Source of the DNA: Fuerstiella sp.
GTDB lineage: Bacteria > Planctomycetota > Planctomycetia > Planctomycetales > Planctomycetaceae
Length of the DNA stretch: 64,000 nucleotides
Assembly: GCA_022843805.1 (NCBI GenBank)
Contig: JALHMY010000004.1
Coordinates: 1 to 64,000, forward strand
Direction of reading: 5' to 3'
How positions within the stretch are numbered: the first letter of the stretch is position 1; every line of letters begins with the position of its first letter. The notes under the pieces were generated by a model that was not told the DNA's origin, made no database searches, and was given only the letters and a program-made list of their open reading frames with translations. The translations under genes and the position numbers were made by a program. This document shows, piece by piece, positions 1-64,000 of this stretch.

Positions 1-401
1 CCCCCGGCTTCGCCGGGGGAGGAGGTTTCATTAACCTCCCCTCCCGCGAAGCGAAGCGGAGTGGGAGGGGTCGGCCGAAGGCCGGGGGAGGGCCCGCCGC
101 GTGTTGTACTGAGCGCCGTCCCAATAACAGCGGCGTCCCGCAGTTCCCCATCCCCCTCCCGATCTCGCTGCCGCTCGCTCGACCTCCCCCGGCTTCGCCG
201 GGGGAGGAGGTTTCATTAACCTCCCCTCCCGCGCAGCGAAGCGGAGTGGGAGGGGTCGGCCGAAGGCCGGGGGAGGGCCCGCTGCGTGTTGCACTGAACG
301 CCGTCCCAAAAACACGCTCGCCCCGCAGTTCACCATCCCCCTCCTGATCTCGCTGCCGCTCGCTCGACCTCCCCCGGCTTCGCCGGGGGAGGAAGTTTTC
401 C
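1..401. repeat. 185-bp tandem repeat, two full copies plus a partial third
   Basis: Units start at positions 1, 186 and 371 with the same head, CCCCCGGCTTCGCCGGGGGA, giving a period of 185 bp. The second unit is nearly identical to the first. The third stops being recognisable near 401, and the first is probably cut by the window edge. Each unit contains short self-complementary GC-rich stretches (CCCCCGGC/GCCGGGGG and GGCCGAAGGCC), so transcripts would fold into hairpins. The long open frame on the minus strand here is a by-product of the repeat, not a gene. Confidence 0.9.
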
Positions 402-458
402 AGAATCCCTCCCGCGCATGCCCCTCCCTTTCCGGGTATTGGGACAGAGGACCTCTCA

Positions 459-1316
459 TCATGGATCCGAAGATGCATCCACCGGGATCGTGATTTCAAT
501 CAGCATTCCGGGCAGAAAAACCTCCGGAAGATCATCGAGTTTGCGATCATCGATGATTCGAGCATTCAGATCGTGAATCCTGGCCAGCTCTTCGACTTTT
601 CGAACAGCACTAACGCAGCCATAGGCCAGCAACATTCTACCACCGGGATTCAGATGATCCTTAACACCCTCCATCAGACTGATCATGAGTCCGAACCCGG
701 GATCGTACAATGCGAAATCGGCGACTGTTGTCGGTTTCTGATTTTCCCAGGGTGGATTGGACACGATCACATCGAACTTTTCCTGAGGCTCGATGACGGA
801 CCATGCCGATGGAGCTCGTCGAGGCACCTGACGACAGTCAAAGCGGCTTCCGTAGCCCATATCCATGACGTTGTAGATCGCATTCCTGACGGCGTTCGGA
901 TTGATGTCTGTTGCCACAACGCGCGAAGCCCCTGCCTTCAGGCAACAGAGCGACAGCAACCCCGAACCCGTTCCAATTTCCAGAACTCGCTTTCCACGCA
1001 CAAGACGCTGTTCACGAATGAGTTTTCGAAGACTGACCGTGTCATCCGGCTCCCAGAAGACCATATCGTAAATCACAATGGGGTTTGGAAGATCATCGAC
1101 CTTCACCCAGCGAACCATCGGCACGGACGGCTCAGCTGCATTTTCGTCCTGGGCGTTTGTCGGATTCGCCTCCACTGTTCCTTTGACAGCATCATCCAAA
1201 GTCTTTTCACCAGAAGGGGCAGCAACAGTATCCTGACGCTGGCATCCGGCCGTGACCACCAGCAAGCAGGCGGAAATCACCCAGGCGAAAACCAGTCTGT
1301 TACAGAGTGTTGCCAT
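459..1316 (-). CDS. Lipoprotein-like SAM-dependent methyltransferase
   Basis: The C-terminal two thirds form a class I SAM methyltransferase domain. Motif I reads VLEIGTGSGLLSL, the acidic loop reads VVATDINPNA, and VSNPPW matches the NPPY-type motif of PrmC/PrmA-like N-methyltransferases. I chose the start at 1316 because it gives a basic-hydrophobic leader ending in a lipobox (VTAGC). An ATG at 1355 would add 13 residues in front. A lipid-anchored methyltransferase is odd, because SAM is cytoplasmic. The anchor could face inward, the leader could be an uncleaved membrane anchor, or the true start could lie further in. The substrate is unknown. The gene is monocistronic and ends at the 185-bp repeat. 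Confidence 0.75.
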   Translation of the reverse strand: MATLCNRLVFAWVISACLLVVTAGCQRQDTVAAPSGEKTLDDAVKGTVEANPTNAQDENAAEPSVPMVRWVKVDDLPNPIVIYDMVFWEPDDTVSLRKLIREQRLVRGKRVLEIGTGSGLLSLCCLKAGASRVVATDINPNAVRNAIYNVMDMGYGSRFDCRQVPRRAPSAWSVIEPQEKFDVIVSNPPWENQKPTTVADFALYDPGFGLMISLMEGVKDHLNPGGRMLLAYGCVSAVRKVEELARIHDLNARIIDDRKLDDLPEVFLPGMLIEITIPVDASSDP

Positions 1317-1528
1317 GAGACAGCCTGCGAAGGCGAAAAACTGGTTCAACGACAAATGAAGTGGACTGCGATGGACTTTTTTAAAGCCACGAGTGCATGT
1401 GAATATACACGAATTGTGGCAGTGATCGAGTATGCAGGCCTTTGGAACGACTCGTCAACCGATACGGGAACGAATTTGTCGCGCGAAGTCCGCGCTTGAT
1501 TGTCCGGCTCATTCGACTCAATTCGCGT

Positions 1529-2452
1529 TCATTTCGGAAGCATGCTGACCTGCGGACTGCGCAGCCAGTTGACACAGAGACCGGTCCAGCTGGATGGCAG
1601 TTTCTCATTCTGTCGCACACCAAAATCGTGGTCTCCGGTGGCGTAAATGTGCAGTTCCACTGGTATTCCGGCTCGCTTCAAAGCCAGATACATCACGGCA
1701 CTGTGCTCGGCATTTGATCCACCCAGCTTTTCATTATCGTCTGTCGCGTGAGTTAGAAAAATCGGAGGTGTATTTCCTGGAATACGAAGACCAGGCCTCA
1801 AACCGTCACCATCTTTGGCCTTCAGGTAGCCCGAGTAACACATTACAGCAAAATCCGGCCGGCAGCTCAGTTTGTCCAGCTCATCAATCGGCGTATAGGT
1901 TTGTGTTTCGAATTCTGTAGCTGTCGCGAATGCCAGGTGCCCGCCGGCCGAAAAACCGATGATGCCAATTCGACCGGGATTGATCCCCCATTCAGCCGCT
2001 CTGGCTCGCACGATCCGCATGGCGCGCTGAGCATCAAGAAGAGGGCCCAGTGGCGGTTCTCCTTTAACATCCCCCGGACGCCGCGGAACTCGATACTTCA
2101 GGATGATTCCGGTCACTCCAATTGAATTCAGCCACGCTGCAACTTCTTCTCCCTCCAGATCCCAGAACAGATCCCAATAACCTCCGCCTGGGCAAATCAG
2201 CATGGCAGCTCCGGAGTTGTTATCTTCCGGTGCAGGACGCACCGTGATTGTCGGCTGACTGACGTTGGTGATCAATTTGGTAGGACCAACGATGGGGGAC
2301 TGGTGAATCCGACTGGTTTCTTCACCCTGAATGCCCACGTCGCCTGGCGTTTTATCGGGCCAAAGCCTGACGACAATCGGCTCCTTCGCCATGGAGATCC
2401 CGGTGAACTGCAGGAGGATCAGGATAACAACGGTTCTGGTGCATCGAGTCAT
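1529..2452 (-). CDS. Exported alpha/beta-hydrolase esterase (BD-FAE / acetyl-xylan-esterase type)
   Basis: The protein has 307 residues and an N-terminal signal peptide ending around SMA-KEP (residue 22). The oxyanion segment CPGGGYWDLF lies near residue 88. The nucleophile elbow GFSAGGH has its serine at residue 168, a later THATDD segment can supply the acid, and GDHDFG near the C-terminus supplies the histidine. This order is typical of the carbohydrate or lipid esterases common in planctomycetes. It is likely periplasmic and removes acyl groups from polysaccharide. The gene is co-directional with the upstream methyltransferase but separated by about 200 bp, so an operon is not evident. 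Confidence 0.82.
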   Translation of the reverse strand: MTRCTRTVVILILLQFTGISMAKEPIVVRLWPDKTPGDVGIQGEETSRIHQSPIVGPTKLITNVSQPTITVRPAPEDNNSGAAMLICPGGGYWDLFWDLEGEEVAAWLNSIGVTGIILKYRVPRRPGDVKGEPPLGPLLDAQRAMRIVRARAAEWGINPGRIGIIGFSAGGHLAFATATEFETQTYTPIDELDKLSCRPDFAVMCYSGYLKAKDGDGLRPGLRIPGNTPPIFLTHATDDNEKLGGSNAEHSAVMYLALKRAGIPVELHIYATGDHDFGVRQNEKLPSSWTGLCVNWLRSPQVSMLPK

Positions 2453-2554
2453 GGAAATTTCCTTCGAATACCGCCGAGCACCGGTCCGCTCGATGATCCG
2501 GTTACAATTGCTGTCTTGCCAGCCGGTTTGCGAATTCTACCATAAAGCAGCGGA

Positions 2555-3295
2555 TCAGAATAAATGCTTTTGTCCCGTAAATGCATCTCGCCCGGCATAC
2601 AAATCTTTGGAGCCTTCGGGCAGATAGATGATATTCAGACGCCGAAGTCGCGTAATCAGGTTGGAAATGTTAACCTGAGCAAGCGATGCAAGCTCGTAGA
2701 GCGCCGGCCACGAGGTGACATCCAGATCCCGGACCGCCGCCCTGATCAGCCAGTCCGGCATCAGCAGGGACGACTGATACCGGTCAACAGCGCTTCGGAC
2801 TTCCGGGGAATCCTGTCCGGAGGTCAGCTGGCGATACAATTCAAAATACCGGTCATCTCTTGCGGCCCGATTCAGTACCTCCACCAGTACATGACGGTCC
2901 GCCGCCTGCCGACGGACAATGCTGCGCTGCATTTCAAATCCAGGCAGACGAGGATGGTGCAGGCTCGTTCGATCGATATCAATATCCCAGTGTCCGGCTT
3001 CATGGCCAATTGTGCTGCGCTCCAGTCCGGGCTTTTGTTTGAAGAGATCCAGATGTCGAACGTTGAGCACAATTCGCCGTTCTTCGGGAATCAGCCCCGC
3101 AAGGATTTGTTCGCCCGGCAACTCGTCAATTTCGGTCCAGTCAAAGCTCAACCCCAGAATGCGTTCCACAATCTTTTCCAGCGGGACTGGAAACATCACA
3201 GGAGTTCCGGTGAGCTGTTCGTACTGACGAATCCGCAGACCCGTAACGGCGTCGATGGAACGTGTTCGTATATTGGTCAGATCATGTCGTCGCAT
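2555..3295 (-). CDS. ImmA/IrrE-family metallo-endopeptidase
   Basis: The protein has 246 residues and a zinc-protease signature GHEAGH (H98, E99, H102), as in ImmA/IrrE proteins (M78 family, COG2856). The N-terminal part supplies the usual alpha/beta fold, and the C-terminal part resembles a winged-helix extension. It lies 95 bp downstream of an XRE repressor gene on the same strand. In studied ImmR/ImmA and DdrO/IrrE pairs the protease cleaves the partner repressor under stress and opens its regulon. That is the likely job here, with the adjacent XRE protein as the first candidate substrate. No integrase or conjugation gene is nearby, so the pair appears to be chromosomal. Confidence 0.82.
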   Translation of the reverse strand: MRRHDLTNIRTRSIDAVTGLRIRQYEQLTGTPVMFPVPLEKIVERILGLSFDWTEIDELPGEQILAGLIPEERRIVLNVRHLDLFKQKPGLERSTIGHEAGHWDIDIDRTSLHHPRLPGFEMQRSIVRRQAADRHVLVEVLNRAARDDRYFELYRQLTSGQDSPEVRSAVDRYQSSLLMPDWLIRAAVRDLDVTSWPALYELASLAQVNISNLITRLRRLNIIYLPEGSKDLYAGRDAFTGQKHLF

Positions 3296-3390
3296 GACAA
3301 CCGCACTCCATGCTGTTGTGTTGATGAATGGCGTCGTGGAACGGACTGTGCTGAATCAAATGGTCATCGCTGGTTAGCAGCACGATGGTG

Positions 3391-3732
3391 TTAACGAGGT
3401 TTTTTCCTTTCCTCAATGGCCTGAACCAGTTCTTCAAGCGCATGATCGGAAAGGTTCAGAAGTTTTCGAAATACCCCGGGACGCGACAGGATTCGATCAC
3501 GGTAGGCGTCCGGAATTCGTTTGGCCAGCAGCAGCAACTCATCCGCGTCAGCATCAAGAGCTTTGGCGATCCTCTGGATCGTTTCTTCCCGCGGAGTTTG
3601 TTCGTCATCAAGACGGTCGTTCTCTACACGGCTGAGATATGTGAAATTGATTCCTACCCGATCTGCAAGTTCACGCTGTGTCAGATTTCGACTTTTGCGA
3701 ATCTCACGAATCCGCTCACCCACGGTTGGCAT
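3391..3732 (-). CDS. XRE-family HTH repressor partnered with an ImmA-type protease
   Basis: A helix-turn-helix fills residues 3-65, with turn and recognition helix around ELADRVGINFTYLSRVEN. It is followed by a leucine- and acid-rich segment and a helical C-terminus that could dimerise or be cut. The start at 3732 is set by a strong Shine-Dalgarno (GAGGGAG, 8 nt upstream). The longer frame to 3786 has no such site. A sigma70-like promoter lies at 3814-3841. It is the first gene of a two-gene unit with the ImmA-type protease. Its recognition helix resembles that of the XRE/S24 repressor at 25250, which suggests related operators. Confidence 0.85.
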   Translation of the reverse strand: MPTVGERIREIRKSRNLTQRELADRVGINFTYLSRVENDRLDDEQTPREETIQRIAKALDADADELLLLAKRIPDAYRDRILSRPGVFRKLLNLSDHALEELVQAIEERKKPR

Positions 3733-3813
3733 GTCGCTCGCTCCCTCGTTCGCCTCTGGCTGTGCCCCACAGCTGTCAGCCGTCAAAAAAGTTTCATTCC
3801 TTCGAGAGAGTGC

Positions 3814-3841
3814 AGGATAGGATGTTATTACTGACTGTCAA
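3814..3841 (-). promoter_or_regulatory. Sigma70-like promoter of the XRE/ImmA unit
   Basis: Read on the minus strand, TTGACA (3836-3841) is a perfect -35 box. It is followed after 16 bp by TATCCT (3814-3819), which matches four of six -10 positions. Transcription would start near 3807, leaving a leader of about 75 nt before the start codon at 3732. It sits just past a terminator, so the unit is likely transcribed independently of what lies upstream. Confidence 0.55.
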
Positions 3842-3860
3842 CATCAGAACAAGGGCAACA

Positions 3861-3893
3861 AAAAAAGGCATCGGAACCAAAGATTCCGATGCC
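3861..3893 (-). terminator. Rho-independent terminator on the minus strand
   Basis: A perfect 10-bp stem, GGCATCGGAA / TTCCGATGCC (3867-3876 and 3884-3893), encloses a 7-nt loop. On the minus strand it is followed by a run of T residues (AAAAAAA on the plus strand at 3860-3866). It would end transcripts from the small lipoprotein gene at 4178 or from an RNA made between 3900 and 4177. The rest of 3894-4177 holds no convincing gene. Confidence 0.75.
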
Positions 3894-4177
3894 TCTTGTT
3901 TGTTATATGTTTTTCGTTTGTCAGCACGTGCCACTGCCAGGTCGGTGGCATTGAGCCGGGAAGAGCAGCGTTGCGACAGCAGGCGATTCCTCAGGAGTCA
4001 GGAAACGCTCTGCCATACACATCTGCGATACCCAATACGACATACCTGGTCGGTACCGGTCGCGCCATGTTTTGACGTAGGCGGACTTCTGCAAAGATGC
4101 GCTGCGTGATGCTATCCTGCATTGCGATGCAGAGCAGCTGCATTTAAGGCATCGGTCCTGCGACGGGCTGCCGACGA

Positions 4178-4414
4178 TTACTGCTGTGCCTTCAGCTGGC
4201 TCTGTTCCAGCTGATATTTGCGAGCAGCTTCGACCTGATTGGTCAGTTTGAATTCGGGACCGTGTGGGAAGTACTGGACATCGTCATCCAAATAATTTGG
4301 AGATGGCAATGTCTGACCGCCTATCGTGGTCTGACATCCAGTGAAGAGTGCACTGGAGGCACATGCTGCCACTAGTGACAACAAAATTCCGGATCGCCCT
4401 GCAGTTGTCTTCAC
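4178..4414 (-). CDS. Small predicted lipoprotein, function unknown
   Basis: The protein has 78 residues. A signal peptide ends in a lipobox, LFTGC, with the lipidated cysteine at residue 27. About 50 residues follow, rich in Pro, Asp and Gln, including the segment NYLDDDVQYFPHGPEF. Short lipoproteins of this kind recur in planctomycetes, but I know no function. The terminator at 3861-3893 lies 285 bp downstream. Upstream is a 344-bp divergent intergenic region shared with the nitrilase gene, holding a 14-bp palindrome. Confidence 0.7.
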   Translation of the reverse strand: MKTTAGRSGILLSLVAACASSALFTGCQTTIGGQTLPSPNYLDDDVQYFPHGPEFKLTNQVEAARKYQLEQSQLKAQQ

Positions 4415-4574
4415 GGATTTTCACCTTAGCTCAGCAGTTATCAATGGGGAGGGTCCTCGCCGCTCACCGTGGCAGCATCACCTTTCGGCGTGCTCACCTC
4501 GACCACATATTTCATCGACATCGGACGCCGTCAGATTCCGTAGAATCGATTTCATCGCTAAAGCTTTCAAAACT

Positions 4575-4588
4575 GTTCAGCGCTGAAC
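4575..4588. promoter_or_regulatory. 14-bp perfect palindrome, possible operator
   Basis: GTTCAGCGCTGAAC is perfectly self-complementary. It lies in the 344-bp divergent intergenic region 4415-4758, about 160 bp upstream of the small lipoprotein gene and 170 bp upstream of the nitrilase gene. Such a site would suit a dimeric repressor or activator. I see no clear promoter boxes around it. The rest of the intergenic region holds nothing I recognise. Confidence 0.35.
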
Positions 4589-4758
4589 GTTCCTGATTCG
4601 GCCATTTTTGCCGCCCGGCAGCCATTGGACTTCAGTTTTCGCAGTTTGTACGCTGCGAAAATCACACTTGTGTCTGACCGCGTTCGACCAGGGATTTCGG
4701 TCTCTGTAGTTTTACCCCTTTCAACTCGGCCACCGACAGGTGCCATTCAGGAACGCTC

Positions 4759-5616
4759 ATGCAAATCGCCGGAATTCAAACTGACGTCAGCCTGATGAAT
4801 ATTGCTGACAATCTTCGATTGCTGGAAACCACCGTACGTGCTGAAGTGACTCAGGGCACTGGACTTACGGTTTTTCCTGAGTGCTTTACAACCGGATATT
4901 GTTTCGAATCACTTGACGAAGCAATGCCGTTTGCCGAATCAATCCCCGGGCCGACAACGGATCGCGTCTCCGCACTCTGCTCAGAACTCAACACGCACGT
5001 GGTTTTTGGAATGCTGGAGAAAGTCGGCGACCAGATTTTTAATGTTGCCGTTCTGGCTGGTCCCAGCGGAGTCATTGGCTGTTACCGAAAGGTCCATCTT
5101 CCCTGGCTGGGTGTGGATCGATTTACAACACCGGGAGATCGACCATTCGAAGTGTTTGAAGCAGCCGGCGTGCGTATCGGAATGCTGATCTGTTACGACG
5201 GCGGATTCCCGGAAGCCTCCCGCGTGCTGGCTCTGAAAGGAGCCGATCTGATCTTATTGCCGACCAACTGGCCTCCAGGCGGTGAATACATGGCTCAGTT
5301 TTCCGTGAACTGTCGGGCCATGGAAAACGGCGTTTACTTTGCCGCCGTCAACCGCATCGGAACAGAACGAGGGTTTCGGTTCATTGGCAAGAGTCGAATC
5401 TGCAATCCCGTCGGCGTAACGCTCGATTCGAATGATACAGACACGGCTGGCGTTATACGCTCGAGGGTCGATGTGAATATGGCTCGAACCAAACGACTGG
5501 TGCGAGTACCCGGAAAACATCTCATTGATCGCATGGCTGACCGTCGGCCCGAAATGTATGGACCGATCTGTGAGCCTCACAACCTGAAGCGACCTGGCCG
5601 GGATGAACCTGTCTGA
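4759..5616 (+). CDS. Carbon-nitrogen hydrolase (nitrilase-superfamily amidase)
   Basis: The protein has 285 residues, the usual length for a single-domain nitrilase-superfamily enzyme. The Glu-Lys-Cys catalytic triad is visible: E41 in FPECF, K111 in YRKVHLPW and C145 in MLICYDGGFPE. There is no signal peptide, so it acts in the cytoplasm on an amide or carbamoyl compound. The exact substrate (omega-amidase, N-carbamoyl-amine hydrolase or other) is not decided by the motifs. It stands alone and converges on purQ across the 45-bp repeat cluster. Confidence 0.87.
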   Translation: MQIAGIQTDVSLMNIADNLRLLETTVRAEVTQGTGLTVFPECFTTGYCFESLDEAMPFAESIPGPTTDRVSALCSELNTHVVFGMLEKVGDQIFNVAVLAGPSGVIGCYRKVHLPWLGVDRFTTPGDRPFEVFEAAGVRIGMLICYDGGFPEASRVLALKGADLILLPTNWPPGGEYMAQFSVNCRAMENGVYFAAVNRIGTERGFRFIGKSRICNPVGVTLDSNDTDTAGVIRSRVDVNMARTKRLVRVPGKHLIDRMADRRPEMYGPICEPHNLKRPGRDEPV

Positions 5617-5684
5617 ACAGGTCACCTCGTCGCTCTTCCCGGCATCTCAACCAAACTAAGGCGAGCGGCAAAATCGTCTTTCCC

Positions 5685-5842
5685 GGGAGGGCGAGGCTCC
5701 TGCCGAGCCGAGCTTTTTTTGCCTCAGCAGGAGCTTCGCCCTCCCATCTGCCGAGTGTTTCTCTCGGCTCAGCAGGAGCTTCGCCCTCCCGTCTGCCGAG
5801 TGTTTCTCTCGGCTCAGCAGGAGCTTCGCCCTCCCGTCTGCC
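5685..5842. repeat. 45-bp tandem repeats with an inverted copy, between converging genes
   Basis: CTCAGCAGGAGCTTCGCCCTCCC starts at 5723, 5768 and 5813, a 45-bp period with nearly identical copies. Upstream, near 5685-5710, lies a slightly diverged copy in inverted orientation (GGGAGGGCGAGGCTCCTGCC), so the region can form a long hairpin. It fills the gap between the converging nitrilase and purQ genes and may double as a bidirectional terminator. The open frame across it on the minus strand is a repeat artefact. Confidence 0.85.
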
Positions 5843-5875
5843 TCGATGATGGGGATGTTTTCAGCTGCCGCTCGC

Positions 5876-6709
5876 CTAAGCGAAGTACTGAACGGCATTC
5901 CGAAAAATTTGGATGCCGTCGCCTTCTCCCCGTAAACCTCGCCTTGTCCACTGTGGATGCTGAGTGGCGAACAGAAAACGCTCCGGATGTGGCATCAGTC
6001 CCAGAACCCGCCCCGTCGAATCACTCAACCCCGCAATATTGGCCAGGGACCCGTTGGGATTCTCCGGTTCCGGCAGCAGTTCAATTTTCGTTGGATCGCC
6101 TGTTGTGGCCATTTGAACGGCTGCCTGCGGTGACCAGTAACACAGGGCGATCGCTTCCTGTGCTCGAAGATCTTCCAGCAGTGAAGGTGTCCGGACGGCG
6201 ATTCGCCCTTCTGCATGGGCCATCGGTGCGTCAAATTCGTCGATGCCTTTCAGAAACACGCTTTTCGATGAGGCGACCTTCAAACGCACCCAGCGATCGG
6301 TATATCGCCCGTTCCTGTTCCATGTCAGTGTGAACTGATCTTCCCATGCCTTTTCCGCGGGATTTTCAATGCCGCGACGCATGATCAGCCCGGCTTTCAG
6401 AATTGTCTGAAATCCATTGCAGATCCCTAAAACAAGCTTATCGGATGTCAGAAACTCACGCATGGCGTCGTTCAGCTGACCCCGCAGCTGCCGGGAAAAG
6501 ACCACGCCAGCTCCCAGGTCGTCCCCATAACTGAATCCGCCTGGGATACACAGAATCTGATACCTCTGTAAAAGCGAGGGATCCTCCAGCAGCCGAAACA
6601 GATGAAGGCGGTCAGCTGTCGCACCCGCCAGTTCAAACGCATGAGCAGTTTCAATATCACAGTTCGTGCCTGGAGCACGCAGTACACAAACCTTAGGGGC
6701 AGTCATCAT
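5876..6709 (-). CDS. purQ: Phosphoribosylformylglycinamidine synthase, glutaminase subunit
   Basis: PurQ is a class I glutamine amidotransferase. It supplies ammonia to PurL for converting FGAR to FGAM in purine synthesis. The catalytic cysteine C97 lies in LGICNGFQ, and a PHPER motif near the C-terminus supplies the histidine of the triad. The N-terminal APGTNCD and IPGGFSYGDDLGAG segments are PurQ hallmarks. At 277 residues it is longer than the common bacterial form of roughly 220-230. No purL or purS is in the window. Two in-frame ATG codons begin the gene, so the start is uncertain by one residue. The upstream 400 bp (6710-7109) hold no gene. Confidence 0.93.
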   Translation of the reverse strand: MMTAPKVCVLRAPGTNCDIETAHAFELAGATADRLHLFRLLEDPSLLQRYQILCIPGGFSYGDDLGAGVVFSRQLRGQLNDAMREFLTSDKLVLGICNGFQTILKAGLIMRRGIENPAEKAWEDQFTLTWNRNGRYTDRWVRLKVASSKSVFLKGIDEFDAPMAHAEGRIAVRTPSLLEDLRAQEAIALCYWSPQAAVQMATTGDPTKIELLPEPENPNGSLANIAGLSDSTGRVLGLMPHPERFLFATQHPQWTRRGLRGEGDGIQIFRNAVQYFA

Positions 6710-7109
6710 TCCTGATTCGATCTGAAAGTATTCTTTGCCTGAAAAAACCGGCTGACGCGGCTAAGTGTCCAAATTATTGGTTCTATGTCATGCAGCCGGA
6801 ATCATGAGTATTACGGCAATGCCCGTCCAGCAACCATGCGTCGTTTTGTTCTCTGGTGTTCGTCTGTTCCATAAGACAGAAGGACTATCCTCACCAGAAC
6901 CTGGAAATTTGCCTCTGAGAGATCTCTTCAGGTAATTCTGGCGTTCCGAGAATTGTCATCTCAGTGACAGGAAAGTCCAGACCTGCCCGCCCGGAAGTTG
7001 GGGCTCAGGAAAGTCGGAATGCCGACAGATGACCGGAGATGATAGAATAAGGAATTGCAAACTGACCGTAAGGGCGTCTGATATTCGATTTTTGCAGGGT
7101 CATTGAATT

Positions 7110-7433
7110 ATGAATGCCATTCTGATTATCCTGGCAGTCGCCTTCGGAATTGCTTTTCTGTTTATTCTGGGTTCTTCACTTCTGACTTCCGCATGGGTCT
7201 TCAGAATGTTCTCACGAACGGCGAAACAAATGGAAGCACAGATGGAGGACGCTGCCGGTTCTGAAAATTCCGAACGCGGCCGGGCGTTTGATCTGATTGC
7301 CAAAATTCCGCAGAACCAGGAAGCATGGAAGTGTAGTAATTGCGGCGCTATTGTGGACAGTACTGCAGAACTCACCGCCAGCGGCAAAGTAAAGTGCAAC
7401 TACTGCAACTCATGGTCCAGCATCTACCAGTAA
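7110..7433 (+). CDS. Small membrane protein with C-terminal zinc ribbon
   Basis: The protein has 107 residues. An N-terminal hydrophobic helix spans about residues 3-30, a charged helical linker follows, and the C-terminus holds two CxxC pairs (KCSNCG and KCNYCN) in the arrangement of a zinc ribbon. The topology suggests a membrane-tethered cytoplasmic zinc ribbon that may bind nucleic acid or a protein. The family is not recognised. The gene stands alone, upstream of a hairpin repeat at 7483-7558. Confidence 0.65.
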   Translation: MNAILIILAVAFGIAFLFILGSSLLTSAWVFRMFSRTAKQMEAQMEDAAGSENSERGRAFDLIAKIPQNQEAWKCSNCGAIVDSTAELTASGKVKCNYCNSWSSIYQ

Positions 7434-7482
7434 ACATGCATGCTCCGGCAATTCGTAACCGCTGATCGTTTTGTTTGATTCA

Positions 7483-7558
7483 AACAGGAGGTAACGGAGG
7501 AGACACTGGGAATGCGCTGAGTGGCTGCTCATCTCCGTTTCCTCAGTTACCTCCTGTT
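7483..7558. repeat. Hairpin repeat (13-bp perfect outer stem)
   Basis: AACAGGAGGTAAC (7483-7495) pairs perfectly with GTTACCTCCTGTT (7546-7558), and the neighbouring GGAGGAGA / TCTCC extends the stem imperfectly. It lies between the converging zinc-ribbon and symporter genes. It may act as a terminator or be a dispersed palindromic element. It lacks a clean T-run. Confidence 0.6.
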
Positions 7559-7631
7559 CAATTCCGAGTCACCGTTGATGGTATTAGCGGTTGAGGAGGG
7601 CTGACCACCGCGTTTCGTGGACGGTTACTCC

Positions 7632-8990
7632 TTAGCCGACGTTTGGACTCGCTGCCGACGAATCCCGATCACCCATTGATGTGCTCACACATGTGGCGAC
7701 CACCAGATCACCAACAACATTAATCAGTGTTCTGGACATATCCAGCAGTCGGTCAACTCCCAGAATAATGGCAATTCCATCTCCGGGTACTCCGACGGAC
7801 TTGAGAACTACGATGATCAGCGGAATTGAACCACCAGGAACTCCTGCAGTCCCCACGCCTGCAAGTATCGCCATCAGGACCACAGTGAATTGCTGGCCTG
7901 GACTGAGGTCAACTCCAAAGACCTGAGCAAGAAACAGCACCACCACCCCTTCAAACAGTGCAGTGCCATTCTGATTGCCAGTGGCGCCCACTGTCAGCAC
8001 AAAGTTGGAAGTTTCAGGTTTAAGGTGCAGCTGTTCCTGTGCGACCTTGAGTGACGTTGAAAGTGTTGCACTGGACGACGAGGTGCTGAAGGCCACAAAC
8101 ATGGCATCAGAAATATTTCTGAAAAACGCCACCGGCGAACGTCCTGCAAGCGTCTTCAGCACTACGGAATAGACCACAATCAACTGTATTGCGAGTCCTC
8201 CCAGCACGACACCCATAAACGCAGCCAGAGCTTTCAGAATCTCCAGCCCCATCGATGACGTAACGCTGAATACCAGGCAGCCAGCTCCCAGTGGTGCCAG
8301 TTTCAGTGCCCATCCGATAATTGTCATCGAAATTTCATAAAGTCCTCTCATCGTTCCCGTTAGCGCCGAGGTCTGTTCCAGCTTCATGGTGGCTGCGATG
8401 CCGCACATCAGCGCAAACACCATCACAGCCAGCATTCCGTTACCTTTGGAGGATCCGTCCACAGCGCCGGCCATTTCCTGAATCGGGTTCTCCGGCAGCA
8501 TATCGACAAGTGTCTGGCCCAGCGTTTTGGCCTGCTCGGCCTTCTTTACGCTGTCAATCGCCTTCCCCATATACTGTTCTGACAAAGTGGTCCGCGTTTC
8601 TTCAGAAATGGCAAGTCCTGGTTTGATGATATTCACCAGGGTAATACCGATCAGTACCGCAGAAAAGGAGAGAATGGCCGTGTAAAACAGGGTGGTCAGG
8701 CCAATACGCCCGAGCTTTCGCATATCTCCCACGTCAACCACTGCAAGAAACAATGCCGAAACGACGAGCGGAAGTACGACCATTTGCATCAGACGCAAAA
8801 ACAGTTTCCCGATCGGCTCGGCGACACTCACCATCGCCGCAACAAGTGACTCGCCCCCAGGGCCGCTTTGACGAATTTTGTGAGCCACAATGCCCAGAAC
8901 AATTCCCAGCACAAGTCCAATCAAAATGGCGGTGTGTCCGCCGCCCGATTTTACAGGCGTTTCGGATGTCTGGTTACCGAGCTTGGACAT
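7632..8990 (-). CDS. Dicarboxylate/amino acid:cation symporter (DAACS family), altered NMDGT motif
   Basis: A 452-residue membrane transporter of the glutamate/C4-dicarboxylate family (GltP/DctA-like). The serine-rich hairpin motif STSSSSATL lies near residue 302, the VPGGS tip of the second hairpin follows, and the TM8 ligand motif DRLLDMSRTLINVVGD keeps its acidic, Arg and Asn residues. The hallmark NMDGT sequence of TM7 reads NQNGT (residues 339-343), so the Met and Asp that help bind sodium in GltPh are changed. Substrate-site residues look intact, so transport is likely, but ion coupling may differ. The gene is monocistronic, and its neighbours give no substrate clue. Confidence 0.9.
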   Translation of the reverse strand: MSKLGNQTSETPVKSGGGHTAILIGLVLGIVLGIVAHKIRQSGPGGESLVAAMVSVAEPIGKLFLRLMQMVVLPLVVSALFLAVVDVGDMRKLGRIGLTTLFYTAILSFSAVLIGITLVNIIKPGLAISEETRTTLSEQYMGKAIDSVKKAEQAKTLGQTLVDMLPENPIQEMAGAVDGSSKGNGMLAVMVFALMCGIAATMKLEQTSALTGTMRGLYEISMTIIGWALKLAPLGAGCLVFSVTSSMGLEILKALAAFMGVVLGGLAIQLIVVYSVVLKTLAGRSPVAFFRNISDAMFVAFSTSSSSATLSTSLKVAQEQLHLKPETSNFVLTVGATGNQNGTALFEGVVVLFLAQVFGVDLSPGQQFTVVLMAILAGVGTAGVPGGSIPLIIVVLKSVGVPGDGIAIILGVDRLLDMSRTLINVVGDLVVATCVSTSMGDRDSSAASPNVG

Positions 8991-9060
8991 GTCTGCTGTC
9001 GCCTGAACAAATGCCGCATGAATCCAGCCTGAACAAAGCCGGGAGCTTTACGCTTTCGGA

Positions 9061-10335
9061 TCAGCTGTGGGTCCATGGCGAACGGTATTGGCGGTCCGTC
9101 ATCGCCTGTGCTTCAGCATCGCCAGTCATCGTCTCGGTCTTCGGATCCCACCGGACCGGTCGGCCCAGCCGGGCAACAATGCCTGCAAGATGACATACAG
9201 TCGCGGATCGGTGACCAGTTTCAACATCACAAATGGGAAGTTCGCGGCTGCGCATACAGTCAAGAAAATTCTTTGTGTGATCGCTGCTTCGATAGAGCTG
9301 AATCAGGCTGGATGAATCCAGGGGAGTTGTGGCAAGTTCCGGCGGGTCGGACTTCAGCTTTCCGCGAGTCACTTCAACGCGACCACGACTGCCGATAAAT
9401 GTTACGCCTTCCGGGATATCCTTCTGGCCCTGCCCAAGTATCAATTTTGTACCATTGGCGTAGGTATACGTGATGCGGCAGGTTTCTGTAACCTCATGAA
9501 CTTTTTGAGGATGAAATGTGGCCGTGCCTTCTGCTGCAATCGGCCCGCTGGAATCCATGTCCAGCGCCCACTGAGCGATATCGAGGTGATGGGCGCCAAA
9601 GTTTGTCATCTGTCCGCCCGAGTAGTCCCACCAGAATCGGAAATTGTAATGAACTCGCTTGCTGTTATAGGGCCGCAGCGGCGCAGGACCCAGCCACAGG
9701 TCGTAATTCAGTTCGGATGGTATCATCTCATCCGGTCCGATTGGCCCGGGATGATTGGGGTCAGGAATGCCGGCCAATACCTCTTTCACATCACCAATGA
9801 AGCCGTTTCTCACAAGCATGCAGGCTTTGCGAAACTCATCCGACGAACGCTGCTGAGACCCGGTCTGAACAATCCGCTGATTCTTCCTCGCTGCGTTCAC
9901 CATCCGCCGGCCTTCTGCAATAGTCAGGGTCAGCGGCTTTTCACAGTACACATCCTTGCCTGCATTGCACGCATCAATGGTCATTCGAGCGTGCCAGTGA
10001 TCAGGTGTGGTGATCACAACAGCATCGATGCCCTTCTGGTCAAGCAGCTCACGATAATCCTCAACCACCAGACATTTTGGGCCTCGATTTGCCACGACTG
10101 CGGCAGCATCGGACGCAACTTTGGAATCGACGTCACAGACGGCAGCCACATCCACGCCTGCATCCAGAAACCGCTTCAGGTTTCCGGATCCCTGGTTTCT
10201 CACTCCAATCGAAGCGACAGTGATCCGGTCATTCGCGCCAAAGACACGCCTCGGCAGAATCATGGGTGCCGCAAATGCAGATGCTGCAAGACTCGCTTTG
10301 CCAAGAAATGCACGACGACTTGTACGATCTGACAT
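9061..10335 (-). CDS. Exported Gfo/Idh/MocA-family oxidoreductase
   Basis: The protein has 424 residues. The N-terminus is a twin-arginine-type leader (SRRAFLGKASLAASAF). An NAD(P)-binding Rossmann segment follows (IGVRNQGSGN), then AAVCDVD and the EKPLTLT signature containing the conserved lysine. The C-terminal half is the GFO_IDH_MocA alpha/beta domain. Such proteins act on sugars or cyclitols with a tightly bound cofactor, and Tat export of the folded form fits that. Planctomycetes carry many paralogues and the substrate cannot be told from sequence. It appears monocistronic. Confidence 0.88.
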   Translation of the reverse strand: MSDRTSRRAFLGKASLAASAFAAPMILPRRVFGANDRITVASIGVRNQGSGNLKRFLDAGVDVAAVCDVDSKVASDAAAVVANRGPKCLVVEDYRELLDQKGIDAVVITTPDHWHARMTIDACNAGKDVYCEKPLTLTIAEGRRMVNAARKNQRIVQTGSQQRSSDEFRKACMLVRNGFIGDVKEVLAGIPDPNHPGPIGPDEMIPSELNYDLWLGPAPLRPYNSKRVHYNFRFWWDYSGGQMTNFGAHHLDIAQWALDMDSSGPIAAEGTATFHPQKVHEVTETCRITYTYANGTKLILGQGQKDIPEGVTFIGSRGRVEVTRGKLKSDPPELATTPLDSSSLIQLYRSSDHTKNFLDCMRSRELPICDVETGHRSATVCHLAGIVARLGRPVRWDPKTETMTGDAEAQAMTDRQYRSPWTHS

Positions 10336-10471
10336 TTTGTGACTCCTGTTTTTCGGCCCTGAAATTTATCGTCGGGAGTATCTCGCACCAGGGACCGACT
10401 TGCAAGCCGCCGAGCATTTCATCAGTCGGCCGAATGACGACTTAACGCGGGCTCTGCCGGTGACATTCACT

Positions 10472-11257
10472 TTACGTCAGCTTGTGTGCCATCCATTGCA
10501 CAGTATCCTCGTCAGCCGAATCCGTGTGTTCGAACTCCCGCTGATTCCTGTCACGTGAAACGAAAAGTACGGCTTTCCCTGATCTCAGGTTTGGCCGCAG
10601 ATGGCGACCGACATTCACGATGCCCGTCCGAATTTCCTTCACGTTGCCGGTGCGGCTCATTAAGTCGTAGTCCCACACATGAACATCACGCGACCAAAGC
10701 GTCTCGACTGGGACAACATCACATAAGTCATCCGGCCACTCGGCATGCTGCACAATGCGACCGTCATTCTGAGCGAAGCCAAGTCCCACAGCTGCAACCG
10801 CTCCGACCACTCCGTCCTCGGTTCCGCCCAGTCCGCAAAGAAACAGCCCATGCTCTGCTGCGAGCTCTCTCGCGAGCTTCTGCGTGACAATTTCCTTCTG
10901 GCATCGACGTCCAAATTCAGCGATTTCTGAAGATACGCGGCTCGCGATACAGAGTCCCGGATCACTGCCGGAAACGAACCAGTCATTCATTTCCCGGATC
11001 ACGGTTGCCGTCAAATGGTCTGTTTTCAAAGCGCTATCATGATTCCGTTCTGCACCATCACTGTCCCTGGACTCAAGTAAAATCGAAGCGGAGCCGTTTT
11101 TCGATGTGTAGGGAATGCGAGAATCATACAGCAGCTGATGACGTACAATTCGAATACATCGCCACTCAGCCGACAGAGTTCTCACAAGCCGCTTTGCCAG
11201 CTGATTCGTGCCCGGAGTGTCGACCGTGTCTGTATCGTCGATCCCGATGAGAATCAA
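10472..11257 (-). CDS. TiaS-like ferredoxin-fold protein with IDDTD motif
   Basis: The domain begins ILIGIDDTDT, the hallmark of the TiaS/DUF1743 group, in which the archaeal enzyme attaches agmatine to tRNA-Ile2 cytidine 34. A later segment, IPYTSKNGSA, also fits. The best start is TTG at 11255-11257, which overlaps the stop of the upstream membrane-protein gene (sequence TTGA), a classic coupling arrangement. This gives 261 residues, shorter than archaeal TiaS and without an evident zinc ribbon or OB fold. Bacteria normally use TilS for this tRNA, so the substrate here may be something else. Longer starts in this frame run into the neighbour and are unlikely. Confidence 0.7.
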   Translation of the reverse strand: MILIGIDDTDTVDTPGTNQLAKRLVRTLSAEWRCIRIVRHQLLYDSRIPYTSKNGSASILLESRDSDGAERNHDSALKTDHLTATVIREMNDWFVSGSDPGLCIASRVSSEIAEFGRRCQKEIVTQKLARELAAEHGLFLCGLGGTEDGVVGAVAAVGLGFAQNDGRIVQHAEWPDDLCDVVPVETLWSRDVHVWDYDLMSRTGNVKEIRTGIVNVGRHLRPNLRSGKAVLFVSRDRNQREFEHTDSADEDTVQWMAHKLT

Positions 11258-11910
11258 TGAGGCACCTCGGAAGTCGCGCCGGTATTGTTGTGTCGACCGG
11301 CTTTCGGACGTCCAAACAGAATCATGCCACTGATCAGACCGGCTGCCAGCCCACAGACCAGATAGGAAACTGACGCGCGAGCCAGCCATTCACCGAGTGG
11401 CCTGCCTCCCGCATGTTCCCATCCGACGGCTTTCGCCGCCCCTCGAACCAGCATCGCCAGCCCATTGCTTGTCAGCCCGGCAACCGCAAATGCCACATAC
11501 TGCCGCCAGCCTCCTTTCGTCTTTCGCAGTGCCAGATCCAGGATCGGCCCTGTCATGGCAAGACTGGTTAATGCCCCCAGCCCCATCGGTTCGGCCTTCA
11601 TGCTCTGAAGATCCACAACACGCAACAGCACACCCGAAACGAATGCCGTTCCCCCCATGACCGTTCCAGCTCCTCGACGTGGAACCAGCGCCAATCCAAT
11701 GGCAATGGGGAAGACAACTCGCAAAATCGCCTGTCCCGGAATTCCCCGAATGCCGGTGTTCAGAAAAGTTGATGACAATGCTGCAAGAATGCCAAAAGAT
11801 GCCAGAATTGCCCAGTCGCTGAGATCTGCCGAAGTTCGCTCTGACACAAGCCGGCGTACTCGTGATGTCGATACCAGACCTTCGTGCAGTGTCAAACTGA
11901 TGGATTTCAT
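11254..11910 (-). CDS. Multi-pass membrane protein, possible ECF-type S component
   Basis: About 218 residues with five or six hydrophobic helices and short loops (for example ILRVVFPIAIGLALVP and GTAFVSGVLLRVV). Size and look resemble substrate-binding S components of ECF vitamin transporters, but no diagnostic motif is present. The start at 11910 (MKSIS) is tentative, with no strong ribosome-binding site. Its stop overlaps the TTG start of the TiaS-like gene, so the two proteins are made together and may act on a shared substrate. Confidence 0.55.
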   Translation of the reverse strand: MKSISLTLHEGLVSTSRVRRLVSERTSADLSDWAILASFGILAALSSTFLNTGIRGIPGQAILRVVFPIAIGLALVPRRGAGTVMGGTAFVSGVLLRVVDLQSMKAEPMGLGALTSLAMTGPILDLALRKTKGGWRQYVAFAVAGLTSNGLAMLVRGAAKAVGWEHAGGRPLGEWLARASVSYLVCGLAAGLISGMILFGRPKAGRHNNTGATSEVPH

Positions 11911-12059
11911 TGATCGGACGGGGCCTTCACGGACAGTGGCTGATCTTCTGAACAACCATAGACGATGAGAGTCACAGAAGGTCAGTCGACAGAGGTAACA
12001 ACGCGAATTTCAGTTTTTGAAGCTGGCAGCAGATTCCTCACAGTCTCGTGCTGCGGATT

Positions 12060-13433
12060 TCAGCTAATCACTGCATGAGCCACGCTGCCATGGACGTCGG
12101 TCAGTCGGAAATCACGCCCCGAATAACGGAATGTCAGTTGTTCGTGATTGATCCCCATCAGATGCAGGATGGTCGCATGCAGATCATGCACGCTCATGCG
12201 ATTCTCAATCGCCTTCACACCCAGATCGTCAGTCGCTCCGTAAGTCATTCCACCGCGAATTCCACCGCCGGCAAGCCACATGCTGAACCCTGTTGCATGA
12301 TGGTTTCTGCCAGTGTCTCCCTGAGCTGTGGGAGTGCGACCAAATTCTCCGCCCCAGACAATCAGGGTCTCATCGAACAGACCACGAGCTTTCAGATCAT
12401 GAATCAGCGCCGCAATGGGCTGATCGCTTTTCAGTGCGTCGCGGCGATGGTCCATAATGTCGCCATGGGCATCCCATGGCTGTCCGCTTCCATAGTATAA
12501 CTGGACCATTCGTACCCCTCGCTCGACAAGTCGCCGTGCGATCAGACAGCCATCTGCAAACTCACCGCTTCCATAACCCTTTCGAGTCGTCTCCGTTTCA
12601 CGACTGATGTCAAATGCCTCCTGAGCATCTGTCTGCATTCGGTAGGCAATCTCCAGCGACTGGATTCGAGCTTCCAGCTGAGTGTCCTGAGGACGCTTCA
12701 GCAGATGGTCGTGATTCATTTTCTGCATCAGGTCCAGCAGTCGCCGCTGAGAACCGGTACTGACCGCCGAGTTTTTCAGATGCCCAATCACACGGGCCGG
12801 GTCAATGCTGGAATTATTGACATGCGTTCCCTGAAAAATGCCCGGCAGGAAACTGTTGGACCATAACGCCGGACCGACGACCGGCTTGCCGGGACACAAC
12901 ACCACAAAGCCCGGCAGATTCTGGTTCTCTGTTCCCAGTCCGTAGGTCAGCCATGACCCCAGACACGGACGGATCGGCTGCTGCGTTCCGGAATTCATCA
13001 TGAACAGCCCCGGCTCATGATTCGGGGTGCTGGTATACATTGAACGGACAACACAAATGTCGTCAATACACCGTCCGACATGCGGATACAGTTCACTGAC
13101 TTCGATACCGCTTTCTCCGTACTGTTTAAAGGTAAACGGAGAGGGCATGTAGTTTCCACCCGGTCCCGGCTTACCTGCCTGAGTCTTCAGCTCCGGCTTT
13201 GGATCAAATGTGTCCACATGAGACGGTCCGCCATTCATAAACAGAAAAATGACGTGTTTCGCCCGAGCCGGGAAATGCGAAGGCTTCGGGCTGAGTGGAT
13301 CAGCAGATATCGGCATCGCTGCGGTTTGCTGCTCTGCAGCACACACACCGGCAAGCCCGACCATGCCAAAACCGGCCGCAGTTCTCGAAAGTACATCACG
13401 TCGCGACACATACGGATTAATATTGCTGGCCAT
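12060..13433 (-). CDS. DUF1501 exported protein (sulfatase-like fold)
   Basis: The protein has 457 residues with a Tat-like leader (SRRDVLSRTAAGFGMVGLAG). The DUF1501 segments are in order: LFMNGGPSHVDTFDPKPEL, the central region holding QPWDAHGD, and WGGEFGRTPT. DUF1501 proteins share the alkaline-phosphatase/sulfatase fold but are uncharacterised. It lies 33 bp downstream of the PSCyt/DUF1549/DUF1553 gene on the same strand, a pairing seen throughout planctomycetes. The two products probably work together in the periplasm, perhaps in polysaccharide or sulfate-ester breakdown. Confidence 0.92.
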   Translation of the reverse strand: MASNINPYVSRRDVLSRTAAGFGMVGLAGVCAAEQQTAAMPISADPLSPKPSHFPARAKHVIFLFMNGGPSHVDTFDPKPELKTQAGKPGPGGNYMPSPFTFKQYGESGIEVSELYPHVGRCIDDICVVRSMYTSTPNHEPGLFMMNSGTQQPIRPCLGSWLTYGLGTENQNLPGFVVLCPGKPVVGPALWSNSFLPGIFQGTHVNNSSIDPARVIGHLKNSAVSTGSQRRLLDLMQKMNHDHLLKRPQDTQLEARIQSLEIAYRMQTDAQEAFDISRETETTRKGYGSGEFADGCLIARRLVERGVRMVQLYYGSGQPWDAHGDIMDHRRDALKSDQPIAALIHDLKARGLFDETLIVWGGEFGRTPTAQGDTGRNHHATGFSMWLAGGGIRGGMTYGATDDLGVKAIENRMSVHDLHATILHLMGINHEQLTFRYSGRDFRLTDVHGSVAHAVIS

Positions 13434-13466
13434 CTGCTGTTTCCTAATTTTCAGTTCACCTGAGTT

Positions 13467-16400
13467 TCAGTCTACGTAGGCAAATTCGTTTGTGCCCAGC
13501 ATCGCCAGACAGTACTGCTCCAGCGGTGAAAGCGTATCACCCGCTGCACTGTGTGTTCCAGCCAGAAAATCGAGCGCCGCATGCCGCTCGTCATCTGCTG
13601 GTTCCCGACAATAAAGCAATGCATAGGTACGCTGGATTCGTTCATCGTCAGTAGATGCTTCACGCTCCAGTCGCGATGCGAGTGCCTTCGCCTGAGCAAT
13701 CATAAAGTCACTGTTCAGAACAAACAGCTGCTGTAGCGGAACTGTCGTCACACTGCGTTCTCCGGCTGTAATGTTCGGATCCGGAAAATCAAAGAGTCGC
13801 AGCAGATCGTTCAGACGATGTCGACTCACGTAACCGTACAGCGTACGTCGACGATGACTATCGTTCAGCTCGGATGACGGACCACCAACGTCAGCGTTGA
13901 GCTGGCCTGAAACGGACAGCACGGCATCCCGCCACGGTTCAACTTCCAGTCGACGACGATTCATTCGCCACAACAGCCGATTTTCCGGATCAGTTTCCTG
14001 ACCAGCCGGGTCTCCGGTACTGCTTTGCTGCCAGGCAGCGGACAACAGAATTTGTCGATGCAGTCTTTTGAGTGACCAGCCCGATTCCATCATCTCCACT
14101 GCCAGAAAATCGAGCAGTTCCGGATGGCTTGGCCGTTCGCCCAGCTGGCCAAAATTCCCAAGTGTTCGCACCAGGCCATATCCAAAATGTCCGGCCCAGA
14201 TACGATTGGCCATCACTCGGGCAGTCAGCGGATTCTCCGGCGAAGTTAATGCATCGGCCAGTTCTGCCCGGCCACTTCCCGTTGACGCAAACGGTCGTCG
14301 CTCACCTGATGTGAGAATTGCAGGCAATGCTCGCGGTGCAGTGTCTCCGTGCTTCTTTGGATCACCGGCCAGATAGACTTTCAAATCGCGTCCACTTCCA
14401 TCCATCAGAGAATGAGCCATTGTGATCGTGATGGCGGCAGCTGTCTTCTCGCGCTGTTTCAGTTCGTCCTTCAGAGAGGCGAGTGTCGATGCCGGTTCGC
14501 CTTCCAGAAGCGAATCAATCTGATCGGGAGCCAGTCCCAGCACGCCGCGATCATCAAACATCTCGGACAACAGCGTCGCCTGTACGCGACGCTTTGCCTG
14601 TTCAGCCTCCGGCAGCTCACTCAGTGGTACAGCCGCTGTTCGCCGGGCTTCATCCGACGGCGTTACGGAGTACTCAATCCTCGCGCCAGACAATACGGCA
14701 TGATCGCTGCTGATCGTGTTCTCTGAGTCGGAAAGCTGTGCGCCCGTCACAACAATCGTCAGATATCGGGCTGTCGCTTCGATCGGAACATCAAACGACA
14801 CGAATTGACCGTCCGACAGAATGGGTGGATTTGTCACGCCCTGAAAATAGTACACCTTGTCGTTTTCTGCGATCTTCGCAGGCTTGCCATTGAGGTATCC
14901 GGCGATCACCGCATCGAAGACATTCGAACGCTGATGAGCCTTCGACAAAATTACTCCGATATGAACACTGGAACCGTTGCCAAAAGAATCATCATTGATT
15001 CCTGCCCGATCCACTCGAAACACCATCGACTGATCCGCAGGTATCAGTCCCGAGCGACGGATTTCTTCAAGGTCAAACGTAATCAGGGCGTTGGCATGCA
15101 TTCCAATGCCCTGTTCAGTTCGACCGATATGAGCGTCACACTTTTGCCCGAGCGTTCGCAGACCACCTTCTGAAGACCAGCCGTCATTTGTGATCTGACC
15201 ATGCTGTCTGGTATCACTTCCCAGTGAAGTAAAGTCAAAATGGATTCCTTCCGCGATCTGAGTCGAGCGACCCCAGCCCTGCACGACCCTGTTAACCCCG
15301 AGACTGTTGCCAGTGGCGGACGATTTGAATGGGTCCGATGTGACAGCCGATGACAGTGACGCCCCCTTGCGATCGTCAAACAGATTCCCGAGCGGAATTA
15401 CGCCCGGCTCGACCTGCACTCGATCCTCGGCCGAGACAAACGCATAGCTGTCACCGAACTGACTCAGCAGCGTCCCACGTTCACTGATGAGTTGTTCCAC
15501 GTCCTTCTGCAGCTGTCGGGCGACCTCGGACAATCCTGCGTCGGTCGCGACATCGCTGCCTTCTTCGGCAACACCGGCACCAGAGCTGTTCTTTCGAAAT
15601 TCCCGCCAGCCGTTCAAATATGGTCGATCGCTGCCAATGGCTCCGGAGCCGGATTCCTCAGTGAGCCACGCCAGCCAGCGTTCCAGCAGCTCCCGATTCA
15701 ATCCGGCATCCTTTGCAATTTTGTCAAGTCGCTTCCGTTCCGGTTTTCCCTCACCCTTCGCCTGCGATTTCAGAATCCTGTACGCCGCCTGCATGTAGTC
15801 GGGAATTTTGCTGGTGAGCTTCAGTCTCGCGGCCGGAGCATGTTCTGTAAGCAGCCGGCTGATGTGAAGCTGCTGATCCTGTACGGCCTGGTCAGCCACA
15901 CGACGCGCCTGCACCATATCGTCAGAGACGGACGGGAGTTCACGGTATTCAGAACTTGCAAAAATCCCGGCGAGCCCATAGTAGTCGGTCATCGAAATGG
16001 GATCGTATTTGTGGTCATGACATCGGGCACAGGAAACCGTCAGTGCCTGAGTCCCACGCATCAGCGTATCGATGCGGTCATCCCATTCATCCGCCAGTGC
16101 CTTATCCTGTTCGCCATTGTCCTGATAGTAAACCGGTCCCAGTGCGAACAGACCAGTGGCAGCTCTGTGGCGCCAGGGCTGATCTCCCCCCAACTGCTCA
16201 CCAGCGATCTGCAGACGCAAAAACTGATCGTAGGGCATATCGTCATTGAATGCCTGAACGACCCAGTCGCGATAAAGATATCCCTGCGGATAAACTCGTG
16301 CCTTGAACGTGTGTGCCTGGTCTTCTGCGTATCGTGCAAGATCCAGCCAGTAGCGAGCCCACCGTTCGCCATAGTGCGGCGAGGCGAGCAAATCGTCAAT

Positions 16401-17147
16401 CACTTTCTCAAAAGCAGACTCCGACGAATCCAGCACAAACGCCTCAACCACCTTTGGTTCCGGTGGCAGACCCGTCAGATCAAACCAGGCTCTGCGAATC
16501 AGAGTTCGACGATCGGCTGGCGGTGCTGGTTTTAGCTGTTTCTGCTCCAGCGCATGCAGAACAAAACGATCAATATCATTGTTGGGCCAGCTGACGTCTG
16601 CAACAGCTGGTACCGTTGGACGAACAGGTTTTTGAAATGCCCAGAATTCCAGCCCCTTCTGATAATTGACCTCTGTCGAACGTTTTGGAACTCCCGCATC
16701 AGTTCTCGGATCAGGTGCACCCATCTGTATCCAGTGTTCGAAATCATCAATCACCGATTCAGGCAGTTTTCCCTGAGGCGGCATTTCAAGACCATCATAG
16801 CGCAGAGCACTCAACAGCAGGCTCTCGCTCGTCTTGCCAGGAACAACGGCCGGACCTGAATCACCACCCTGACGAATGCTCGCCCGGTGATCCAGACGGA
16901 AATTCCCCTTCGGCACACTTGAATCGCCCGCGTGACACTCATAACAGTGTGCGACGAGCACCGGGCGAATCTTTGATTCAAAAAATTCAGTCTGCTCTGC
17001 GGTCAGCAGCTCCTCTGAATCTGACGATGCTTTCGTAACGCCCTGAAGCACTACGGTCTGGAGCACAATGATCGGAAGTAACATCATTGCGAACTGCAGC
17101 GGAGCTAACTGCAACGGAGCCAGGCGATACCGTGGAACACACTTCAT
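13467..17147 (-). CDS. PSCyt1/DUF1549/DUF1553 planctomycete protein with cytochrome c motif
   Basis: The protein has 1226 residues. A hydrophobic signal segment is followed by a planctomycete cytochrome c domain with one CxxCH haem motif (HCYECH, C68-H72). DUF1549 follows (from about residue 190, WPNNDIDRFVLHAL). A central carbohydrate-binding-like region comes next (about 570-800), and the C-terminus is DUF1553, with LTARVMANRIWAGHFGYGLV. The haem suggests a redox role in the periplasm, but the function of the family is unknown. It is the first gene of a two-gene unit with DUF1501. The start at 17147 precedes a plausible signal peptide. The 326 bp upstream are a divergent promoter region with no gene. 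Confidence 0.92.
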   Translation of the reverse strand: MKCVPRYRLAPLQLAPLQFAMMLLPIIVLQTVVLQGVTKASSDSEELLTAEQTEFFESKIRPVLVAHCYECHAGDSSVPKGNFRLDHRASIRQGGDSGPAVVPGKTSESLLLSALRYDGLEMPPQGKLPESVIDDFEHWIQMGAPDPRTDAGVPKRSTEVNYQKGLEFWAFQKPVRPTVPAVADVSWPNNDIDRFVLHALEQKQLKPAPPADRRTLIRRAWFDLTGLPPEPKVVEAFVLDSSESAFEKVIDDLLASPHYGERWARYWLDLARYAEDQAHTFKARVYPQGYLYRDWVVQAFNDDMPYDQFLRLQIAGEQLGGDQPWRHRAATGLFALGPVYYQDNGEQDKALADEWDDRIDTLMRGTQALTVSCARCHDHKYDPISMTDYYGLAGIFASSEYRELPSVSDDMVQARRVADQAVQDQQLHISRLLTEHAPAARLKLTSKIPDYMQAAYRILKSQAKGEGKPERKRLDKIAKDAGLNRELLERWLAWLTEESGSGAIGSDRPYLNGWREFRKNSSGAGVAEEGSDVATDAGLSEVARQLQKDVEQLISERGTLLSQFGDSYAFVSAEDRVQVEPGVIPLGNLFDDRKGASLSSAVTSDPFKSSATGNSLGVNRVVQGWGRSTQIAEGIHFDFTSLGSDTRQHGQITNDGWSSEGGLRTLGQKCDAHIGRTEQGIGMHANALITFDLEEIRRSGLIPADQSMVFRVDRAGINDDSFGNGSSVHIGVILSKAHQRSNVFDAVIAGYLNGKPAKIAENDKVYYFQGVTNPPILSDGQFVSFDVPIEATARYLTIVVTGAQLSDSENTISSDHAVLSGARIEYSVTPSDEARRTAAVPLSELPEAEQAKRRVQATLLSEMFDDRGVLGLAPDQIDSLLEGEPASTLASLKDELKQREKTAAAITITMAHSLMDGSGRDLKVYLAGDPKKHGDTAPRALPAILTSGERRPFASTGSGRAELADALTSPENPLTARVMANRIWAGHFGYGLVRTLGNFGQLGERPSHPELLDFLAVEMMESGWSLKRLHRQILLSAAWQQSSTGDPAGQETDPENRLLWRMNRRRLEVEPWRDAVLSVSGQLNADVGGPSSELNDSHRRRTLYGYVSRHRLNDLLRLFDFPDPNITAGERSVTTVPLQQLFVLNSDFMIAQAKALASRLEREASTDDERIQRTYALLYCREPADDERHAALDFLAGTHSAAGDTLSPLEQYCLAMLGTNEFAYVD

Positions 17148-17473
17148 TGTTCACAATGCCTGAAGAGGAGAAGGTAAGTGGTGAGGGGCGAGGACGAAGA
17201 GTATAGCACCAGCAATTTGAGAATTGCGAGCAGAGAATCACGAATTTAGGTGTCTGAAAGATGAGTGACTGACCCCGGAATTTGCCTCCCGGTCAGTGGG
17301 CGAGCAGCCGAACATGCCTGTACAACAGTCGGCCAGCGAATGATTCGGATCAGACAGGGCAATCGCCACCTGACTTGAATCTGCTCAGGATCCCGGCTAA
17401 TCAGTCAGTGCAGGGCTGAGAAGCTCTCGCGTCGCTGACGGCATAACGTCCCTCTTCTTCAAGGAATCAGACG

Positions 17474-18805
17474 ATGGAAACCATGAATCGCCGACCCCCG
17501 CTTTATTTGATGACCGTCGTCGTAATCCTCTCGCTTTCTGCCAGCTTTCTGAACGCTGATGAGGCATTTCGAATCCCGGTTGAGTCAAATCTGCGAGCTG
17601 CGATGACCAAGGTGGATATTACACCTCCACCGGATACTCCTGTTGTCGGTCATGTGCGGCCAACGAATGGTGTGCGGGATCCCATCAGGGCTGGAATTCT
17701 GCTTCTCGCCAATGCTGACACCAGAGCGGCAATCGTGACGCTCGATCTGATCAACGCACCGGCAGACATGGTAAATGCGCTGCGCGAGGTCGTGGCCGAC
17801 AATACCGAAACTCCCCGTGAAAATATCATGATTGCGGCGTCCCACAATCACTCGGGACCGGGCTGGTCGAATGAATCGGCATGGAGTGTGGAAACGACAA
17901 AGAAGATCGGGATGGCCGCCGCCGATGCTGCGAAACAGATGCGACCTGTAACGGTCGGATATGGTGAAGATCAGATTGATTTCAACATCAATCGAAGAAA
18001 AGTGATCAATGGACGAGCCGTCGTTCGGCTCGACCCGGACGGTCCCTGCGACCACCGCGTTCGTGTGCTGAGATTTGATGATGGTCAGTCGCTGGAACCG
18101 ATGGGAGTGCTGATGCACGCTGTCTGCCATCCCTGTGTTTTCACATGGGGCGATAAGCTGACTCCCCCATATCCGGCAGGTTTCCCAAAAATCAGCGCGG
18201 ATTTCCCTGGCGAAGCTCAGACATTTGTTGAAATGGTGTACGGCCCGAAAACCAGTGCCATGTTCCTCCAGGGATGTGCCGGAGATATTCGGCCTAACCT
18301 TCCCGGTGAACCATACCGCTGTGGCGATGAAGCGGATATCAAGTGGACGGGCCGCAGCCTGGGCTGTGCGGTTGTGCGAGCATCCGATCGGGCAGCCGTG
18401 CGGGAAGAAGTGAAGAAACGTCGCACCATTTACCCGCTCAAGTGCGCTTCCAGCATTATTGAAGTGCCTGGAAAGAAGGAGAAACTGAACTGTGAAATGC
18501 AGGCACTGCGAGTAGGCGATTTTCTGCTCCTGACGATCCCGGGAGAACCGATGGTCGAATACGGGTTTCAAATCGAAGAGGCGATCGCGGACCGTGCAAT
18601 ACCCATTGTTGTCGGCTATTCCAATGGCAGTCTGGGCTATATCTGCACGGCAGATTCTTATCAGTTCGGAGGTTATGAGCCCAACATGTCTCCTCTGCTG
18701 CCCGAAGCAGAGCCACTCATCCTCGCGGAACTTGGGCGACTTGCCGACAAAGTTCTTGCCGACGTCTTCGAATCCTTCAAACCGGCAGACAAACCTGCCA
18801 GATAA
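17474..18805 (+). CDS. Exported neutral/alkaline ceramidase-like hydrolase
   Basis: The protein has 443 residues with an N-terminal signal peptide ending near LNADEAF. The mature part begins AAMTKVDITPP, the family entry motif, and carries ASHNHSGPGW, matching the zinc-binding and catalytic region of neutral ceramidases. HAVCHPCVF and QGCAGDIRPN follow. At about 440 residues it lacks the C-terminal immunoglobulin-like domain of the longer ceramidases, as is usual for planctomycete versions. Amide hydrolysis of a lipid or another amide in the periplasm is likely, and the true substrate is unknown. A DUF1501 gene follows after 116 bp. Confidence 0.82.
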   Translation: METMNRRPPLYLMTVVVILSLSASFLNADEAFRIPVESNLRAAMTKVDITPPPDTPVVGHVRPTNGVRDPIRAGILLLANADTRAAIVTLDLINAPADMVNALREVVADNTETPRENIMIAASHNHSGPGWSNESAWSVETTKKIGMAAADAAKQMRPVTVGYGEDQIDFNINRRKVINGRAVVRLDPDGPCDHRVRVLRFDDGQSLEPMGVLMHAVCHPCVFTWGDKLTPPYPAGFPKISADFPGEAQTFVEMVYGPKTSAMFLQGCAGDIRPNLPGEPYRCGDEADIKWTGRSLGCAVVRASDRAAVREEVKKRRTIYPLKCASSIIEVPGKKEKLNCEMQALRVGDFLLLTIPGEPMVEYGFQIEEAIADRAIPIVVGYSNGSLGYICTADSYQFGGYEPNMSPLLPEAEPLILAELGRLADKVLADVFESFKPADKPAR

Positions 18806-18921
18806 CAGTACGCAGCCGCGGTTTGAAAACGAGGCATGTGGCAGGATGGCGCTGGCAACGTATGCGTCGTTTCCGTACTCTCCCTGCGTCGTTCATCGTT
18901 TTATCAATCCGAGAGTCAATT

Positions 18922-20301
18922 ATGGCATCAAACTGGCAATCGAGTTCGCTGCGTTTCATGTTGAGTCGTCGGGACTGGCTCACCAGCAGCGGAGCCGCAG
19001 CGTTTGGGTGGCCGCTGTTGTCGACGACCGCGTCTGCCACGCAGCTCGTTTCGAATCCCCGGGCAAAGTCCGTGATTTTGATCTATCTGCCGGGCGGATT
19101 GGCACAGCATGATTCCTTTGATCTCAAACCTGAGGCTCCCGTCGAGATTCGAGGTGAGTTTCAACCGATTGCCACGGAAGTTCCCGGCATGGACGTGTGC
19201 GAGCTTCTGCCGAAACTCGCTCGCCGCACGAAGCAGTTTGCGCTCGTGAGGACGATGTCTCATAAAGAGAATAATCACTTTCCGGCGACGCACTATGCGC
19301 TGACCGGGCATGTGATGCCAAGACAACTGCCAGGGGATGCCGTCAATGCGGCGTCGCGGCACGACTGGCCTTCTTATGGTTCCGCCTGTGACTATGTTCA
19401 ACCTCGCAATGATGGCATACCCAATAGCGTTGCACTCCCCGGCATTCTGGCGGGTGGAGCGACAATGTGGCCTGGACAAAACAGCGGCTTCCTTTCGCCA
19501 CGACATGATCCATGGCAGGTGAACCGTGATCCGAATCAGAAAGCGTTTCGTGAGGAGACTCTCGAATTTCCGACGGGCGTTACGATCGAACGAGTTAATC
19601 AGCGGCAGCGCCTGCTGAAACAATTGGAATTGAATCGCCAGCAGTGCCTGCTGCCGCAATCGGAGTCTTTTGATGATCTCCATCAGTCAGCCGTCACGCT
19701 GCTGACGTCCGGAAGGATGGCGCAGGCGTTTCAGATTGAAAATGAACCGGATCGCCTCCGCGACAACTATGGTCGACACACCTTTGGTCAGTCGCTGCTT
19801 CTGGCTCGGCGTCTTGTTCAGGCCGGCGTAAAGATTGTGCAGGCTAATATGGGGCCAGTGCAGACGTGGGACACGCATGAGAAAAATTTCGTCCGACTGC
19901 GTGACGAGTTATTGCCAAAACTCGATCAGGCACTATCTGCATTGCTGGATGACCTTAGTGAATCGGGGCTACTTGAGGAAACAATGATTGTAATGACGGG
20001 TGAGTTTGGTCGCACGCCGGCGATTTCGACGTTGCCCGGTGCTCAGTTTGCCGGACGCAATCACTGGGCTCATGTGTATACAGCTCTGTTTGCCGGCGCT
20101 GGTGTACAACATGGCCAGGTCATCGGTCGATCGGATGCGATCGGAGCTTATCCGGCAACGCGATCATATTCACCCGATGATCTTGGAACGACCTTGTTTG
20201 AAGCGATGGGCTTAGCTGCGACGTCGGAACTTCGAGACCAGTTCGGACGCCCCATGCAACTTGCCAGCGGACAGGTCATCGACGAACTTTACGGTTCATG
20301 A
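18922..20301 (+). CDS. DUF1501 exported protein
   Basis: This is the second DUF1501 protein in the window, 459 residues from the start at 18922 (MASNWQSS). It has a twin-arginine leader, SRRDWLTSSGAAAFGW. Family segments are IYLPGGLAQHDSFDLKPE, the LLARRLVQAGVKIVQ block, and MTGEFGRTP near the C-terminus. A longer frame opens at 18823 but has no leader, so the later start is preferred. It probably shares a transcript with the ceramidase-like gene upstream. Repeat sequence starts a few bases after its stop. Confidence 0.9.
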   Translation: MASNWQSSSLRFMLSRRDWLTSSGAAAFGWPLLSTTASATQLVSNPRAKSVILIYLPGGLAQHDSFDLKPEAPVEIRGEFQPIATEVPGMDVCELLPKLARRTKQFALVRTMSHKENNHFPATHYALTGHVMPRQLPGDAVNAASRHDWPSYGSACDYVQPRNDGIPNSVALPGILAGGATMWPGQNSGFLSPRHDPWQVNRDPNQKAFREETLEFPTGVTIERVNQRQRLLKQLELNRQQCLLPQSESFDDLHQSAVTLLTSGRMAQAFQIENEPDRLRDNYGRHTFGQSLLLARRLVQAGVKIVQANMGPVQTWDTHEKNFVRLRDELLPKLDQALSALLDDLSESGLLEETMIVMTGEFGRTPAISTLPGAQFAGRNHWAHVYTALFAGAGVQHGQVIGRSDAIGAYPATRSYSPDDLGTTLFEAMGLAATSELRDQFGRPMQLASGQVIDELYGS

Positions 20302-20304
20302 GCG

Positions 20305-20379
20305 AAGTCCGGCTTTTCAGCCAGCACCCGGAAGTCAGCCTGGAAAGGCTGACGTACGTCCGGCTTTCCAGCCGGACCC
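20305..20379. repeat. Double-hairpin REP-like repeat, copy 1
   Basis: The 46-bp unit at 20334-20379 is two adjacent hairpins, GTCAGCC-TGGAAA-GGCTGAC and GTCCGGC-TTTCCA-GCCGGAC, joined by GTACGT-like sequence. The two halves are themselves nearly complementary, so the whole unit is quasi-palindromic. A degenerate half copy precedes it at 20305-20330. An identical 46-bp copy lies at 21149-21194. Confidence 0.85.
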
Positions 20380-20586
20380 GTTACTGTCATCGACGCCACA
20401 AAACCGGCAGAATTTATCGACCTTTGCGATCGTTTCGCAATCGTGATTGTCTTTGCGTGGCGTCAAACCGTTTCAGTGATAAACTGTGCTGGCTTAGGTG
20501 ATGCAAACGTTGGCCCGTGGGCGTCCCGTTCGTTTAGAAGAGCCAATACCACTCGAATTCGAATTGGTCTTCAGCAATTCCAGCGT

Positions 20587-20772
20587 ATGTCTGACCTCAA
20601 TCCCGAACAAGTCGCCCGCCAGCAGATTGACTCGCAGCTTGTTTCTTGCGGCTGGATTGTTCGGGATTACAAGGCGATTGACTTCACTGCCGGACGTGGA
20701 ACTGGAAAAGAAGTTGCAGCAGGAGAATCAATTTGGCCCCGACCCTGTCAGTTCTCTGTGGCGTGCATTTGA
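20587..20772 (+). pseudogene. Fragment of type I restriction enzyme R subunit (HsdR N-terminus)
   Basis: An ATG at 20587 opens a frame that reads MSDLNPEQVARQQIDSQL and then GWIVRDYKAIDFTAG. This is the N-terminus of many HsdR proteins. After about 38 residues the similarity stops, and the frame closes at 20772 without any nuclease or helicase motif. Another frame carries a different open stretch over the same bases (20693-20790), consistent with deletion and frameshift. It is a remnant, not a working enzyme. Confidence 0.7.
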
Positions 20773-20792
20773 AGTAGCGGCAAATCATGTAA

Positions 20793-20861
20793 CCGCGGAT
20801 TTCGCGGATGACGCGGATAAACACAACAAACCCAACTGCGATTCATCCGCGAAATCCGCGG
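20793..20861. repeat. 19-bp perfect inverted repeat inside the decayed island
   Basis: CCGCGGATTTCGCGGATGA (20793-20811) and TCATCCGCGAAATCCGCGG (20843-20861) are exact reverse complements around a 31-nt loop. The element lies between the hsdR and rhuM fragments and may have inserted there. Its sequence resembles dispersed palindromic repeats known from several bacterial groups. Confidence 0.85.
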
Positions 20862-20915
20862 TCAAAACGCCCCTGTTCGAAACCGGCGAACAACTCCTCC
20901 AACTCCTCCAACGCA

Positions 20916-21101
20916 TCCACGCCACAGAACGTGACGCTGCATCTCAAAGCGATCTTTGCCAAGGGAGAATTGCCGGAGGCTGCAACTTCTAAGGATTGCT
21001 TACAAGTTCGAACAGAAGGCGGACGTGCAGTCACCAGGAAACTCCGCCACTACCGGCTGACTACGTTGAGCAGTTTGTTGGACCGTATTCCCGTTTACTA
21101 A
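20916..21101 (+). pseudogene. Fragment of a RhuM-family gene
   Basis: This frame reads STPQNVTLHLKAIFAKGELP and then ATSKDCLQV, TEGGRAVTRKLRHYRL, which match the N-terminal third of RhuM-type proteins often found inside type I restriction-modification loci. The usual first 30 or so residues are missing or out of frame, and the similarity breaks after HYRL. A stop follows at 21099-21101, so it is a decayed piece. The nearby hsdR fragment supports a former RM island. Confidence 0.75.
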
Positions 21102-21148
21102 GTTGTACCGGGTGCAGGTCCAATTTTCGAACAGATCACCCGCGACAA

Positions 21149-21194
21149 GTCAGCCTGGAAAGGCTGACGTACGTCCGGCTTTCCAGCCGGACCC
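21149..21194. repeat. Double-hairpin REP-like repeat, copy 2
   Basis: This is an exact second copy of the 46-bp unit at 20334-20379, in the same orientation. The two copies bracket the hsdR/rhuM remnants, about 815 bp apart. Copies of this kind could recombine and delete what lies between. Confidence 0.88.
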
Positions 21195-21288
21195 TGGTAC
21201 TGTGACTGGAATCCATTCAGGCCACAAACAGATCGGAATACCGCGAAGACAAAACAGTCAAACGACTAACTTCTCTTCATTTTTCAAA

Positions 21289-21373
21289 TACCGGAGGCGG
21301 GGGTCGAACCCGCACTAGATGTTACTCTAACTGGATTTTGAATCCAGCGCGTCTGCCATTCCGCCACTCCGGC
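21289..21373 (-). tRNA. tRNA-Leu (CAA)
   Basis: On the minus strand, an 85-nt cloverleaf starts GCCGGAG at 21373. The anticodon stem CTGGA/TCCAG encloses the loop TTCAAAA, giving anticodon CAA (Leu, UUG codon). A variable arm follows, as expected of a class II tRNA. The T arm GCGGG-TTCGACC-CCCGC and the 3' acceptor strand CTCCGGT plus discriminator A73 close the fold. The first acceptor pair is a G1-U72 wobble. The CCA end is not encoded. Its 3' end faces the decayed restriction island. Confidence 0.95.
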
Positions 21374-21746
21374 AATGCTGTTCCCTGAAAAAATCCTGAT
21401 TTCTCCGCTTTTTGGCGATCGGCAGGATTTGGATTTACCAGTGTTCCCACTCGCTCTGTGTAACAAATGCGGCATCACGCTGAACGTGATAAGCGCATTC
21501 GTTCCTGTCGCTCGCATTTTTGCAGAGATGACACAGAACTTTCAGGGAGGGAGACGGTAACCGATGTGTTTTCCCTTCGCAAGTCCCGGACATCACAAAG
21601 TGGCATTTGAAATTTGACAGGGATTTGCGAACAATGTTCGGCACACTCCCGCCATTTTTCCGTTGATGGGAGGTCAAAGCAGTGATTTCGTCAGTTTCCT
21701 CGCTGGAACAACTTCAGCGTCTCGTCAGGTTCAAAGGATTTTCACT

Positions 21747-22355
21747 ATGCATCGCGGTTTCCGAGTGGCCACCCTTGTGGCCGCATTTGCAGTTCCATGC
21801 TTGCCCGGCTCAATGCAATGTGGCTTCGTCCACGCTGATGAAAAGGCAAAGACCGAAAATGAAACCGTTGAAGTAAAGCTCAAGGATCTGACTCTGAAAA
21901 TGCCCAAAACGTGGAAGCAGCTCAATAATCCCTCCACAATGCGGCTCGCAACTTATGAAATTCCGAAAGCAGAAGGCGATAAGGAAGCGGGCGAACTGAC
22001 GGTTTCCAGCTTCCCCGGCGGTGGTGGTCCGGTCGCCGATAATCTGGCTCGATGGGTTGGTCAGTTTTCCCAGGAAGGACGCATGTCTGCCATTAAAAAA
22101 GGCAAAGCCGGTGATAACACCTATTACATTGCTGATATTACAGGCACCTACCAGAAACCCAAAGGACCACCTGTGTTGCGACAGACTCAGCCTGCTCCGG
22201 GATTCCGGATGCTTGGCGTGGTCGTGGAGCTTGAGGGCAAGGGCGTCTACTTTCTGAAACTGACGGGCCCGGACGCGACCGTGAAAGCTCAGGCGGAAGC
22301 TCTTCGAGCATCCTTTGGCGCTGCCAGTCAGGGTGAAGAAGACTTTGAAATCTGA
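21747..22355 (+). CDS. Exported protein of unknown function
   Basis: The protein has 202 residues. The start at 21747 opens a clear signal peptide (MHRGFRVATLVAAFAVPCLP) ending near VHADEKA. The mature part is a small alpha/beta protein containing LKMPKTWKQL and SFPGGGGPVADNLARWVGQF. It looks like a single compact domain of a kind common in planctomycete secretomes, with no enzyme motif I recognise. It ends before a strong plus-strand terminator at 22424-22460. A longer frame from 21663 lacks a leader at its front. Confidence 0.75.
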   Translation: MHRGFRVATLVAAFAVPCLPGSMQCGFVHADEKAKTENETVEVKLKDLTLKMPKTWKQLNNPSTMRLATYEIPKAEGDKEAGELTVSSFPGGGGPVADNLARWVGQFSQEGRMSAIKKGKAGDNTYYIADITGTYQKPKGPPVLRQTQPAPGFRMLGVVVELEGKGVYFLKLTGPDATVKAQAEALRASFGAASQGEEDFEI

Positions 22356-22423
22356 TCGAATGCTTGTAGTGATCTGCAAAGCAGAACAGCCTGCAGATTG
22401 CTGACGGCGAATTCGCAAATGGG

Positions 22424-22460
22424 AAAGCCCGGCTTTGAATAAGCCGGGCTTTTCTTTTTT
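22424..22460 (+). terminator. Rho-independent terminator
   Basis: A perfect 12-bp stem, AAAGCCCGGCTT / AAGCCGGGCTTT (22424-22435 and 22441-22452), has a 5-nt loop and is followed by a T-rich run to 22460. It ends the exported-protein gene upstream and lies just before the stop of the converging PQQ-like gene. Confidence 0.9.
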
Positions 22461-22485
22461 CAGGACTGAAGGAACGTGCCGGAGA

Positions 22486-24186
22486 TCAGTGCTGAGCCAC
22501 CTGAGAATCTTCAACAGCAGGAAGCTGAACGCAGGCGGCCTCCAGTTCGCTTCGGACCAGGAGTTTGGACCCGTACAGACACAGCGTGTTCCAGCAGACT
22601 CCGCTGACCGTGGGCAGAGATCCCAGTTCGTTGTAGTCCTTCGTGCTCGCTTCCACCAGATACAGCACACCCTCTTCACTGTGCACCAGCAACATCTGAT
22701 CCACCAGAAGCATCTGACCATGTCCGAAACGTCCTCGGCGTTTCCAGAGCCGCTGGCCGTCGGCAAGGTTCGTGCATTCAAGAAATCCATTCGAAAACGA
22801 AAAGGCGTGTCCGTCGTGTATTACCGGACTGGTGAGCTTCGTTTTCAAAACGGCCGGATTCTTCCAGACGGAGCGAACAGTCAGTTTCCCGCCGTCATCG
22901 GACAGTTCCAGGAGTTCGCCGCCGCCGTCGGGATAGCCTTTTGAGGTCAGTAACTGATTTTGGGAAACGACCGTTACCTGCGACGTGTTGGCAGCTCCGT
23001 CACTCTGGCCCGGACGAGGATGCTCCCACAGGACATTTCCGTTAGCCGGATCGAAACTCATGATTTTGTTTTCAGTCACCAGCATGATCTGCTCCCGACC
23101 GGCGACAGTCGCAAGAACAGGCGAACCGTATGCGATCATCTCGGATCCGCCCTTCCACCGCAGTTCACCGGTTGCCAGATCGAAGGCAAGAAGAGTGTGT
23201 TTTTCACCCTGCGCGGGACCGCCACCGGGAATGATAACCGTATCATTGACGATCAGTGGCGATGCAGCGCGCGCCCACGACAGAGTCGTGTTTTTTTCGT
23301 GCTGAAACGTAAATCCATCCGCATCGGTTCCTTCTGTCAGTTCGATCCCAAGCAGCGGATTCAGATTCTGCTGCCAGACCACGGTGCCGTCCGCTCCATT
23401 AAGACAGACGAAGTTTCCCACCGCCCCAACGGCGTAAACTTTTCCATCGTGAATTGTGGGAGTTGACCGCGGTCCGACTCGGCCGAGATTCATTGCATCT
23501 TTGTGCCGGGCAGCATGCTGATAGATCCACTGCAGTTCGCCGGTATCGATTCGGCAGCACGTGACACATTCTTTGTCTCCTCGCTGTTCCATGGTGACGG
23601 CGAATCCATTGACAGCCACAAAGCCAGCCCAGCCCTGTCCAACGGGCTGTTTCCACAATACAGAGGCCTTGCTGAAGTTCTCTGCGTCAATACGGATTCC
23701 GGTTGTTACTACGCCATTTTGACCGGGGCCGAGAAATCGCGGAAAGTCGAACGATGTTTCAGTGGCTAAATCTACGTTTGATTTGATATCCGGCACACTG
23801 GTCTCCAGCGCTGGTGGCTTCGTGGCCCAAACTGGTTCAAATCGGACGATATTTGCATCGCCGCCGTTGACTGGTCTGAACAGAAGGAACAGTCCGGCCG
23901 GGATGGCGAAGAGAACGGCAGCGCTGCACAGACGAGCCCACCACTTCCATCCGCTGAAAATCAAAAACCATCCGGCCCATGCGGCGATCATCAACAGGCC
24001 GGCGAACAGGCTGGCAACGGTGATGACATCCAGACCGACGGCCAGTGCATCATCGAGATCACTGATGAAAATATGCGCCAGGGCAATGATCGTCATCAGC
24101 AGGAAAGTGGCAGCCAGCATTTTTCGAGGCATACGTGATCGAATCCTGCTGGAATTGCCAGACGCATCAGAAAGGTTTGAAGACAT
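22486..24186 (-). CDS. Membrane-anchored PQQ-like beta-propeller protein
   Basis: About 566 residues from the start at 24186. The N-terminal 130 residues hold three or four membrane helices (for example FAGLLMIAAWAGWFLIFSGW). Beyond that lies an exported eight-bladed propeller with PQQ-like repeats, such as FPRFLGPGQNGVV, GKVYAVGAVGNFVCLNGADG and LAFDLATGELRWKGG. These proteins act as scaffolds or redox enzymes in the periplasm. No PQQ-dehydrogenase catalytic set is evident, so a binding role is more likely. The gene is monocistronic. Confidence 0.85.
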   Translation of the reverse strand: MSSNLSDASGNSSRIRSRMPRKMLAATFLLMTIIALAHIFISDLDDALAVGLDVITVASLFAGLLMIAAWAGWFLIFSGWKWWARLCSAAVLFAIPAGLFLLFRPVNGGDANIVRFEPVWATKPPALETSVPDIKSNVDLATETSFDFPRFLGPGQNGVVTTGIRIDAENFSKASVLWKQPVGQGWAGFVAVNGFAVTMEQRGDKECVTCCRIDTGELQWIYQHAARHKDAMNLGRVGPRSTPTIHDGKVYAVGAVGNFVCLNGADGTVVWQQNLNPLLGIELTEGTDADGFTFQHEKNTTLSWARAASPLIVNDTVIIPGGGPAQGEKHTLLAFDLATGELRWKGGSEMIAYGSPVLATVAGREQIMLVTENKIMSFDPANGNVLWEHPRPGQSDGAANTSQVTVVSQNQLLTSKGYPDGGGELLELSDDGGKLTVRSVWKNPAVLKTKLTSPVIHDGHAFSFSNGFLECTNLADGQRLWKRRGRFGHGQMLLVDQMLLVHSEEGVLYLVEASTKDYNELGSLPTVSGVCWNTLCLYGSKLLVRSELEAACVQLPAVEDSQVAQH

Positions 24187-24392
24187 GAAACAAGCATCCC
24201 TGTTGTGCGGTTCCGTAAACGTCATCGGCATTTTTTACTGCGACCTGCCGCCACGACTTTTACACCAATTGCGCTCAGTGTATGCCACGAAAACGGGCTG
24301 ACTATGGCGAAATGAGGCTGAATCGGTTCAGATTCATCAACATCAGGGCCGCATTCGGTCATCGCGAACGAAATTTTGAACAGGAGACTCTC

Positions 24393-25244
24393 ATGACGGC
24401 AGCTGTTCGATCGATCAACGGAATTAAAGTTCCTCGAATCCTTTATGGCACTGCATGGAAAGAAGAATCCACTCAGACTCTGACGGAACTGGCGATCCAC
24501 AGAGGGTTTCGAGGTATCGATACGGCCAATCAGCGTCGCCACTATTATGAAGCTGCCGTTGGAAACGCGGTTGCGGCAGCCATTCAGCAGGGGCTTGCAC
24601 GTCGAGAAGACCTGTTTCTGCAGACTAAGTTTACGTTTCGCAGCGGTCAGGATCAAAGGCTTCCTTATGCGGCAGATGCGGCTGTTTCCGATCAGGTAAA
24701 GCAATCGGCATTAAGCTCTCTGGAGCATTTGCAGACAGATCATATTGATTCCTACATCCTCCATGGGCCATCATCGCGAGGATCGCTGAAAAGCGATGAC
24801 TGGGATGCATGGAAGGCGATGGAAGAATTGTACGAAGCGGGGACAGTTCGCATCCTGGGTGTCAGTAATGTGACATCCGGCCAGCTGCTGGAACTTTATG
24901 AAGGTGCTCGTGTTCGTCCTCGGTTTGTTCAGAACCGTTGTTATGCCACTCAGCTCTGGGATCGGGATGTTCGTCGATTTTGTGCGGAGAACGACATTGT
25001 TTACCAGGGGTTTTCACTTTTGACGGCGAATCCTGCGGTTTTGAAATCCGGTTTGATTCATGATCTGGCGGCTGGAATGAAGAAGACGCCGGCGCAGATT
25101 GTTTTTCGGTTCGCCATGGAAGTGGGAATGCTGCCGCTGACAGGTACGACCAATCCACAGCATATGGACGAGGATCTTGGTGCAATGGATTTTGAGCTGG
25201 TGCCTGATGTTGTTGAGAAGATTGAGAAGCTTGGGGTCAGCTGA
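24393..25244 (+). CDS. Aldo/keto reductase
   Basis: The protein has 283 residues. The start at 24393 is fixed by an AGGAG site 6-10 nt upstream. The longer frame to 24282 lacks one. The (beta/alpha)8 AKR catalytic set is visible: Asp in GIDTANQ, a Tyr in HYYEAAVG, Lys in LFLQTKFT and His in YILHGP. The cofactor region reads MLPLTGTTNPQH near the C-terminus. It is a soluble NADPH-dependent carbonyl reductase of unknown substrate. It runs toward the minus-strand LexA-like gene, with only 5 bp between the stops. Confidence 0.9.
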   Translation: MTAAVRSINGIKVPRILYGTAWKEESTQTLTELAIHRGFRGIDTANQRRHYYEAAVGNAVAAAIQQGLARREDLFLQTKFTFRSGQDQRLPYAADAAVSDQVKQSALSSLEHLQTDHIDSYILHGPSSRGSLKSDDWDAWKAMEELYEAGTVRILGVSNVTSGQLLELYEGARVRPRFVQNRCYATQLWDRDVRRFCAENDIVYQGFSLLTANPAVLKSGLIHDLAAGMKKTPAQIVFRFAMEVGMLPLTGTTNPQHMDEDLGAMDFELVPDVVEKIEKLGVS

Positions 25245-25249
25245 ATGAA

Positions 25250-25873
25250 TCAGCGAATGGCGGTTCTCAGGATGCCGACAAGAATTCCGCGTATCTCGAC
25301 ACGTCCGGGCGGGAGTGTGAGCGGTCTCATGCGGCGATTGGCTGGCTGCAGGATGATCAGCCGATTTTTTTCGATATACCGTTTTAAAGTGGCTTCGCCG
25401 CCATCGACCAGCGCGACGACGGTCTGACCGCTGATGGCTTTTTGAGCATGTCGGATGATGGCGAGGTCACCGTCATTGATACCGTCGAGGATCATTGAGT
25501 CGCCTCGAACCCGAAGCAGAAAATGATCACGAGGATCAAAATGTTCTGTCAGGTCGAAGGTCTCAATGTCTTCGACTGCATCAATAGGTGTACCGGCGGC
25601 GATGTGCCCGAGAATTCTGAAGGGCGGAGACCGGTGACCTGCTTCGGAAAGGAGCAAATCCGGGTCCGCGCCCAGGACTTCGGCCAGTCGAATCAGTGTA
25701 TCCCGGCCGCAGGGCTGTCGGCCATTTTCGATGTGAGACAAGTGTGTGAAGTGAATCCCCACACGCGGCGCAAGATCCCGCAGGGAGATCCCCCGGGCCT
25801 TGCGCAGCCTTTGCAGAGTGGCTCCAATCGTGGACGCTGAACGACCTTCTGAACTGCCCCGGGATGGCGTCAT
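25250..25873 (-). CDS. LexA-like repressor: XRE HTH fused to S24 self-cleaving domain
   Basis: The protein has 207 residues. Residues 15-80 form an XRE helix-turn-helix (LAPRVGIHFTHLSHIENG) in place of LexA's winged helix. The C-terminal half is an S24/LexA peptidase: an Ala-Gly cleavage site in GHIAAGTP, nucleophile Ser in RGDSM and general-base Lys in ATLKRY. Self-cleavage triggered by DNA damage or a similar signal is expected. Its ATG overlaps the csrA stop (ATGA at 25870-25873), and a GGAG sits 8 nt upstream within csrA. It therefore follows csrA on one transcript, and a palindrome at the presumed promoter suggests it represses both genes. Confidence 0.87.
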   Translation of the reverse strand: MTPSRGSSEGRSASTIGATLQRLRKARGISLRDLAPRVGIHFTHLSHIENGRQPCGRDTLIRLAEVLGADPDLLLSEAGHRSPPFRILGHIAAGTPIDAVEDIETFDLTEHFDPRDHFLLRVRGDSMILDGINDGDLAIIRHAQKAISGQTVVALVDGGEATLKRYIEKNRLIILQPANRRMRPLTLPPGRVEIRGILVGILRTAIR

Positions 25874-26070
25874 TCCCCCAGCTCCAGAGCCAGGGCCGTC
25901 CTGACCAGTAGTTCTTCCTCGCGTGGCTGCAGTTCACCGCGACGAATATGTTCCGTCTGCGGTGCCTCGATTCCGATCTGACAGTTGCCCGAATTCAGTT
26001 TGAGCACCCGAATTCGAGTTGTTTCGTTGATAATGATTTCTTCGCCTTCACGTCGTCGAATGACCAGCAT
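25870..26070 (-). CDS. csrA: Carbon storage regulator CsrA
   Basis: The protein has 66 residues from MLVIRRREGEE, preceded by a strong Shine-Dalgarno (GGGGAGGA). An upstream in-frame ATG at 26106 has no such site. The CsrA fold is plain: beta strands MLVIRRR and IIINETTRIRVL, the CQIGIEAP segment, and RRGEL, which aligns the RNA-binding Arg44 while replacing the usual neighbouring Glu with Gly. CsrA binds GGA motifs in mRNA leaders. Its gene overlaps the LexA-like repressor gene by 4 nt, linking post-transcriptional control to a cleavable repressor. Confidence 0.92.
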   Translation of the reverse strand: MLVIRRREGEEIIINETTRIRVLKLNSGNCQIGIEAPQTEHIRRGELQPREEELLVRTALALELGE

Positions 26071-26105
26071 CGAAAAGTCCTCCCCACCATTTTCCATGGA
26101 TCGCA

Positions 26106-26127
26106 TGTCGTGTAGTGCTACAACACA
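26106..26127. promoter_or_regulatory. 22-bp imperfect palindrome at the csrA transcription start, candidate operator
   Basis: TGTCGTGTAG-TG-CTACAACACA has a perfect 12-bp core, TGTAGTGCTACA (26111-26122), and eight of ten matching arm pairs. It lies 36 bp upstream of the csrA start, directly downstream of the predicted -10 box, where a bound repressor would block transcription. The likely ligand is the LexA-like protein encoded by the second gene. Confidence 0.45.
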
Positions 26128-26133
26128 ACGAGG

Positions 26134-26161
26134 ATGTTAACAATTACCGGCAACTTGCCAA
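26134..26161 (-). promoter_or_regulatory. Candidate promoter of the csrA/LexA-like unit
   Basis: On the minus strand TTGGCA (26156-26161, five of six -35 positions) is followed after 16 bp by TAACAT (26134-26139, four of six -10 positions). Transcription would start close to 26127, the edge of the palindrome. The remainder of 26162-26376 up to the next gene holds no feature I recognise. Confidence 0.4.
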
Positions 26162-26376
26162 GAGCAAATTTTCAAGTTCATTTTTTAGTTCCACTTCCGG
26201 CCAGTCAGCCGCCATCATGGACGGACATGCAGAGAGACAATAGATTACCGATGGACTGATGCTCAGAGTGAATGGTCTGAGCAGTATGAGTTTCAACTAT
26301 TACTATGCGAATTCACGGTGAATTCACTGTGGAAATGCTTTCGCAAAGAGCTCTCTGTTGCTGGAAGGTCGCCTGA

Positions 26377-27336
26377 ATGCCACAAGTGGCTGTCACGGAT
26401 TATTCCTTTGATTCACTGAATATTGAGCAATCCATTCTGGAGCCGCTGGGTTGTACGATCACCGCGTTGAAGGAGAAGAGGCCTGCTGCAGAGCTGGTGC
26501 CTCTGGTATCCGGTGCCGATCATGTGATTACACAGTTTGCTCCCGTGAACAGCGATGTGATTGCGGCCATGCAGAAGGCCAAAGTCATTGTGCGTTACGG
26601 AATCGGGGTCGACAATGTTGATCTGGCTGCTGCTCGCAGTCGAGGCATTCCGGTCTGCAACGTGCCCGATTACTGTATTGACGAAGTGGCCGACCAGACA
26701 CTCGCATTCATACTCGCGTCAACCCGTCAGGTGCAGACCAACTCACTGTGTGTTCGTTCGGGTCAGTGGAAACTTTCTGTGCCTCTGTCAGGCATGAAAA
26801 CTCTTCGGGACCTGACCATTGGGCTAATTGGCTGCGGTCGGATTGGCAGAGAAGTTGTCCGTCGTCTTCTGCCGTTTCGCTGTCGCGTCGTTGTCTTTGA
26901 TCCGGCGTTGTCAGCGGAGCAGGTTGCCGAACTTGGGGCAACTCCCGTTCAGCCGGATCAGCTGTTTGCAGAAAGCGATGTGGTGTCGCTGCATTGTCCC
27001 AGCAATGCGAATACTCGCCGAATCATCAACCATAAATCTTTACAGGCAATGAAGCGTGGAGTGATTCTGATCAATGTGGCTCGAGGTGATCTGATTGATT
27101 CTCAGGCAATGGTCGACGGACTGACATCGGGTCATATTGGAATGGCGGCGCTGGATGTCTTTGATCCGGAGCCAATTCCGACGGACAGCCCGCTGCTGAA
27201 AATGGATCAGGTCATTGTGGCGTCTCATGTGGCATCCTGCAGTGAAAAAGCCGTGCGCAAGCTGCGGGAGACAGTCGCTCAGATCGTTGCAAAGTCAGTC
27301 CGCGGCGAGCCCTTACCCAACATCGTGAATCCCTGA
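26377..27336 (+). CDS. D-2-hydroxyacid dehydrogenase (C-terminal-binding-protein-like)
   Basis: The protein has 319 residues in the family's two-domain layout. The NAD-binding motif is GLIGCGRIGREV. Catalytic residues are visible: Arg in NVARGDLID, Glu in FDPEPIP and His in VASHVASCSE. The N-terminal YGIGVDNVDL loop binds substrate. It interconverts a D-2-hydroxyacid and a 2-oxoacid. It is the first gene of a long co-directional cluster, followed after 103 bp by an Ldh-family dehydrogenase, so both may feed a 2-oxoacid toward the E1/E2 complex at the end of the cluster. Confidence 0.88.
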   Translation: MPQVAVTDYSFDSLNIEQSILEPLGCTITALKEKRPAAELVPLVSGADHVITQFAPVNSDVIAAMQKAKVIVRYGIGVDNVDLAAARSRGIPVCNVPDYCIDEVADQTLAFILASTRQVQTNSLCVRSGQWKLSVPLSGMKTLRDLTIGLIGCGRIGREVVRRLLPFRCRVVVFDPALSAEQVAELGATPVQPDQLFAESDVVSLHCPSNANTRRIINHKSLQAMKRGVILINVARGDLIDSQAMVDGLTSGHIGMAALDVFDPEPIPTDSPLLKMDQVIVASHVASCSEKAVRKLRETVAQIVAKSVRGEPLPNIVNP

Positions 27337-27439
27337 TTCCGGCTTCGCTGGGCAGCGTGCCTTCAGCAGATATCGGTGTTATCAGGGATACAGCCAACAA
27401 AATCAACAGTTCCTTCTATGGTCGTGGGAGTCTATTCGG

Positions 27440-28483
27440 ATGAAAGTTCTGGCGGCGGATCTTCAGGAGTTCTGCGAGAGGGCACTCACCGGTATTGGTG
27501 TTTCGGCGATTGATGCGAAGACGACGGCCGATGCACTGGTGATGACAGACACCTGGGGCGTGTTCACTCACGGTACGAAATTGCTGGCGGGCTACATGAG
27601 ACGTCTGGAAGGCGGTGGCTGGAAGGTTAAGGGAGTACCTCGAATTGACCGACAGGGGCCGGGCTGGGCAATTGTTGATGGTGACCATTCACTGGGTCAG
27701 GTGGGAGGTCGTTATGCCATTGAACTGGGGATTTCCAAAGCAAAAAATACGGGAATTGCCTATGTCGGCCTGAAGAACACGGCTCACATCGGAGCGGCCG
27801 GGTGTTTTGCTGCCGCGGCTGCTCGGCAGGGTTTCATTGGTATCGTGATGGGTAACGATATCCCCAGCGTGGCTGCTCCGAATTCCCGCACCGCTGTTCT
27901 GGGAAGCAATCCGCTGGCTTACTCGGTTCCGGCAAAACGCCACGATCCGATTTTGCTGGATATGGCAACGGCGGCGGTAGCTGGCGGCAAGGTTTATGCC
28001 GCTCATCAGCGAGGCCAGGCGATTCCGCCGACATGGCTGATCGGTCCGGATGGCCGCCCAACGACGGATGGCAGTTTGTATCCTCAGTCAGCTGCTCTCG
28101 CCGCGATGGCAGGCCATAAAGGCTATGGTCTGGGAATGCTGGCCGAAATTCTGGCAGGGGCCGTCACCGGTGGCGCGATGACGTGGACGGTTGGCAGCTG
28201 GATCTTTGATGAGCCTTCCAAACCATCTTTTCACAACGCGGGATTCATTGTGATCGATGTCAATACGATTGCCCGGGAAGAGGAATTTCTGAATCGAATC
28301 GACGGGCTGATTGATGAACTGCATGCTGCCCCCAAAGCAGATGGCTCCGACCGAATTTTTGTGCCGGGAGAAATGGAATGGGAGCGTCGACGTCATGCAC
28401 TGAGTCATGGTATCGATCTGCCGGCGGACGTCGTCGAAAAGCTGATGATTGTGGCGGAGAAGACAGGATTGACTCTGGCTTAA
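27440..28483 (+). CDS. Ldh-family (malate/L-lactate type 2) dehydrogenase
   Basis: A 347-residue member of the COG2055 family, NAD(P) dehydrogenases with a fold unlike ordinary lactate dehydrogenases (AllD, YlbC and sulfolactate dehydrogenases belong here). Visible marks are the THGTKLLAGYMRR segment, the catalytic His in NTAHIGAAG, and DMATAAVAGGKV. A substrate such as malate, ureidoglycolate or a sugar-derived hydroxyacid is possible, and the motifs do not choose. It is the second gene of the catabolic cluster. Confidence 0.88.
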   Translation: MKVLAADLQEFCERALTGIGVSAIDAKTTADALVMTDTWGVFTHGTKLLAGYMRRLEGGGWKVKGVPRIDRQGPGWAIVDGDHSLGQVGGRYAIELGISKAKNTGIAYVGLKNTAHIGAAGCFAAAAARQGFIGIVMGNDIPSVAAPNSRTAVLGSNPLAYSVPAKRHDPILLDMATAAVAGGKVYAAHQRGQAIPPTWLIGPDGRPTTDGSLYPQSAALAAMAGHKGYGLGMLAEILAGAVTGGAMTWTVGSWIFDEPSKPSFHNAGFIVIDVNTIAREEEFLNRIDGLIDELHAAPKADGSDRIFVPGEMEWERRRHALSHGIDLPADVVEKLMIVAEKTGLTLA

Positions 28484-28522
28484 ATACCTGTAACCGAGTT
28501 ACCAGAATTCATGGAGATGACG

Positions 28523-30394
28523 ATGCCGTTTAATTTTGCTGTCAGGGGTAAACATCGAAATCTCACCAGGTCTGCCGCCATGTTTGCAGACGGCTCTTCG
28601 CCACCCGCGAACAACTGGTCTGCCATCAATATACTGCGGCCCGGCCTGACGATGATTATCATGCTGGTCAGCAGCATGTGGGCATCAGCAGCGTATTCGG
28701 CAAACGTACTTGACGAAGATCGATCTGGCCAGGTTCAGTCGGATCACGGTGGCGAGAAGTCCGCTGAGGCGTCAGTGGCGAGTCCGCGTTTTATCGATCA
28801 TTCGCTGCTGGTTTCGCCCGAGTATCCGAGCACCTGGCCGACGTCTCCGTTTCCCAGATTTCAGATCACTCACGAACGGGCACCGGGACCGAATTCTGTT
28901 TACCACGTGGATGTGTTGCTGATCGACGGCAATACGGGTACTCAGCTGGACGTACCGCCTCATTCGGTGGCCCGACCGGAACTGAAGCGTGAAAAGTCAG
29001 GTCCATTGGGACTGGCTTACACCGAGACTATCGAACCATGGCAGTTTGGCGGCGAGGCGTGTGTTGTTGACGTTCGCGACCTGCTGGATCAGGCGTCGAA
29101 AGGCGTGAGTCCGCTGGTAACGCCGGAGCATGTACGTCGTTTCGAGGCAAAGCACAGGCAGCTGCAGTTTGGGGACGTTGTGCTGTTTCGAAGCGACTAT
29201 TCGGACTTATATTACCGTCCGCTTCCTGAAGGCCGCCGATTCATTGCCGATGTCATCGATCGGAAGGCGGTCGGGTATCCGGATCCGAACCCGGAATGTA
29301 TGGAGTTTCTGGCAACTCGCGGTGTCATGACACTGGGAACCGACAGCGCCAGCATGGGGCCTCTGCCAAATCTCGCAGAACCAACCCATTACGCGGGCCT
29401 GAAACACGGGATGATCTGGACGGAAGGGGCAACGAATCTTGGGGAATTGCCAGCCACCGGGGCTTTCTATTGCATGCTGAGCCCAAGGCATCGGGGCGGC
29501 CCCTATAGTGCGGGACGAGCATTTTCGATCGTTGATGCGAAGCTGTCGAAAAGGCTGATTGAATCCAGTCGGGCGAAACGCGTGATCGATCTTTCTCCTG
29601 TTCTGTCGCCCGATATGCCATTGACGTCACCAGGTCATTCGACCGGTGAGCATCGACAGGTCTATCTGAAAATTGACTTTCTGTATTCCGAATATCTGGA
29701 TATGTGGCATCACACTCATCTGATGGATTCCATGGCGGGAACTCACCTGGTTCCTCCTTCATTTGCGTTACCTCCGGAGGGAGTTGTCCCTGAATATTCG
29801 GCGGAAGTTCGCGGCTGGCTGAATGACTATGAGGGACGTTTCGGTGCTCGGGGCCACAGTTCAATAACGACCGACAAAGTTCCTCTTGAATGGACATGCG
29901 GACCGGTGCGAGTGATCGATGTTCGATCGCTGGTGGGAACGACGAAGAAAGAATCATGGCCCGCGTCACCTGTGATCACCGCTGCACATATTGAGGCAGA
30001 AGAAGCCCGATCCGGAGCGTTACGGCCTGGCGAGATCGTGATCTTTCATACCGGTCACCTCGACCGGCATCTGAAAGCTCAGCCTGATGACGGCGGAGTT
30101 TGGACGGATCCGCTTCAGGGGAAGAGCGAAGGGTGGCCTGCTGTGAGTGCGGACGCTGTTGTATATCTGAAGAGCCGTGGCATCCGGTGTATAGCCACGG
30201 ATGCGCCTGATCTGGGTGGTGTGAATGCTCGAGATGCGGCGATGACCTACTGGGCTTTGGGCAGTCGTGAGATGGTGGGGGTCGAATTTTTGCACAACAT
30301 CGGCAGTATTCCGAAGGGAGGCTATTTTGTATTTGCCGCTCTGAAGATTCGCGACTGCCATGGAGGACCGGGCCGGGCGATCGTATTCGAATAG
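28523..30394 (+). CDS. Exported protein with two cyclase (kynurenine-formamidase-like) domains
   Basis: About 623 residues from 28523, where a GGAG lies 6 nt upstream. ATGs at 28511 and 28517 are also in frame. A hydrophobic leader (LTMIIMLVSSMWASAAYSA) precedes two tandem cyclase-family domains. The family metal motif HxGTHxDxPxH reads NTGTQLDVPPH in the first domain, where only Asp and the last His remain. In the second it reads MAGTHLVPPSF, where only the middle His remains. Neither site looks complete, so metal binding, if any, must use other residues or the two domains together. It sits between a dehydrogenase and an Nramp-related transporter in the catabolic cluster. Confidence 0.8.
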   Translation: MPFNFAVRGKHRNLTRSAAMFADGSSPPANNWSAINILRPGLTMIIMLVSSMWASAAYSANVLDEDRSGQVQSDHGGEKSAEASVASPRFIDHSLLVSPEYPSTWPTSPFPRFQITHERAPGPNSVYHVDVLLIDGNTGTQLDVPPHSVARPELKREKSGPLGLAYTETIEPWQFGGEACVVDVRDLLDQASKGVSPLVTPEHVRRFEAKHRQLQFGDVVLFRSDYSDLYYRPLPEGRRFIADVIDRKAVGYPDPNPECMEFLATRGVMTLGTDSASMGPLPNLAEPTHYAGLKHGMIWTEGATNLGELPATGAFYCMLSPRHRGGPYSAGRAFSIVDAKLSKRLIESSRAKRVIDLSPVLSPDMPLTSPGHSTGEHRQVYLKIDFLYSEYLDMWHHTHLMDSMAGTHLVPPSFALPPEGVVPEYSAEVRGWLNDYEGRFGARGHSSITTDKVPLEWTCGPVRVIDVRSLVGTTKKESWPASPVITAAHIEAEEARSGALRPGEIVIFHTGHLDRHLKAQPDDGGVWTDPLQGKSEGWPAVSADAVVYLKSRGIRCIATDAPDLGGVNARDAAMTYWALGSREMVGVEFLHNIGSIPKGGYFVFAALKIRDCHGGPGRAIVFE

Positions 30395-30497
30395 TCAGAC
30401 CTGATTCCGGCGGAGTCTGGAAGACGTGTGCCGAGACTTATAACCCGAGAAATTTACCGTTCAGCGATTTGAGTCCTCTGAGAAGCACAACGCACTG

Positions 30498-32087
30498 ATG
30501 CAAAACCTGCTGAATGCAAACACAATCCCGGAATGGTCGGTTGCGGATCTGCCTGAACCCACGCCTTTGCTGTGGCGCAACTGGACGAGTTTCGTTGGTC
30601 CCGGCATTGTGATGATGGGCATCCAGATTGGAGGAGGCGAATGGCTGTTCGGGCCTGAGATAACGGCTAAATATGGCGGTGGTCTGATGTGGGTGGCCAC
30701 TGTCGCAATTGTTCTGCAGGTATTTTACAACCTTGAGTGTGGTCGCTACGCGCTTTATTGCGGGGAGCCTGTATTTACCGGGTTCATGAGAATTCGCCCC
30801 GGACCTGGTTTCTGGATGGGACTCATGCTGCTGCTGAACGCAAGTGCTCTGATTCCAGGCCTGTCAACTCATGGCGCAGCGATCATCGCATCGCTGTGGC
30901 TCGATCGACCTCCGGGTGAAGCCGACAAGACGCTTGTGACGGTCCTTGCGTATGCATGTCTCCTGGGAGTATCGCTGCCCGTTCTGGTTGGAGGCAAAGT
31001 TTACAATATGCTGCAGGCGGTGATGACGGTCAAAGTCCTGTTTATCCTGAGCTTCTGCCTGCTGGTTGGGATTTTCTTCGTGGAACCGTCACAGTGGTGG
31101 AGCATTTTCAGTGGCTTCCTTCGGTTCGGCAATGTTCCGGTGTCGGACGGCGAGGGTGGCGAGAAACTGGTGAATGCGATTGGTCACTATCATCAGAACG
31201 GAACATGGCCAGTCATTGAGCTGGCGAACATAGCGGTGCTGGGCGCATTTGCCGGCTATGCGGGAGGCGGAGGGCTTTCAAATTCCACCTACAGCAACTT
31301 TGTCCGTGACAAGGGCTGGGGCATGGGCCGTCATGTGGGAGCGATTGCAAGTGCTGTCGGCGGTCGCAGTATTACTCTGAGTCATGTTGGTTCAGCCTTC
31401 CCGCTGACAAAGGAAAATCTGCGACGATGGTCCGGATGGTGGAAGTACCTGATTACTGATCAGGTTTTCGTGTGGGCTCCGGGATGCTTCATGGGAATGG
31501 CGCTGCCCGCTCTGATGTCCATCCGTTTCGCGCCGTATTCGGAACTGAAACAAACAGGACTCTCGTGGGCACAGGCGATTGTCACCGCGGATGGGATGAG
31601 GCTGGCGCCGGAGCTTAATCCGGCAGTGAGCCGAATGTTGTGGATTCTGGCATTGCTCGCAGGTCTGGCTGTCATGCTACCCAGTCAGATGTCGATCGTC
31701 GACGACTTCAGTCGCCGCTGGACAGACGCACTCTGGACCGGCAGTGCTCGCATCCGACGCACTTTTCAGCCGGGACAGGTCAAATGGGTTTACTATACAA
31801 TACTTGCGGTCTATGTGGCGTGGTCGCTGTTCTGGACATTCGTCTTCAGTACCTGGGGCACGCCCAAGCTCATGACCATCGTGATTGCCAATCTGAACAA
31901 TCTTGCTATTGGAGTGACATCGCTGCAGTTATTGTGGATTAATCATCGGCTGCTGCCTTCTGCGATTCGTCCTTCCTGGTACCATTCCGCCGGTTTACTG
32001 TTATGTGCACTGTTTTATCTTGGGCTTTCTCTGCTGGTGTTTATTGAAAAACAACTGCCCCCTTTAATGGACTGGATGTCGTCCTGA
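30498..32087 (+). CDS. Nramp-related membrane transporter without the DPGN motif
   Basis: The protein has 529 residues and about 11 to 12 membrane helices. The N-terminal segment FVGPGIVMMGIQIGGGEWLF occupies the place of Nramp TM1, but the metal-binding DPGN is replaced by GGGEW (residues 45-49). A glycine-rich segment, AFAGYAGGGGLSNSTYSNFV, lies where TM6 is expected. Members of this divergent branch are not proven metal transporters. The surrounding catabolic genes suggest it may move an organic substrate or a cation needed by the pathway. Confidence 0.72.
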   Translation: MQNLLNANTIPEWSVADLPEPTPLLWRNWTSFVGPGIVMMGIQIGGGEWLFGPEITAKYGGGLMWVATVAIVLQVFYNLECGRYALYCGEPVFTGFMRIRPGPGFWMGLMLLLNASALIPGLSTHGAAIIASLWLDRPPGEADKTLVTVLAYACLLGVSLPVLVGGKVYNMLQAVMTVKVLFILSFCLLVGIFFVEPSQWWSIFSGFLRFGNVPVSDGEGGEKLVNAIGHYHQNGTWPVIELANIAVLGAFAGYAGGGGLSNSTYSNFVRDKGWGMGRHVGAIASAVGGRSITLSHVGSAFPLTKENLRRWSGWWKYLITDQVFVWAPGCFMGMALPALMSIRFAPYSELKQTGLSWAQAIVTADGMRLAPELNPAVSRMLWILALLAGLAVMLPSQMSIVDDFSRRWTDALWTGSARIRRTFQPGQVKWVYYTILAVYVAWSLFWTFVFSTWGTPKLMTIVIANLNNLAIGVTSLQLLWINHRLLPSAIRPSWYHSAGLLLCALFYLGLSLLVFIEKQLPPLMDWMSS

Positions 32088-32153
32088 ATCGGCTGTTCGC
32101 TTTGCGGCCATCGGTTCCGGGGTTTAAAACAACGAGGATTCACAGACACGCGT

Positions 32154-33488
32154 ATGACTTTCTTTCTGGGAATTGATATTGGATCGTCTTCGATCAAGGG
32201 CGGAGTGCTGGACAGAGATCGGGGAACTGTGGAGCACGTTCGGCAGCGGCCGTTCCCATCGCCTGCTGCAGGTCTTCCGGCCACATTTTTTGAAGTGGAT
32301 CCTCTGGCCATTGTGCAGGAGACACGTGCAGTGCTGGAGGAACTCGCTGCACAATGTAAAGCTGCCCAATGTAAAGAAGTGTCGGGCGTTGTCTTTTCCT
32401 GTCAGATGGGCGGCGTGATTCTGACTGACTCGGCGTTTCAGCCGGTCACTCGCTATCTCTCATGGCGCGATCAGAGAGTGACTGAGAAGTCGGCTACAAC
32501 GGGTCGTACTGCATTTGAGGATTTGCGAAATCGGTGTACGGCTGATGATCTGCTGAGTACCGGCAATGAACTTCGGCCAGGATCGGCAGTGAGTCTGATG
32601 TACTGGCTGGCCCAGCATCGGTCCATTCCGGCAACCGCCGTGACCGCGATGAATCTGGGTGAGTTCGTCATCTCTCAGCTGTGCGGTTCGACTCCGCGAA
32701 CGGAGCCGACAATGGCGCTGGGTTCGCTGAATCTGCGAACTCGACAGGTCCATCGTGACTGGTTTGAACGTCTGGGATTTGGTCAGATTACATGGCCGGC
32801 AATCACATCGGTATCAGAATGCGCCGGGGAAGTTGTGTTGGGTGCTAGACGGATACCCTGTTATCCGGCCGTGGGAGATCATCAGTGTGCTCTGCTGGGG
32901 GCGGGGCTGGAAGAAGGTGAACTTTCGCTGAACATTTCGACCGGATCGCAGGTCAGCATGCTGACACAGTCGCTGGTTCCAGGGGACTATCAGACTCGTC
33001 CGTTTTTTGACAATCGTTTTCTGAATACGATCACGCACCTTCCGGCCGGCAGATCATTGAACGCACTGGTGGATCTGCTGAGCGAACTGAGTATTGCGGA
33101 AGGCCGGCCGTTGCAGGATCCATGGACATCGATTGTTTCTGCCGTCGATCGTACTCCGTCAACCGACCTGAAAGCTGACCTGTCGTTCTTTGCCGGATCA
33201 ATGGGGGACCATGGAAGTATTGGCAACATACGGCTGGAGAATCTGAGCGTCGGTCATTTGTTCATTGCCGCTTTTTCCTGTATGGCAGATAACTATGAAT
33301 TGTGTGCCGGGAGACTTTCTCCTGATCGTGCATGGAAACAGGTGGTGCTTTCGGGCGGATTGCCGCAGAAGCTGCCGCGGCTGAATCAGATTCTGGCCGC
33401 ACGTTTTCCCGGCCCGATTCGTTCGCCAAAGGTTATCGAAGAGGCATTGGAAGGGTTGTTGCGTCTGACACGCAGCATTGAGCGTTAA
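32154..33488 (+). CDS. FGGY-family carbohydrate kinase
   Basis: The protein has 444 residues, somewhat short for FGGY kinases (about 480-520). The first phosphate loop is GIDIGSSSIKGG, the WRDQR segment matches the sugar-binding motif of xylulokinase-like enzymes, and VVLSGGLPQKLPRLNQIL is the C-terminal adenosine motif. It phosphorylates a sugar or polyol with ATP. It lies between the transporter and an SDR gene, which implies the imported compound is phosphorylated early in the pathway. Which sugar is unknown. Confidence 0.87.
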   Translation: MTFFLGIDIGSSSIKGGVLDRDRGTVEHVRQRPFPSPAAGLPATFFEVDPLAIVQETRAVLEELAAQCKAAQCKEVSGVVFSCQMGGVILTDSAFQPVTRYLSWRDQRVTEKSATTGRTAFEDLRNRCTADDLLSTGNELRPGSAVSLMYWLAQHRSIPATAVTAMNLGEFVISQLCGSTPRTEPTMALGSLNLRTRQVHRDWFERLGFGQITWPAITSVSECAGEVVLGARRIPCYPAVGDHQCALLGAGLEEGELSLNISTGSQVSMLTQSLVPGDYQTRPFFDNRFLNTITHLPAGRSLNALVDLLSELSIAEGRPLQDPWTSIVSAVDRTPSTDLKADLSFFAGSMGDHGSIGNIRLENLSVGHLFIAAFSCMADNYELCAGRLSPDRAWKQVVLSGGLPQKLPRLNQILAARFPGPIRSPKVIEEALEGLLRLTRSIER

Positions 33489-33534
33489 CTGACGGTGGTC
33501 ATCGTACTGAAATTATTTCGGGAGGAATTGGATC

Positions 33535-34332
33535 ATGAGCCTGTTTGATCTGCACGGCCGCGTTGCAGTTGTGTCGGGTGCTGCAAGCGGTCTGGGGCGA
33601 GCAACCTCACTTGCGCTGGCGGAACACGGCGCCAGTCTGCTGCTTGCCGATCTGAACAGCGAAGGAGTTCAGAAGACGGCGGACGACATTTTTCGTATGG
33701 GAAAAAAAGCGGTTGCGTTAACGTGCAATGTTTCAGACCCATTGCAGATTCGTCAGCTGTTTGAACGACTGGATGCCGAATTTGGACGCATTGATTTTCT
33801 GGGGAATATCGCCGGAGAAGGCATCCTTGAGAAACCTGAACTGATAACGCTGGAACAGGTACAGGAGGTTTTTCAGAATCTTGTGTTCGGTCGATTTTGC
33901 ATGTGTCAGGAAGCTGGACGAAGAATGCTGGCTGCGGGTCGGGGCAGTATCGTGAACATTGGCTCGCTGGCCAGCACAACCGCACTTGGCCGCGGTCATA
34001 TTGCCTACAGTATGGCGATGGGAGCTGTGGTTCAGATGACCAGAGAGCTCAGCACCGAATGGGCAGCTCGCGGAGTGAGGGTCAATGCAATTCTGCCAGC
34101 GCAGGTTGTGAACCCCAGTCTGGAAAAGCGAATGGCGGCGGATCCATCGATTCAGGCGAAATGGCTGTCCGGTATTCCGTGTGGTCGTCTGGGGAAACCT
34201 GATGATATTAAAGGTCTTGCAGTTCTGCTGGCATCGGACGCCTCGTCATGGATCACCGGTGCGCTGATCCCCATGGACGGCGGCAATATGGCTGTGAACG
34301 CTGGCGGAACAATTGGCGTAAAATCAATCTGA
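33535..34332 (+). CDS. Short-chain dehydrogenase/reductase lacking the catalytic lysine
   Basis: The protein has 265 residues and a strong ribosome-binding site (GGGAGGA). The SDR nucleotide-binding motif is SGAASGLGRA, the family NNAG motif reads GNIAG, and the catalytic Ser is S144 in NIGSLAS. The active-site tyrosine is Y158, but the YxxxK motif reads YSMAM, with Met at residue 162 (codon at 34018-34020) where Lys is expected. Everything around it is well preserved, so the gene is not decaying. The enzyme may use another proton relay, or serve a binding role. Confidence 0.88.
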   Translation: MSLFDLHGRVAVVSGAASGLGRATSLALAEHGASLLLADLNSEGVQKTADDIFRMGKKAVALTCNVSDPLQIRQLFERLDAEFGRIDFLGNIAGEGILEKPELITLEQVQEVFQNLVFGRFCMCQEAGRRMLAAGRGSIVNIGSLASTTALGRGHIAYSMAMGAVVQMTRELSTEWAARGVRVNAILPAQVVNPSLEKRMAADPSIQAKWLSGIPCGRLGKPDDIKGLAVLLASDASSWITGALIPMDGGNMAVNAGGTIGVKSI

Positions 34333-34365
34333 ACGTACAGCACTATCCGCTGAACCATTTCATGA

Positions 34366-36417
34366 ATGAATTGTCTCATGAATTCTTCAACTGTTAAACC
34401 TGAAACTGTGAACCCGGATGCTGTGAACCCGGAAACACTCAATCCGGAAACTCTCATCTCCCTTTATCGAGCTATGGCCATAATTCGCCAGTGCGAAGAA
34501 CAGCTGGCTCGATCTCATCAGCGGGGTCTGGTGCACGGGGCCTGCCATACTTATGTTGGGCAGGAGGCGATTGCCGCGGGAGTTTGTGAGCATCTGGGCG
34601 AGCGCGACGTGGTGTTTAGTACTCATCGCGGACATGGACATGCACTGGCGAAGGGCATGCCTCCGCGGGAACTGATGGCCGAATTGTTCGGACGGTCGAC
34701 CGGATGTTCGCGCGGCCGGGGTGGCAGTATGCATCTGTTCTCTCCGGAGATCGGAATGATGGGTACGAGCGGCATTGTCGGACCCTGTATTTTGCAGGCT
34801 GCGGGAGCCGGATACAGCTTCAGGCTCAGAAAATCCGACCAGGTAGCGGTTGCCTTTTTTGGCGACGGAGCCGTCAATAACGGAGCGTTTCATGAGGGAT
34901 TGAATCTTGCCAGCATCTGGAAACTGCCGGTGCTGTTTATCTGTGAGAACAATCAGTTTGCCACAGAAGTCCCGTTTGCATACTCAGCGGGGAACCCGGA
35001 AGTGGCATCCCGCGGCGCGATGTACGGTATGCATGGAATCTGCGTGGACGGCAATGATGTGCTGGCCGTTCACAGGGCTGCGGAGGCTGCGGTAAAGAGA
35101 GCAAAAGCCGGGGAGGGGCCAACTCTGATTGAATGCCGAACCTATCGCACTCGAGCGCATGCAGAAGGCATGGGGGACTTTGGGTATCGAACGCGAGAGG
35201 AAGTGGAGCAGTGGAAACAGAGGTGTCCTCTGGAATCACTTCGACGTCGGGCAATCGCTTTGGGAAAGGTGACCGAAGCCGATTTGAATGCCGTTGATTC
35301 AGAGGTGGCTGCGATCATCGCTGAAGGGCAGCAGTTTGCGGAATCAGGTCCATGGCCGGAAGCGGCATCGGCCACCACTCATGTTTATTCAGCTCCGTGC
35401 GGAACGCAGATTCAGGAGCCGGAAATACCGGCAGTTGGAACACGTGACATCACCTGGATGAAGGCCACATGGGAAGCTCTGGCCTTTGAAATGGAACGCA
35501 ACCCCAACATTTTTGTGCTGGGAGAAGGAATTGGAAAACGGGGCGGGAATTTCAAAACCACAGAGGGTCTTTTTGACCGCTATGGAGCTGAGAGACTGAG
35601 AGACACGCCAATTGCGGAGCGGGGTTTTGTGGGCCTGGCAGGTGGTGCCGCCATGACAGGCGCTCGCCCGGTGGTCGACTTCATGTTCGCTGACTTTGTT
35701 CTGGATTCGGTCGGTGAAATTGTGAATCAGATTGCCAAGATTCAGTATATGTCGAGCGGTCGGATTCCGATGCCCATTTTGCTGCGGGGATGTATTGGGA
35801 TTGGCCACTCAGCTGCCACACATCATTCGGGCAGCTACTACACGATGTATGGCCATTTCCCGGGACTGCGGGTGGTGGTGCCTTCGTCAGCGTACGATGC
35901 CAAAGGATTGCTGACGCATGCACTTCGGTGTCAGGATCCGGTATTGTTTCTGGAGCACCGGGAATTGCTGTCGGTCAAAGGTCCTGTGCCCGAAGGAGAT
36001 TATGAAATCCCGTTTGGCAAAGCCCGAATCGTGGCTGAAGGAACCGATGTAACTGTTGTTGCCATCGCCCATATGGTGAAGTTATCCGTCGAAGCTGCAA
36101 GGTTGCTTGATGCCGAGGGAATCTCCGTGGAAGTGATTGATCCCAGAACGATCTCACCGCTGGATACGGTAACGATCCTAAGTTCCGTCAGTAAAACCGG
36201 GCGGCTGCTGATTGTGGACGAAACGTTTGCACCGTTTGGTGTGGGAGCGGAAATTGCGGCTGTCATTGCCGACGAGGGCTTTGATGAGCTCGATGCTCCC
36301 ATTCGCCGACTGAACGGAGCATTTTCTCCGACTCCTTATAGTCCCGCCCTCGAAGCTGCCGTGGTTCCTGACGTCAGTCAGATTTCTCGAGCAATACGTG
36401 ATTTGTGGAGTGAGTGA
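34366..36417 (+). CDS. 2-oxoacid dehydrogenase E1, alpha and beta subunits fused
   Basis: The protein has 683 residues. The alpha half (about 25-340) has the TPP motif with FFGDGAVNNGAFHEGLN and ICENN, plus the GRGGSMHLFS loop. The beta half (about 360-683) carries IAERGFVGLAGGAAMTGARP and HSAATHHSG. The E1 decarboxylates a 2-oxoacid and passes the acyl group to lipoyl-E2. Alpha-beta fusions of this acetoin/branched-chain type are known in several phyla. The N-terminus has a short repeated linker (PETVNPDAVNPETLNPETL). The E2 gene starts 4 bp after its stop, and no E3 gene is in the window. Confidence 0.92.
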   Translation: MNCLMNSSTVKPETVNPDAVNPETLNPETLISLYRAMAIIRQCEEQLARSHQRGLVHGACHTYVGQEAIAAGVCEHLGERDVVFSTHRGHGHALAKGMPPRELMAELFGRSTGCSRGRGGSMHLFSPEIGMMGTSGIVGPCILQAAGAGYSFRLRKSDQVAVAFFGDGAVNNGAFHEGLNLASIWKLPVLFICENNQFATEVPFAYSAGNPEVASRGAMYGMHGICVDGNDVLAVHRAAEAAVKRAKAGEGPTLIECRTYRTRAHAEGMGDFGYRTREEVEQWKQRCPLESLRRRAIALGKVTEADLNAVDSEVAAIIAEGQQFAESGPWPEAASATTHVYSAPCGTQIQEPEIPAVGTRDITWMKATWEALAFEMERNPNIFVLGEGIGKRGGNFKTTEGLFDRYGAERLRDTPIAERGFVGLAGGAAMTGARPVVDFMFADFVLDSVGEIVNQIAKIQYMSSGRIPMPILLRGCIGIGHSAATHHSGSYYTMYGHFPGLRVVVPSSAYDAKGLLTHALRCQDPVLFLEHRELLSVKGPVPEGDYEIPFGKARIVAEGTDVTVVAIAHMVKLSVEAARLLDAEGISVEVIDPRTISPLDTVTILSSVSKTGRLLIVDETFAPFGVGAEIAAVIADEGFDELDAPIRRLNGAFSPTPYSPALEAAVVPDVSQISRAIRDLWSE

Positions 36418-36421
36418 CGGT

Positions 36422-37804
36422 ATGCCTTTAGAAGTTACGGTGCCCCGACTGGGCTGGTCAATGGACGAAGGCACGTTTGCGGAATGGCTCATCCAGGAGG
36501 GGGAGTATGTACGCAAAGGTTCGATGCTGTTTGTCCTGGAAGGCGATAAGGCCGCTCAGGATATCGAAAGCTTTGATGAAGGATTTCTCAGGCTGCTTCC
36601 GGAGAGTCCCAGGCCTGGCGATAAAGTCAAGGTGGGACAGGTACTGGCCTGCCTTGTAACAGCTGATGAATTGAAGCAGCCGAATTTGACCGCTGGGTCA
36701 GAAGTGAATGAAAATTCTTCCGGGAGACCTGCGGAATCGGCAGTCACGCCAGTGAATGTCGTTTCAGAACGACCAGCCGCGAGTCCCGCTGTTCGGCGAC
36801 TTGCGCGTGAGCTTGCGGTCGATCCGGGTTTAGTGTCAGGCACTGGTCCGAAAGGCCGCATCACGGAACAGGACATTCGCAGTGCTGCCGCAACGTGTGT
36901 GAAGCAGGATGTGTCGGACGTTGGTACTCAGCCCGTTGCCAGTCCGCGAGCACGTCGCCGGGCGGGTGAGCTGAAACTCGACTGGACCAGGCTTCAGGGT
37001 ACCGGACGAAACGGAAGAATTCGGGAGCGAGATGTTCTTTCCGCTCAGGGGCATCCGGTTTTAAAGCCTGCGACTTCGCAAGCCCCTGCGACGGCCGGCG
37101 CGGAAAGTTCCGAAGGTATCCGGCAGCCATTCAGCAGCAATCGCCGCACGATTTCCCGGCGAATGCTGCAGAGCCATCAGACAACTGCCGCAGTAACACT
37201 GACAACAACTGCCGATGCTTTCAATCTGGTCAACCTGCGCAATCAGTTCAGGCAGGCGATGGAGGGTGCAGACGCTGCGGTTCCCACCTTCAACGATTTT
37301 ATCATCAAATTGACGGCCATAGTGCTGCGTTCGCATCCCGAAATGAATGCTCTTCGTGACGAGGATGGAGTCACAATATTTTCCCATGTTCATATGGGAG
37401 TCGCGGTCGATACGCCTCATGGGTTGTTCGTTCCCGTCATTCGCAATGTTGAACGCTTAAGTCTGCGAAAACTGGCTGTCACCCTGGCGCAGCAGGTTGA
37501 GAAAGCTCGGAATGGCCGATTGTCGGCAACCGAGATGCAGGATGGGACATTCACGATCACAAGTCTTGGCAGTTTCGGAATCGATGCCTTTACCCCGATC
37601 ATCAATGGACAGCAATGCGGGATTTTGGGAATCGGGAGAATTATCAGGCAGCCGGTTTGCGTCGATGATCAAATTGTGGCGCGGGAACAAATGACACTGA
37701 GCCTTACATTTGATCATCGAGTTGTCGACGGAGCTCCCGCTGCCAGATTTCTGAAGTCTCTGGTTGTGGCGATTGAGAATCCTGCGCAGGCTCTTATCGA
37801 TTGA
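36422..37804 (+). CDS. 2-oxoacid dehydrogenase E2 (dihydrolipoamide acyltransferase)
   Basis: The protein has 460 residues from ATG 36422. Domain order is one lipoyl domain (residues 3-78, lipoyl Lys43 in EGDKAAQ), two peripheral-subunit-binding domains (about 118-155 and 168-205, each ending in G-rich GRI segments), and a C-terminal catalytic domain with HRVVDG. Two binding domains with a single lipoyl domain are unusual, since one is the norm. It transfers the acyl group to CoA. The acyl group is not fixed by sequence. It closes the catabolic cluster and faces a stem-loop at 37852-37882. Confidence 0.9.
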   Translation: MPLEVTVPRLGWSMDEGTFAEWLIQEGEYVRKGSMLFVLEGDKAAQDIESFDEGFLRLLPESPRPGDKVKVGQVLACLVTADELKQPNLTAGSEVNENSSGRPAESAVTPVNVVSERPAASPAVRRLARELAVDPGLVSGTGPKGRITEQDIRSAAATCVKQDVSDVGTQPVASPRARRRAGELKLDWTRLQGTGRNGRIRERDVLSAQGHPVLKPATSQAPATAGAESSEGIRQPFSSNRRTISRRMLQSHQTTAAVTLTTTADAFNLVNLRNQFRQAMEGADAAVPTFNDFIIKLTAIVLRSHPEMNALRDEDGVTIFSHVHMGVAVDTPHGLFVPVIRNVERLSLRKLAVTLAQQVEKARNGRLSATEMQDGTFTITSLGSFGIDAFTPIINGQQCGILGIGRIIRQPVCVDDQIVAREQMTLSLTFDHRVVDGAPAARFLKSLVVAIENPAQALID

Positions 37805-37851
37805 TGTTTGTGATCAGATCGTGTTGCAGAGACAGGGCCGCAAAACAAGAT

Positions 37852-37882
37852 AACCACGGTGCTTCTGCGAAGTACCGTGGTT
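37852..37882. terminator. Stem-loop terminator between converging genes
   Basis: AACCACGGTGCTT (37852-37864) pairs with AAGTACCGTGGTT (37870-37882) with one mismatch and a 5-nt loop. T-rich sequence follows on both strands, weakly. It separates the E2 gene from the converging TadG-like gene. Confidence 0.65.
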
Positions 37883-37913
37883 TCCAGTTTTGAAGGATTC
37901 AAATTCCGCCGAC

Positions 37914-39125
37914 TTATCGAATCAGGAAGGGCTTGCTGACGATTGAGTCGTATTGAATTGGACCATCACCCCGAATAATGGTTTCACCGTCGGTGTATTG
38001 AGCCGGCTGAATTGTTACATGTCGTCTTCCCGGGCCTCCACTCAATTCCACTGCCACGATCCTGATACCAACAAATTTGACAATTCGGTAAACGGCGTTG
38101 TTTCCGGGTCCGCTTACCGACGCAAAAATCGGCATACTGCGAGGATGACCGATGATCTGTTTCAGAGACGCTTCAATTCCGGCGCTAATTCCTGTATCGC
38201 CGTTTAGAAACAGATTTCCATCGTTGTTCAGGCGAATTTCACTGTTTGGGAAGAAACTCAGATCATAGGCGTTGAGTCCCTGCGTGATTTGTCTCTTCAG
38301 GTCGTTGGTACTGTTGTTTGGCGAACCAAGGTCGACAGTGCCGCGATTTCCGGATGGCATATTTGCATTCTGATCCGGGTAGATGTTCATTTCCAGAATT
38401 CCGTCGGATCCCCGGCTGACGGAAACACCGCCTTCTGTGTGCGCATACAGATCCTTGAAGACGCTGCTGTCATCATTGGCGTTGGCTGTTACCAGTTGAT
38501 CCCATGTGGGAAGATCCACTGCAATCGGCAGAATTCCGAGGAAGGATGACTGATTTGATGAACGGCGAAAACCGACGGCAGGGGCCACACCGGCAACCGC
38601 TTTTCCTTCGATGTTATGAGTGCTGACGCCGAAGAGTTTGGTGAATGTCATTGGAAGTGCACTGTTGGTGGCCGCAGTTCTGCGAACGGTGACTTCCGCA
38701 ATATTGAATGGTGACACCCCCCATGTTTCCTGCCAGGAGTTCGATCCACTGTTCCAGACTCGTCGTCCAAGTCGAACATCGCGATCCGCAATTGCGGCTG
38801 TTGATTCGAGATTGCCTGTCCGGAAACGTGCCACCATATCAACAGCCTGTGTTCTGGCATTCGTTGCGGCCGTGCCAGCCGTAACTGTGCTGCCAGGTCC
38901 GAATGATCGGCTGAGTTCCAGTGCCGCGGCATGTGCCGCCGAGTCGGCCGCATTTTGAATCTGTCCCTTCGTCACCGTGATCATTCCAAAGTCTACGGTG
39001 AATGCCGCAAACGTCAGAATGATCGTCAGCACGAACGCTGACAACACAAGAATTGCACCTTTCCGAGTCTTTGGCAGACGCTGGCAGACGCCGCTCAGTG
39101 ACTTTTGAACTCGAAATGTTTTCAT
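37914..39125 (-). CDS. TadG-like pilus/secretion protein
   Basis: About 403 residues from the start at 39125. An arginine/lysine-rich N-terminus is followed by a membrane helix (ILVLSAFVLTIILTFAAFTV) and the TadG/TadE-family run DFGMITVTKGQIQNAADSAA. The remainder is a large extracytoplasmic region without a recognised domain. Such proteins are membrane-anchored parts of Tad (Flp) pilus systems, or stand-alone surface proteins in planctomycetes. The TadE-like gene lies 140 bp upstream on the same strand. No tad ATPase or flp gene is in the window. Confidence 0.82.
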   Translation of the reverse strand: MKTFRVQKSLSGVCQRLPKTRKGAILVLSAFVLTIILTFAAFTVDFGMITVTKGQIQNAADSAAHAAALELSRSFGPGSTVTAGTAATNARTQAVDMVARFRTGNLESTAAIADRDVRLGRRVWNSGSNSWQETWGVSPFNIAEVTVRRTAATNSALPMTFTKLFGVSTHNIEGKAVAGVAPAVGFRRSSNQSSFLGILPIAVDLPTWDQLVTANANDDSSVFKDLYAHTEGGVSVSRGSDGILEMNIYPDQNANMPSGNRGTVDLGSPNNSTNDLKRQITQGLNAYDLSFFPNSEIRLNNDGNLFLNGDTGISAGIEASLKQIIGHPRSMPIFASVSGPGNNAVYRIVKFVGIRIVAVELSGGPGRRHVTIQPAQYTDGETIIRGDGPIQYDSIVSKPFLIR

Positions 39126-39265
39126 ACAAGGCTCCATCGGGTTCACGGGTGAATGATATAGAATTCGAAGATCAGTCCCTGACCTGCTGACAACTTTACA
39201 ACTCAATAACAGGGTTCTGTCTGACACTCTGATCCAGTGGTTCATCTGGAACAGACCCAACAGGT

Positions 39266-39718
39266 TTATTCATGTCGCATGACACACTTTCCCCTCAGCG
39301 TCTTTCCGGCTAACCAGCGGCTTACCGAATAGCTCACTGCAGAATGCGGAACAGTGATATTGATGGTGATCGTATCTCTGGGCTTGACGTTCGCCATCGT
39401 TGTCGCTGTATTTGTACTGCCGACAGTAACGCTGATCTGTACGGTTACCGCCTGGGTTGGAACATTCACAGTGTTGGCCACCTGCTGGACGACAGCCGTT
39501 CGGACGCTCGTTTCTGTTGCACCATCCAGGATGGCTGCTCGACAGCCTTCCCGCGCGGCTGCGTTGAGCAGTTGCGACACAGACATTGCCCGACCAAATT
39601 CGATAATTCCCAGCAGCGTCAGCATGAAAATTGGCAGGCAGGCAGCCATTTCAACCAGTGCAGCACCGCGACGATTCCTGTTTTTACCGAAATCTTTAGT
39701 TCGACGCGTCTGTCTCAT
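39266..39718 (-). CDS. TadE-like pseudopilin family protein
   Basis: The protein has 150 residues. The start at 39718 is favoured by a GGAG 9 nt upstream. The longer frame to 39748 lacks one. A basic segment (KNRNRRGA) is followed by the hallmark RGAALVEMAACLPIFMLTLL, where Glu5-like chemistry after the helix start is typical of TadE, and by EFGRAMSVSQLLNAAAREG. The mature part beyond is a compact beta-rich domain. It belongs with the TadG-like protein downstream. Upstream, 39719-40250 holds no gene I can support. Confidence 0.85.
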   Translation of the reverse strand: MRQTRRTKDFGKNRNRRGAALVEMAACLPIFMLTLLGIIEFGRAMSVSQLLNAAAREGCRAAILDGATETSVRTAVVQQVANTVNVPTQAVTVQISVTVGSTNTATTMANVKPRDTITINITVPHSAVSYSVSRWLAGKTLRGKCVMRHE

Positions 39719-40250
39719 GGATTGGATCTCCAGGGATTTCCCTGCCATAGGGGGTTAGAATTCGCAATCGTTACAGAGTCCAGCCGGAACAATCTGCTGC
39801 AATCTGCAACTCCTGCAACTGTTGATTGCCGATCCAGATCCGCTTGTGAAAGTTGTCGCCGTCGTGACATTTATTTCGACCGGGACGAATGAACAATTGG
39901 TAAGGCCGTGAGGTTGTTGTCGGAACGCATCCGTTGCGTAACGGGTACATGCTGAATGATGCGATTGCTCAACAGACCACGATTTGTGTGTTGCTCCTGA
40001 GCAACATGGCTGCGTAGAACTCCCAGCCGCGTTTTCCCGCCCGGAACAGAACCTCTAAATCTCGAACACATACACTGACCTGCTGAATCAGAAGAACTCA
40101 TGAATCAGAGAAATTTCGAAGCCGTCCCCGGAGATGATCTAAGCTTCACGGAAGGCTCTATCCAGCGTGTATTCTTCCGCACCGTGGTTCGCATCGGTCG
40201 GGTTCAGGACCTGAGATCGAAGACAGCACTTAATACAAGGCAAACATGCA

Positions 40251-40823
40251 ATGGACCAGGTTCAGAAACCAGTTAAGCGGCTTTGTCACTACGTGGATCC
40301 TGAAGTTCAGCGACCAATGCTGCTGCAGTGTGCGAAACACTCCTTTCTGTTTCTTCTGACGGCATTCGTCCTGACGTTTATGATTCAGGTCAACTCCGGT
40401 CCGGGAGACGTTGATCTGCTCTGGCATCTGCAGGATTTCTGGAATCAGTACGGACTGATTTGCGTCATTCTGTTTTGCCTTCTGCCTCTTTATCTTTTGG
40501 ATATGGTCCGAACCACCAATCGTTTTGCCGGACCAGTGTCACGGTTGCGGCGGGCATTAAGGTCCGTGAGCAGCGGTGAAGAAGTCCGGCCACTGACTTT
40601 CCGTCGGAGCGACTTTTGGCAGGAAATGAGCAACGAGTTCAATGCGGCCATGGCAACCGTAAACCGAGATCGTCAGAATATGACGACTGGCGTTCGCCAA
40701 AATCATGGGGCAGGATATGACCAGACGGAAACACGTGGGGCGGCGGGGATAAGACCGACTGAAACCTCAGTTACGCAGACTCAGACCGTATCAGCGGAAC
40801 GGAATGCTGTTTGTGTCATGTAA
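40251..40823 (+). CDS. Membrane protein with HAMP-like segment
   Basis: The protein has 190 residues. Two hydrophobic helices (about residues 30-47 and 68-86) flank a short outer loop. They are followed by a HAMP-like linker (NRFAGPVSRLRRALRSVSSG, then PLTFRRSDFWQEMSNEFNAA) and a Gln/Thr-rich tail without a kinase or methyl-accepting domain. HAMP modules pass signals between membrane and cytoplasm, so this may be a stand-alone signalling or scaffolding protein. Its stop converges on the dus gene. Confidence 0.65.
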   Translation: MDQVQKPVKRLCHYVDPEVQRPMLLQCAKHSFLFLLTAFVLTFMIQVNSGPGDVDLLWHLQDFWNQYGLICVILFCLLPLYLLDMVRTTNRFAGPVSRLRRALRSVSSGEEVRPLTFRRSDFWQEMSNEFNAAMATVNRDRQNMTTGVRQNHGAGYDQTETRGAAGIRPTETSVTQTQTVSAERNAVCVM

Positions 40824-40861
40824 ACAGACGGCCGCTGCTCCATTTGTGAGTTTGCCGAAGA

Positions 40862-41968
40862 CTACCAGTGTGATACAGGTCCGTTGGGCACTTTAACAAG
40901 GGCCGTGGCAACGGTGCAGAGCCGTTCTCCGTGTCGACGACGGATCTGTTCGACGATTTCATCGAACTCGGCATAAGACTCGAAGCGTCGCAGCCGGTCT
41001 TCCAGATCTTCCGGGATGCCGAGTCGTGAGCCATACCAGGCGGCGAATTTGCGAAACAGATGGCAGCTGAAGAGACCATGCTGTTCGGTCATCAGCCTGA
41101 AATGCGAAACAAGAAAATCGATCTGTTCGTCGGCTGAAGGATTTGCCTCCAGGTGGTCACCGGAGGCATGCGCTGCCAGACGACGAAAGATCCAGGGATC
41201 AAGCATCGCTCCCCGTCCAATCGCAATGGCCGCACATCCGGTTTCCTGAAACATTGAGATTGCGTCGTCGACGGTCCGAATATCTCCGTTGGCAACAACC
41301 GGGATTCGCGAAACGGCGCTCACTGTGTCACGAATTCCCTTGCGGTCCACACTTCCATGAAACCCCTGGGCTCGGGTGCGACCATGAATAGTGATTCCGG
41401 CGACACCGACCTTCTCCAGCTCCGCAGCAAGTTCCGGAGCCGTACATTGAGTCGCATCCCAGCCGAGCCGCATCTTTACGGTCACAGGAACCCTGACGGC
41501 CTCCACAACACGAGCGGCAGTTGTCGCGGCTGCATCGACATTGCACATGAGTCTGGCTCCGCCCCCCGTGCCATTGATCTTGGCCATGGGGCATCCCATA
41601 TTGATATCAATGCCTTCGTAATCATGGTCCTGAAGCCATTTTGCAGCGGCAGCAAGATGTGAGGTGACGCCACTGAATATCTGAACGGATAGCGGACGAT
41701 CATCTGGCCGAGTCTCCACAAGCTCCAGGGACTTTTTGCTGCCTCCGACCAGCATTGTCGCCTGCACCAGATCGGTCGTTGCCAGGCCGAGGCCACCCAG
41801 CTGACGAAGTACCATTCGAAACGCCAGATGCGTATAGCCGGCAAGTGGAGCCAGAAAGAACCGAGTTGGCAAAACTCTGCTGCCAACACACACAGATCCG
41901 CTCATTCGGCTCAGCAACTCAGGGCCTGACGGAGCTCCGTGAGGCGTAACTTTGACGTTTCCTGTCAT
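40862..41968 (-). CDS. tRNA-dihydrouridine synthase (DusB-like)
   Basis: About 368 residues from the start at 41968. A GTG at 42016 would overlap the upstream Maf gene and is less likely. The FMN-binding TIM barrel has LAPLAGYTHLAFR, DINMGCPMAKI with the catalytic Cys, TVKMRLGWD and IHGRTRAQG, and the phosphate-binding VANGDI and AIGRGA segments follow. It reduces uridine to dihydrouridine in tRNA with NADPH. It is the third gene of a TPR-Maf-Dus unit on the minus strand, 28 bp after Maf. Confidence 0.92.
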   Translation of the reverse strand: MTGNVKVTPHGAPSGPELLSRMSGSVCVGSRVLPTRFFLAPLAGYTHLAFRMVLRQLGGLGLATTDLVQATMLVGGSKKSLELVETRPDDRPLSVQIFSGVTSHLAAAAKWLQDHDYEGIDINMGCPMAKINGTGGGARLMCNVDAAATTAARVVEAVRVPVTVKMRLGWDATQCTAPELAAELEKVGVAGITIHGRTRAQGFHGSVDRKGIRDTVSAVSRIPVVANGDIRTVDDAISMFQETGCAAIAIGRGAMLDPWIFRRLAAHASGDHLEANPSADEQIDFLVSHFRLMTEQHGLFSCHLFRKFAAWYGSRLGIPEDLEDRLRRFESYAEFDEIVEQIRRRHGERLCTVATALVKVPNGPVSHW

Positions 41969-41996
41969 CCGGCGTTCAGGACCCTGTAAGACATTC

Positions 41997-42755
41997 TTAT
42001 AAACCAGCGCGAGCACTGAGCAGGCCCGCCTGCTTCAGTGTTTCCCGAACCTCAAAAAGCGGCAGGCCAATGACGTTTGTCAGACTGCCCTGTAATCCAC
42101 ACACCAGTGCAGCACCGTATCCCTGAATCCCATAGCCGCCAGCTTTGCCGAGTGACTCGCCGGTCCGCAAATACCACTGAATCATTTCTTCGGTAAGGGG
42201 AACGAACGAAACTTCTGATCGAACAATATGGGTGAAGACAAGACTTCCCCGGCACACACAGAAACAGGTCCATACGGAATGAGTTGTGCCGGACAGAAAT
42301 CTTCTGAACCAGTCGCCAACCACTTCCTGCCAGTTACTCGGATCGGGCTGCCCCAGCACAATTCGCTGTCCCGTCTTCTGGTTCGCAATTACGATCGTGT
42401 CGGCCACGACAATCCATGGTGGCCTCTGGGGCTGCAATGGTGCTGCCTCTTCATTGTACAGCGAGTTGTCGGGAATTGAAGTGCCGGAGATCGAGGACGA
42501 ATGCGGTTGTGTCAGCTGATCGGACACATCCTGAAGCTTCATGCTCACAATTTTTAACAAGCGCTGTTCGATCTCGTAATCTGTGCTTAGACCGCAGAAA
42601 CTAAGTTCGTCAGAACACCTGGGCGGAACGATTCGCAATCTCCCGTTTCCCAAAATAGACGACAGCAGCTCCTGCCTTCTGGGAGACCGTGATCCGAGGA
42701 CAATGGGCTCAGCCCCGATTCCTTCGGGGATAGCAGGTTCCGGGTTATCAGACAT
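41997..42755 (-). CDS. Maf-like nucleotide pyrophosphatase with an insertion
   Basis: The protein has 252 residues, about 50 more than common Maf proteins. Signature segments are LGSRSPRRQELL near the N-terminus, IVVADTIV in the middle, and GKAGGYGIQGYGA with the phosphate-binding region near the C-terminus. The extra length is a Ser- and Pro-rich stretch between the first and second motifs (about residues 75-110). Maf proteins hydrolyse dTTP, UTP or modified NTPs. It is cotranscribed with the TPR gene 11 bp upstream and the dus gene downstream. Confidence 0.87.
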   Translation of the reverse strand: MSDNPEPAIPEGIGAEPIVLGSRSPRRQELLSSILGNGRLRIVPPRCSDELSFCGLSTDYEIEQRLLKIVSMKLQDVSDQLTQPHSSSISGTSIPDNSLYNEEAAPLQPQRPPWIVVADTIVIANQKTGQRIVLGQPDPSNWQEVVGDWFRRFLSGTTHSVWTCFCVCRGSLVFTHIVRSEVSFVPLTEEMIQWYLRTGESLGKAGGYGIQGYGAALVCGLQGSLTNVIGLPLFEVRETLKQAGLLSARAGL

Positions 42756-42766
42756 GACGGGCGCCT

Positions 42767-43702
42767 TTAACTCGCCGAGCTCAGATGGCTTTTGAGCTCG
42801 GCAAATCCATCGGCGACGACAGTTCGAAGTTCCTTCAGCTGCCGAATCGTTTTCACGAATCGTCGGTGAGTATCCGGGTTCGCAAAGCGATTCTCACTTT
42901 GGATGAGGGCGATCTGCAGCTGATGCAGGACGTCGTGAACGTCATCTTCCAGCAGAGGAGCCAGTCCCTTTGCCTGCTGCCTGATTCTTTTTGTCAGTGC
43001 CTGAACCATTTCGCGTTCTTCGTCGCGCTGCACTTCATTCAGGATTCGACGGTCTTTGGAACGAAGGTTTCGGGAAAGGTCATCCTCATCCACAAGTCGT
43101 CCAAACGGAGAAGCCGATTTTCGAGCGTTCTTCTGAGTGCCCTGAGCCTGTTCGAGCAGAGCTTTCGCTTTTTTCGAGTTTGGATTGATCTTCAGAACAG
43201 CCATATAGCACTGCTGAGCGAGTCCCGCATTATTCATTTCCGCATAGAGCAGCCCAAGATTCAGGTGAGCGTCGATCATGTCGGGTTTAATACGGATGGC
43301 TTCCTTGTACGCGGAAATCGCCATTGTGGTCAGCTTCAGAGCTTTCTGGGCGATCGCCAGATTGTAATAAGCCTCTGCATTCTGTCGATCACGCTGCAAT
43401 CCCTTCCGCAAAGCGTCCGCCGCTTTCTTGTGTTCACCTATGTGATTCAGAATGGCGCCCAGATTGATCCAGCCCGAAGCACGATATGGCTCAGCAACCG
43501 TGAGTTGTTCAAAGATCTCACGCGCCTGGTCAGGCTGTTTGTTAAAAAAGTAAACTGTACCCAGTAACTCCATGATTTCCGGGTCTGTCGGAGCAGCCTC
43601 CAGCATTTTTTGCAGCAAGTCGATTGCCGCCGGGTAATCACCTTTTCGAATCAGCGATCTGGCAACCTTCTCCTGAGACTGATTCGTTCCGCCTGCAGAC
43701 AT
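42767..43702 (-). CDS. TPR-repeat protein
   Basis: About 311 residues from the start at 43702, which has a CAGGAG site 6-9 nt upstream. Roughly five tetratricopeptide repeats span residues 10-180 (for example AWINLG-like and AYYNLAIAQKAL turns). The C-terminal 120 residues are helical and charged with no known domain. It mediates protein-protein contacts. It leads the TPR-Maf-Dus unit. The 435 bp upstream (43703-44137) lie between divergent genes and hold nothing I recognise. Confidence 0.85.
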   Translation of the reverse strand: MSAGGTNQSQEKVARSLIRKGDYPAAIDLLQKMLEAAPTDPEIMELLGTVYFFNKQPDQAREIFEQLTVAEPYRASGWINLGAILNHIGEHKKAADALRKGLQRDRQNAEAYYNLAIAQKALKLTTMAISAYKEAIRIKPDMIDAHLNLGLLYAEMNNAGLAQQCYMAVLKINPNSKKAKALLEQAQGTQKNARKSASPFGRLVDEDDLSRNLRSKDRRILNEVQRDEEREMVQALTKRIRQQAKGLAPLLEDDVHDVLHQLQIALIQSENRFANPDTHRRFVKTIRQLKELRTVVADGFAELKSHLSSAS

Positions 43703-44137
43703 ATCACTCGCTCCTGAACTGAAATCGGCGCTGACCGTAGAAGCTCCAAAGTCTGCCCAGATTACCAACGATTTAAAGGGGAGTGGAAGACCGGATTTTA
43801 CCTGATGTTGGTCTGCCGGGGCATCCACAATTTCGAAAGCACAGAATTATCAGGAAATTCCCGCCCCGATGTGTCGGACCAGCCTGTTGATGATGTCCCT
43901 AAGCCATCAGTTTAGCCAAACGGAGGAGTTGATCGCTTTTACAGATCTTCCGGTTTTTCCGGCAAGAAATTCATCCCAGATTAACATCGCGATAAAACAG
44001 GAAGACTTTGCGTGGTGGATTCCTGCGCTTTCAGACTCAAAACAATGACGGTCGATTCACGATTGGGGGAAGCAGGCGCAACCGCGTCCTGTGCGCTCAC
44101 GAAAACACCACACTCGTGAAGAATGGGCAGGTTCTGA

Positions 44138-45619
44138 ATGTCAGGATCGATGATTCGAGCTACGCTGACAGCAATGTTGCTGAGTGCGGGGATCTGCCTG
44201 ACGAGTGTTCGGTCCATGGCCGACACTCGTGAAACGCCTCTGGTCAAAGCGGTACAGCAGTGCCAGCGGTCGGTGGTTAATATTCACACCGAGCGAATGT
44301 CGGCTGATGACAAGGAATCACGGTTCTTTTCCGGTAAAGCCCGCAAGGTGACCGGAATGGGCACGGGCATCATCGTTGACGAACGCGGCTACATCGTGAC
44401 GAATTATCATGTTATTCAGGATGTTGATAAAATCATCGTGACGATGGAAGGCGGGGCCACATTTGACGGACGCCCGGTTTCATTTGACCGAAAACAGGAC
44501 CTTGCCATTATCCGAATTGATGCGAAGGAGCCGCTGACTGTGATGCCAATGGGCACGTCGACGGATTTGATGCTGGCGGAAACGGTTTTTGCCGTTGGCA
44601 ACGCATTCGGTTATGAGCACACGATTACCTCGGGCATTGTCAGTGCCCTTCATCGCGATGTGGAAGTTGATGAAACTCAGTCTTATCAGAATCTCATACA
44701 GACTGACGCCAGTATCAACCCGGGTAACAGCGGCGGTCCGCTGCTGAATCTGAACGGCGAAGTGATTGGAATCAACGTGGCTATCCGTGCAGGAGCTCAG
44801 CGAATCGGCTTCGCGATTCCCATTGATGATGCTCGCCGCACGATCGCGCGACTGATGAGTGTAGAGCGTTTGAACGGCATGTCACATGGTCTGACAACCC
44901 TGGACATCAAGATGCCTGACGAGCAGAAACTGGTCGTCGAAAGAGTAGCGGCTGGCAGCGCTTCTGACATCTGTGGGCTGCGAGCAGGCGACGTGATCTG
45001 TTCCGTTCGCGGGTTGAAAGTGGCTGACGGGACGGATCTGGAGAGATCCCTGCTGGACCTGCCAGCTGGTCAGATTGTCGATGTTGTTCTGAAGCGGGAA
45101 GGACAGGAACAGACTCTGCAGTTTAAGGTTGGAGCGGGGAGATCGGGAACAACGGCTGTCGTGGCAGCGACTCGTGCCGATCCACCGATCGAGACCAAAA
45201 CAGTTTCATCAAGTTCGCTGCCAGTTCTCCCGGCGATTGAGTCCGGTTCAGCGGTTCGACCTGGAGCGGTGCAGTCGACGCTGGCGGGTGATCCCGTTCT
45301 GGAGCGAACATGGGAGCTTCTGGGGTTACGGCTTGCTGAACTGGATCCTTCTGACATGCAGCAGGTCCGAGGCCGCTACAATGGCGGGATGAAGATCATC
45401 TCTGTCCGCAACGGAAGTATGGCCGCTCGATATGGCATGCGGACCGGTGATATTCTGGTGGGTCTGGACGAATATGAGACTCTTGGAGTCAATAGTCTGA
45501 GATTCATTCTGGGTGAAGAACGGTTAAAGACGCTGAACACGATGAAGTTCCTGATTGTGCGAGCCGGTACAGTTCCGCCACTCGCCGGCAACATGGATCT
45601 CAAAGCAGTACGTCGTTAA
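44138..45619 (+). CDS. HtrA/DegP-type serine protease with two PDZ domains
   Basis: The protein has 493 residues with a signal peptide (an ATG at 44150 is a possible alternative start). The trypsin-like domain carries H91 in TNYHVIQD, D121 in KQDLAIIR and S198 in NPGNSGGPL. Two PDZ domains follow, near 265-345 and 405-480. HtrA proteases degrade or refold damaged envelope proteins. It is followed by the CitG-like gene after 49 bp, but a shared function is doubtful. Confidence 0.92.
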   Translation: MSGSMIRATLTAMLLSAGICLTSVRSMADTRETPLVKAVQQCQRSVVNIHTERMSADDKESRFFSGKARKVTGMGTGIIVDERGYIVTNYHVIQDVDKIIVTMEGGATFDGRPVSFDRKQDLAIIRIDAKEPLTVMPMGTSTDLMLAETVFAVGNAFGYEHTITSGIVSALHRDVEVDETQSYQNLIQTDASINPGNSGGPLLNLNGEVIGINVAIRAGAQRIGFAIPIDDARRTIARLMSVERLNGMSHGLTTLDIKMPDEQKLVVERVAAGSASDICGLRAGDVICSVRGLKVADGTDLERSLLDLPAGQIVDVVLKREGQEQTLQFKVGAGRSGTTAVVAATRADPPIETKTVSSSSLPVLPAIESGSAVRPGAVQSTLAGDPVLERTWELLGLRLAELDPSDMQQVRGRYNGGMKIISVRNGSMAARYGMRTGDILVGLDEYETLGVNSLRFILGEERLKTLNTMKFLIVRAGTVPPLAGNMDLKAVRR

Positions 45620-45668
45620 CAGTTGATTGGGCAGCAGGTTATTCCGGAGCAGGCTCTTGGCACTGTGG

Positions 45669-46535
45669 ATGTCACAGTTGACGAAGTGGGTGCAGACATC
45701 CTGCGCAATGGAAGTCATGTGCCCGAAGCCCGGCAACGTGCGACCTGGAGCGTCATTCGCCGACGCCACCGTGCAGGATTTTATGAAATCGGCGGCCATT
45801 GTCGCTCCCATCATCGCCAGGGCAGCAGTCCAGCCTGTCGGACTGACAATACTGCAGTCCGTGGAAGCGACTCGTGCGACTGTCGGCCACAACACAAATC
45901 TCGGTATCATACTGTTGCTGGCCCCGCTGGCCGCAGTTCCACCCGAAATCTCCCTGATAGACGGAGTTGAAACTGTCCTGGAGCACTTGTCCGTGCAGGA
46001 CAGCATTCAGGTTTATGAAGCCATTCGACTGGCTGAGCCGGCCGGACTTGGAACGGCTGAGAAGCAGGATCTGGGTTCGATTCCATCTGTGGGACTGCGT
46101 GAATGTATGAATCTTGCAGCCGGTCATGACCTGATCGCAATGCAGTACTCGAACGGTTTTCGTCAGGTGCTGTGCGAAGGGATGGACTGGCTGCAGGACG
46201 CAGGTCAGCAGCTGGAATCTCAGCCGGACCGAATCCTCATGGTTGCTCTGAAGCTGCTGGCAACCTACGGAGATTCACTAATCGCCCGGAAGTGCGGATC
46301 TGAAATGTCCGAGCATGTCCGTGGAATGGCTGAAAAGATTATTCTGTCCGGCTGGCCCGAATCATCAGATTCTCATTTGCAATTGCAGCAGTTCGATGAA
46401 TTCCTGCGAGCAGACGGTCATCAGAGGAATCCTGGCACAACAGCCGATATGATTGCCGCTGTGCTGTTTGCCGCTCAGCGTGAGGGCTGGCTGGCACCTG
46501 AAGGTGACTGGTGGAAATCGAAGGACATACATTAA
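45669..46535 (+). CDS. CitG/MdcB-like (COG1767) protein
   Basis: About 288 residues from the ATG at 45669. The open frame begins at an unlikely TTG 42 bp earlier. The family's active-site segments read CPKPGNVRPGA and VGHNTNLGIILLLAPLA. Classic CitG makes the triphosphoribosyl-dephospho-CoA prosthetic-group precursor, but no citrate lyase or malonate decarboxylase gene is near. Members of COG1767 also occur in tetrahydromethanopterin-linked C1 gene clusters of methylotrophs and planctomycetes. The pairing with a PTPS-like gene fits that better. Its stop overlaps the next start by 1 nt (TAATG). Confidence 0.75.
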   Translation: MSQLTKWVQTSCAMEVMCPKPGNVRPGASFADATVQDFMKSAAIVAPIIARAAVQPVGLTILQSVEATRATVGHNTNLGIILLLAPLAAVPPEISLIDGVETVLEHLSVQDSIQVYEAIRLAEPAGLGTAEKQDLGSIPSVGLRECMNLAAGHDLIAMQYSNGFRQVLCEGMDWLQDAGQQLESQPDRILMVALKLLATYGDSLIARKCGSEMSEHVRGMAEKIILSGWPESSDSHLQLQQFDEFLRADGHQRNPGTTADMIAAVLFAAQREGWLAPEGDWWKSKDIH

Positions 46536-47077
46536 TGACATCCGGCCCGACTTCACCTCGTCACGAGAGCACACGAGAAGCTCAGTATGCGGTCCGAGTC
46601 ATTAAAGACTCGCTGGTTTTCAGTGCCGCCCACTTTATCACGTTTAATGGCAACGTGTGCGAACGAATCCACGGGCATAACTGGCGAGTTGAAGCGGCTA
46701 TCGAAGGTCCGCTCGACGAGAACAGCTACGTATTTGATTTTATTGCCCTGCGTGACGGATTGCAGACCATTGTTCTGGAACTTGATCACCATGTGCTGTT
46801 GCCCCTTCACCACCCTGAGATCATTGTTACTGTCATCTCACAGGAACGAGAGGTACAGGCAGTGTTTGATGAACGACGGTGGATTTTCCCTCGGGAAGAC
46901 TGCGTGCTTCTTCCCGTGGCAAACACAACCGCTGAACTGATTGCCAGCTGGATTGCCGAGACCCTGATATCGCGACTTCGCCTGACGTCATCAAACGGTC
47001 TGCAGCGACTTCGTATCAGTGTGGAGGAGAACTTCGGGCAGTGGGCCGACTGCTGGCTGTCATTGTCCACGAAATGA
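46535..47077 (+). CDS. 6-pyruvoyl-tetrahydropterin-synthase-like protein (QueD/PTPS family)
   Basis: The protein has 180 residues from the ATG at 46535, which shares one base with the upstream stop. Zinc ligands are the His in FSAAHF and the two in RIHGHNW, and the family Cys precedes them in NVCERIHGHNW. NTTAELIASWIA supplies the Glu region. Such enzymes act on dihydroneopterin triphosphate or related pterins (queuosine, folate or methanopterin routes). Tight coupling to a CitG-like gene favours a pterin/C1 cofactor role over queuosine. Confidence 0.85.
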   Translation: MTSGPTSPRHESTREAQYAVRVIKDSLVFSAAHFITFNGNVCERIHGHNWRVEAAIEGPLDENSYVFDFIALRDGLQTIVLELDHHVLLPLHHPEIIVTVISQEREVQAVFDERRWIFPREDCVLLPVANTTAELIASWIAETLISRLRLTSSNGLQRLRISVEENFGQWADCWLSLSTK

Positions 47078-47094
47078 TGCCGGAGGCCAGGCAT

Positions 47095-48783
47095 TTACTT
47101 CGGCGGGCTCAGCGTCGACTGCTTAAGACATGTCAGGTCGATCGTTTCTCCGGAAGAAACCGAGACATACAGCTTATTCAGAATTTCTTCATCGGGCATC
47201 CGCAGTTGTTCGGCGTTGAAGTCCCGGAGCCGTCCGGACGGCAAAAACCATGCGGAATGCTGACCAATCACTTCCGCCACAGTTCCCTGAACCACAATCG
47301 CTGTTCCTTCATCAATTCCGATTCCCAGCATGTCCGGATGTCTTTGGATAACGGGAATCAAATCGGGTTTTCTTTTTCGCTGACTGAAATGCTGATCGAT
47401 GGCTGTTCCGGGAAGAAAAGCGAATCCCCGATCATATCCTTCGGCCATCATAACGGTATTTCCAAGCGGATGACCGCGAACAAGAAACTCCCCCTGAATG
47501 GTTGCTCCTGCAGAGCTGCCACCGATGACGCCTCCCCGTCGAAGCACGTCTTTAAACAGTTCGACAGCCGACGTGTCCTCATAGGCATCTACAAAATTCC
47601 ACTGCCGTCCGCCACCAAACCAGACTCCGGTTGCACCTTTCAGAGCCTGTTGAAAATCATCCGAGGCGATTTCCCTGGGATAACTTTGTGGAAGTACACG
47701 AATATCGGCAACATCGGCCTTGCGGAGAAAACCGGGCACGCCCTGCGCAAACGCTTCCTGGCGGGGTATCGCCGTTGGAAGAATGACCAGACGAGCGGCT
47801 GGTCCGCCCGCCAGCTGCAGAAACCGATCGACGATGTCATCGGACATGGCGCCGCCACCCACGATCACCAGCGAGCCGGACGGAACATTCGGACTTCCGG
47901 AAGTCAGGGCACCAGGGTTCCGGTGTTCTGAGCGTTGACGGGCCGCTCGCCTCAGCTGCGTCAGATCAGCAAACTGTCCGGCTGTGATCGTCTCCTCGGA
48001 GGCTGGAAAATGATTCGACTTCGCCAGCAGTATCGTTGCCTTTCTCTCGCCCAGCACTTCCATGGATCGGCCTGTGACGATGACGGAAGTATTCTCATCG
48101 ATGCCCAGACCAAATCGATCGGGATTCTCTGTAACGATTCGGCGCAGCAGAGATCTGCGGTCAGGTTGCGGGAGGCGAGTTTGGATCACGGAATTCGGAA
48201 GCAGATCCAGCCCGCTGAGGCTGACTGAATCGTCATCCCCGGCGGCGCCGGCGGTGATCGTCACCTTCGACATGACGGCGGAGGCGGCCGAGGTTCCCCC
48301 AATCACACCTCCGCGATTCAGGAGCCTGCGAAGTGCATGTTCCACATCTGTTCCGTGCAGGTCGACAGCCAAACGCGACGGCTGGTCGTCGCAGATCCAG
48401 ACACCTTTCGCGTCTTTCAGCAGCATGGCCGATTCGCTGAGGAACTCATCAGATCCCGGAAGTGACGAGGCACTCACGCAGTTCATCAGGCCCGCTTCTT
48501 TAAGCCATGCAACAGTCTTGTCGAGGGTACCCGGCTGATCTGATGAGGTGCATAGGACAACGACGCTTCCGGCTTCCGGAATGGCAGCCACAAATCGCGA
48601 TCGGGCGTCATCCGGAATTGCTCCACCGCCAGTCAGAATCAGCGTTCCGCGGAGACCTTCCGAGAAGCTTTGGAAGGAATTGTCGGGCAGGTTTAGCCCA
48701 TCGCCGGCCCGAAGCATGGGCAATCCCGGCAGAAACGCCGGAAGCAGTAATGCCAGTACAATCGACCGGATCCCTAAGGACAT
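47095..48783 (-). CDS. Exported protein with two cyanophycinase-like (S51) domains
   Basis: About 562 residues from the ATG at 48783. A GGAG lies 8 nt upstream, and a signal peptide follows (IRSIVLALLLPAFLPGLPML). Two S51-type domains run in tandem, each with a nucleophile elbow: GGTSAASA in the first (the usual Gly after Ala is Ala) and GGSSAGA in the second. The frame extends upstream to 48939 without a better start. Cyanophycinases cut Asp-Arg dipeptides from cyanophycin. The duplicated, exported form is more likely a secreted peptidase for another polymer. Confidence 0.82.
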   Translation of the reverse strand: MSLGIRSIVLALLLPAFLPGLPMLRAGDGLNLPDNSFQSFSEGLRGTLILTGGGAIPDDARSRFVAAIPEAGSVVVLCTSSDQPGTLDKTVAWLKEAGLMNCVSASSLPGSDEFLSESAMLLKDAKGVWICDDQPSRLAVDLHGTDVEHALRRLLNRGGVIGGTSAASAVMSKVTITAGAAGDDDSVSLSGLDLLPNSVIQTRLPQPDRRSLLRRIVTENPDRFGLGIDENTSVIVTGRSMEVLGERKATILLAKSNHFPASEETITAGQFADLTQLRRAARQRSEHRNPGALTSGSPNVPSGSLVIVGGGAMSDDIVDRFLQLAGGPAARLVILPTAIPRQEAFAQGVPGFLRKADVADIRVLPQSYPREIASDDFQQALKGATGVWFGGGRQWNFVDAYEDTSAVELFKDVLRRGGVIGGSSAGATIQGEFLVRGHPLGNTVMMAEGYDRGFAFLPGTAIDQHFSQRKRKPDLIPVIQRHPDMLGIGIDEGTAIVVQGTVAEVIGQHSAWFLPSGRLRDFNAEQLRMPDEEILNKLYVSVSSGETIDLTCLKQSTLSPPK

Positions 48784-48938
48784 CAGCATCGCTCCGTAAA
48801 GCACAAAAATCAGATGATCGCTAAAGACGGGGGCAGGCTCAGTCGCCATTTTCAGTTGTGAAACGGCAGGGAACCGCCCATACTGACGTGAAGTTTTGGG
48901 TACCGCAATGTTAGGTTCTGCTGAAAAATGCAAAAGCA

Positions 48939-50657
48939 ATGGGATCGTCCGTCCGGATTGCGATCTCGATGGCAGATCTTCAAGACTTGCGCTCCATGGC
49001 GGGCAGTGTTGTCATAAACTTTTCCGACATCCTGTCGTGCATCATCCCGAATCGATCAGTTTTTGGGCGGAAGAAGGCTGTGTCAGAGACCCCACAAGAA
49101 CAACGTCCGAGCGGCTCGTCGAAAGTTCAGCAGCTTGGTGATTTTGAGCTGAAGAAGAAGCTTGGCAAAGGGGGCATGGGGGAGGTGTTTTTGGCAAGAC
49201 AGGTCAGTCTGGACCGTCTGGTTGCCCTGAAGACGCTTTCAAAGGAGCTTTCGCGAAAAGAAGACGCCGTCAGTCGATTTCTGAGGGAAGCGAAGTCGAT
49301 GGCCAAACTTGACCATCCGAACGTGGTTAAGGTTTTTGCCGTGGATTCGTTTAAGGGCATCCATTTCGCGGCGATCGAGTACATTGATGGTCAGAGTATT
49401 CAGGACTGGCTGGATCAGCTTGGCCAGTTTCCTGTTGGTGACGCCGTGCATGTTGCGATCGTTTGTGCAGAAGCTTTGAAACATGCACATGACCACAGCA
49501 TGGTTCATCGTGACATCAAGCCGGACAACATTCTTGTGACGAAGAAAGGTGTTGTGAAGGTCGCGGACTTTGGTCTTGCCAAAGTGGTTGATGAGGATGA
49601 TGTTTCCGTGACTCAGAGCGGAACGGGACTGGGCACACCGCTGTATATGGCTCCGGAGCAGGCTCGAGATGCAAAGCATGTCGACAGTCGCAGTGATATC
49701 TATTCGCTCGGCTCCACACTGTATCACATGCTCACCGGAAAATTGCCGTTTCAGGGACAATCAACGCTTGAACTGATACTGGCCAAGGAAAAGGGCAGCC
49801 ATCCGGGGATTCGCAGTATTCGCCCGGAAATACCTGAGCGTCTGGAGCTGATCGTCGACAAAATGATGGCGCGGCAGCCGGCCCATCGTTACAAGTCCTG
49901 TGACGAGCTGATTCGAGATTTAACGACACTCGGAGTTCACAGTGCCTGCCTGAGTTTTGTCGATGGAGCTGAGGCGCCGCCGGTCAGTCGAACCGCCATG
50001 GCATCGGGCACCGGGACAATGCCTGCCGGAATGAATTTGTCGAACCCATCTGGCAGGGTGTCGGCACCGTCGAAAACTCAGCCGGTTTCCATGTCGGCTG
50101 CGAAGACTCAGCCGGCGTTAAATTCTCGCAGCACGGTTCCGGGAACATCCCGAATGTGGTTTGTTCAGTTTGAGGACGAGAGCGGGAACACTGTTGTTGA
50201 AAAGCATTCCACCGGACGGTTGCTGAAGATGATCGCAGCTGGCACCGTAAATGCGAAGGCCCGCGGAAAGGCATCAGCAGATGGAACCTATCTGCCACTG
50301 GCTCAGTTTACAGAGTTCACTGAGGCCATTGAAAATCAGCTGGCCAGTCGGGCAGTTGCAGTTCGCAGAGAGGATATGAGCAGCCTTTATGAAAAGGTCT
50401 CAAAGGCTGAGGCCAGTCGACATAAGTGGCGAGGTGCAAAGAACGCTGTCCGGGGGATCGTCGGCTGGACATCTCTTTTGTTGTGGATAGGCGGCATTCT
50501 GCTGGGGGCTGCCGTCATATTTCACTTTGGGCCCTATTATGCTCGCAAAATCGCCTCGGGCTTTGGGCTTGTTGAAGACAATAGTTCGGCCGGGCAGAAT
50601 GCCGACCCTTCCGGAAACAGCACGGTGCCACCCGATCCAACTGTTTCCGGCCGATGA
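48939..50657 (+). CDS. Ser/Thr protein kinase with C-terminal membrane anchor
   Basis: The protein has 572 residues. The kinase domain covers about 65-340: glycine loop LGKGGMGEV, VALK lysine, HRDIKPDN catalytic loop, DFGLA and the APE motif in YMAPEQ. It is an RD kinase and so likely active. A variable Ser/Pro-rich linker follows. Then comes a small domain (MWFVQFEDESGNTVVEKH) that resembles domains found in other planctomycete kinases, and a helix (SLLLWIGGILLGAAVIFHF) near residue 525 that anchors it. It diverges from the cyanophycinase-like gene and precedes a DUF1501 gene by 124 bp. Confidence 0.92.
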   Translation: MGSSVRIAISMADLQDLRSMAGSVVINFSDILSCIIPNRSVFGRKKAVSETPQEQRPSGSSKVQQLGDFELKKKLGKGGMGEVFLARQVSLDRLVALKTLSKELSRKEDAVSRFLREAKSMAKLDHPNVVKVFAVDSFKGIHFAAIEYIDGQSIQDWLDQLGQFPVGDAVHVAIVCAEALKHAHDHSMVHRDIKPDNILVTKKGVVKVADFGLAKVVDEDDVSVTQSGTGLGTPLYMAPEQARDAKHVDSRSDIYSLGSTLYHMLTGKLPFQGQSTLELILAKEKGSHPGIRSIRPEIPERLELIVDKMMARQPAHRYKSCDELIRDLTTLGVHSACLSFVDGAEAPPVSRTAMASGTGTMPAGMNLSNPSGRVSAPSKTQPVSMSAAKTQPALNSRSTVPGTSRMWFVQFEDESGNTVVEKHSTGRLLKMIAAGTVNAKARGKASADGTYLPLAQFTEFTEAIENQLASRAVAVRREDMSSLYEKVSKAEASRHKWRGAKNAVRGIVGWTSLLLWIGGILLGAAVIFHFGPYYARKIASGFGLVEDNSSAGQNADPSGNSTVPPDPTVSGR

Positions 50658-50781
50658 CAGCAGACAGCAGTGAGAGATCGCAACATCCATGCAAACTCTT
50701 GCGTCCGGCCTGATGTATGGAATAGACTGCCGGTTTCGCTGAGCTTGATGACTCTTCGTTTTCTGAACGGGATCCTTCGCC

Positions 50782-52107
50782 ATGTTAAGTCTGGATTCAC
50801 ATCTGCTGCATGATTGCGAACGCGTCAGTCGCCGTGGCCTGCTGCAAATCGGCAGCCTGGCAGGACTGGGAGTCGGTTTGCCATCACTGCTGAATGCTCG
50901 CCGGGTTCAGGCGCAGGAAGGGCAGCAGGCAAAGGATGTCAACTGCATTCTGATCTGGACGCAGGGTGGAACGAGCCATCACGATACGTTTGATCCGAAA
51001 CCCAATGCTCCTGTCAGTGTTCGCGGAGAATTTGGAGCGATCAGTACGGCTGTGCCGGGGGTGCAGTTTACCGAGATCCTGCCCAATATGGCTCGGGAGC
51101 TGAAACGATTCGCTCTGCTGCGAAGCTGGAACCCGGAAAACGGCAGCCATGGAATTGCCGATCAGTTTGCAATGTCGGGACGTCGTTTCAATCCTGCTCT
51201 TCACTACCCGACGTATGGTTCCGTTGTTGGATGGCACCACGGTTTCAAGTCGCCTCTTCCGCCGTTTGTTCAGCTGGGGAGTTCGATTGATCGCCGCTTT
51301 GGTGGTGGATCTGCGGGAGTTCTGGGACTGGAACACAACCCATTTGAAATCCTTGCCGATCCTGCCGGCAAGGACTTTACAGTTCGCGACATCAGTCCGC
51401 CGAAGGGTGTGGATCTGACTCGTGTGGATCGACGCAAGCGCATGCTGACAGCAATCGACAATCTGCAGCGAAGTGCGGACGTTCAGGCGACGGCATTCGA
51501 TGCCCTGGATGAAAATTATCGTACCGCTTTTAATATGATCACTGCTCCGGAGACAAAGACAGCGTTCAATATTGGGGAGGAGTCTGCAGAGCTGCGTGAC
51601 CGGTATGGACGTCACAAGTTTGGACAGAGTTGCCTGCTGGCTCGACGACTGATTGAAAGCGGAGTCCGATTTGTGACCATCACCGATGGCGGATGGGACA
51701 CCCACACCGACAATTTCAACGCATTAAAGAAGTCCCGTATACCGCCCATTGATCAGGGGCTGCCCGTGCTCCTTTCTGACCTGCAGGATCGGGGCCTTCT
51801 TGATTCGACTCTGGTAGTATGGCTGACGGATTTCGGACGGACACCCACGGTCAATTCGGCCAGTGGGCGCGATCACTGGGCAAGTGCAGGATTTGCGATC
51901 ATGGCGGGTGCCGGAGTTCCTGGCGGATACGTTCTTGGTGAAACGGATGAAGAAGGCGGAAGGCCCACTCGCAATGAGTATCTGACTGCCGACATTGCCG
52001 TAACCATTTACGAAAAACTGGGCATTCCCTCCGATCTGATTGCACAGGCACCTGACGGTCGCCCTGTGCGACTGGTTGAAGGCGAGCCGATCCGGGAATG
52101 GATGTAA
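50782..52107 (+). CDS. DUF1501 exported protein
   Basis: The third DUF1501 protein, 441 residues, with a twin-arginine leader (SRRGLLQIGSLAGLGVGL). It has the family segments LIWTQGGTSHHDTFDPKP, the LLARRLIESGVRFVTI block with GGWDTH, and LTDFGRTPTV. Unlike the pair at 12060/13467 it has no DUF1553 partner here. Its last 10 bp overlap the start of a PMT/ArnT-like membrane protein gene, so the two are probably translated from one message. Confidence 0.9.
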   Translation: MLSLDSHLLHDCERVSRRGLLQIGSLAGLGVGLPSLLNARRVQAQEGQQAKDVNCILIWTQGGTSHHDTFDPKPNAPVSVRGEFGAISTAVPGVQFTEILPNMARELKRFALLRSWNPENGSHGIADQFAMSGRRFNPALHYPTYGSVVGWHHGFKSPLPPFVQLGSSIDRRFGGGSAGVLGLEHNPFEILADPAGKDFTVRDISPPKGVDLTRVDRRKRMLTAIDNLQRSADVQATAFDALDENYRTAFNMITAPETKTAFNIGEESAELRDRYGRHKFGQSCLLARRLIESGVRFVTITDGGWDTHTDNFNALKKSRIPPIDQGLPVLLSDLQDRGLLDSTLVVWLTDFGRTPTVNSASGRDHWASAGFAIMAGAGVPGGYVLGETDEEGGRPTRNEYLTADIAVTIYEKLGIPSDLIAQAPDGRPVRLVEGEPIREWM

Positions 52108-53558
52108 GTGTGTCAGATAAGGAATCGCGATCTGAATCGTTAGTGCTGCTGTGCATCGTCTGCATGCTGGCAGCTGCCGTTCTGCGTGCTGTGCCGCTGC
52201 AAAGTGCAAACGATCGTTCGCGATGGTGCACTGTCTGGTCGCTGGTAGAACGCGGCACATACCAGATCGATGAGATTGATCGCAAGTCGCGGTTTTCGAC
52301 GATCGACAAGGTGCGTCATCGGCTTCAGGACGACCAGCCGTGGCACTTTTATTCCTCCAAACCTCCGCTGCTGTCCACGATGGTTGCGGGGCTTTACTGG
52401 ATCGAACGTCATACTCTGGGAATGGATCTTTTCGCTCAGACTCAGCAGGTGACCAGACTGTTGTTACTGATCGTGAACCTGCTGCCCATGGCACTGGCTC
52501 TCGTTTCATTGCGGAGCACATTGCGATTCCTTGGCATTGCGGAACCTGTCCGCATCTTTGTTCTGGCAGCGGCTGGTTTTGGGTCAATGCTGAACCCCTA
52601 TCTGGTCACTCTGAATAACCACACACCAGCTGCCATCTGTATGATCTTCTGCATTTCGGCCATTGTCCGGCTGGAGGCTGTTCGACAAACTGCCACGTCC
52701 GGTACGGCGTCAGGCTCAGACTTGTTCCTCCTGGGGCTGTGTGCCGCATTCAGCAGCTGTTTCGAACTGCCATCGGCGCTTTTTGGTGTGATTGCTTTTC
52801 TGTTCGCATTCAGAGTAAGTCCATCGGGAACATGGAAATGGTTTGTTCCGGGCGCCTTGATTCCTCTGGCGGCTTTCTTCGTCACCAACTGGATTTGCAC
52901 AGGCGGTCTGAAGCCGTTTTATACATGGTATGGAACAGATAAATATGTTTACGTACATGAAGGAGTGGCGAGTTACTGGAGCAATCCCAAAGGACTGGAT
53001 GCGAACAATGAACCCTGGCACGTGTACCTGTTTCACTGCGTTCTGGGACATCATGGGCTGTTATCGCTGACCCCCGTGTTATTCCTGTCTGTCGCGGGTT
53101 GGGCAGTGTGCCTGTTCAGAGCTGAAGGACCTGCTGATGATGGCAGCCAGCAAAGCGAACCGCGTTTCCCTGAAGGACCGGGAACGGCCAGGCCGTTTTC
53201 TCGCGTGCAGACCGTCAGGCTGCTGCGCCCTGTGATTCTGTGCGGCATGTTTCTGACGCTGGTGACGCTCAGCTTTTATCTGACGCGGACGGAGAATTAC
53301 AACTACGGAGGCAACTCGGTCGCGCTGCGATGGATGTTGTGGCTCAGCCCCTTTTGGTGGTATGCAATGCTGCCGATTCTGGATCGGGTGATGGCGGGAG
53401 GATGGAAATACTGGCTGTGCAGTTTGCTTCTGGGAGCTTCCATCATTTCTGCAAACTGGTCGCAGGATCGACCATGGCGTCCGTCCTGGCTCTTTGAAGC
53501 GATGGAGAGCAGCGGCATCATCAATTACCGTACACCTCGTGCAGCAACAGGCAAATGA
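52098..53558 (+). CDS. PMT/ArnT-like multi-pass membrane glycosyltransferase (GT39/83-type)
   Basis: The protein has 486 residues and about ten membrane helices. The first outer loop carries NDRSRWCTVWSL and the segment HFYSSKPPLLS, whose KPPL motif is shared with ArnT and PMT enzymes that move a sugar from a polyprenyl phosphate. A C-terminal soluble domain is absent. The start ATG at 52098 lies inside the last codons of the DUF1501 gene. The donor and acceptor are unknown. The 747 bp that follow hold a MITE-like element and other repeats. Confidence 0.68.
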   Translation: MDVSVSDKESRSESLVLLCIVCMLAAAVLRAVPLQSANDRSRWCTVWSLVERGTYQIDEIDRKSRFSTIDKVRHRLQDDQPWHFYSSKPPLLSTMVAGLYWIERHTLGMDLFAQTQQVTRLLLLIVNLLPMALALVSLRSTLRFLGIAEPVRIFVLAAAGFGSMLNPYLVTLNNHTPAAICMIFCISAIVRLEAVRQTATSGTASGSDLFLLGLCAAFSSCFELPSALFGVIAFLFAFRVSPSGTWKWFVPGALIPLAAFFVTNWICTGGLKPFYTWYGTDKYVYVHEGVASYWSNPKGLDANNEPWHVYLFHCVLGHHGLLSLTPVLFLSVAGWAVCLFRAEGPADDGSQQSEPRFPEGPGTARPFSRVQTVRLLRPVILCGMFLTLVTLSFYLTRTENYNYGGNSVALRWMLWLSPFWWYAMLPILDRVMAGGWKYWLCSLLLGASIISANWSQDRPWRPSWLFEAMESSGIINYRTPRAATGK

Positions 53559-53692
53559 TTGTGCTGCTGTTTCGACGATCCGTTGAGAGCAGGCAGCGAT
53601 GAGATCTGCCTGAGATGGTTAGCGTCACTCCGTACTCTGAAATTCAGGCCCGGATGCTGACCTAACCAAGGTCCCGGGAGCGGAAGTGTCGG

Positions 53693-53843
53693 CCCTGTCG
53701 GCAACGCTGTTAAGGATTCCTGCACCGAAAAACTGAGACGTTTAACCCGTGGCCGAGAGGCCAGGCCACAGCGAGTCTGAACAACCTGGCCTCTCGGCCA
53801 CGGGTTAAACGATTCAAAATCCTTAACGGCGTTGCCCTGTCGG
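53693..53843. mobile_element. 133-bp MITE-like element with terminal inverted repeats and 9-bp duplication
   Basis: The element spans 53702-53834. Its ends are inverted repeats, CAACGCTGTTAAGGATT and AATCCTTAACGGCGTTG, with one mismatch in 17. Inside lies a perfect 27-bp inverted repeat (53739-53765 and 53785-53811) around a 19-nt loop. The 9-bp sequence CCCTGTCGG flanks both ends (53693-53701 and 53835-53843), as a target-site duplication would. No coding sequence is inside, so it would need a transposase from elsewhere. Confidence 0.85.
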
Positions 53844-54305
53844 GGTTGAAAAAACGGACATCGTCTGGCCACCAGCGATGCCCAATGTTTCCTGACAAAA
53901 ATCCTTCACAGCGTTGACCGCTGGGCCGGAATCGGATTCCTGTCTGCCGTTCTTCCGTTCCCGCCAATTTTTCTGCCCACCAAATTTTTCTGCCAACCCG
54001 GGTCTGCTCTCCCCCGCACACAGAACATTTTTCGCTCGATTCGCCGCCAGACGAGATGTGCCAGAAGACCGAGTGATTCTCGAGGGCAGCCCGACTATCG
54101 TGTGATTGATCCAGGAATGACAAGCTTTTGGCGGAAAAATTTCAGGGCAGAAAGATAAATCGCAAAGGAAATGAAGAGGACAACGGGGCGTCTTCCCTTT
54201 CCGCATCAAAAATCCTCTCGCGGTGGTTTTCGGAATTTCTTAGAATATCGATGGCCGGGATGCTCCGGATTCTCAGGAAATTCTGAACAAAAGTGAGACA
54301 GAACC
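53844..54305. other. Non-coding region with diverged repeat pieces
   Basis: No convincing gene is present. A sequence like the right end of the MITE occurs at 53900-53916 (AATCCTTCACAGCGTTG, two differences in 17). AATTTTTCTGCC occurs twice at 17-bp spacing (53966-53977 and 53983-53994). The open frames on the minus strand over this stretch are repeat artefacts. Confidence 0.6.
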
Positions 54306-55673
54306 ATGTTCAGCAGGGATGCACGAGAACAGCGGGAAATCCGTTTGGCGACGGAACTGATGCAGTATCTTCGGACACGGCTCAATTCTCCCATCTCCGT
54401 CAGGCTTTGGAATGGTTCGGTGATTCCACTTGGTGACCGCGTCGTCCCTGGTTTTGAAATTTCGATCAGCGGACCGGGTACTATTGGCACTCTGCTGCGA
54501 CGCCCGACGCCGGATACGCTGCTTCGGCTTTATGCTCGCGGAGAAATCGATTACGCGGGAACCGATTTGCTGACTTTGATTGAAACGGCCCGGGTCAAAG
54601 GCACTCGCGAGAAAACTCGGGGTCTGCCGCTCAGTCTGATTGCACGATTCGCGGCCACATTTCTGACATCACGCACCGTCAAAACGGAGGTTGCTCATTG
54701 TTACTCGGGCGATGAAACAGGCCACCATCGTCAGCAGGCTGAGAACGCCGACTTTATTCAGTTCCACTATGATGTGGGTAATGAGTTCTACCGACTGTTT
54801 CTTGACGAACGAATGGTTTATTCCTGCGCTTATTTCCGGGACTGGAACGAATCTCTTGAACAGGCCCAGCAGAACAAGCTGGAGATGATTTGTCGGAAAC
54901 TGCAGTTGCAGCCGGGTGAACGTTTTCTGGATATCGGTTGTGGCTGGGGAGCACTGGTGTGTTATGCAGCACAGAATTTCGGTGTTCGTGCTCACGGCAT
55001 CACGCTTTCCAAAGAACAGCTTGCAAAGACTCAGCAAAAAGTCCTGGAGCTGGGACTTCAGGACTGGGTCACCGTTGAACTCTGTGATTATCAGAACGTT
55101 GAAGGGACTTTTGACAAGATTGCCAGTATTGGAATGGTGGAGCATGTGGGCATCGACAACATGGCGGCCTATATGCGGAAAGTCAGATCACTGCTGCCGG
55201 ACCGGGGACTCTTTCTGAATCACGGAATCACACGGCCCGGAAAAATGACGGATCGTGCCTTTCGTAAGCTGTCGCCAGAACGCAGACTGCTCGCACGGTA
55301 CATTTTTCCGGGCGGTGAGCTGGATCACCTGGGCCACATGGTGCAGTGTATGGAATCCAGTGGGTTTGACGTGCACGATGTTGAAGGCTGGCGTGATCAT
55401 TATGCCATGACCTGCCGCCACTGGAGCCAGCGGCTGGAGGCGAACCGGGAAGCAGCAATCCGCCAGATTGGAAGCGAACGGTACAGAATGTGGCAGCTCT
55501 ATCTTGTAGGATGTGTTTTCGCACTTGGTGACGGAGGGGCACGGATTTACCAGACGGTTGCTACAAAACATGCCGCTCGGGGTCTTTCCGGAATGCCATG
55601 CACCCGGGAACACCTTTATCGGCCCGGTGCCGGGGGCGTCAGTCAGTCGAACACACTTCGCAAAGCGTCATAG
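54306..55673 (+). CDS. cfa: Cyclopropane-fatty-acyl-phospholipid synthase
   Basis: The protein has 455 residues. An N-terminal lipid-binding domain (about 1-140) precedes the SAM methyltransferase domain with FLDIGCGWGALVCYAA, the GITLSKEQL loop, and ASIGMVEHVG, where the conserved Glu lies. The C-terminal YIFPGGELDH and VEGWRDHYAMT segments are typical of Cfa. It adds a methylene bridge across the double bond of membrane acyl chains, using SAM. It stands alone after the repeat region. Confidence 0.93.
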   Translation: MFSRDAREQREIRLATELMQYLRTRLNSPISVRLWNGSVIPLGDRVVPGFEISISGPGTIGTLLRRPTPDTLLRLYARGEIDYAGTDLLTLIETARVKGTREKTRGLPLSLIARFAATFLTSRTVKTEVAHCYSGDETGHHRQQAENADFIQFHYDVGNEFYRLFLDERMVYSCAYFRDWNESLEQAQQNKLEMICRKLQLQPGERFLDIGCGWGALVCYAAQNFGVRAHGITLSKEQLAKTQQKVLELGLQDWVTVELCDYQNVEGTFDKIASIGMVEHVGIDNMAAYMRKVRSLLPDRGLFLNHGITRPGKMTDRAFRKLSPERRLLARYIFPGGELDHLGHMVQCMESSGFDVHDVEGWRDHYAMTCRHWSQRLEANREAAIRQIGSERYRMWQLYLVGCVFALGDGGARIYQTVATKHAARGLSGMPCTREHLYRPGAGGVSQSNTLRKAS

Positions 55674-55750
55674 CCTTTTGACACTGCATTAGTGGCAACA
55701 CTGTGCACGGCAACATGGCAGCGCTGATTAACGATCACAGGAAACCGCTG

Positions 55751-56686
55751 ATGAGACCAGTCATTTTGTCGGACCCGCTGCCACCATTGTTTGAAGAACT
55801 GGCACGCGGGCGGTTTGATGTACAGCCTCTGGACTCGCATGCCACTGACATTCGTGATGACGTTACCGGGATAGTCACCTACGGGCATCCGGCTATCAAT
55901 GGAAAGGTGCTCGATCGATTTCCAAAGCTGCGAGTTGTCAGCAACCATGGAGTTGGTGTTGACCACATTGACGTGGCGGCAGCAACGCAGCGAGGAATCC
56001 CGGTAGGAAATACTCCCGGCTGCCTTGATGCCGCAACGGCTGATATGACCATGGCGCTCATGCTGGCGGTGGCCAGAAACGTCGTTATCGGTGATCGATT
56101 TGCCCGGGGGCCGGAGTTTACGCACCATGATCCCTCACTACTGATCGGTCAGGAAGTGTCCGGCAGCACGCTCGGGATTATCGGGCTTGGACGAATCGGT
56201 ACGGAAGTCGCACGCCGGGCAAAGGGGTTTGACATGCGAATTGTTTACCACAATCGCAATCGTCGGCCCGATCTGGAAAAGCAGTTTGGTCTGGAATTTC
56301 GGACGCTCGGCGATCTGTTGCGGGAATCAGATTTCGTGACGCTGAACTGTCCTCTGACGCCCGAAACAACCGGGCTGATCGGTCATGAACAGCTGAAACA
56401 GATGAAGCCGACAGGAATTCTGATCAATATGGCTCGTGGTCCTGTCGTCCGCACGGACGACCTCTGCGAAGCCCTGTCCAGCAGGCAGATCGCGGCAGCT
56501 GCGCTGGATGTTACTGATCCGGAACCGCTGCCGCGTGATCATCCCTTGCTGAAGCTTGACAACCTTGTCATTGCCCCCCATCTGGGCAGCGCCTCCGGAA
56601 AAACTCGGAGGAGAATGCTGGAAATGACAATCCAAAATCTCGACGCCGGGCTCCTGGCGCAGGAACTTCCCTGGCGTGTTCGCTAG
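55751..56686 (+). CDS. D-2-hydroxyacid dehydrogenase (glyoxylate/hydroxypyruvate reductase-like)
   Basis: About 311 residues from the ATG at 55751, which has an AGGA 8-11 nt upstream. Frames from 55703 and 55715 lack one. The NAD motif is GIIGLGRIGTEV, with Arg in NMARGPVV, Glu in DPEPLPRD and His in APHLGSAS. This set fits enzymes reducing glyoxylate or hydroxypyruvate. It precedes the sugar ABC transporter genes by about 106 bp, and could act on a product of the imported substrate. Confidence 0.88.
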   Translation: MRPVILSDPLPPLFEELARGRFDVQPLDSHATDIRDDVTGIVTYGHPAINGKVLDRFPKLRVVSNHGVGVDHIDVAAATQRGIPVGNTPGCLDAATADMTMALMLAVARNVVIGDRFARGPEFTHHDPSLLIGQEVSGSTLGIIGLGRIGTEVARRAKGFDMRIVYHNRNRRPDLEKQFGLEFRTLGDLLRESDFVTLNCPLTPETTGLIGHEQLKQMKPTGILINMARGPVVRTDDLCEALSSRQIAAAALDVTDPEPLPRDHPLLKLDNLVIAPHLGSASGKTRRRMLEMTIQNLDAGLLAQELPWRVR

Positions 56687-56792
56687 TGCAGAAGTGGACA
56701 GTTTTGCATACTGGAATGCAATCGCGGGAGGAATTCGTTAGTGTAGTGTCTCACTGTCCAGCCGCACTGCATTGTGAAGGAAAGAAGACCCA

Positions 56793-57812
56793 ATGACTGC
56801 TTTACGAGAGTTCGCCATTCCTGTCGTTCTGCTCATGGCACTCTGTGGTTGTTCCGAACCCGGCTCGCCCGCTCAGTCGTCGCAGACGGCAGAAACGGCA
56901 CCGCCTTCCAGTGCCCCCAAACCATCCGTGCAAATCGGGTATTCCGCTCTCACGCTGACCAATCCGTTCTTTAAGGTCATCGCAGATACGATGACGGAAG
57001 AAGCCAAAGCAAAGGGGTATGAGCTGATTGTTGTTTCCGGCGATCAGGACGTCAGAAAGCAGGCCGACCAGATCGAAGACTTTATCGTCAGGGGAGTTCG
57101 CGCGATCGTGCTGAACCCGTGCGATTCAAAGTCCATCGGGCAGGCAATCAAAAAGGCAAACGACGCTGGCATCCCGGTCTTTACGAATGACATTCGTTAC
57201 GACGGTACCGAGGGTAAAGTGGAATGTCATGTTGCTACGGACAACCTGCAGGGCGGAAGGCTCGCTGGCGAGGCGATGGTCAAACTGCTGGGCGAATCGG
57301 GCGGAAAGATTGCGATCCTGCACTATCCTGATGTGGAATCATGTCAGATGAGAGTGCAGGGATTTCAGGAAATCATGGATGCTCACAACGCCAAACCGGA
57401 TTCCGCGAAAATTCAGATTGTGGCAACTCTGGACGGGAAAGGCAGCCGTGATGCGGGTTTTGCAGCGGCCAAGGATACCATCGAAGCCAATCCGGATTTA
57501 GCCGCTATTTTCGCCATCAATGACCCCTCTGCTCTGGGCGCCCGAGCTGCCCTGGAAGCGGCTTCCAAAGCTGATCAGGTCACATTGATCGCATTTGATG
57601 GTCAGCTGATTGGCAGACAGGCAATTCTGGAAGGAAAGATCCTCTGCGACCCCGTGCAATTCCCTGATCGGATTGGTCGAACAACGATCGAAATGATCAT
57701 CAAATACTTCGACGGGGAAGATATTCCGTCCGATGTACTGATTCCGTCCGAGCTTTATTACAAGGCTGATGCGGAGAAGGATCCGGAACTCAAAGCTCCC
57801 GGTGCAGCCTGA
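56793..57812 (+). CDS. Sugar ABC transporter substrate-binding lipoprotein (RbsB type)
   Basis: The protein has 339 residues. The signal peptide ends in a lipobox, MALCGCSEP. The mature protein is a type I periplasmic binding protein, with IGYSALTLTNPFFKVIAD, an ELIVVSGDQD segment and AIFAINDPSALGA. Members bind ribose, xylose, allose or related sugars outside the membrane and hand them to the permease. The ATPase gene starts 2 bp after its stop. The sugar is not told by the motifs. Confidence 0.9.
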   Translation: MTALREFAIPVVLLMALCGCSEPGSPAQSSQTAETAPPSSAPKPSVQIGYSALTLTNPFFKVIADTMTEEAKAKGYELIVVSGDQDVRKQADQIEDFIVRGVRAIVLNPCDSKSIGQAIKKANDAGIPVFTNDIRYDGTEGKVECHVATDNLQGGRLAGEAMVKLLGESGGKIAILHYPDVESCQMRVQGFQEIMDAHNAKPDSAKIQIVATLDGKGSRDAGFAAAKDTIEANPDLAAIFAINDPSALGARAALEAASKADQVTLIAFDGQLIGRQAILEGKILCDPVQFPDRIGRTTIEMIIKYFDGEDIPSDVLIPSELYYKADAEKDPELKAPGAA

Positions 57813-57814
57813 TC

Positions 57815-59377
57815 ATGGCGTTTGCATCGTCATCCCGTGTGTCAGATTCTGATGGCCGCACGGAAGTAACCACTCAGGACGCGGTCGCGGAAGAAACCAC
57901 TGCCCCGCTGCTGCAGATGGTCGGGATCAGCAAGTCGTTTCCGGGCGTGCAGGCACTCAAAGATGTGAGTCTGACGCTGCATAAAGGCGAAGTGCTGGCC
58001 CTTCTCGGTGAAAACGGGGCCGGGAAGAGTACTCTGATTAAGATGCTGGGAGGAGCGATTCGGCCGGATGCCGGTTCGATTCTGATCGACGGCGAGCCGA
58101 TGGTGCTGGACGCCCCGATCGATTCCATCAGGGCCGGTATCGGAGTGATTTATCAGGAATTCAATCTGATCCCCGGACTGAATGCGGTTGAGAATATCTT
58201 TCTGGGCCGGGAGGCTTCGTCAGGTTTTGTTCGGCGAAAGGAAGAGCAACAGCGTGCCCGCAAGCTGTTTGAGGGAATGGGAGTTACAATACCGCTCAAC
58301 GTTGCCTGCCGACACCTGTCAATTGCACAGCAGCAGCTGGTGGAGATCGCCAAAACACTCGCTCAGGACGTCCGTATTCTTGTGATGGATGAACCGTCAG
58401 CCGCGTTGACGCCGTCCGAGGTAGAGCGGTTGTTTCATCTGATTCGAGAGTTGAAGAGTCAGGGAATCGGCATCATCTACATCAGTCATCGGCTCGACGA
58501 GATTTTCGAAATCGCTGATTCCGTAACCGTTCTTCGAGATGGTGAGCACATCCAGGATTCCCCAATCAGTCAGCTGACTCGACAGCGTATTATCGAATTG
58601 ATGGTGGGACGGTCCATTCAGAACGAGTTTCCAAAGCAGAGACATTCGACTGGAGAGCCTCGATTGCAGGTTTCCGGGTTGTGCCGTGGCCACAGGGTGA
58701 AAGACGTTTCGTTCCATGTTTGTCGTGGTGAGGTTCTGGGCATTACAGGGCTCGTTGGAGCGGGGCGTACCGAAACCGTTCGTCTGATTTTCGGAGCGGA
58801 TCCGAAGGACAGCGGGTCGATTTCCCTTGACGGGCGTGAAATTCGTATCAGCAACCCTCGAGATGCTGTTCAGGCGGGAATTTGCCTGTTGACGGAAGAT
58901 CGAAAAGGGCAGGGGCTGGTTCTTCAGCGAAGCGTTCTGGAGAATTTTGGACTGGCCAGTCTCCATGAAATGTCAGTGATGGGGTTTGTTCGGCACCGTC
59001 AGGAACGCGAGGCGTTCGCGCATTATGTGGATTTACTTCGTATTCGAATTCCCAGTCAGCAGCAGCCAGCAAAAAATCTGTCAGGCGGCAATCAGCAGAA
59101 GGTCGTATTGGCTCGATGGCTGCAGCGAAATGCGGAGGTCATCATTTTTGACGAACCAACCCGTGGCATTGACGTGGGTGCCAAACATGAAATCTACCTG
59201 CTGATCAACCAGCTGGCTGCACAGGGGAAGTCAATCGTGATGGTGAGTTCGGAGCTGCCGGAGGTCATTGGAATGAGTGATCGAATACTGGTGATGCATC
59301 AGGGGAAGATCACCGGGGAAATTGACGACCCGACCCAGGTCACTCAGGAACAGATCATGGCACTGGCGGTGGGTTAA
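57815..59377 (+). CDS. Sugar ABC transporter ATPase with two nucleotide-binding domains (RbsA/XylG type)
   Basis: The protein has 520 residues. The first domain has Walker A GENGAGKSTL, signature LSIAQQQ and Walker B ILVMDEPSAAL. The second has the usual degenerate Walker A (GLVGAGRTE), signature LSGGNQQK and IIFDEPTRGID. Fused double ABC domains are the hallmark of the carbohydrate uptake transporter 2 family. It energises the RbsB/RbsC-type proteins on either side, and the permease gene follows after 4 bp. Confidence 0.93.
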   Translation: MAFASSSRVSDSDGRTEVTTQDAVAEETTAPLLQMVGISKSFPGVQALKDVSLTLHKGEVLALLGENGAGKSTLIKMLGGAIRPDAGSILIDGEPMVLDAPIDSIRAGIGVIYQEFNLIPGLNAVENIFLGREASSGFVRRKEEQQRARKLFEGMGVTIPLNVACRHLSIAQQQLVEIAKTLAQDVRILVMDEPSAALTPSEVERLFHLIRELKSQGIGIIYISHRLDEIFEIADSVTVLRDGEHIQDSPISQLTRQRIIELMVGRSIQNEFPKQRHSTGEPRLQVSGLCRGHRVKDVSFHVCRGEVLGITGLVGAGRTETVRLIFGADPKDSGSISLDGREIRISNPRDAVQAGICLLTEDRKGQGLVLQRSVLENFGLASLHEMSVMGFVRHRQEREAFAHYVDLLRIRIPSQQQPAKNLSGGNQQKVVLARWLQRNAEVIIFDEPTRGIDVGAKHEIYLLINQLAAQGKSIVMVSSELPEVIGMSDRILVMHQGKITGEIDDPTQVTQEQIMALAVG

Positions 59378-59381
59378 ACCG

Positions 59382-60722
59382 ATGACAAAGACGGATAGCG
59401 CACCAATGAACCTGGCACGAATCTATTTTCGTGATTATGGGATGTCGCTGGTACTTCTGCTGCTGGGGGCCATGTTCAGTTTTCTGACTGTTCGAGAGCA
59501 GCATCCCAGCGGGGCGGCGGCTGGCGAGCAGGTTGCCGATCTGATTCTGGAACGAAATGGCACCTCCGCAACGGTCTTGATTGCCTCCCGGGCTACGTCG
59601 GAAGACCAGCAGTTTGCGTCCGCTGCTGAGGCTCGGCTGACTTCGAACGGCGCTCAGGTGCTGGCGAGCGTTGCCGGCGGGCCGGGAGATGTCAGGAAGG
59701 CAATTGAAGAAATCCTTGCAAAGGGGCAGACCATTGATGCAATTGCCGCCAATGATGTTTCCTCAAAATGGAATGTTTATGACCGGTTCGAATCAGTGGG
59801 CAGTGAAAAGTGCGTTGTTCCCATGTCCTATACGTGGCCCGATTTTCTGAAGTTCAGCAACCTGCTCGGTATTGCCAGCCAGACGGCAATCTATGCAATC
59901 ATTGCCGTCGGCATGACGATGGTGATTATTACGGGAGGCATCGATCTGTCGGTGGGTTCGCTGGTTGCGCTTTCATCGGTCATTTCCGCGATTGTCATTC
60001 GTGATTTCGGTGGTGGCATCAGCGCGGGCATCAGCTGGGTCCTTGCCGCATATCTGTCCGGCATCCTGACGGCCGCGTGTTTGGGCATTTTCTGCGGTCT
60101 GATGATTACGAGATTTCGAGTTCCCCCGTTTCTGGTTTCGCTGAGCGTCATGATGATGGCCAGCGGGCTGGCATTTCGTGTCTCGGAAGGCCGGTCAATT
60201 GCTGAACTGCCCAAATCTTATCTGTGGGTTGGAAGTCAGGTCACATGGGGTATTCCCAACCCGGTAATTCTGATGCTGTTCCTGTACGTCATCGCCCATA
60301 TCGTTATGTCGCAGACGGTTTTTGGTCGTTATGTGTATTCCATCGGAGGTAACGCCGAGGCTGCCAGACTTTCCGGGGTGCCTGTCAAACGGATATTGCT
60401 GATGGTGTATATGATTAGTGGCCTGCTGGCGGGGCTTGGGGGGATCATTCAGTCTTCTCAGCTGGCGGCCGGTGATCCGAAGTTTGGAGACATGTACGAG
60501 CTTGAAGTGATTGCCGCGGTGGTCGTGGGCGGTACGTCACTGATGGGGGGCGAAGGACGGATCTTTGGCACACTGATCGGCGCTTTTATCATTGCGGTGA
60601 TAAAAAATGGGATGAATCTCACCAACGTCGCACCATTCAATCAGAAAATTGTTCTGGGAGCTGTACTGCTGGTGGCCGTGCTGCTGGATCAGATGAAGCG
60701 TAATCACTCCTCCAGAAACTGA
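59382..60722 (+). CDS. Sugar ABC transporter permease (RbsC type) with an inserted extracytoplasmic domain
   Basis: The protein has 446 residues from the ATG at 59382, about 100-120 more than the usual RbsC. The permease core (about 160-446) includes the family segment ITGGIDLSVGSL and the VVGGTSLMGGEG loop. Between the first helix (about 20-38) and the next (about 162) lie some 115 extra residues. They have alternating helices and strands (ATVLIASRATSEDQ, IDAIAANDVSSKW) that look like part of a type I binding-protein domain. It may touch the substrate-binding protein or sense the sugar. It is the third gene of the ABC unit. Confidence 0.87.
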   Translation: MTKTDSAPMNLARIYFRDYGMSLVLLLLGAMFSFLTVREQHPSGAAAGEQVADLILERNGTSATVLIASRATSEDQQFASAAEARLTSNGAQVLASVAGGPGDVRKAIEEILAKGQTIDAIAANDVSSKWNVYDRFESVGSEKCVVPMSYTWPDFLKFSNLLGIASQTAIYAIIAVGMTMVIITGGIDLSVGSLVALSSVISAIVIRDFGGGISAGISWVLAAYLSGILTAACLGIFCGLMITRFRVPPFLVSLSVMMMASGLAFRVSEGRSIAELPKSYLWVGSQVTWGIPNPVILMLFLYVIAHIVMSQTVFGRYVYSIGGNAEAARLSGVPVKRILLMVYMISGLLAGLGGIIQSSQLAAGDPKFGDMYELEVIAAVVVGGTSLMGGEGRIFGTLIGAFIIAVIKNGMNLTNVAPFNQKIVLGAVLLVAVLLDQMKRNHSSRN

Positions 60723-60863
60723 TCTGCCACCCGTTGACCGACAAGGCGATCGGACGCTGCTGCTGACCTGCTGGATTGGCGATTGATTTTCGATTGGATA
60801 CCCTGTCCAGTCGTCATTCATCGTGAATCCGTTGGGCCTGCTGTACTTCGGGGGAGAAAACCA

Positions 60864-62150
60864 GTGCCGAATCGTCTGTTAATGCTGCTGATTTGTGGAT
60901 GTGTCTGTTGCCCGAAACTGGATGCGGCGACAATCATTCATGCCGGACGACTGATCGATGGTCAGAACGACGAGGCGCGAAAAGGCGTGACGATCAGGGT
61001 CGAGAACGGAAAAATCGTCAGCATTGCAGATGGGTTCCAGGAACCCGCGACTGATGACACCGTGCTGGATCTGAAGAGCTTCACAGTGCTGCCAGGCCTT
61101 ATGGACATGCACACCCATCTGATGTCTCAGCATTCAAAGGATTCCTACACCGAACGTTTCTTCATGGAGGAGTCTGATTACGCTCTGCGGTCCACTGTAT
61201 ATGCCCGAGCCACACTGATGGCCGGTTTTACAACGGTGCGCGAGCTGGGAGACAATGGAATCAATTCGGTCTCTCTGCGAAAGGCAATCACGGAAGGCTG
61301 GGTTGTTGGACCACGTATTTTTACCGCGGGGAAATCGCTGGCAACGACCGGAGGTCATGCAGATCCCACAAATGCCCTGAAGGGACTGTATCGCCGAGAC
61401 GCCGGTCCGCTGGAAGGTGTCATCAACGGAGCTGATGATGCCCGAAAGGCTGTTCGGCAGCGATACAAGGACGGCGCTGATCTGATCAAGCTTACGGCGA
61501 CGGGTGGTGTTCTGAGTCTGGCGGCAAGCGGGCAGAATCCTCAGTTTACTGACGAAGAACTGCGCGCGGTTGTGGAAACCGCCAAAGATTACAACATGAT
61601 CGTCGCAGTTCATGCACATGGTGCGGAAGGCATGAAAAGAGCTGTCCTGGCGGGAGTGGATTCCATTGAGCATGGCACGTACATGACGGATGAGATTATG
61701 GAGCTGATGAAGGAACGCGGCACATGGTGGGTGCCCACGAATATGGCGGGCGAATGGGTAGCGAAAAAAGCTGAAGAGCCTGGGTATTTTCCGGAAGTTG
61801 TGCGACCAAAAGCGGCAGCCATAGGACCTGCGATCCGGGCGACCTTTGCTCGAGCGTACAAGGCAGGAGTAAAAATAGCGTTTGGGACCGATTCGGGTGT
61901 CTCGACTCACGGAGAAAATGCTCACGAGTTTGAATTGATGGTTGAAGGCGGTATGCCTCCCATGAAGGCGATCCAGTCTGCCACTCGCGAGGCCGCCCGC
62001 CTGCTGCGTATTGAAGACCGCCTGGGTACGATCGAAGAGAAAAAAGTGGCCGATATCATCGCCGTTGAGGGTGATCCTCTGGTCAACATCAGTGCAATGC
62101 GTAAAGTTGTGTTTGTCATGAAGGAAGGCGAGATTTTCCGGAAACCGTAA
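60864..62150 (+). CDS. Exported metal-dependent amidohydrolase
   Basis: About 428 residues. The start is a GTG at 60864 with GGGGGAG 7 nt upstream, which opens a signal peptide ([12 protein letters not shown]). Metal sites of the amidohydrolase barrel are visible: HTH in DMHTHLM, Lys in IKLTATGG, His in AVHAHG and SIEHGTY, and Asp in [11 protein letters not shown]. The set matches imidazolonepropionase/prolidase-like enzymes such as Sgx or Xaa-Pro carboxypeptidases. It acts in the periplasm on a cyclic amide or dipeptide. An upstream ATG at 60783 would place the leader internally. Confidence 0.85.
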
Positions 62151-62190
62151 GTCCTGCAGGTACTCGTGCTTTGTCAAGCATTGAAATTCG

Positions 62191-62248
62191 GGTAGTGGAC
62201 CTTGCTAAAGGTCCTGCAGCCAGGGGATCTTTAGCAGGATCCACTACC
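62191..62248. repeat. 24-bp inverted repeat between the amidohydrolase and racemase genes
   Basis: GGTAGTGGACCTTGCTAAAG (62191-62210) and its extension to 62214 pair with 62225-62248, with three mismatches in 24 and a 10-nt loop. It could end the amidohydrolase transcript. It also looks like a dispersed palindromic repeat rather than a standard terminator, as no T-run follows. Confidence 0.6.
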
Positions 62249-62355
62249 TCCAACCCGAACGCTTTATCCTGACAGAGTACTGGTCGACGCAACCGTTTGA
62301 CAAAATTCATGCTTACGAAAAATCCGACACCGGGATGTTGCAGGGGAGTTGTCGC

Positions 62356-63963
62356 GTGTTTAAACAATTGAAACTGGACAGAGAACACCAGTCAGCACGG
62401 ACAGGTCACGTGCCGGATGTTCGCCTGCTGCTTTGTGCAACCCTGCGTTCTGTTCTGATGGTGTCTTCCATCACGACGGCCGTTGTCGCCGGCGTGGCTG
62501 CACAGATGTCGCTGGCGAGTGCAGATGATGCGGCTGCAGCCGTTACCGGCATGATCCGCCATGGGGCCGAACATGTGGATGGTCGTGCGGCTCATAGTTT
62601 CGATCATTCTGCATGGTCCGGGAATCTCAGCGAACTTCCGATCGGGGTGTTTGATTCCGGAATTGGCGGTCTGACCGTTCTGGAAGCCATCCTGCAACTG
62701 GATGCTTTTCACAACGATAATCTGCAGCCAGTCGCAGACGGCCGGCCGGACTTTCAGAACGAACGATTCGTTTACTTTGGCGATCAGGCCAATATGCCTT
62801 ACGGGAATTATCCGGCTGCGGGTAAAGAGTCTTTTCTGCGAGAATTGATTTTGAAGGATGCCGTATTTCTTCTTGGTCGACGCTATTGGTCCAGCGCAGA
62901 TGCATCCGAAATCACTTTTGACAAACCTCCTGTGAAAGCCATCGTCATCGCATGCAATACGGCCACAGCCTACGGGCTAAAGGACATCCGCGATGCTGTG
63001 CGTGAATGGAATATTCCGGTGATTGTGGTGGGAGTCGTTGAAGCCGGATCACGGGGAGTTGCAGAAGTGATTTCCGGCGATGGAAGTCAACATACGGTGG
63101 CCGTACTTGCCACGGTCGGAACCTGCAGCAGCATGGCCTGGCCCAAAACCATCGGAAGTACGTTTGGGCTGGCCGGAAAGCGATTGCCCGTCGTGATTCA
63201 GCAGGGATCTGCCAGCCTTGCCGGGGCAATCGAAGGTGATCCTTCATTTGTCAGGTCTGATCGTGCAGGCGACTCGTTGACCCGAACATCAGCCGATCCG
63301 CCATCCGGGTATCAGGGACCTGCCTCGGACAGTCTGACTGCCCCTCTGGATGTCAGCAGGATTCAGGAATATGACTTCGATGTGAATGGTCTGACTGGAG
63401 ATATTTCCCGTCCATCTTCGATTCGTCTCAACTCGGTGGAAAACTATGTTCGTTATGAAGTGACCACACTGGTTCAGAACTATCATCGGGATGGTGGCAG
63501 TCAGGCAATTGATACGGTGGTCCTGGCATGTACTCACTTTCCACTGGTAGAACAGGAAATCCTGCGTTCGTTTGATCGCCTCAGAAACTATGAAAAAGAC
63601 GGGAATTTTCCGTATCGCCGGCTGATTGCTGAGAAAATGTCGGTTGTTGATCCGGCGGAAATGACAGCGAAGGAACTCTTCCGCAGCCTTGCCAAAGCGA
63701 GACTGCTTTTGAAGGACGATCAGACGGCCATCATTTCGAACGATCAGTTTTTTATGTCGGTGCCCGCTCCGGGCTGGCCAAACATTCGACTCAGCACCGA
63801 CGGTTCGCTCGACCGGGAATACAAATATGGCAGGTCCGTTTCGCAGCTGTCCGATGAGGATACTCGAAACGTCCCAGTGAAGACTTCTCTTTTGCCAGCC
63901 ACCAGTCTGAACCTGATCCGTGAGCGGCTTCCGAAAGTCTGGCAGCGGTTGAAAGAGCATTGA
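62356..63963 (+). CDS. Exported glutamate-racemase-like protein (Asp/Glu racemase family)
   Basis: About 535 residues, nearly twice the usual MurI. The start is GTG 62356, with GGGGAG 7 nt upstream. The N-terminus is a signal-like hydrophobic segment (about 23-56). MurI motifs follow: FDSGIGGLTVLE, GDQANMPYG, ACNTAT with C200, GVVEAG, and ACTHFPL with C392. Both racemase cysteines are present. The extra length is an insertion (about 290-360) and a C-terminal extension of about 80 residues. Glutamate racemase normally works in the cytoplasm to make D-Glu for peptidoglycan, so a leader on this protein is unexpected. Confidence 0.8.
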   Translation: MFKQLKLDREHQSARTGHVPDVRLLLCATLRSVLMVSSITTAVVAGVAAQMSLASADDAAAAVTGMIRHGAEHVDGRAAHSFDHSAWSGNLSELPIGVFDSGIGGLTVLEAILQLDAFHNDNLQPVADGRPDFQNERFVYFGDQANMPYGNYPAAGKESFLRELILKDAVFLLGRRYWSSADASEITFDKPPVKAIVIACNTATAYGLKDIRDAVREWNIPVIVVGVVEAGSRGVAEVISGDGSQHTVAVLATVGTCSSMAWPKTIGSTFGLAGKRLPVVIQQGSASLAGAIEGDPSFVRSDRAGDSLTRTSADPPSGYQGPASDSLTAPLDVSRIQEYDFDVNGLTGDISRPSSIRLNSVENYVRYEVTTLVQNYHRDGGSQAIDTVVLACTHFPLVEQEILRSFDRLRNYEKDGNFPYRRLIAEKMSVVDPAEMTAKELFRSLAKARLLLKDDQTAIISNDQFFMSVPAPGWPNIRLSTDGSLDREYKYGRSVSQLSDEDTRNVPVKTSLLPATSLNLIRERLPKVWQRLKEH

Positions 63964-63965
63964 GC

Positions 63966-64000
63966 ATGTCAGCCCAGGAACAATTCCTGAATGTGATTGA
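63966..64000 (+). CDS. Start of a gene cut by the window edge
   Basis: An ATG 2 bp after the racemase-like stop opens a frame (MSAQEQFLNVI) that runs off the window. Its close spacing suggests the same transcript. Too few residues remain to name a family. Confidence 0.4.
   Translation, partial: MSAQEQFLNVI

Follow-up and report, generated by a model that had tools for sequence, protein, structure and literature searches.

Does a self-cleaving repressor of the LexA type control the level of CsrA in planctomycetes? The question is raised by a 64,000-nt stretch of Fuerstiella sp. DNA (the window), in which a csrA gene runs into a gene for an XRE/S24 repressor (Table 1). A first-pass annotation of the window had proposed a stress-cleavable repressor that sets the level of CsrA together with its own. 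The 4-nt ATGA overlap between the csrA stop codon and the repressor start codon, from which that proposal set out, is seen at 25870-25873. We therefore compared the protein, the gene pair and the putative control region with their counterparts in other genomes.

Table 1. Coordinates of the features of the csrA-repressor locus (positions in the window).
Feature	Position	Strand	Basis or comment
-35 element, TTGGCA	26156..26161	minus	most of the 10 loci have a TTGGCA-like hexamer
-10 element, TAACAT	26134..26139	minus	most loci have a TANNAT-like element 3-10 nt ahead of the operator
Operator dyad (predicted), gTGTTGT-AGCACTAC-ACGACAt	26105..26126	minus	dyad before csrA conserved in 10/10 genomes
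Shine-Dalgarno of csrA, GGGGAGGA	26078..26085	minus	7 nt before the ATG; from sequence
csrA, divergent paralogue	25870..26070	minus	66 aa, MLVIRRREGE...; PF02599, 2.4e-13
ATGA stop/start overlap (translational coupling)	25870..25873	minus	TCAT on the plus strand; 4-nt overlap in 8/10 orthologous loci
XRE-S24 repressor gene	25250..25873	minus	207 aa; Pfam, TIGR00498, alignment, structure comparison
Ala93-Gly94 codons, predicted self-cleavage bond	25592..25597	minus	aligns with E. coli LexA Ala84-Gly85
Ser126 codon, predicted nucleophile	25496..25498	minus	aligns with LexA Ser119
Lys164 codon, predicted general base	25382..25384	minus	aligns with LexA Lys156

Domain composition and kinship of the repressor

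The repressor consists of an XRE helix-turn-helix (residues 16-74; HTH_31, 4.5e-16) followed by a LexA-type Peptidase_S24 domain (residues 87-199; PF00717, 5.6e-26). Pfam found HTH_31/HTH_3 at the N-terminus and no match to the LexA winged helix (PF01726), and the score against TIGR00498 (LexA), 103.6 bits, lies under the cut-off of 110.95, the match running from model position 38 on. The Ala-Gly site and the Ser/Lys pair that the first-pass annotation had recognized are present (A93-G94, S126 and K164) and do not vary in an alignment of 11 homologues. Among solved structures the best relatives of the repressor profile are LexA (3k2z, 1.2e-32) and UmuD', and an AlphaFold model (mean pLDDT 76.8, below 50 in the cleavage loop) matches the C-terminal domains of the same two proteins in Foldseek. 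In a tree of S24 domains that left out phage repressors, the ten repressors form one group (100/96) within a planctomycete LexA clade (99/95). Given this tree and the likeness to LexA and UmuD', the protein looks like a fusion in which a planctomycete LexA supplied the catalytic half and an XRE protein the DNA-binding half. Self-cleavage, supported at the level of sequence, is likely, and DNA damage, acting through RecA, is a plausible trigger.

The csrA paralogue and its linkage to the repressor gene

The csrA product scores 50.3 bits against PF02599, above the curated Pfam cut-off of 27, and 37 bits against TIGR00202, the canonical CsrA equivalog, which is under the cut-off of 70.1. Planctomycetes show a large expansion of CsrA, the window's genome having seven csrA genes and its relatives 2 to 17. 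The remaining listed csrA genes of the window's genome score ∼ 89 bits versus 50 for the gene of the operon, which is one divergent paralogue among the seven. Arg6 and Arg44, which we take to be RNA-contacting residues, are unchanged in an alignment of seven homologues, so RNA binding by this CsrA is plausible. The longest csrA open reading frame starts at 26106, inside the dyad; a start at this position, within the operator, is less likely than one at 26070, where the canonical CsrA start MLVIRRREGE lies. In one MAG locus (L119, from 2582) CsrA is extended at its C-terminus to 136 aa, and the extension contains repeats (ERPVLERPVLERPVLKRP).

In all ten genomes with a full-length repressor, the gene immediately upstream of the repressor gene is csrA. 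Whole-genome search yielded five carriers (G001, G003, G055, G079 and G082) besides the window's own 9.2-Mb genome (G000), and a scan of 84,980 species yielded four more (L116-L119); the weaker matches in that scan are more distant proteins, mostly the S24 half alone. The closest named carriers are Planctomycetaceae. Stop and start codons overlap by 4 nt (ATGA or GTGA) in eight of the ten loci and by 1 nt in L016, and a gap of ∼ 150 nt separates the genes in L015 (G001). Flanking genes are not shared among the ten loci, save in two near-identical loci of close relatives and for one abundant family. Persistence of the pair in otherwise different surroundings suggests that selection maintains the linkage. 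More distant XRE-S24 proteins occur in G083, with a weakly similar csrA (34%) upstream, and in G028, at a contig end. In the window, an aldo/keto reductase gene lies downstream in convergent orientation, 5 nt from the repressor gene, so the operon most likely terminates after the latter. The neighbours scanned with Pfam (this reductase, a 2-hydroxyacid dehydrogenase and a PQQ-repeat protein) are metabolic genes, and Rfam matched nothing in 25000-27000.

Promoter, operator and number of sites

The core dyad, TGTTGT-N8-ACGACA, occupies 26106-26125 on the minus strand (22 bp including flanks, 26105-26126). It begins 7 nt downstream of the -10 hexamer and would thus cover the initiation region, not the hexamers. 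The first-pass annotation had predicted a promoter overlapping a 22-bp palindrome at 26106-26127; the palindrome is real (0.02 matches expected per window), but its register was one base out and the dyad lies downstream of the hexamers. In the register originally given (TGTNNTGTAGNNCTACANNACA), the genome holds fewer other matches than a control pattern. The two hexamers of the window are 16 bp apart. Taken alone, the promoter scan of the window is near chance (2 found versus 0.8 expected), and what supports the promoter call is its conservation in ten genomes, not the scan score. A promoter-like stretch precedes the dyad in all ten loci, and the spacer between the hexamers, taken in each locus as the best match within the searched range, is 16 bp in nine of them. 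A dyad of the type TGTTGK-N8-MCAACA is found before csrA in 10/10 loci, a few of which carry one or two changes in one arm; in L119 it lies 441 nt before csrA.

Perfect copies of TGTTGG-N8-CCAACA are rare. Five genomes have a single site each, at csrA; G150 has two, the second inside an open reading frame, and G151 has none, its csrA site carrying a mismatch (control pattern, 0-1). The TGTTGT-class pattern is less specific: besides the site at csrA, the window's genome contains three one-strand matches elsewhere. GTGTTG-N10-CAACAC with one mismatch showed no excess over control, which argues against a broad regulon. The recognition helix of the repressor carries Lys (LSKIENG or similar) in the seven genomes with TGTTGG, and His or Asn in the three with TGTTGT. 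A joint change of helix and variable operator base is suggestive only, and not tenfold independent, because several of the genomes are close relatives. Read most simply, these comparisons point to a repressor that has essentially no target beyond its own operon.

A conserved pair, a conserved operator, about one site per genome and a helix that covaries with the operator make a self-repressing two-gene operon, with predicted binding of the repressor to the dyad, well supported. The proposal that the repressor controls CsrA levels along with its own gene is supported by comparative genomics as far as co-control goes, but it concerns one divergent paralogue of seven. It does not follow that CsrA activity shifts globally, given that the genome has seven csrA genes.

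A predicted stress switch and its alternatives

We consider it fairly probable that the operon is a self-repressing stress switch, in which the repressor sits on the dyad and its self-cleavage, with help from RecA, releases both csrA and the repressor gene. The XRE-S24 protein, presumably as a dimer, would bind TGTTGK-N8-MCAACA across the transcription start and shut off the operon, and the ATGA overlap would couple translation of CsrA and repressor. Under stress the repressor would cut itself between Ala93 and Gly94, with Ser126 and Lys164 as the catalytic pair and, most likely, with the aid of RecA bound to single-stranded DNA. Release of the operon would then give a pulse of the CsrA paralogue, acting on mRNA targets that the model presumes, and fresh repressor that would reset the switch. 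Stress that destroys the repressor should accordingly raise CsrA and repressor at once in these planctomycetes. There are few documented cases of a self-cleaving stress sensor that is wired directly to an RNA regulator of the global type; such wiring would explain how one among many planctomycete csrA genes is switched, and the predicted near-single-target operator makes the model easy to test.

The state of LexA in the carriers bears on the signal. The window's genome encodes a winged-helix LexA protein (L062; G000:C15:47359-47832), a strong match in which the S24 half no longer has the Ser and Lys, and in all six whole-genome carriers the remaining LexA has lost both catalytic residues. Such a degenerate winged-helix protein may act as a non-cleavable LexA. 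It is not specific to the pair, since degenerate copies also occur in genomes without it (G045, G034, G008, G017, G022 and G037). Further winged-helix LexA proteins with Ser/Lys lost (L063-L067 and L069-L074) come from carriers and other planctomycetes. A second intact LexA-type S24 domain was not found in the six carrier genomes (94-100% complete), versus a match at E <= 1e-15 in 132 of 143 non-carrier relatives, a count that reflects match strength, not individually verified catalytic residues, among relatives that are not independent. In genus g43, G079 carries the pair but lacks an intact LexA, and G045 carries an intact LexA, beside imuA-imuB, but lacks the pair. Three of the four further carriers (MAG completeness not given) are also without another intact LexA-type domain, so that overall 9/10 carriers show none besides the repressor; G151, a Schlesneria MAG, carries two intact LexA-like proteins in addition to the pair. 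The loss of cleavable LexA in most carriers is striking, and places a natural LexA domain swap alongside lost LexA catalysis in the same genomes.

The imuA promoters of six carriers (upstream regions L101, L102, L110, L111, L113 and L114) share a dyad, approximately GTTGACAGTTAACATCAAC, that lies over the -35 element and has a spacing of 11 versus 10 at csrA. The recA promoters of the carriers examined (the recA start of G079 was not located) have neither the csrA-type nor the imuA-type dyad. With recA lacking a dyad and imuA having a different one, the repressor does not appear to run the classical SOS regulon, which, like the gap between the two genes in G001, counts against the switch that we favour. 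Several imuA upstream regions also share a leader (GATCGCCGATGAACGG ... GGTAGGGAAACCGT), which may be a structured RNA.

These observations allow several readings of what the repressor senses. We put forward only tentatively that a LexA half was joined to an XRE domain and cleavable LexA was lost, so that what remains is a sensor of DNA damage with a CsrA paralogue as its one direct output; if true, an SOS signal would have been redirected away from the transcription of repair genes and towards post-transcriptional control. Replacement of LexA by the XRE-S24 protein as the general SOS repressor of the lineage would agree with the lost Ser and Lys in 6/6 carriers, with the contrast between none of six carriers and 132/143 non-carriers, and with the reciprocal pattern in g43. 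Full replacement is weakened by an operator that each genome has about once, in front of the repressor's own operon, by the different dyad at imuA and none at recA, and by the intact LexA-like proteins that G151 keeps, and we regard it as unlikely. Alternatively, the operon represses itself and the signal is something other than DNA damage, such as metabolic or envelope stress, with RecA-independent self-cleavage or a helper protease; this is possible, though some way from being our preferred account. An operator confined to the repressor's own promoter and absent from the SOS genes examined fits it. So does IrvR of Streptococcus mutans, a LexA-like regulator that likewise stands outside the SOS core and for which we know of no csrA partner. 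Because some LexA-like proteins self-cleave without RecA, IrvR being described as an exception to RecA dependence (PMC7101444), the trigger may not be DNA damage. Against this, the C-terminal domain of the repressor is closest to cellular LexA, and no other intact LexA-type domain turned up in the six whole genomes examined.

Two other readings concern the dyad and the origin of the pair. The inverted repeat, placed at or just past the point where transcription is predicted to start, could form a stem-loop; it might then work in the csrA mRNA, as a 5'-terminal hairpin affecting stability or CsrA binding, and not as a DNA operator. However, conservation of the TGTTG/CAACA bases and the 10-base spacing goes beyond what pairing alone would need, one arm of the G001 repeat breaks pairing, and the variable base tracks the recognition helix of the repressor; we find a hairpin improbable. 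It is improbable, too, that the repressor was left behind by a mobile element, such as a prophage or an ICE, and governs csrA as one of that element's components. Its neighbours are metabolic genes, the flanks vary among genomes, full-length phage matches are about 30% identical, and the C-terminal domain groups with planctomycete LexA (in a tree without phage repressors). What speaks for such a remnant is the Legionella lvrRABC module, four genes on genomic islands adjoining type IV secretion systems, in which LvrR has domains homologous to SOS-gene regulators and LvrC a CsrA domain (PMC3864950).

The switch that we favour thus has a precedent in lvrRABC, where an SOS-repressor-like and a CsrA-like protein belong to one regulatory module, and a LexA-like protein wired to CsrA is not new in kind. 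The planctomycete pair differs in being two overlapping genes in varied chromosomal settings. The repressor resembles LexA in its S24 domain, Ala-Gly site, Ser/Lys pair and presumed autoregulation from an operator at its own promoter; it differs in its XRE domain, in its linkage to csrA with no SOS regulon detected, and in an operator not common to SOS genes (recA and imuA promoters of the carriers are without it). The XRE-S24 repressors lambda CI and HdiR have the XRE domain before the S24 domain and a self-cleavage mechanism. The planctomycete repressor shares this order, presumably the mechanism, and a predicted palindromic operator at its own promoter, here a dyad conserved in ten loci. 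In contrast to these repressors, its C-terminal half is nearest planctomycete LexA, and it is chromosomal and fixed to csrA, with no phage genes seen nearby. The collection of papers that we searched contained none on a csrA/XRE-S24 pair in planctomycetes; what is new here is the compact overlapping pair, the near-single operator and the LexA-derived domain swap.

Elsewhere in the window, a 48-nt palindromic repeat (GTCAGCCTGGAAAGGCTGACGTACGTCCGGCTTTCCAGCCGGAC) is present in two identical copies, 815 nt apart, at 20332-20379 and 21147-21194; the repeat looks like a dispersed REP-type element.
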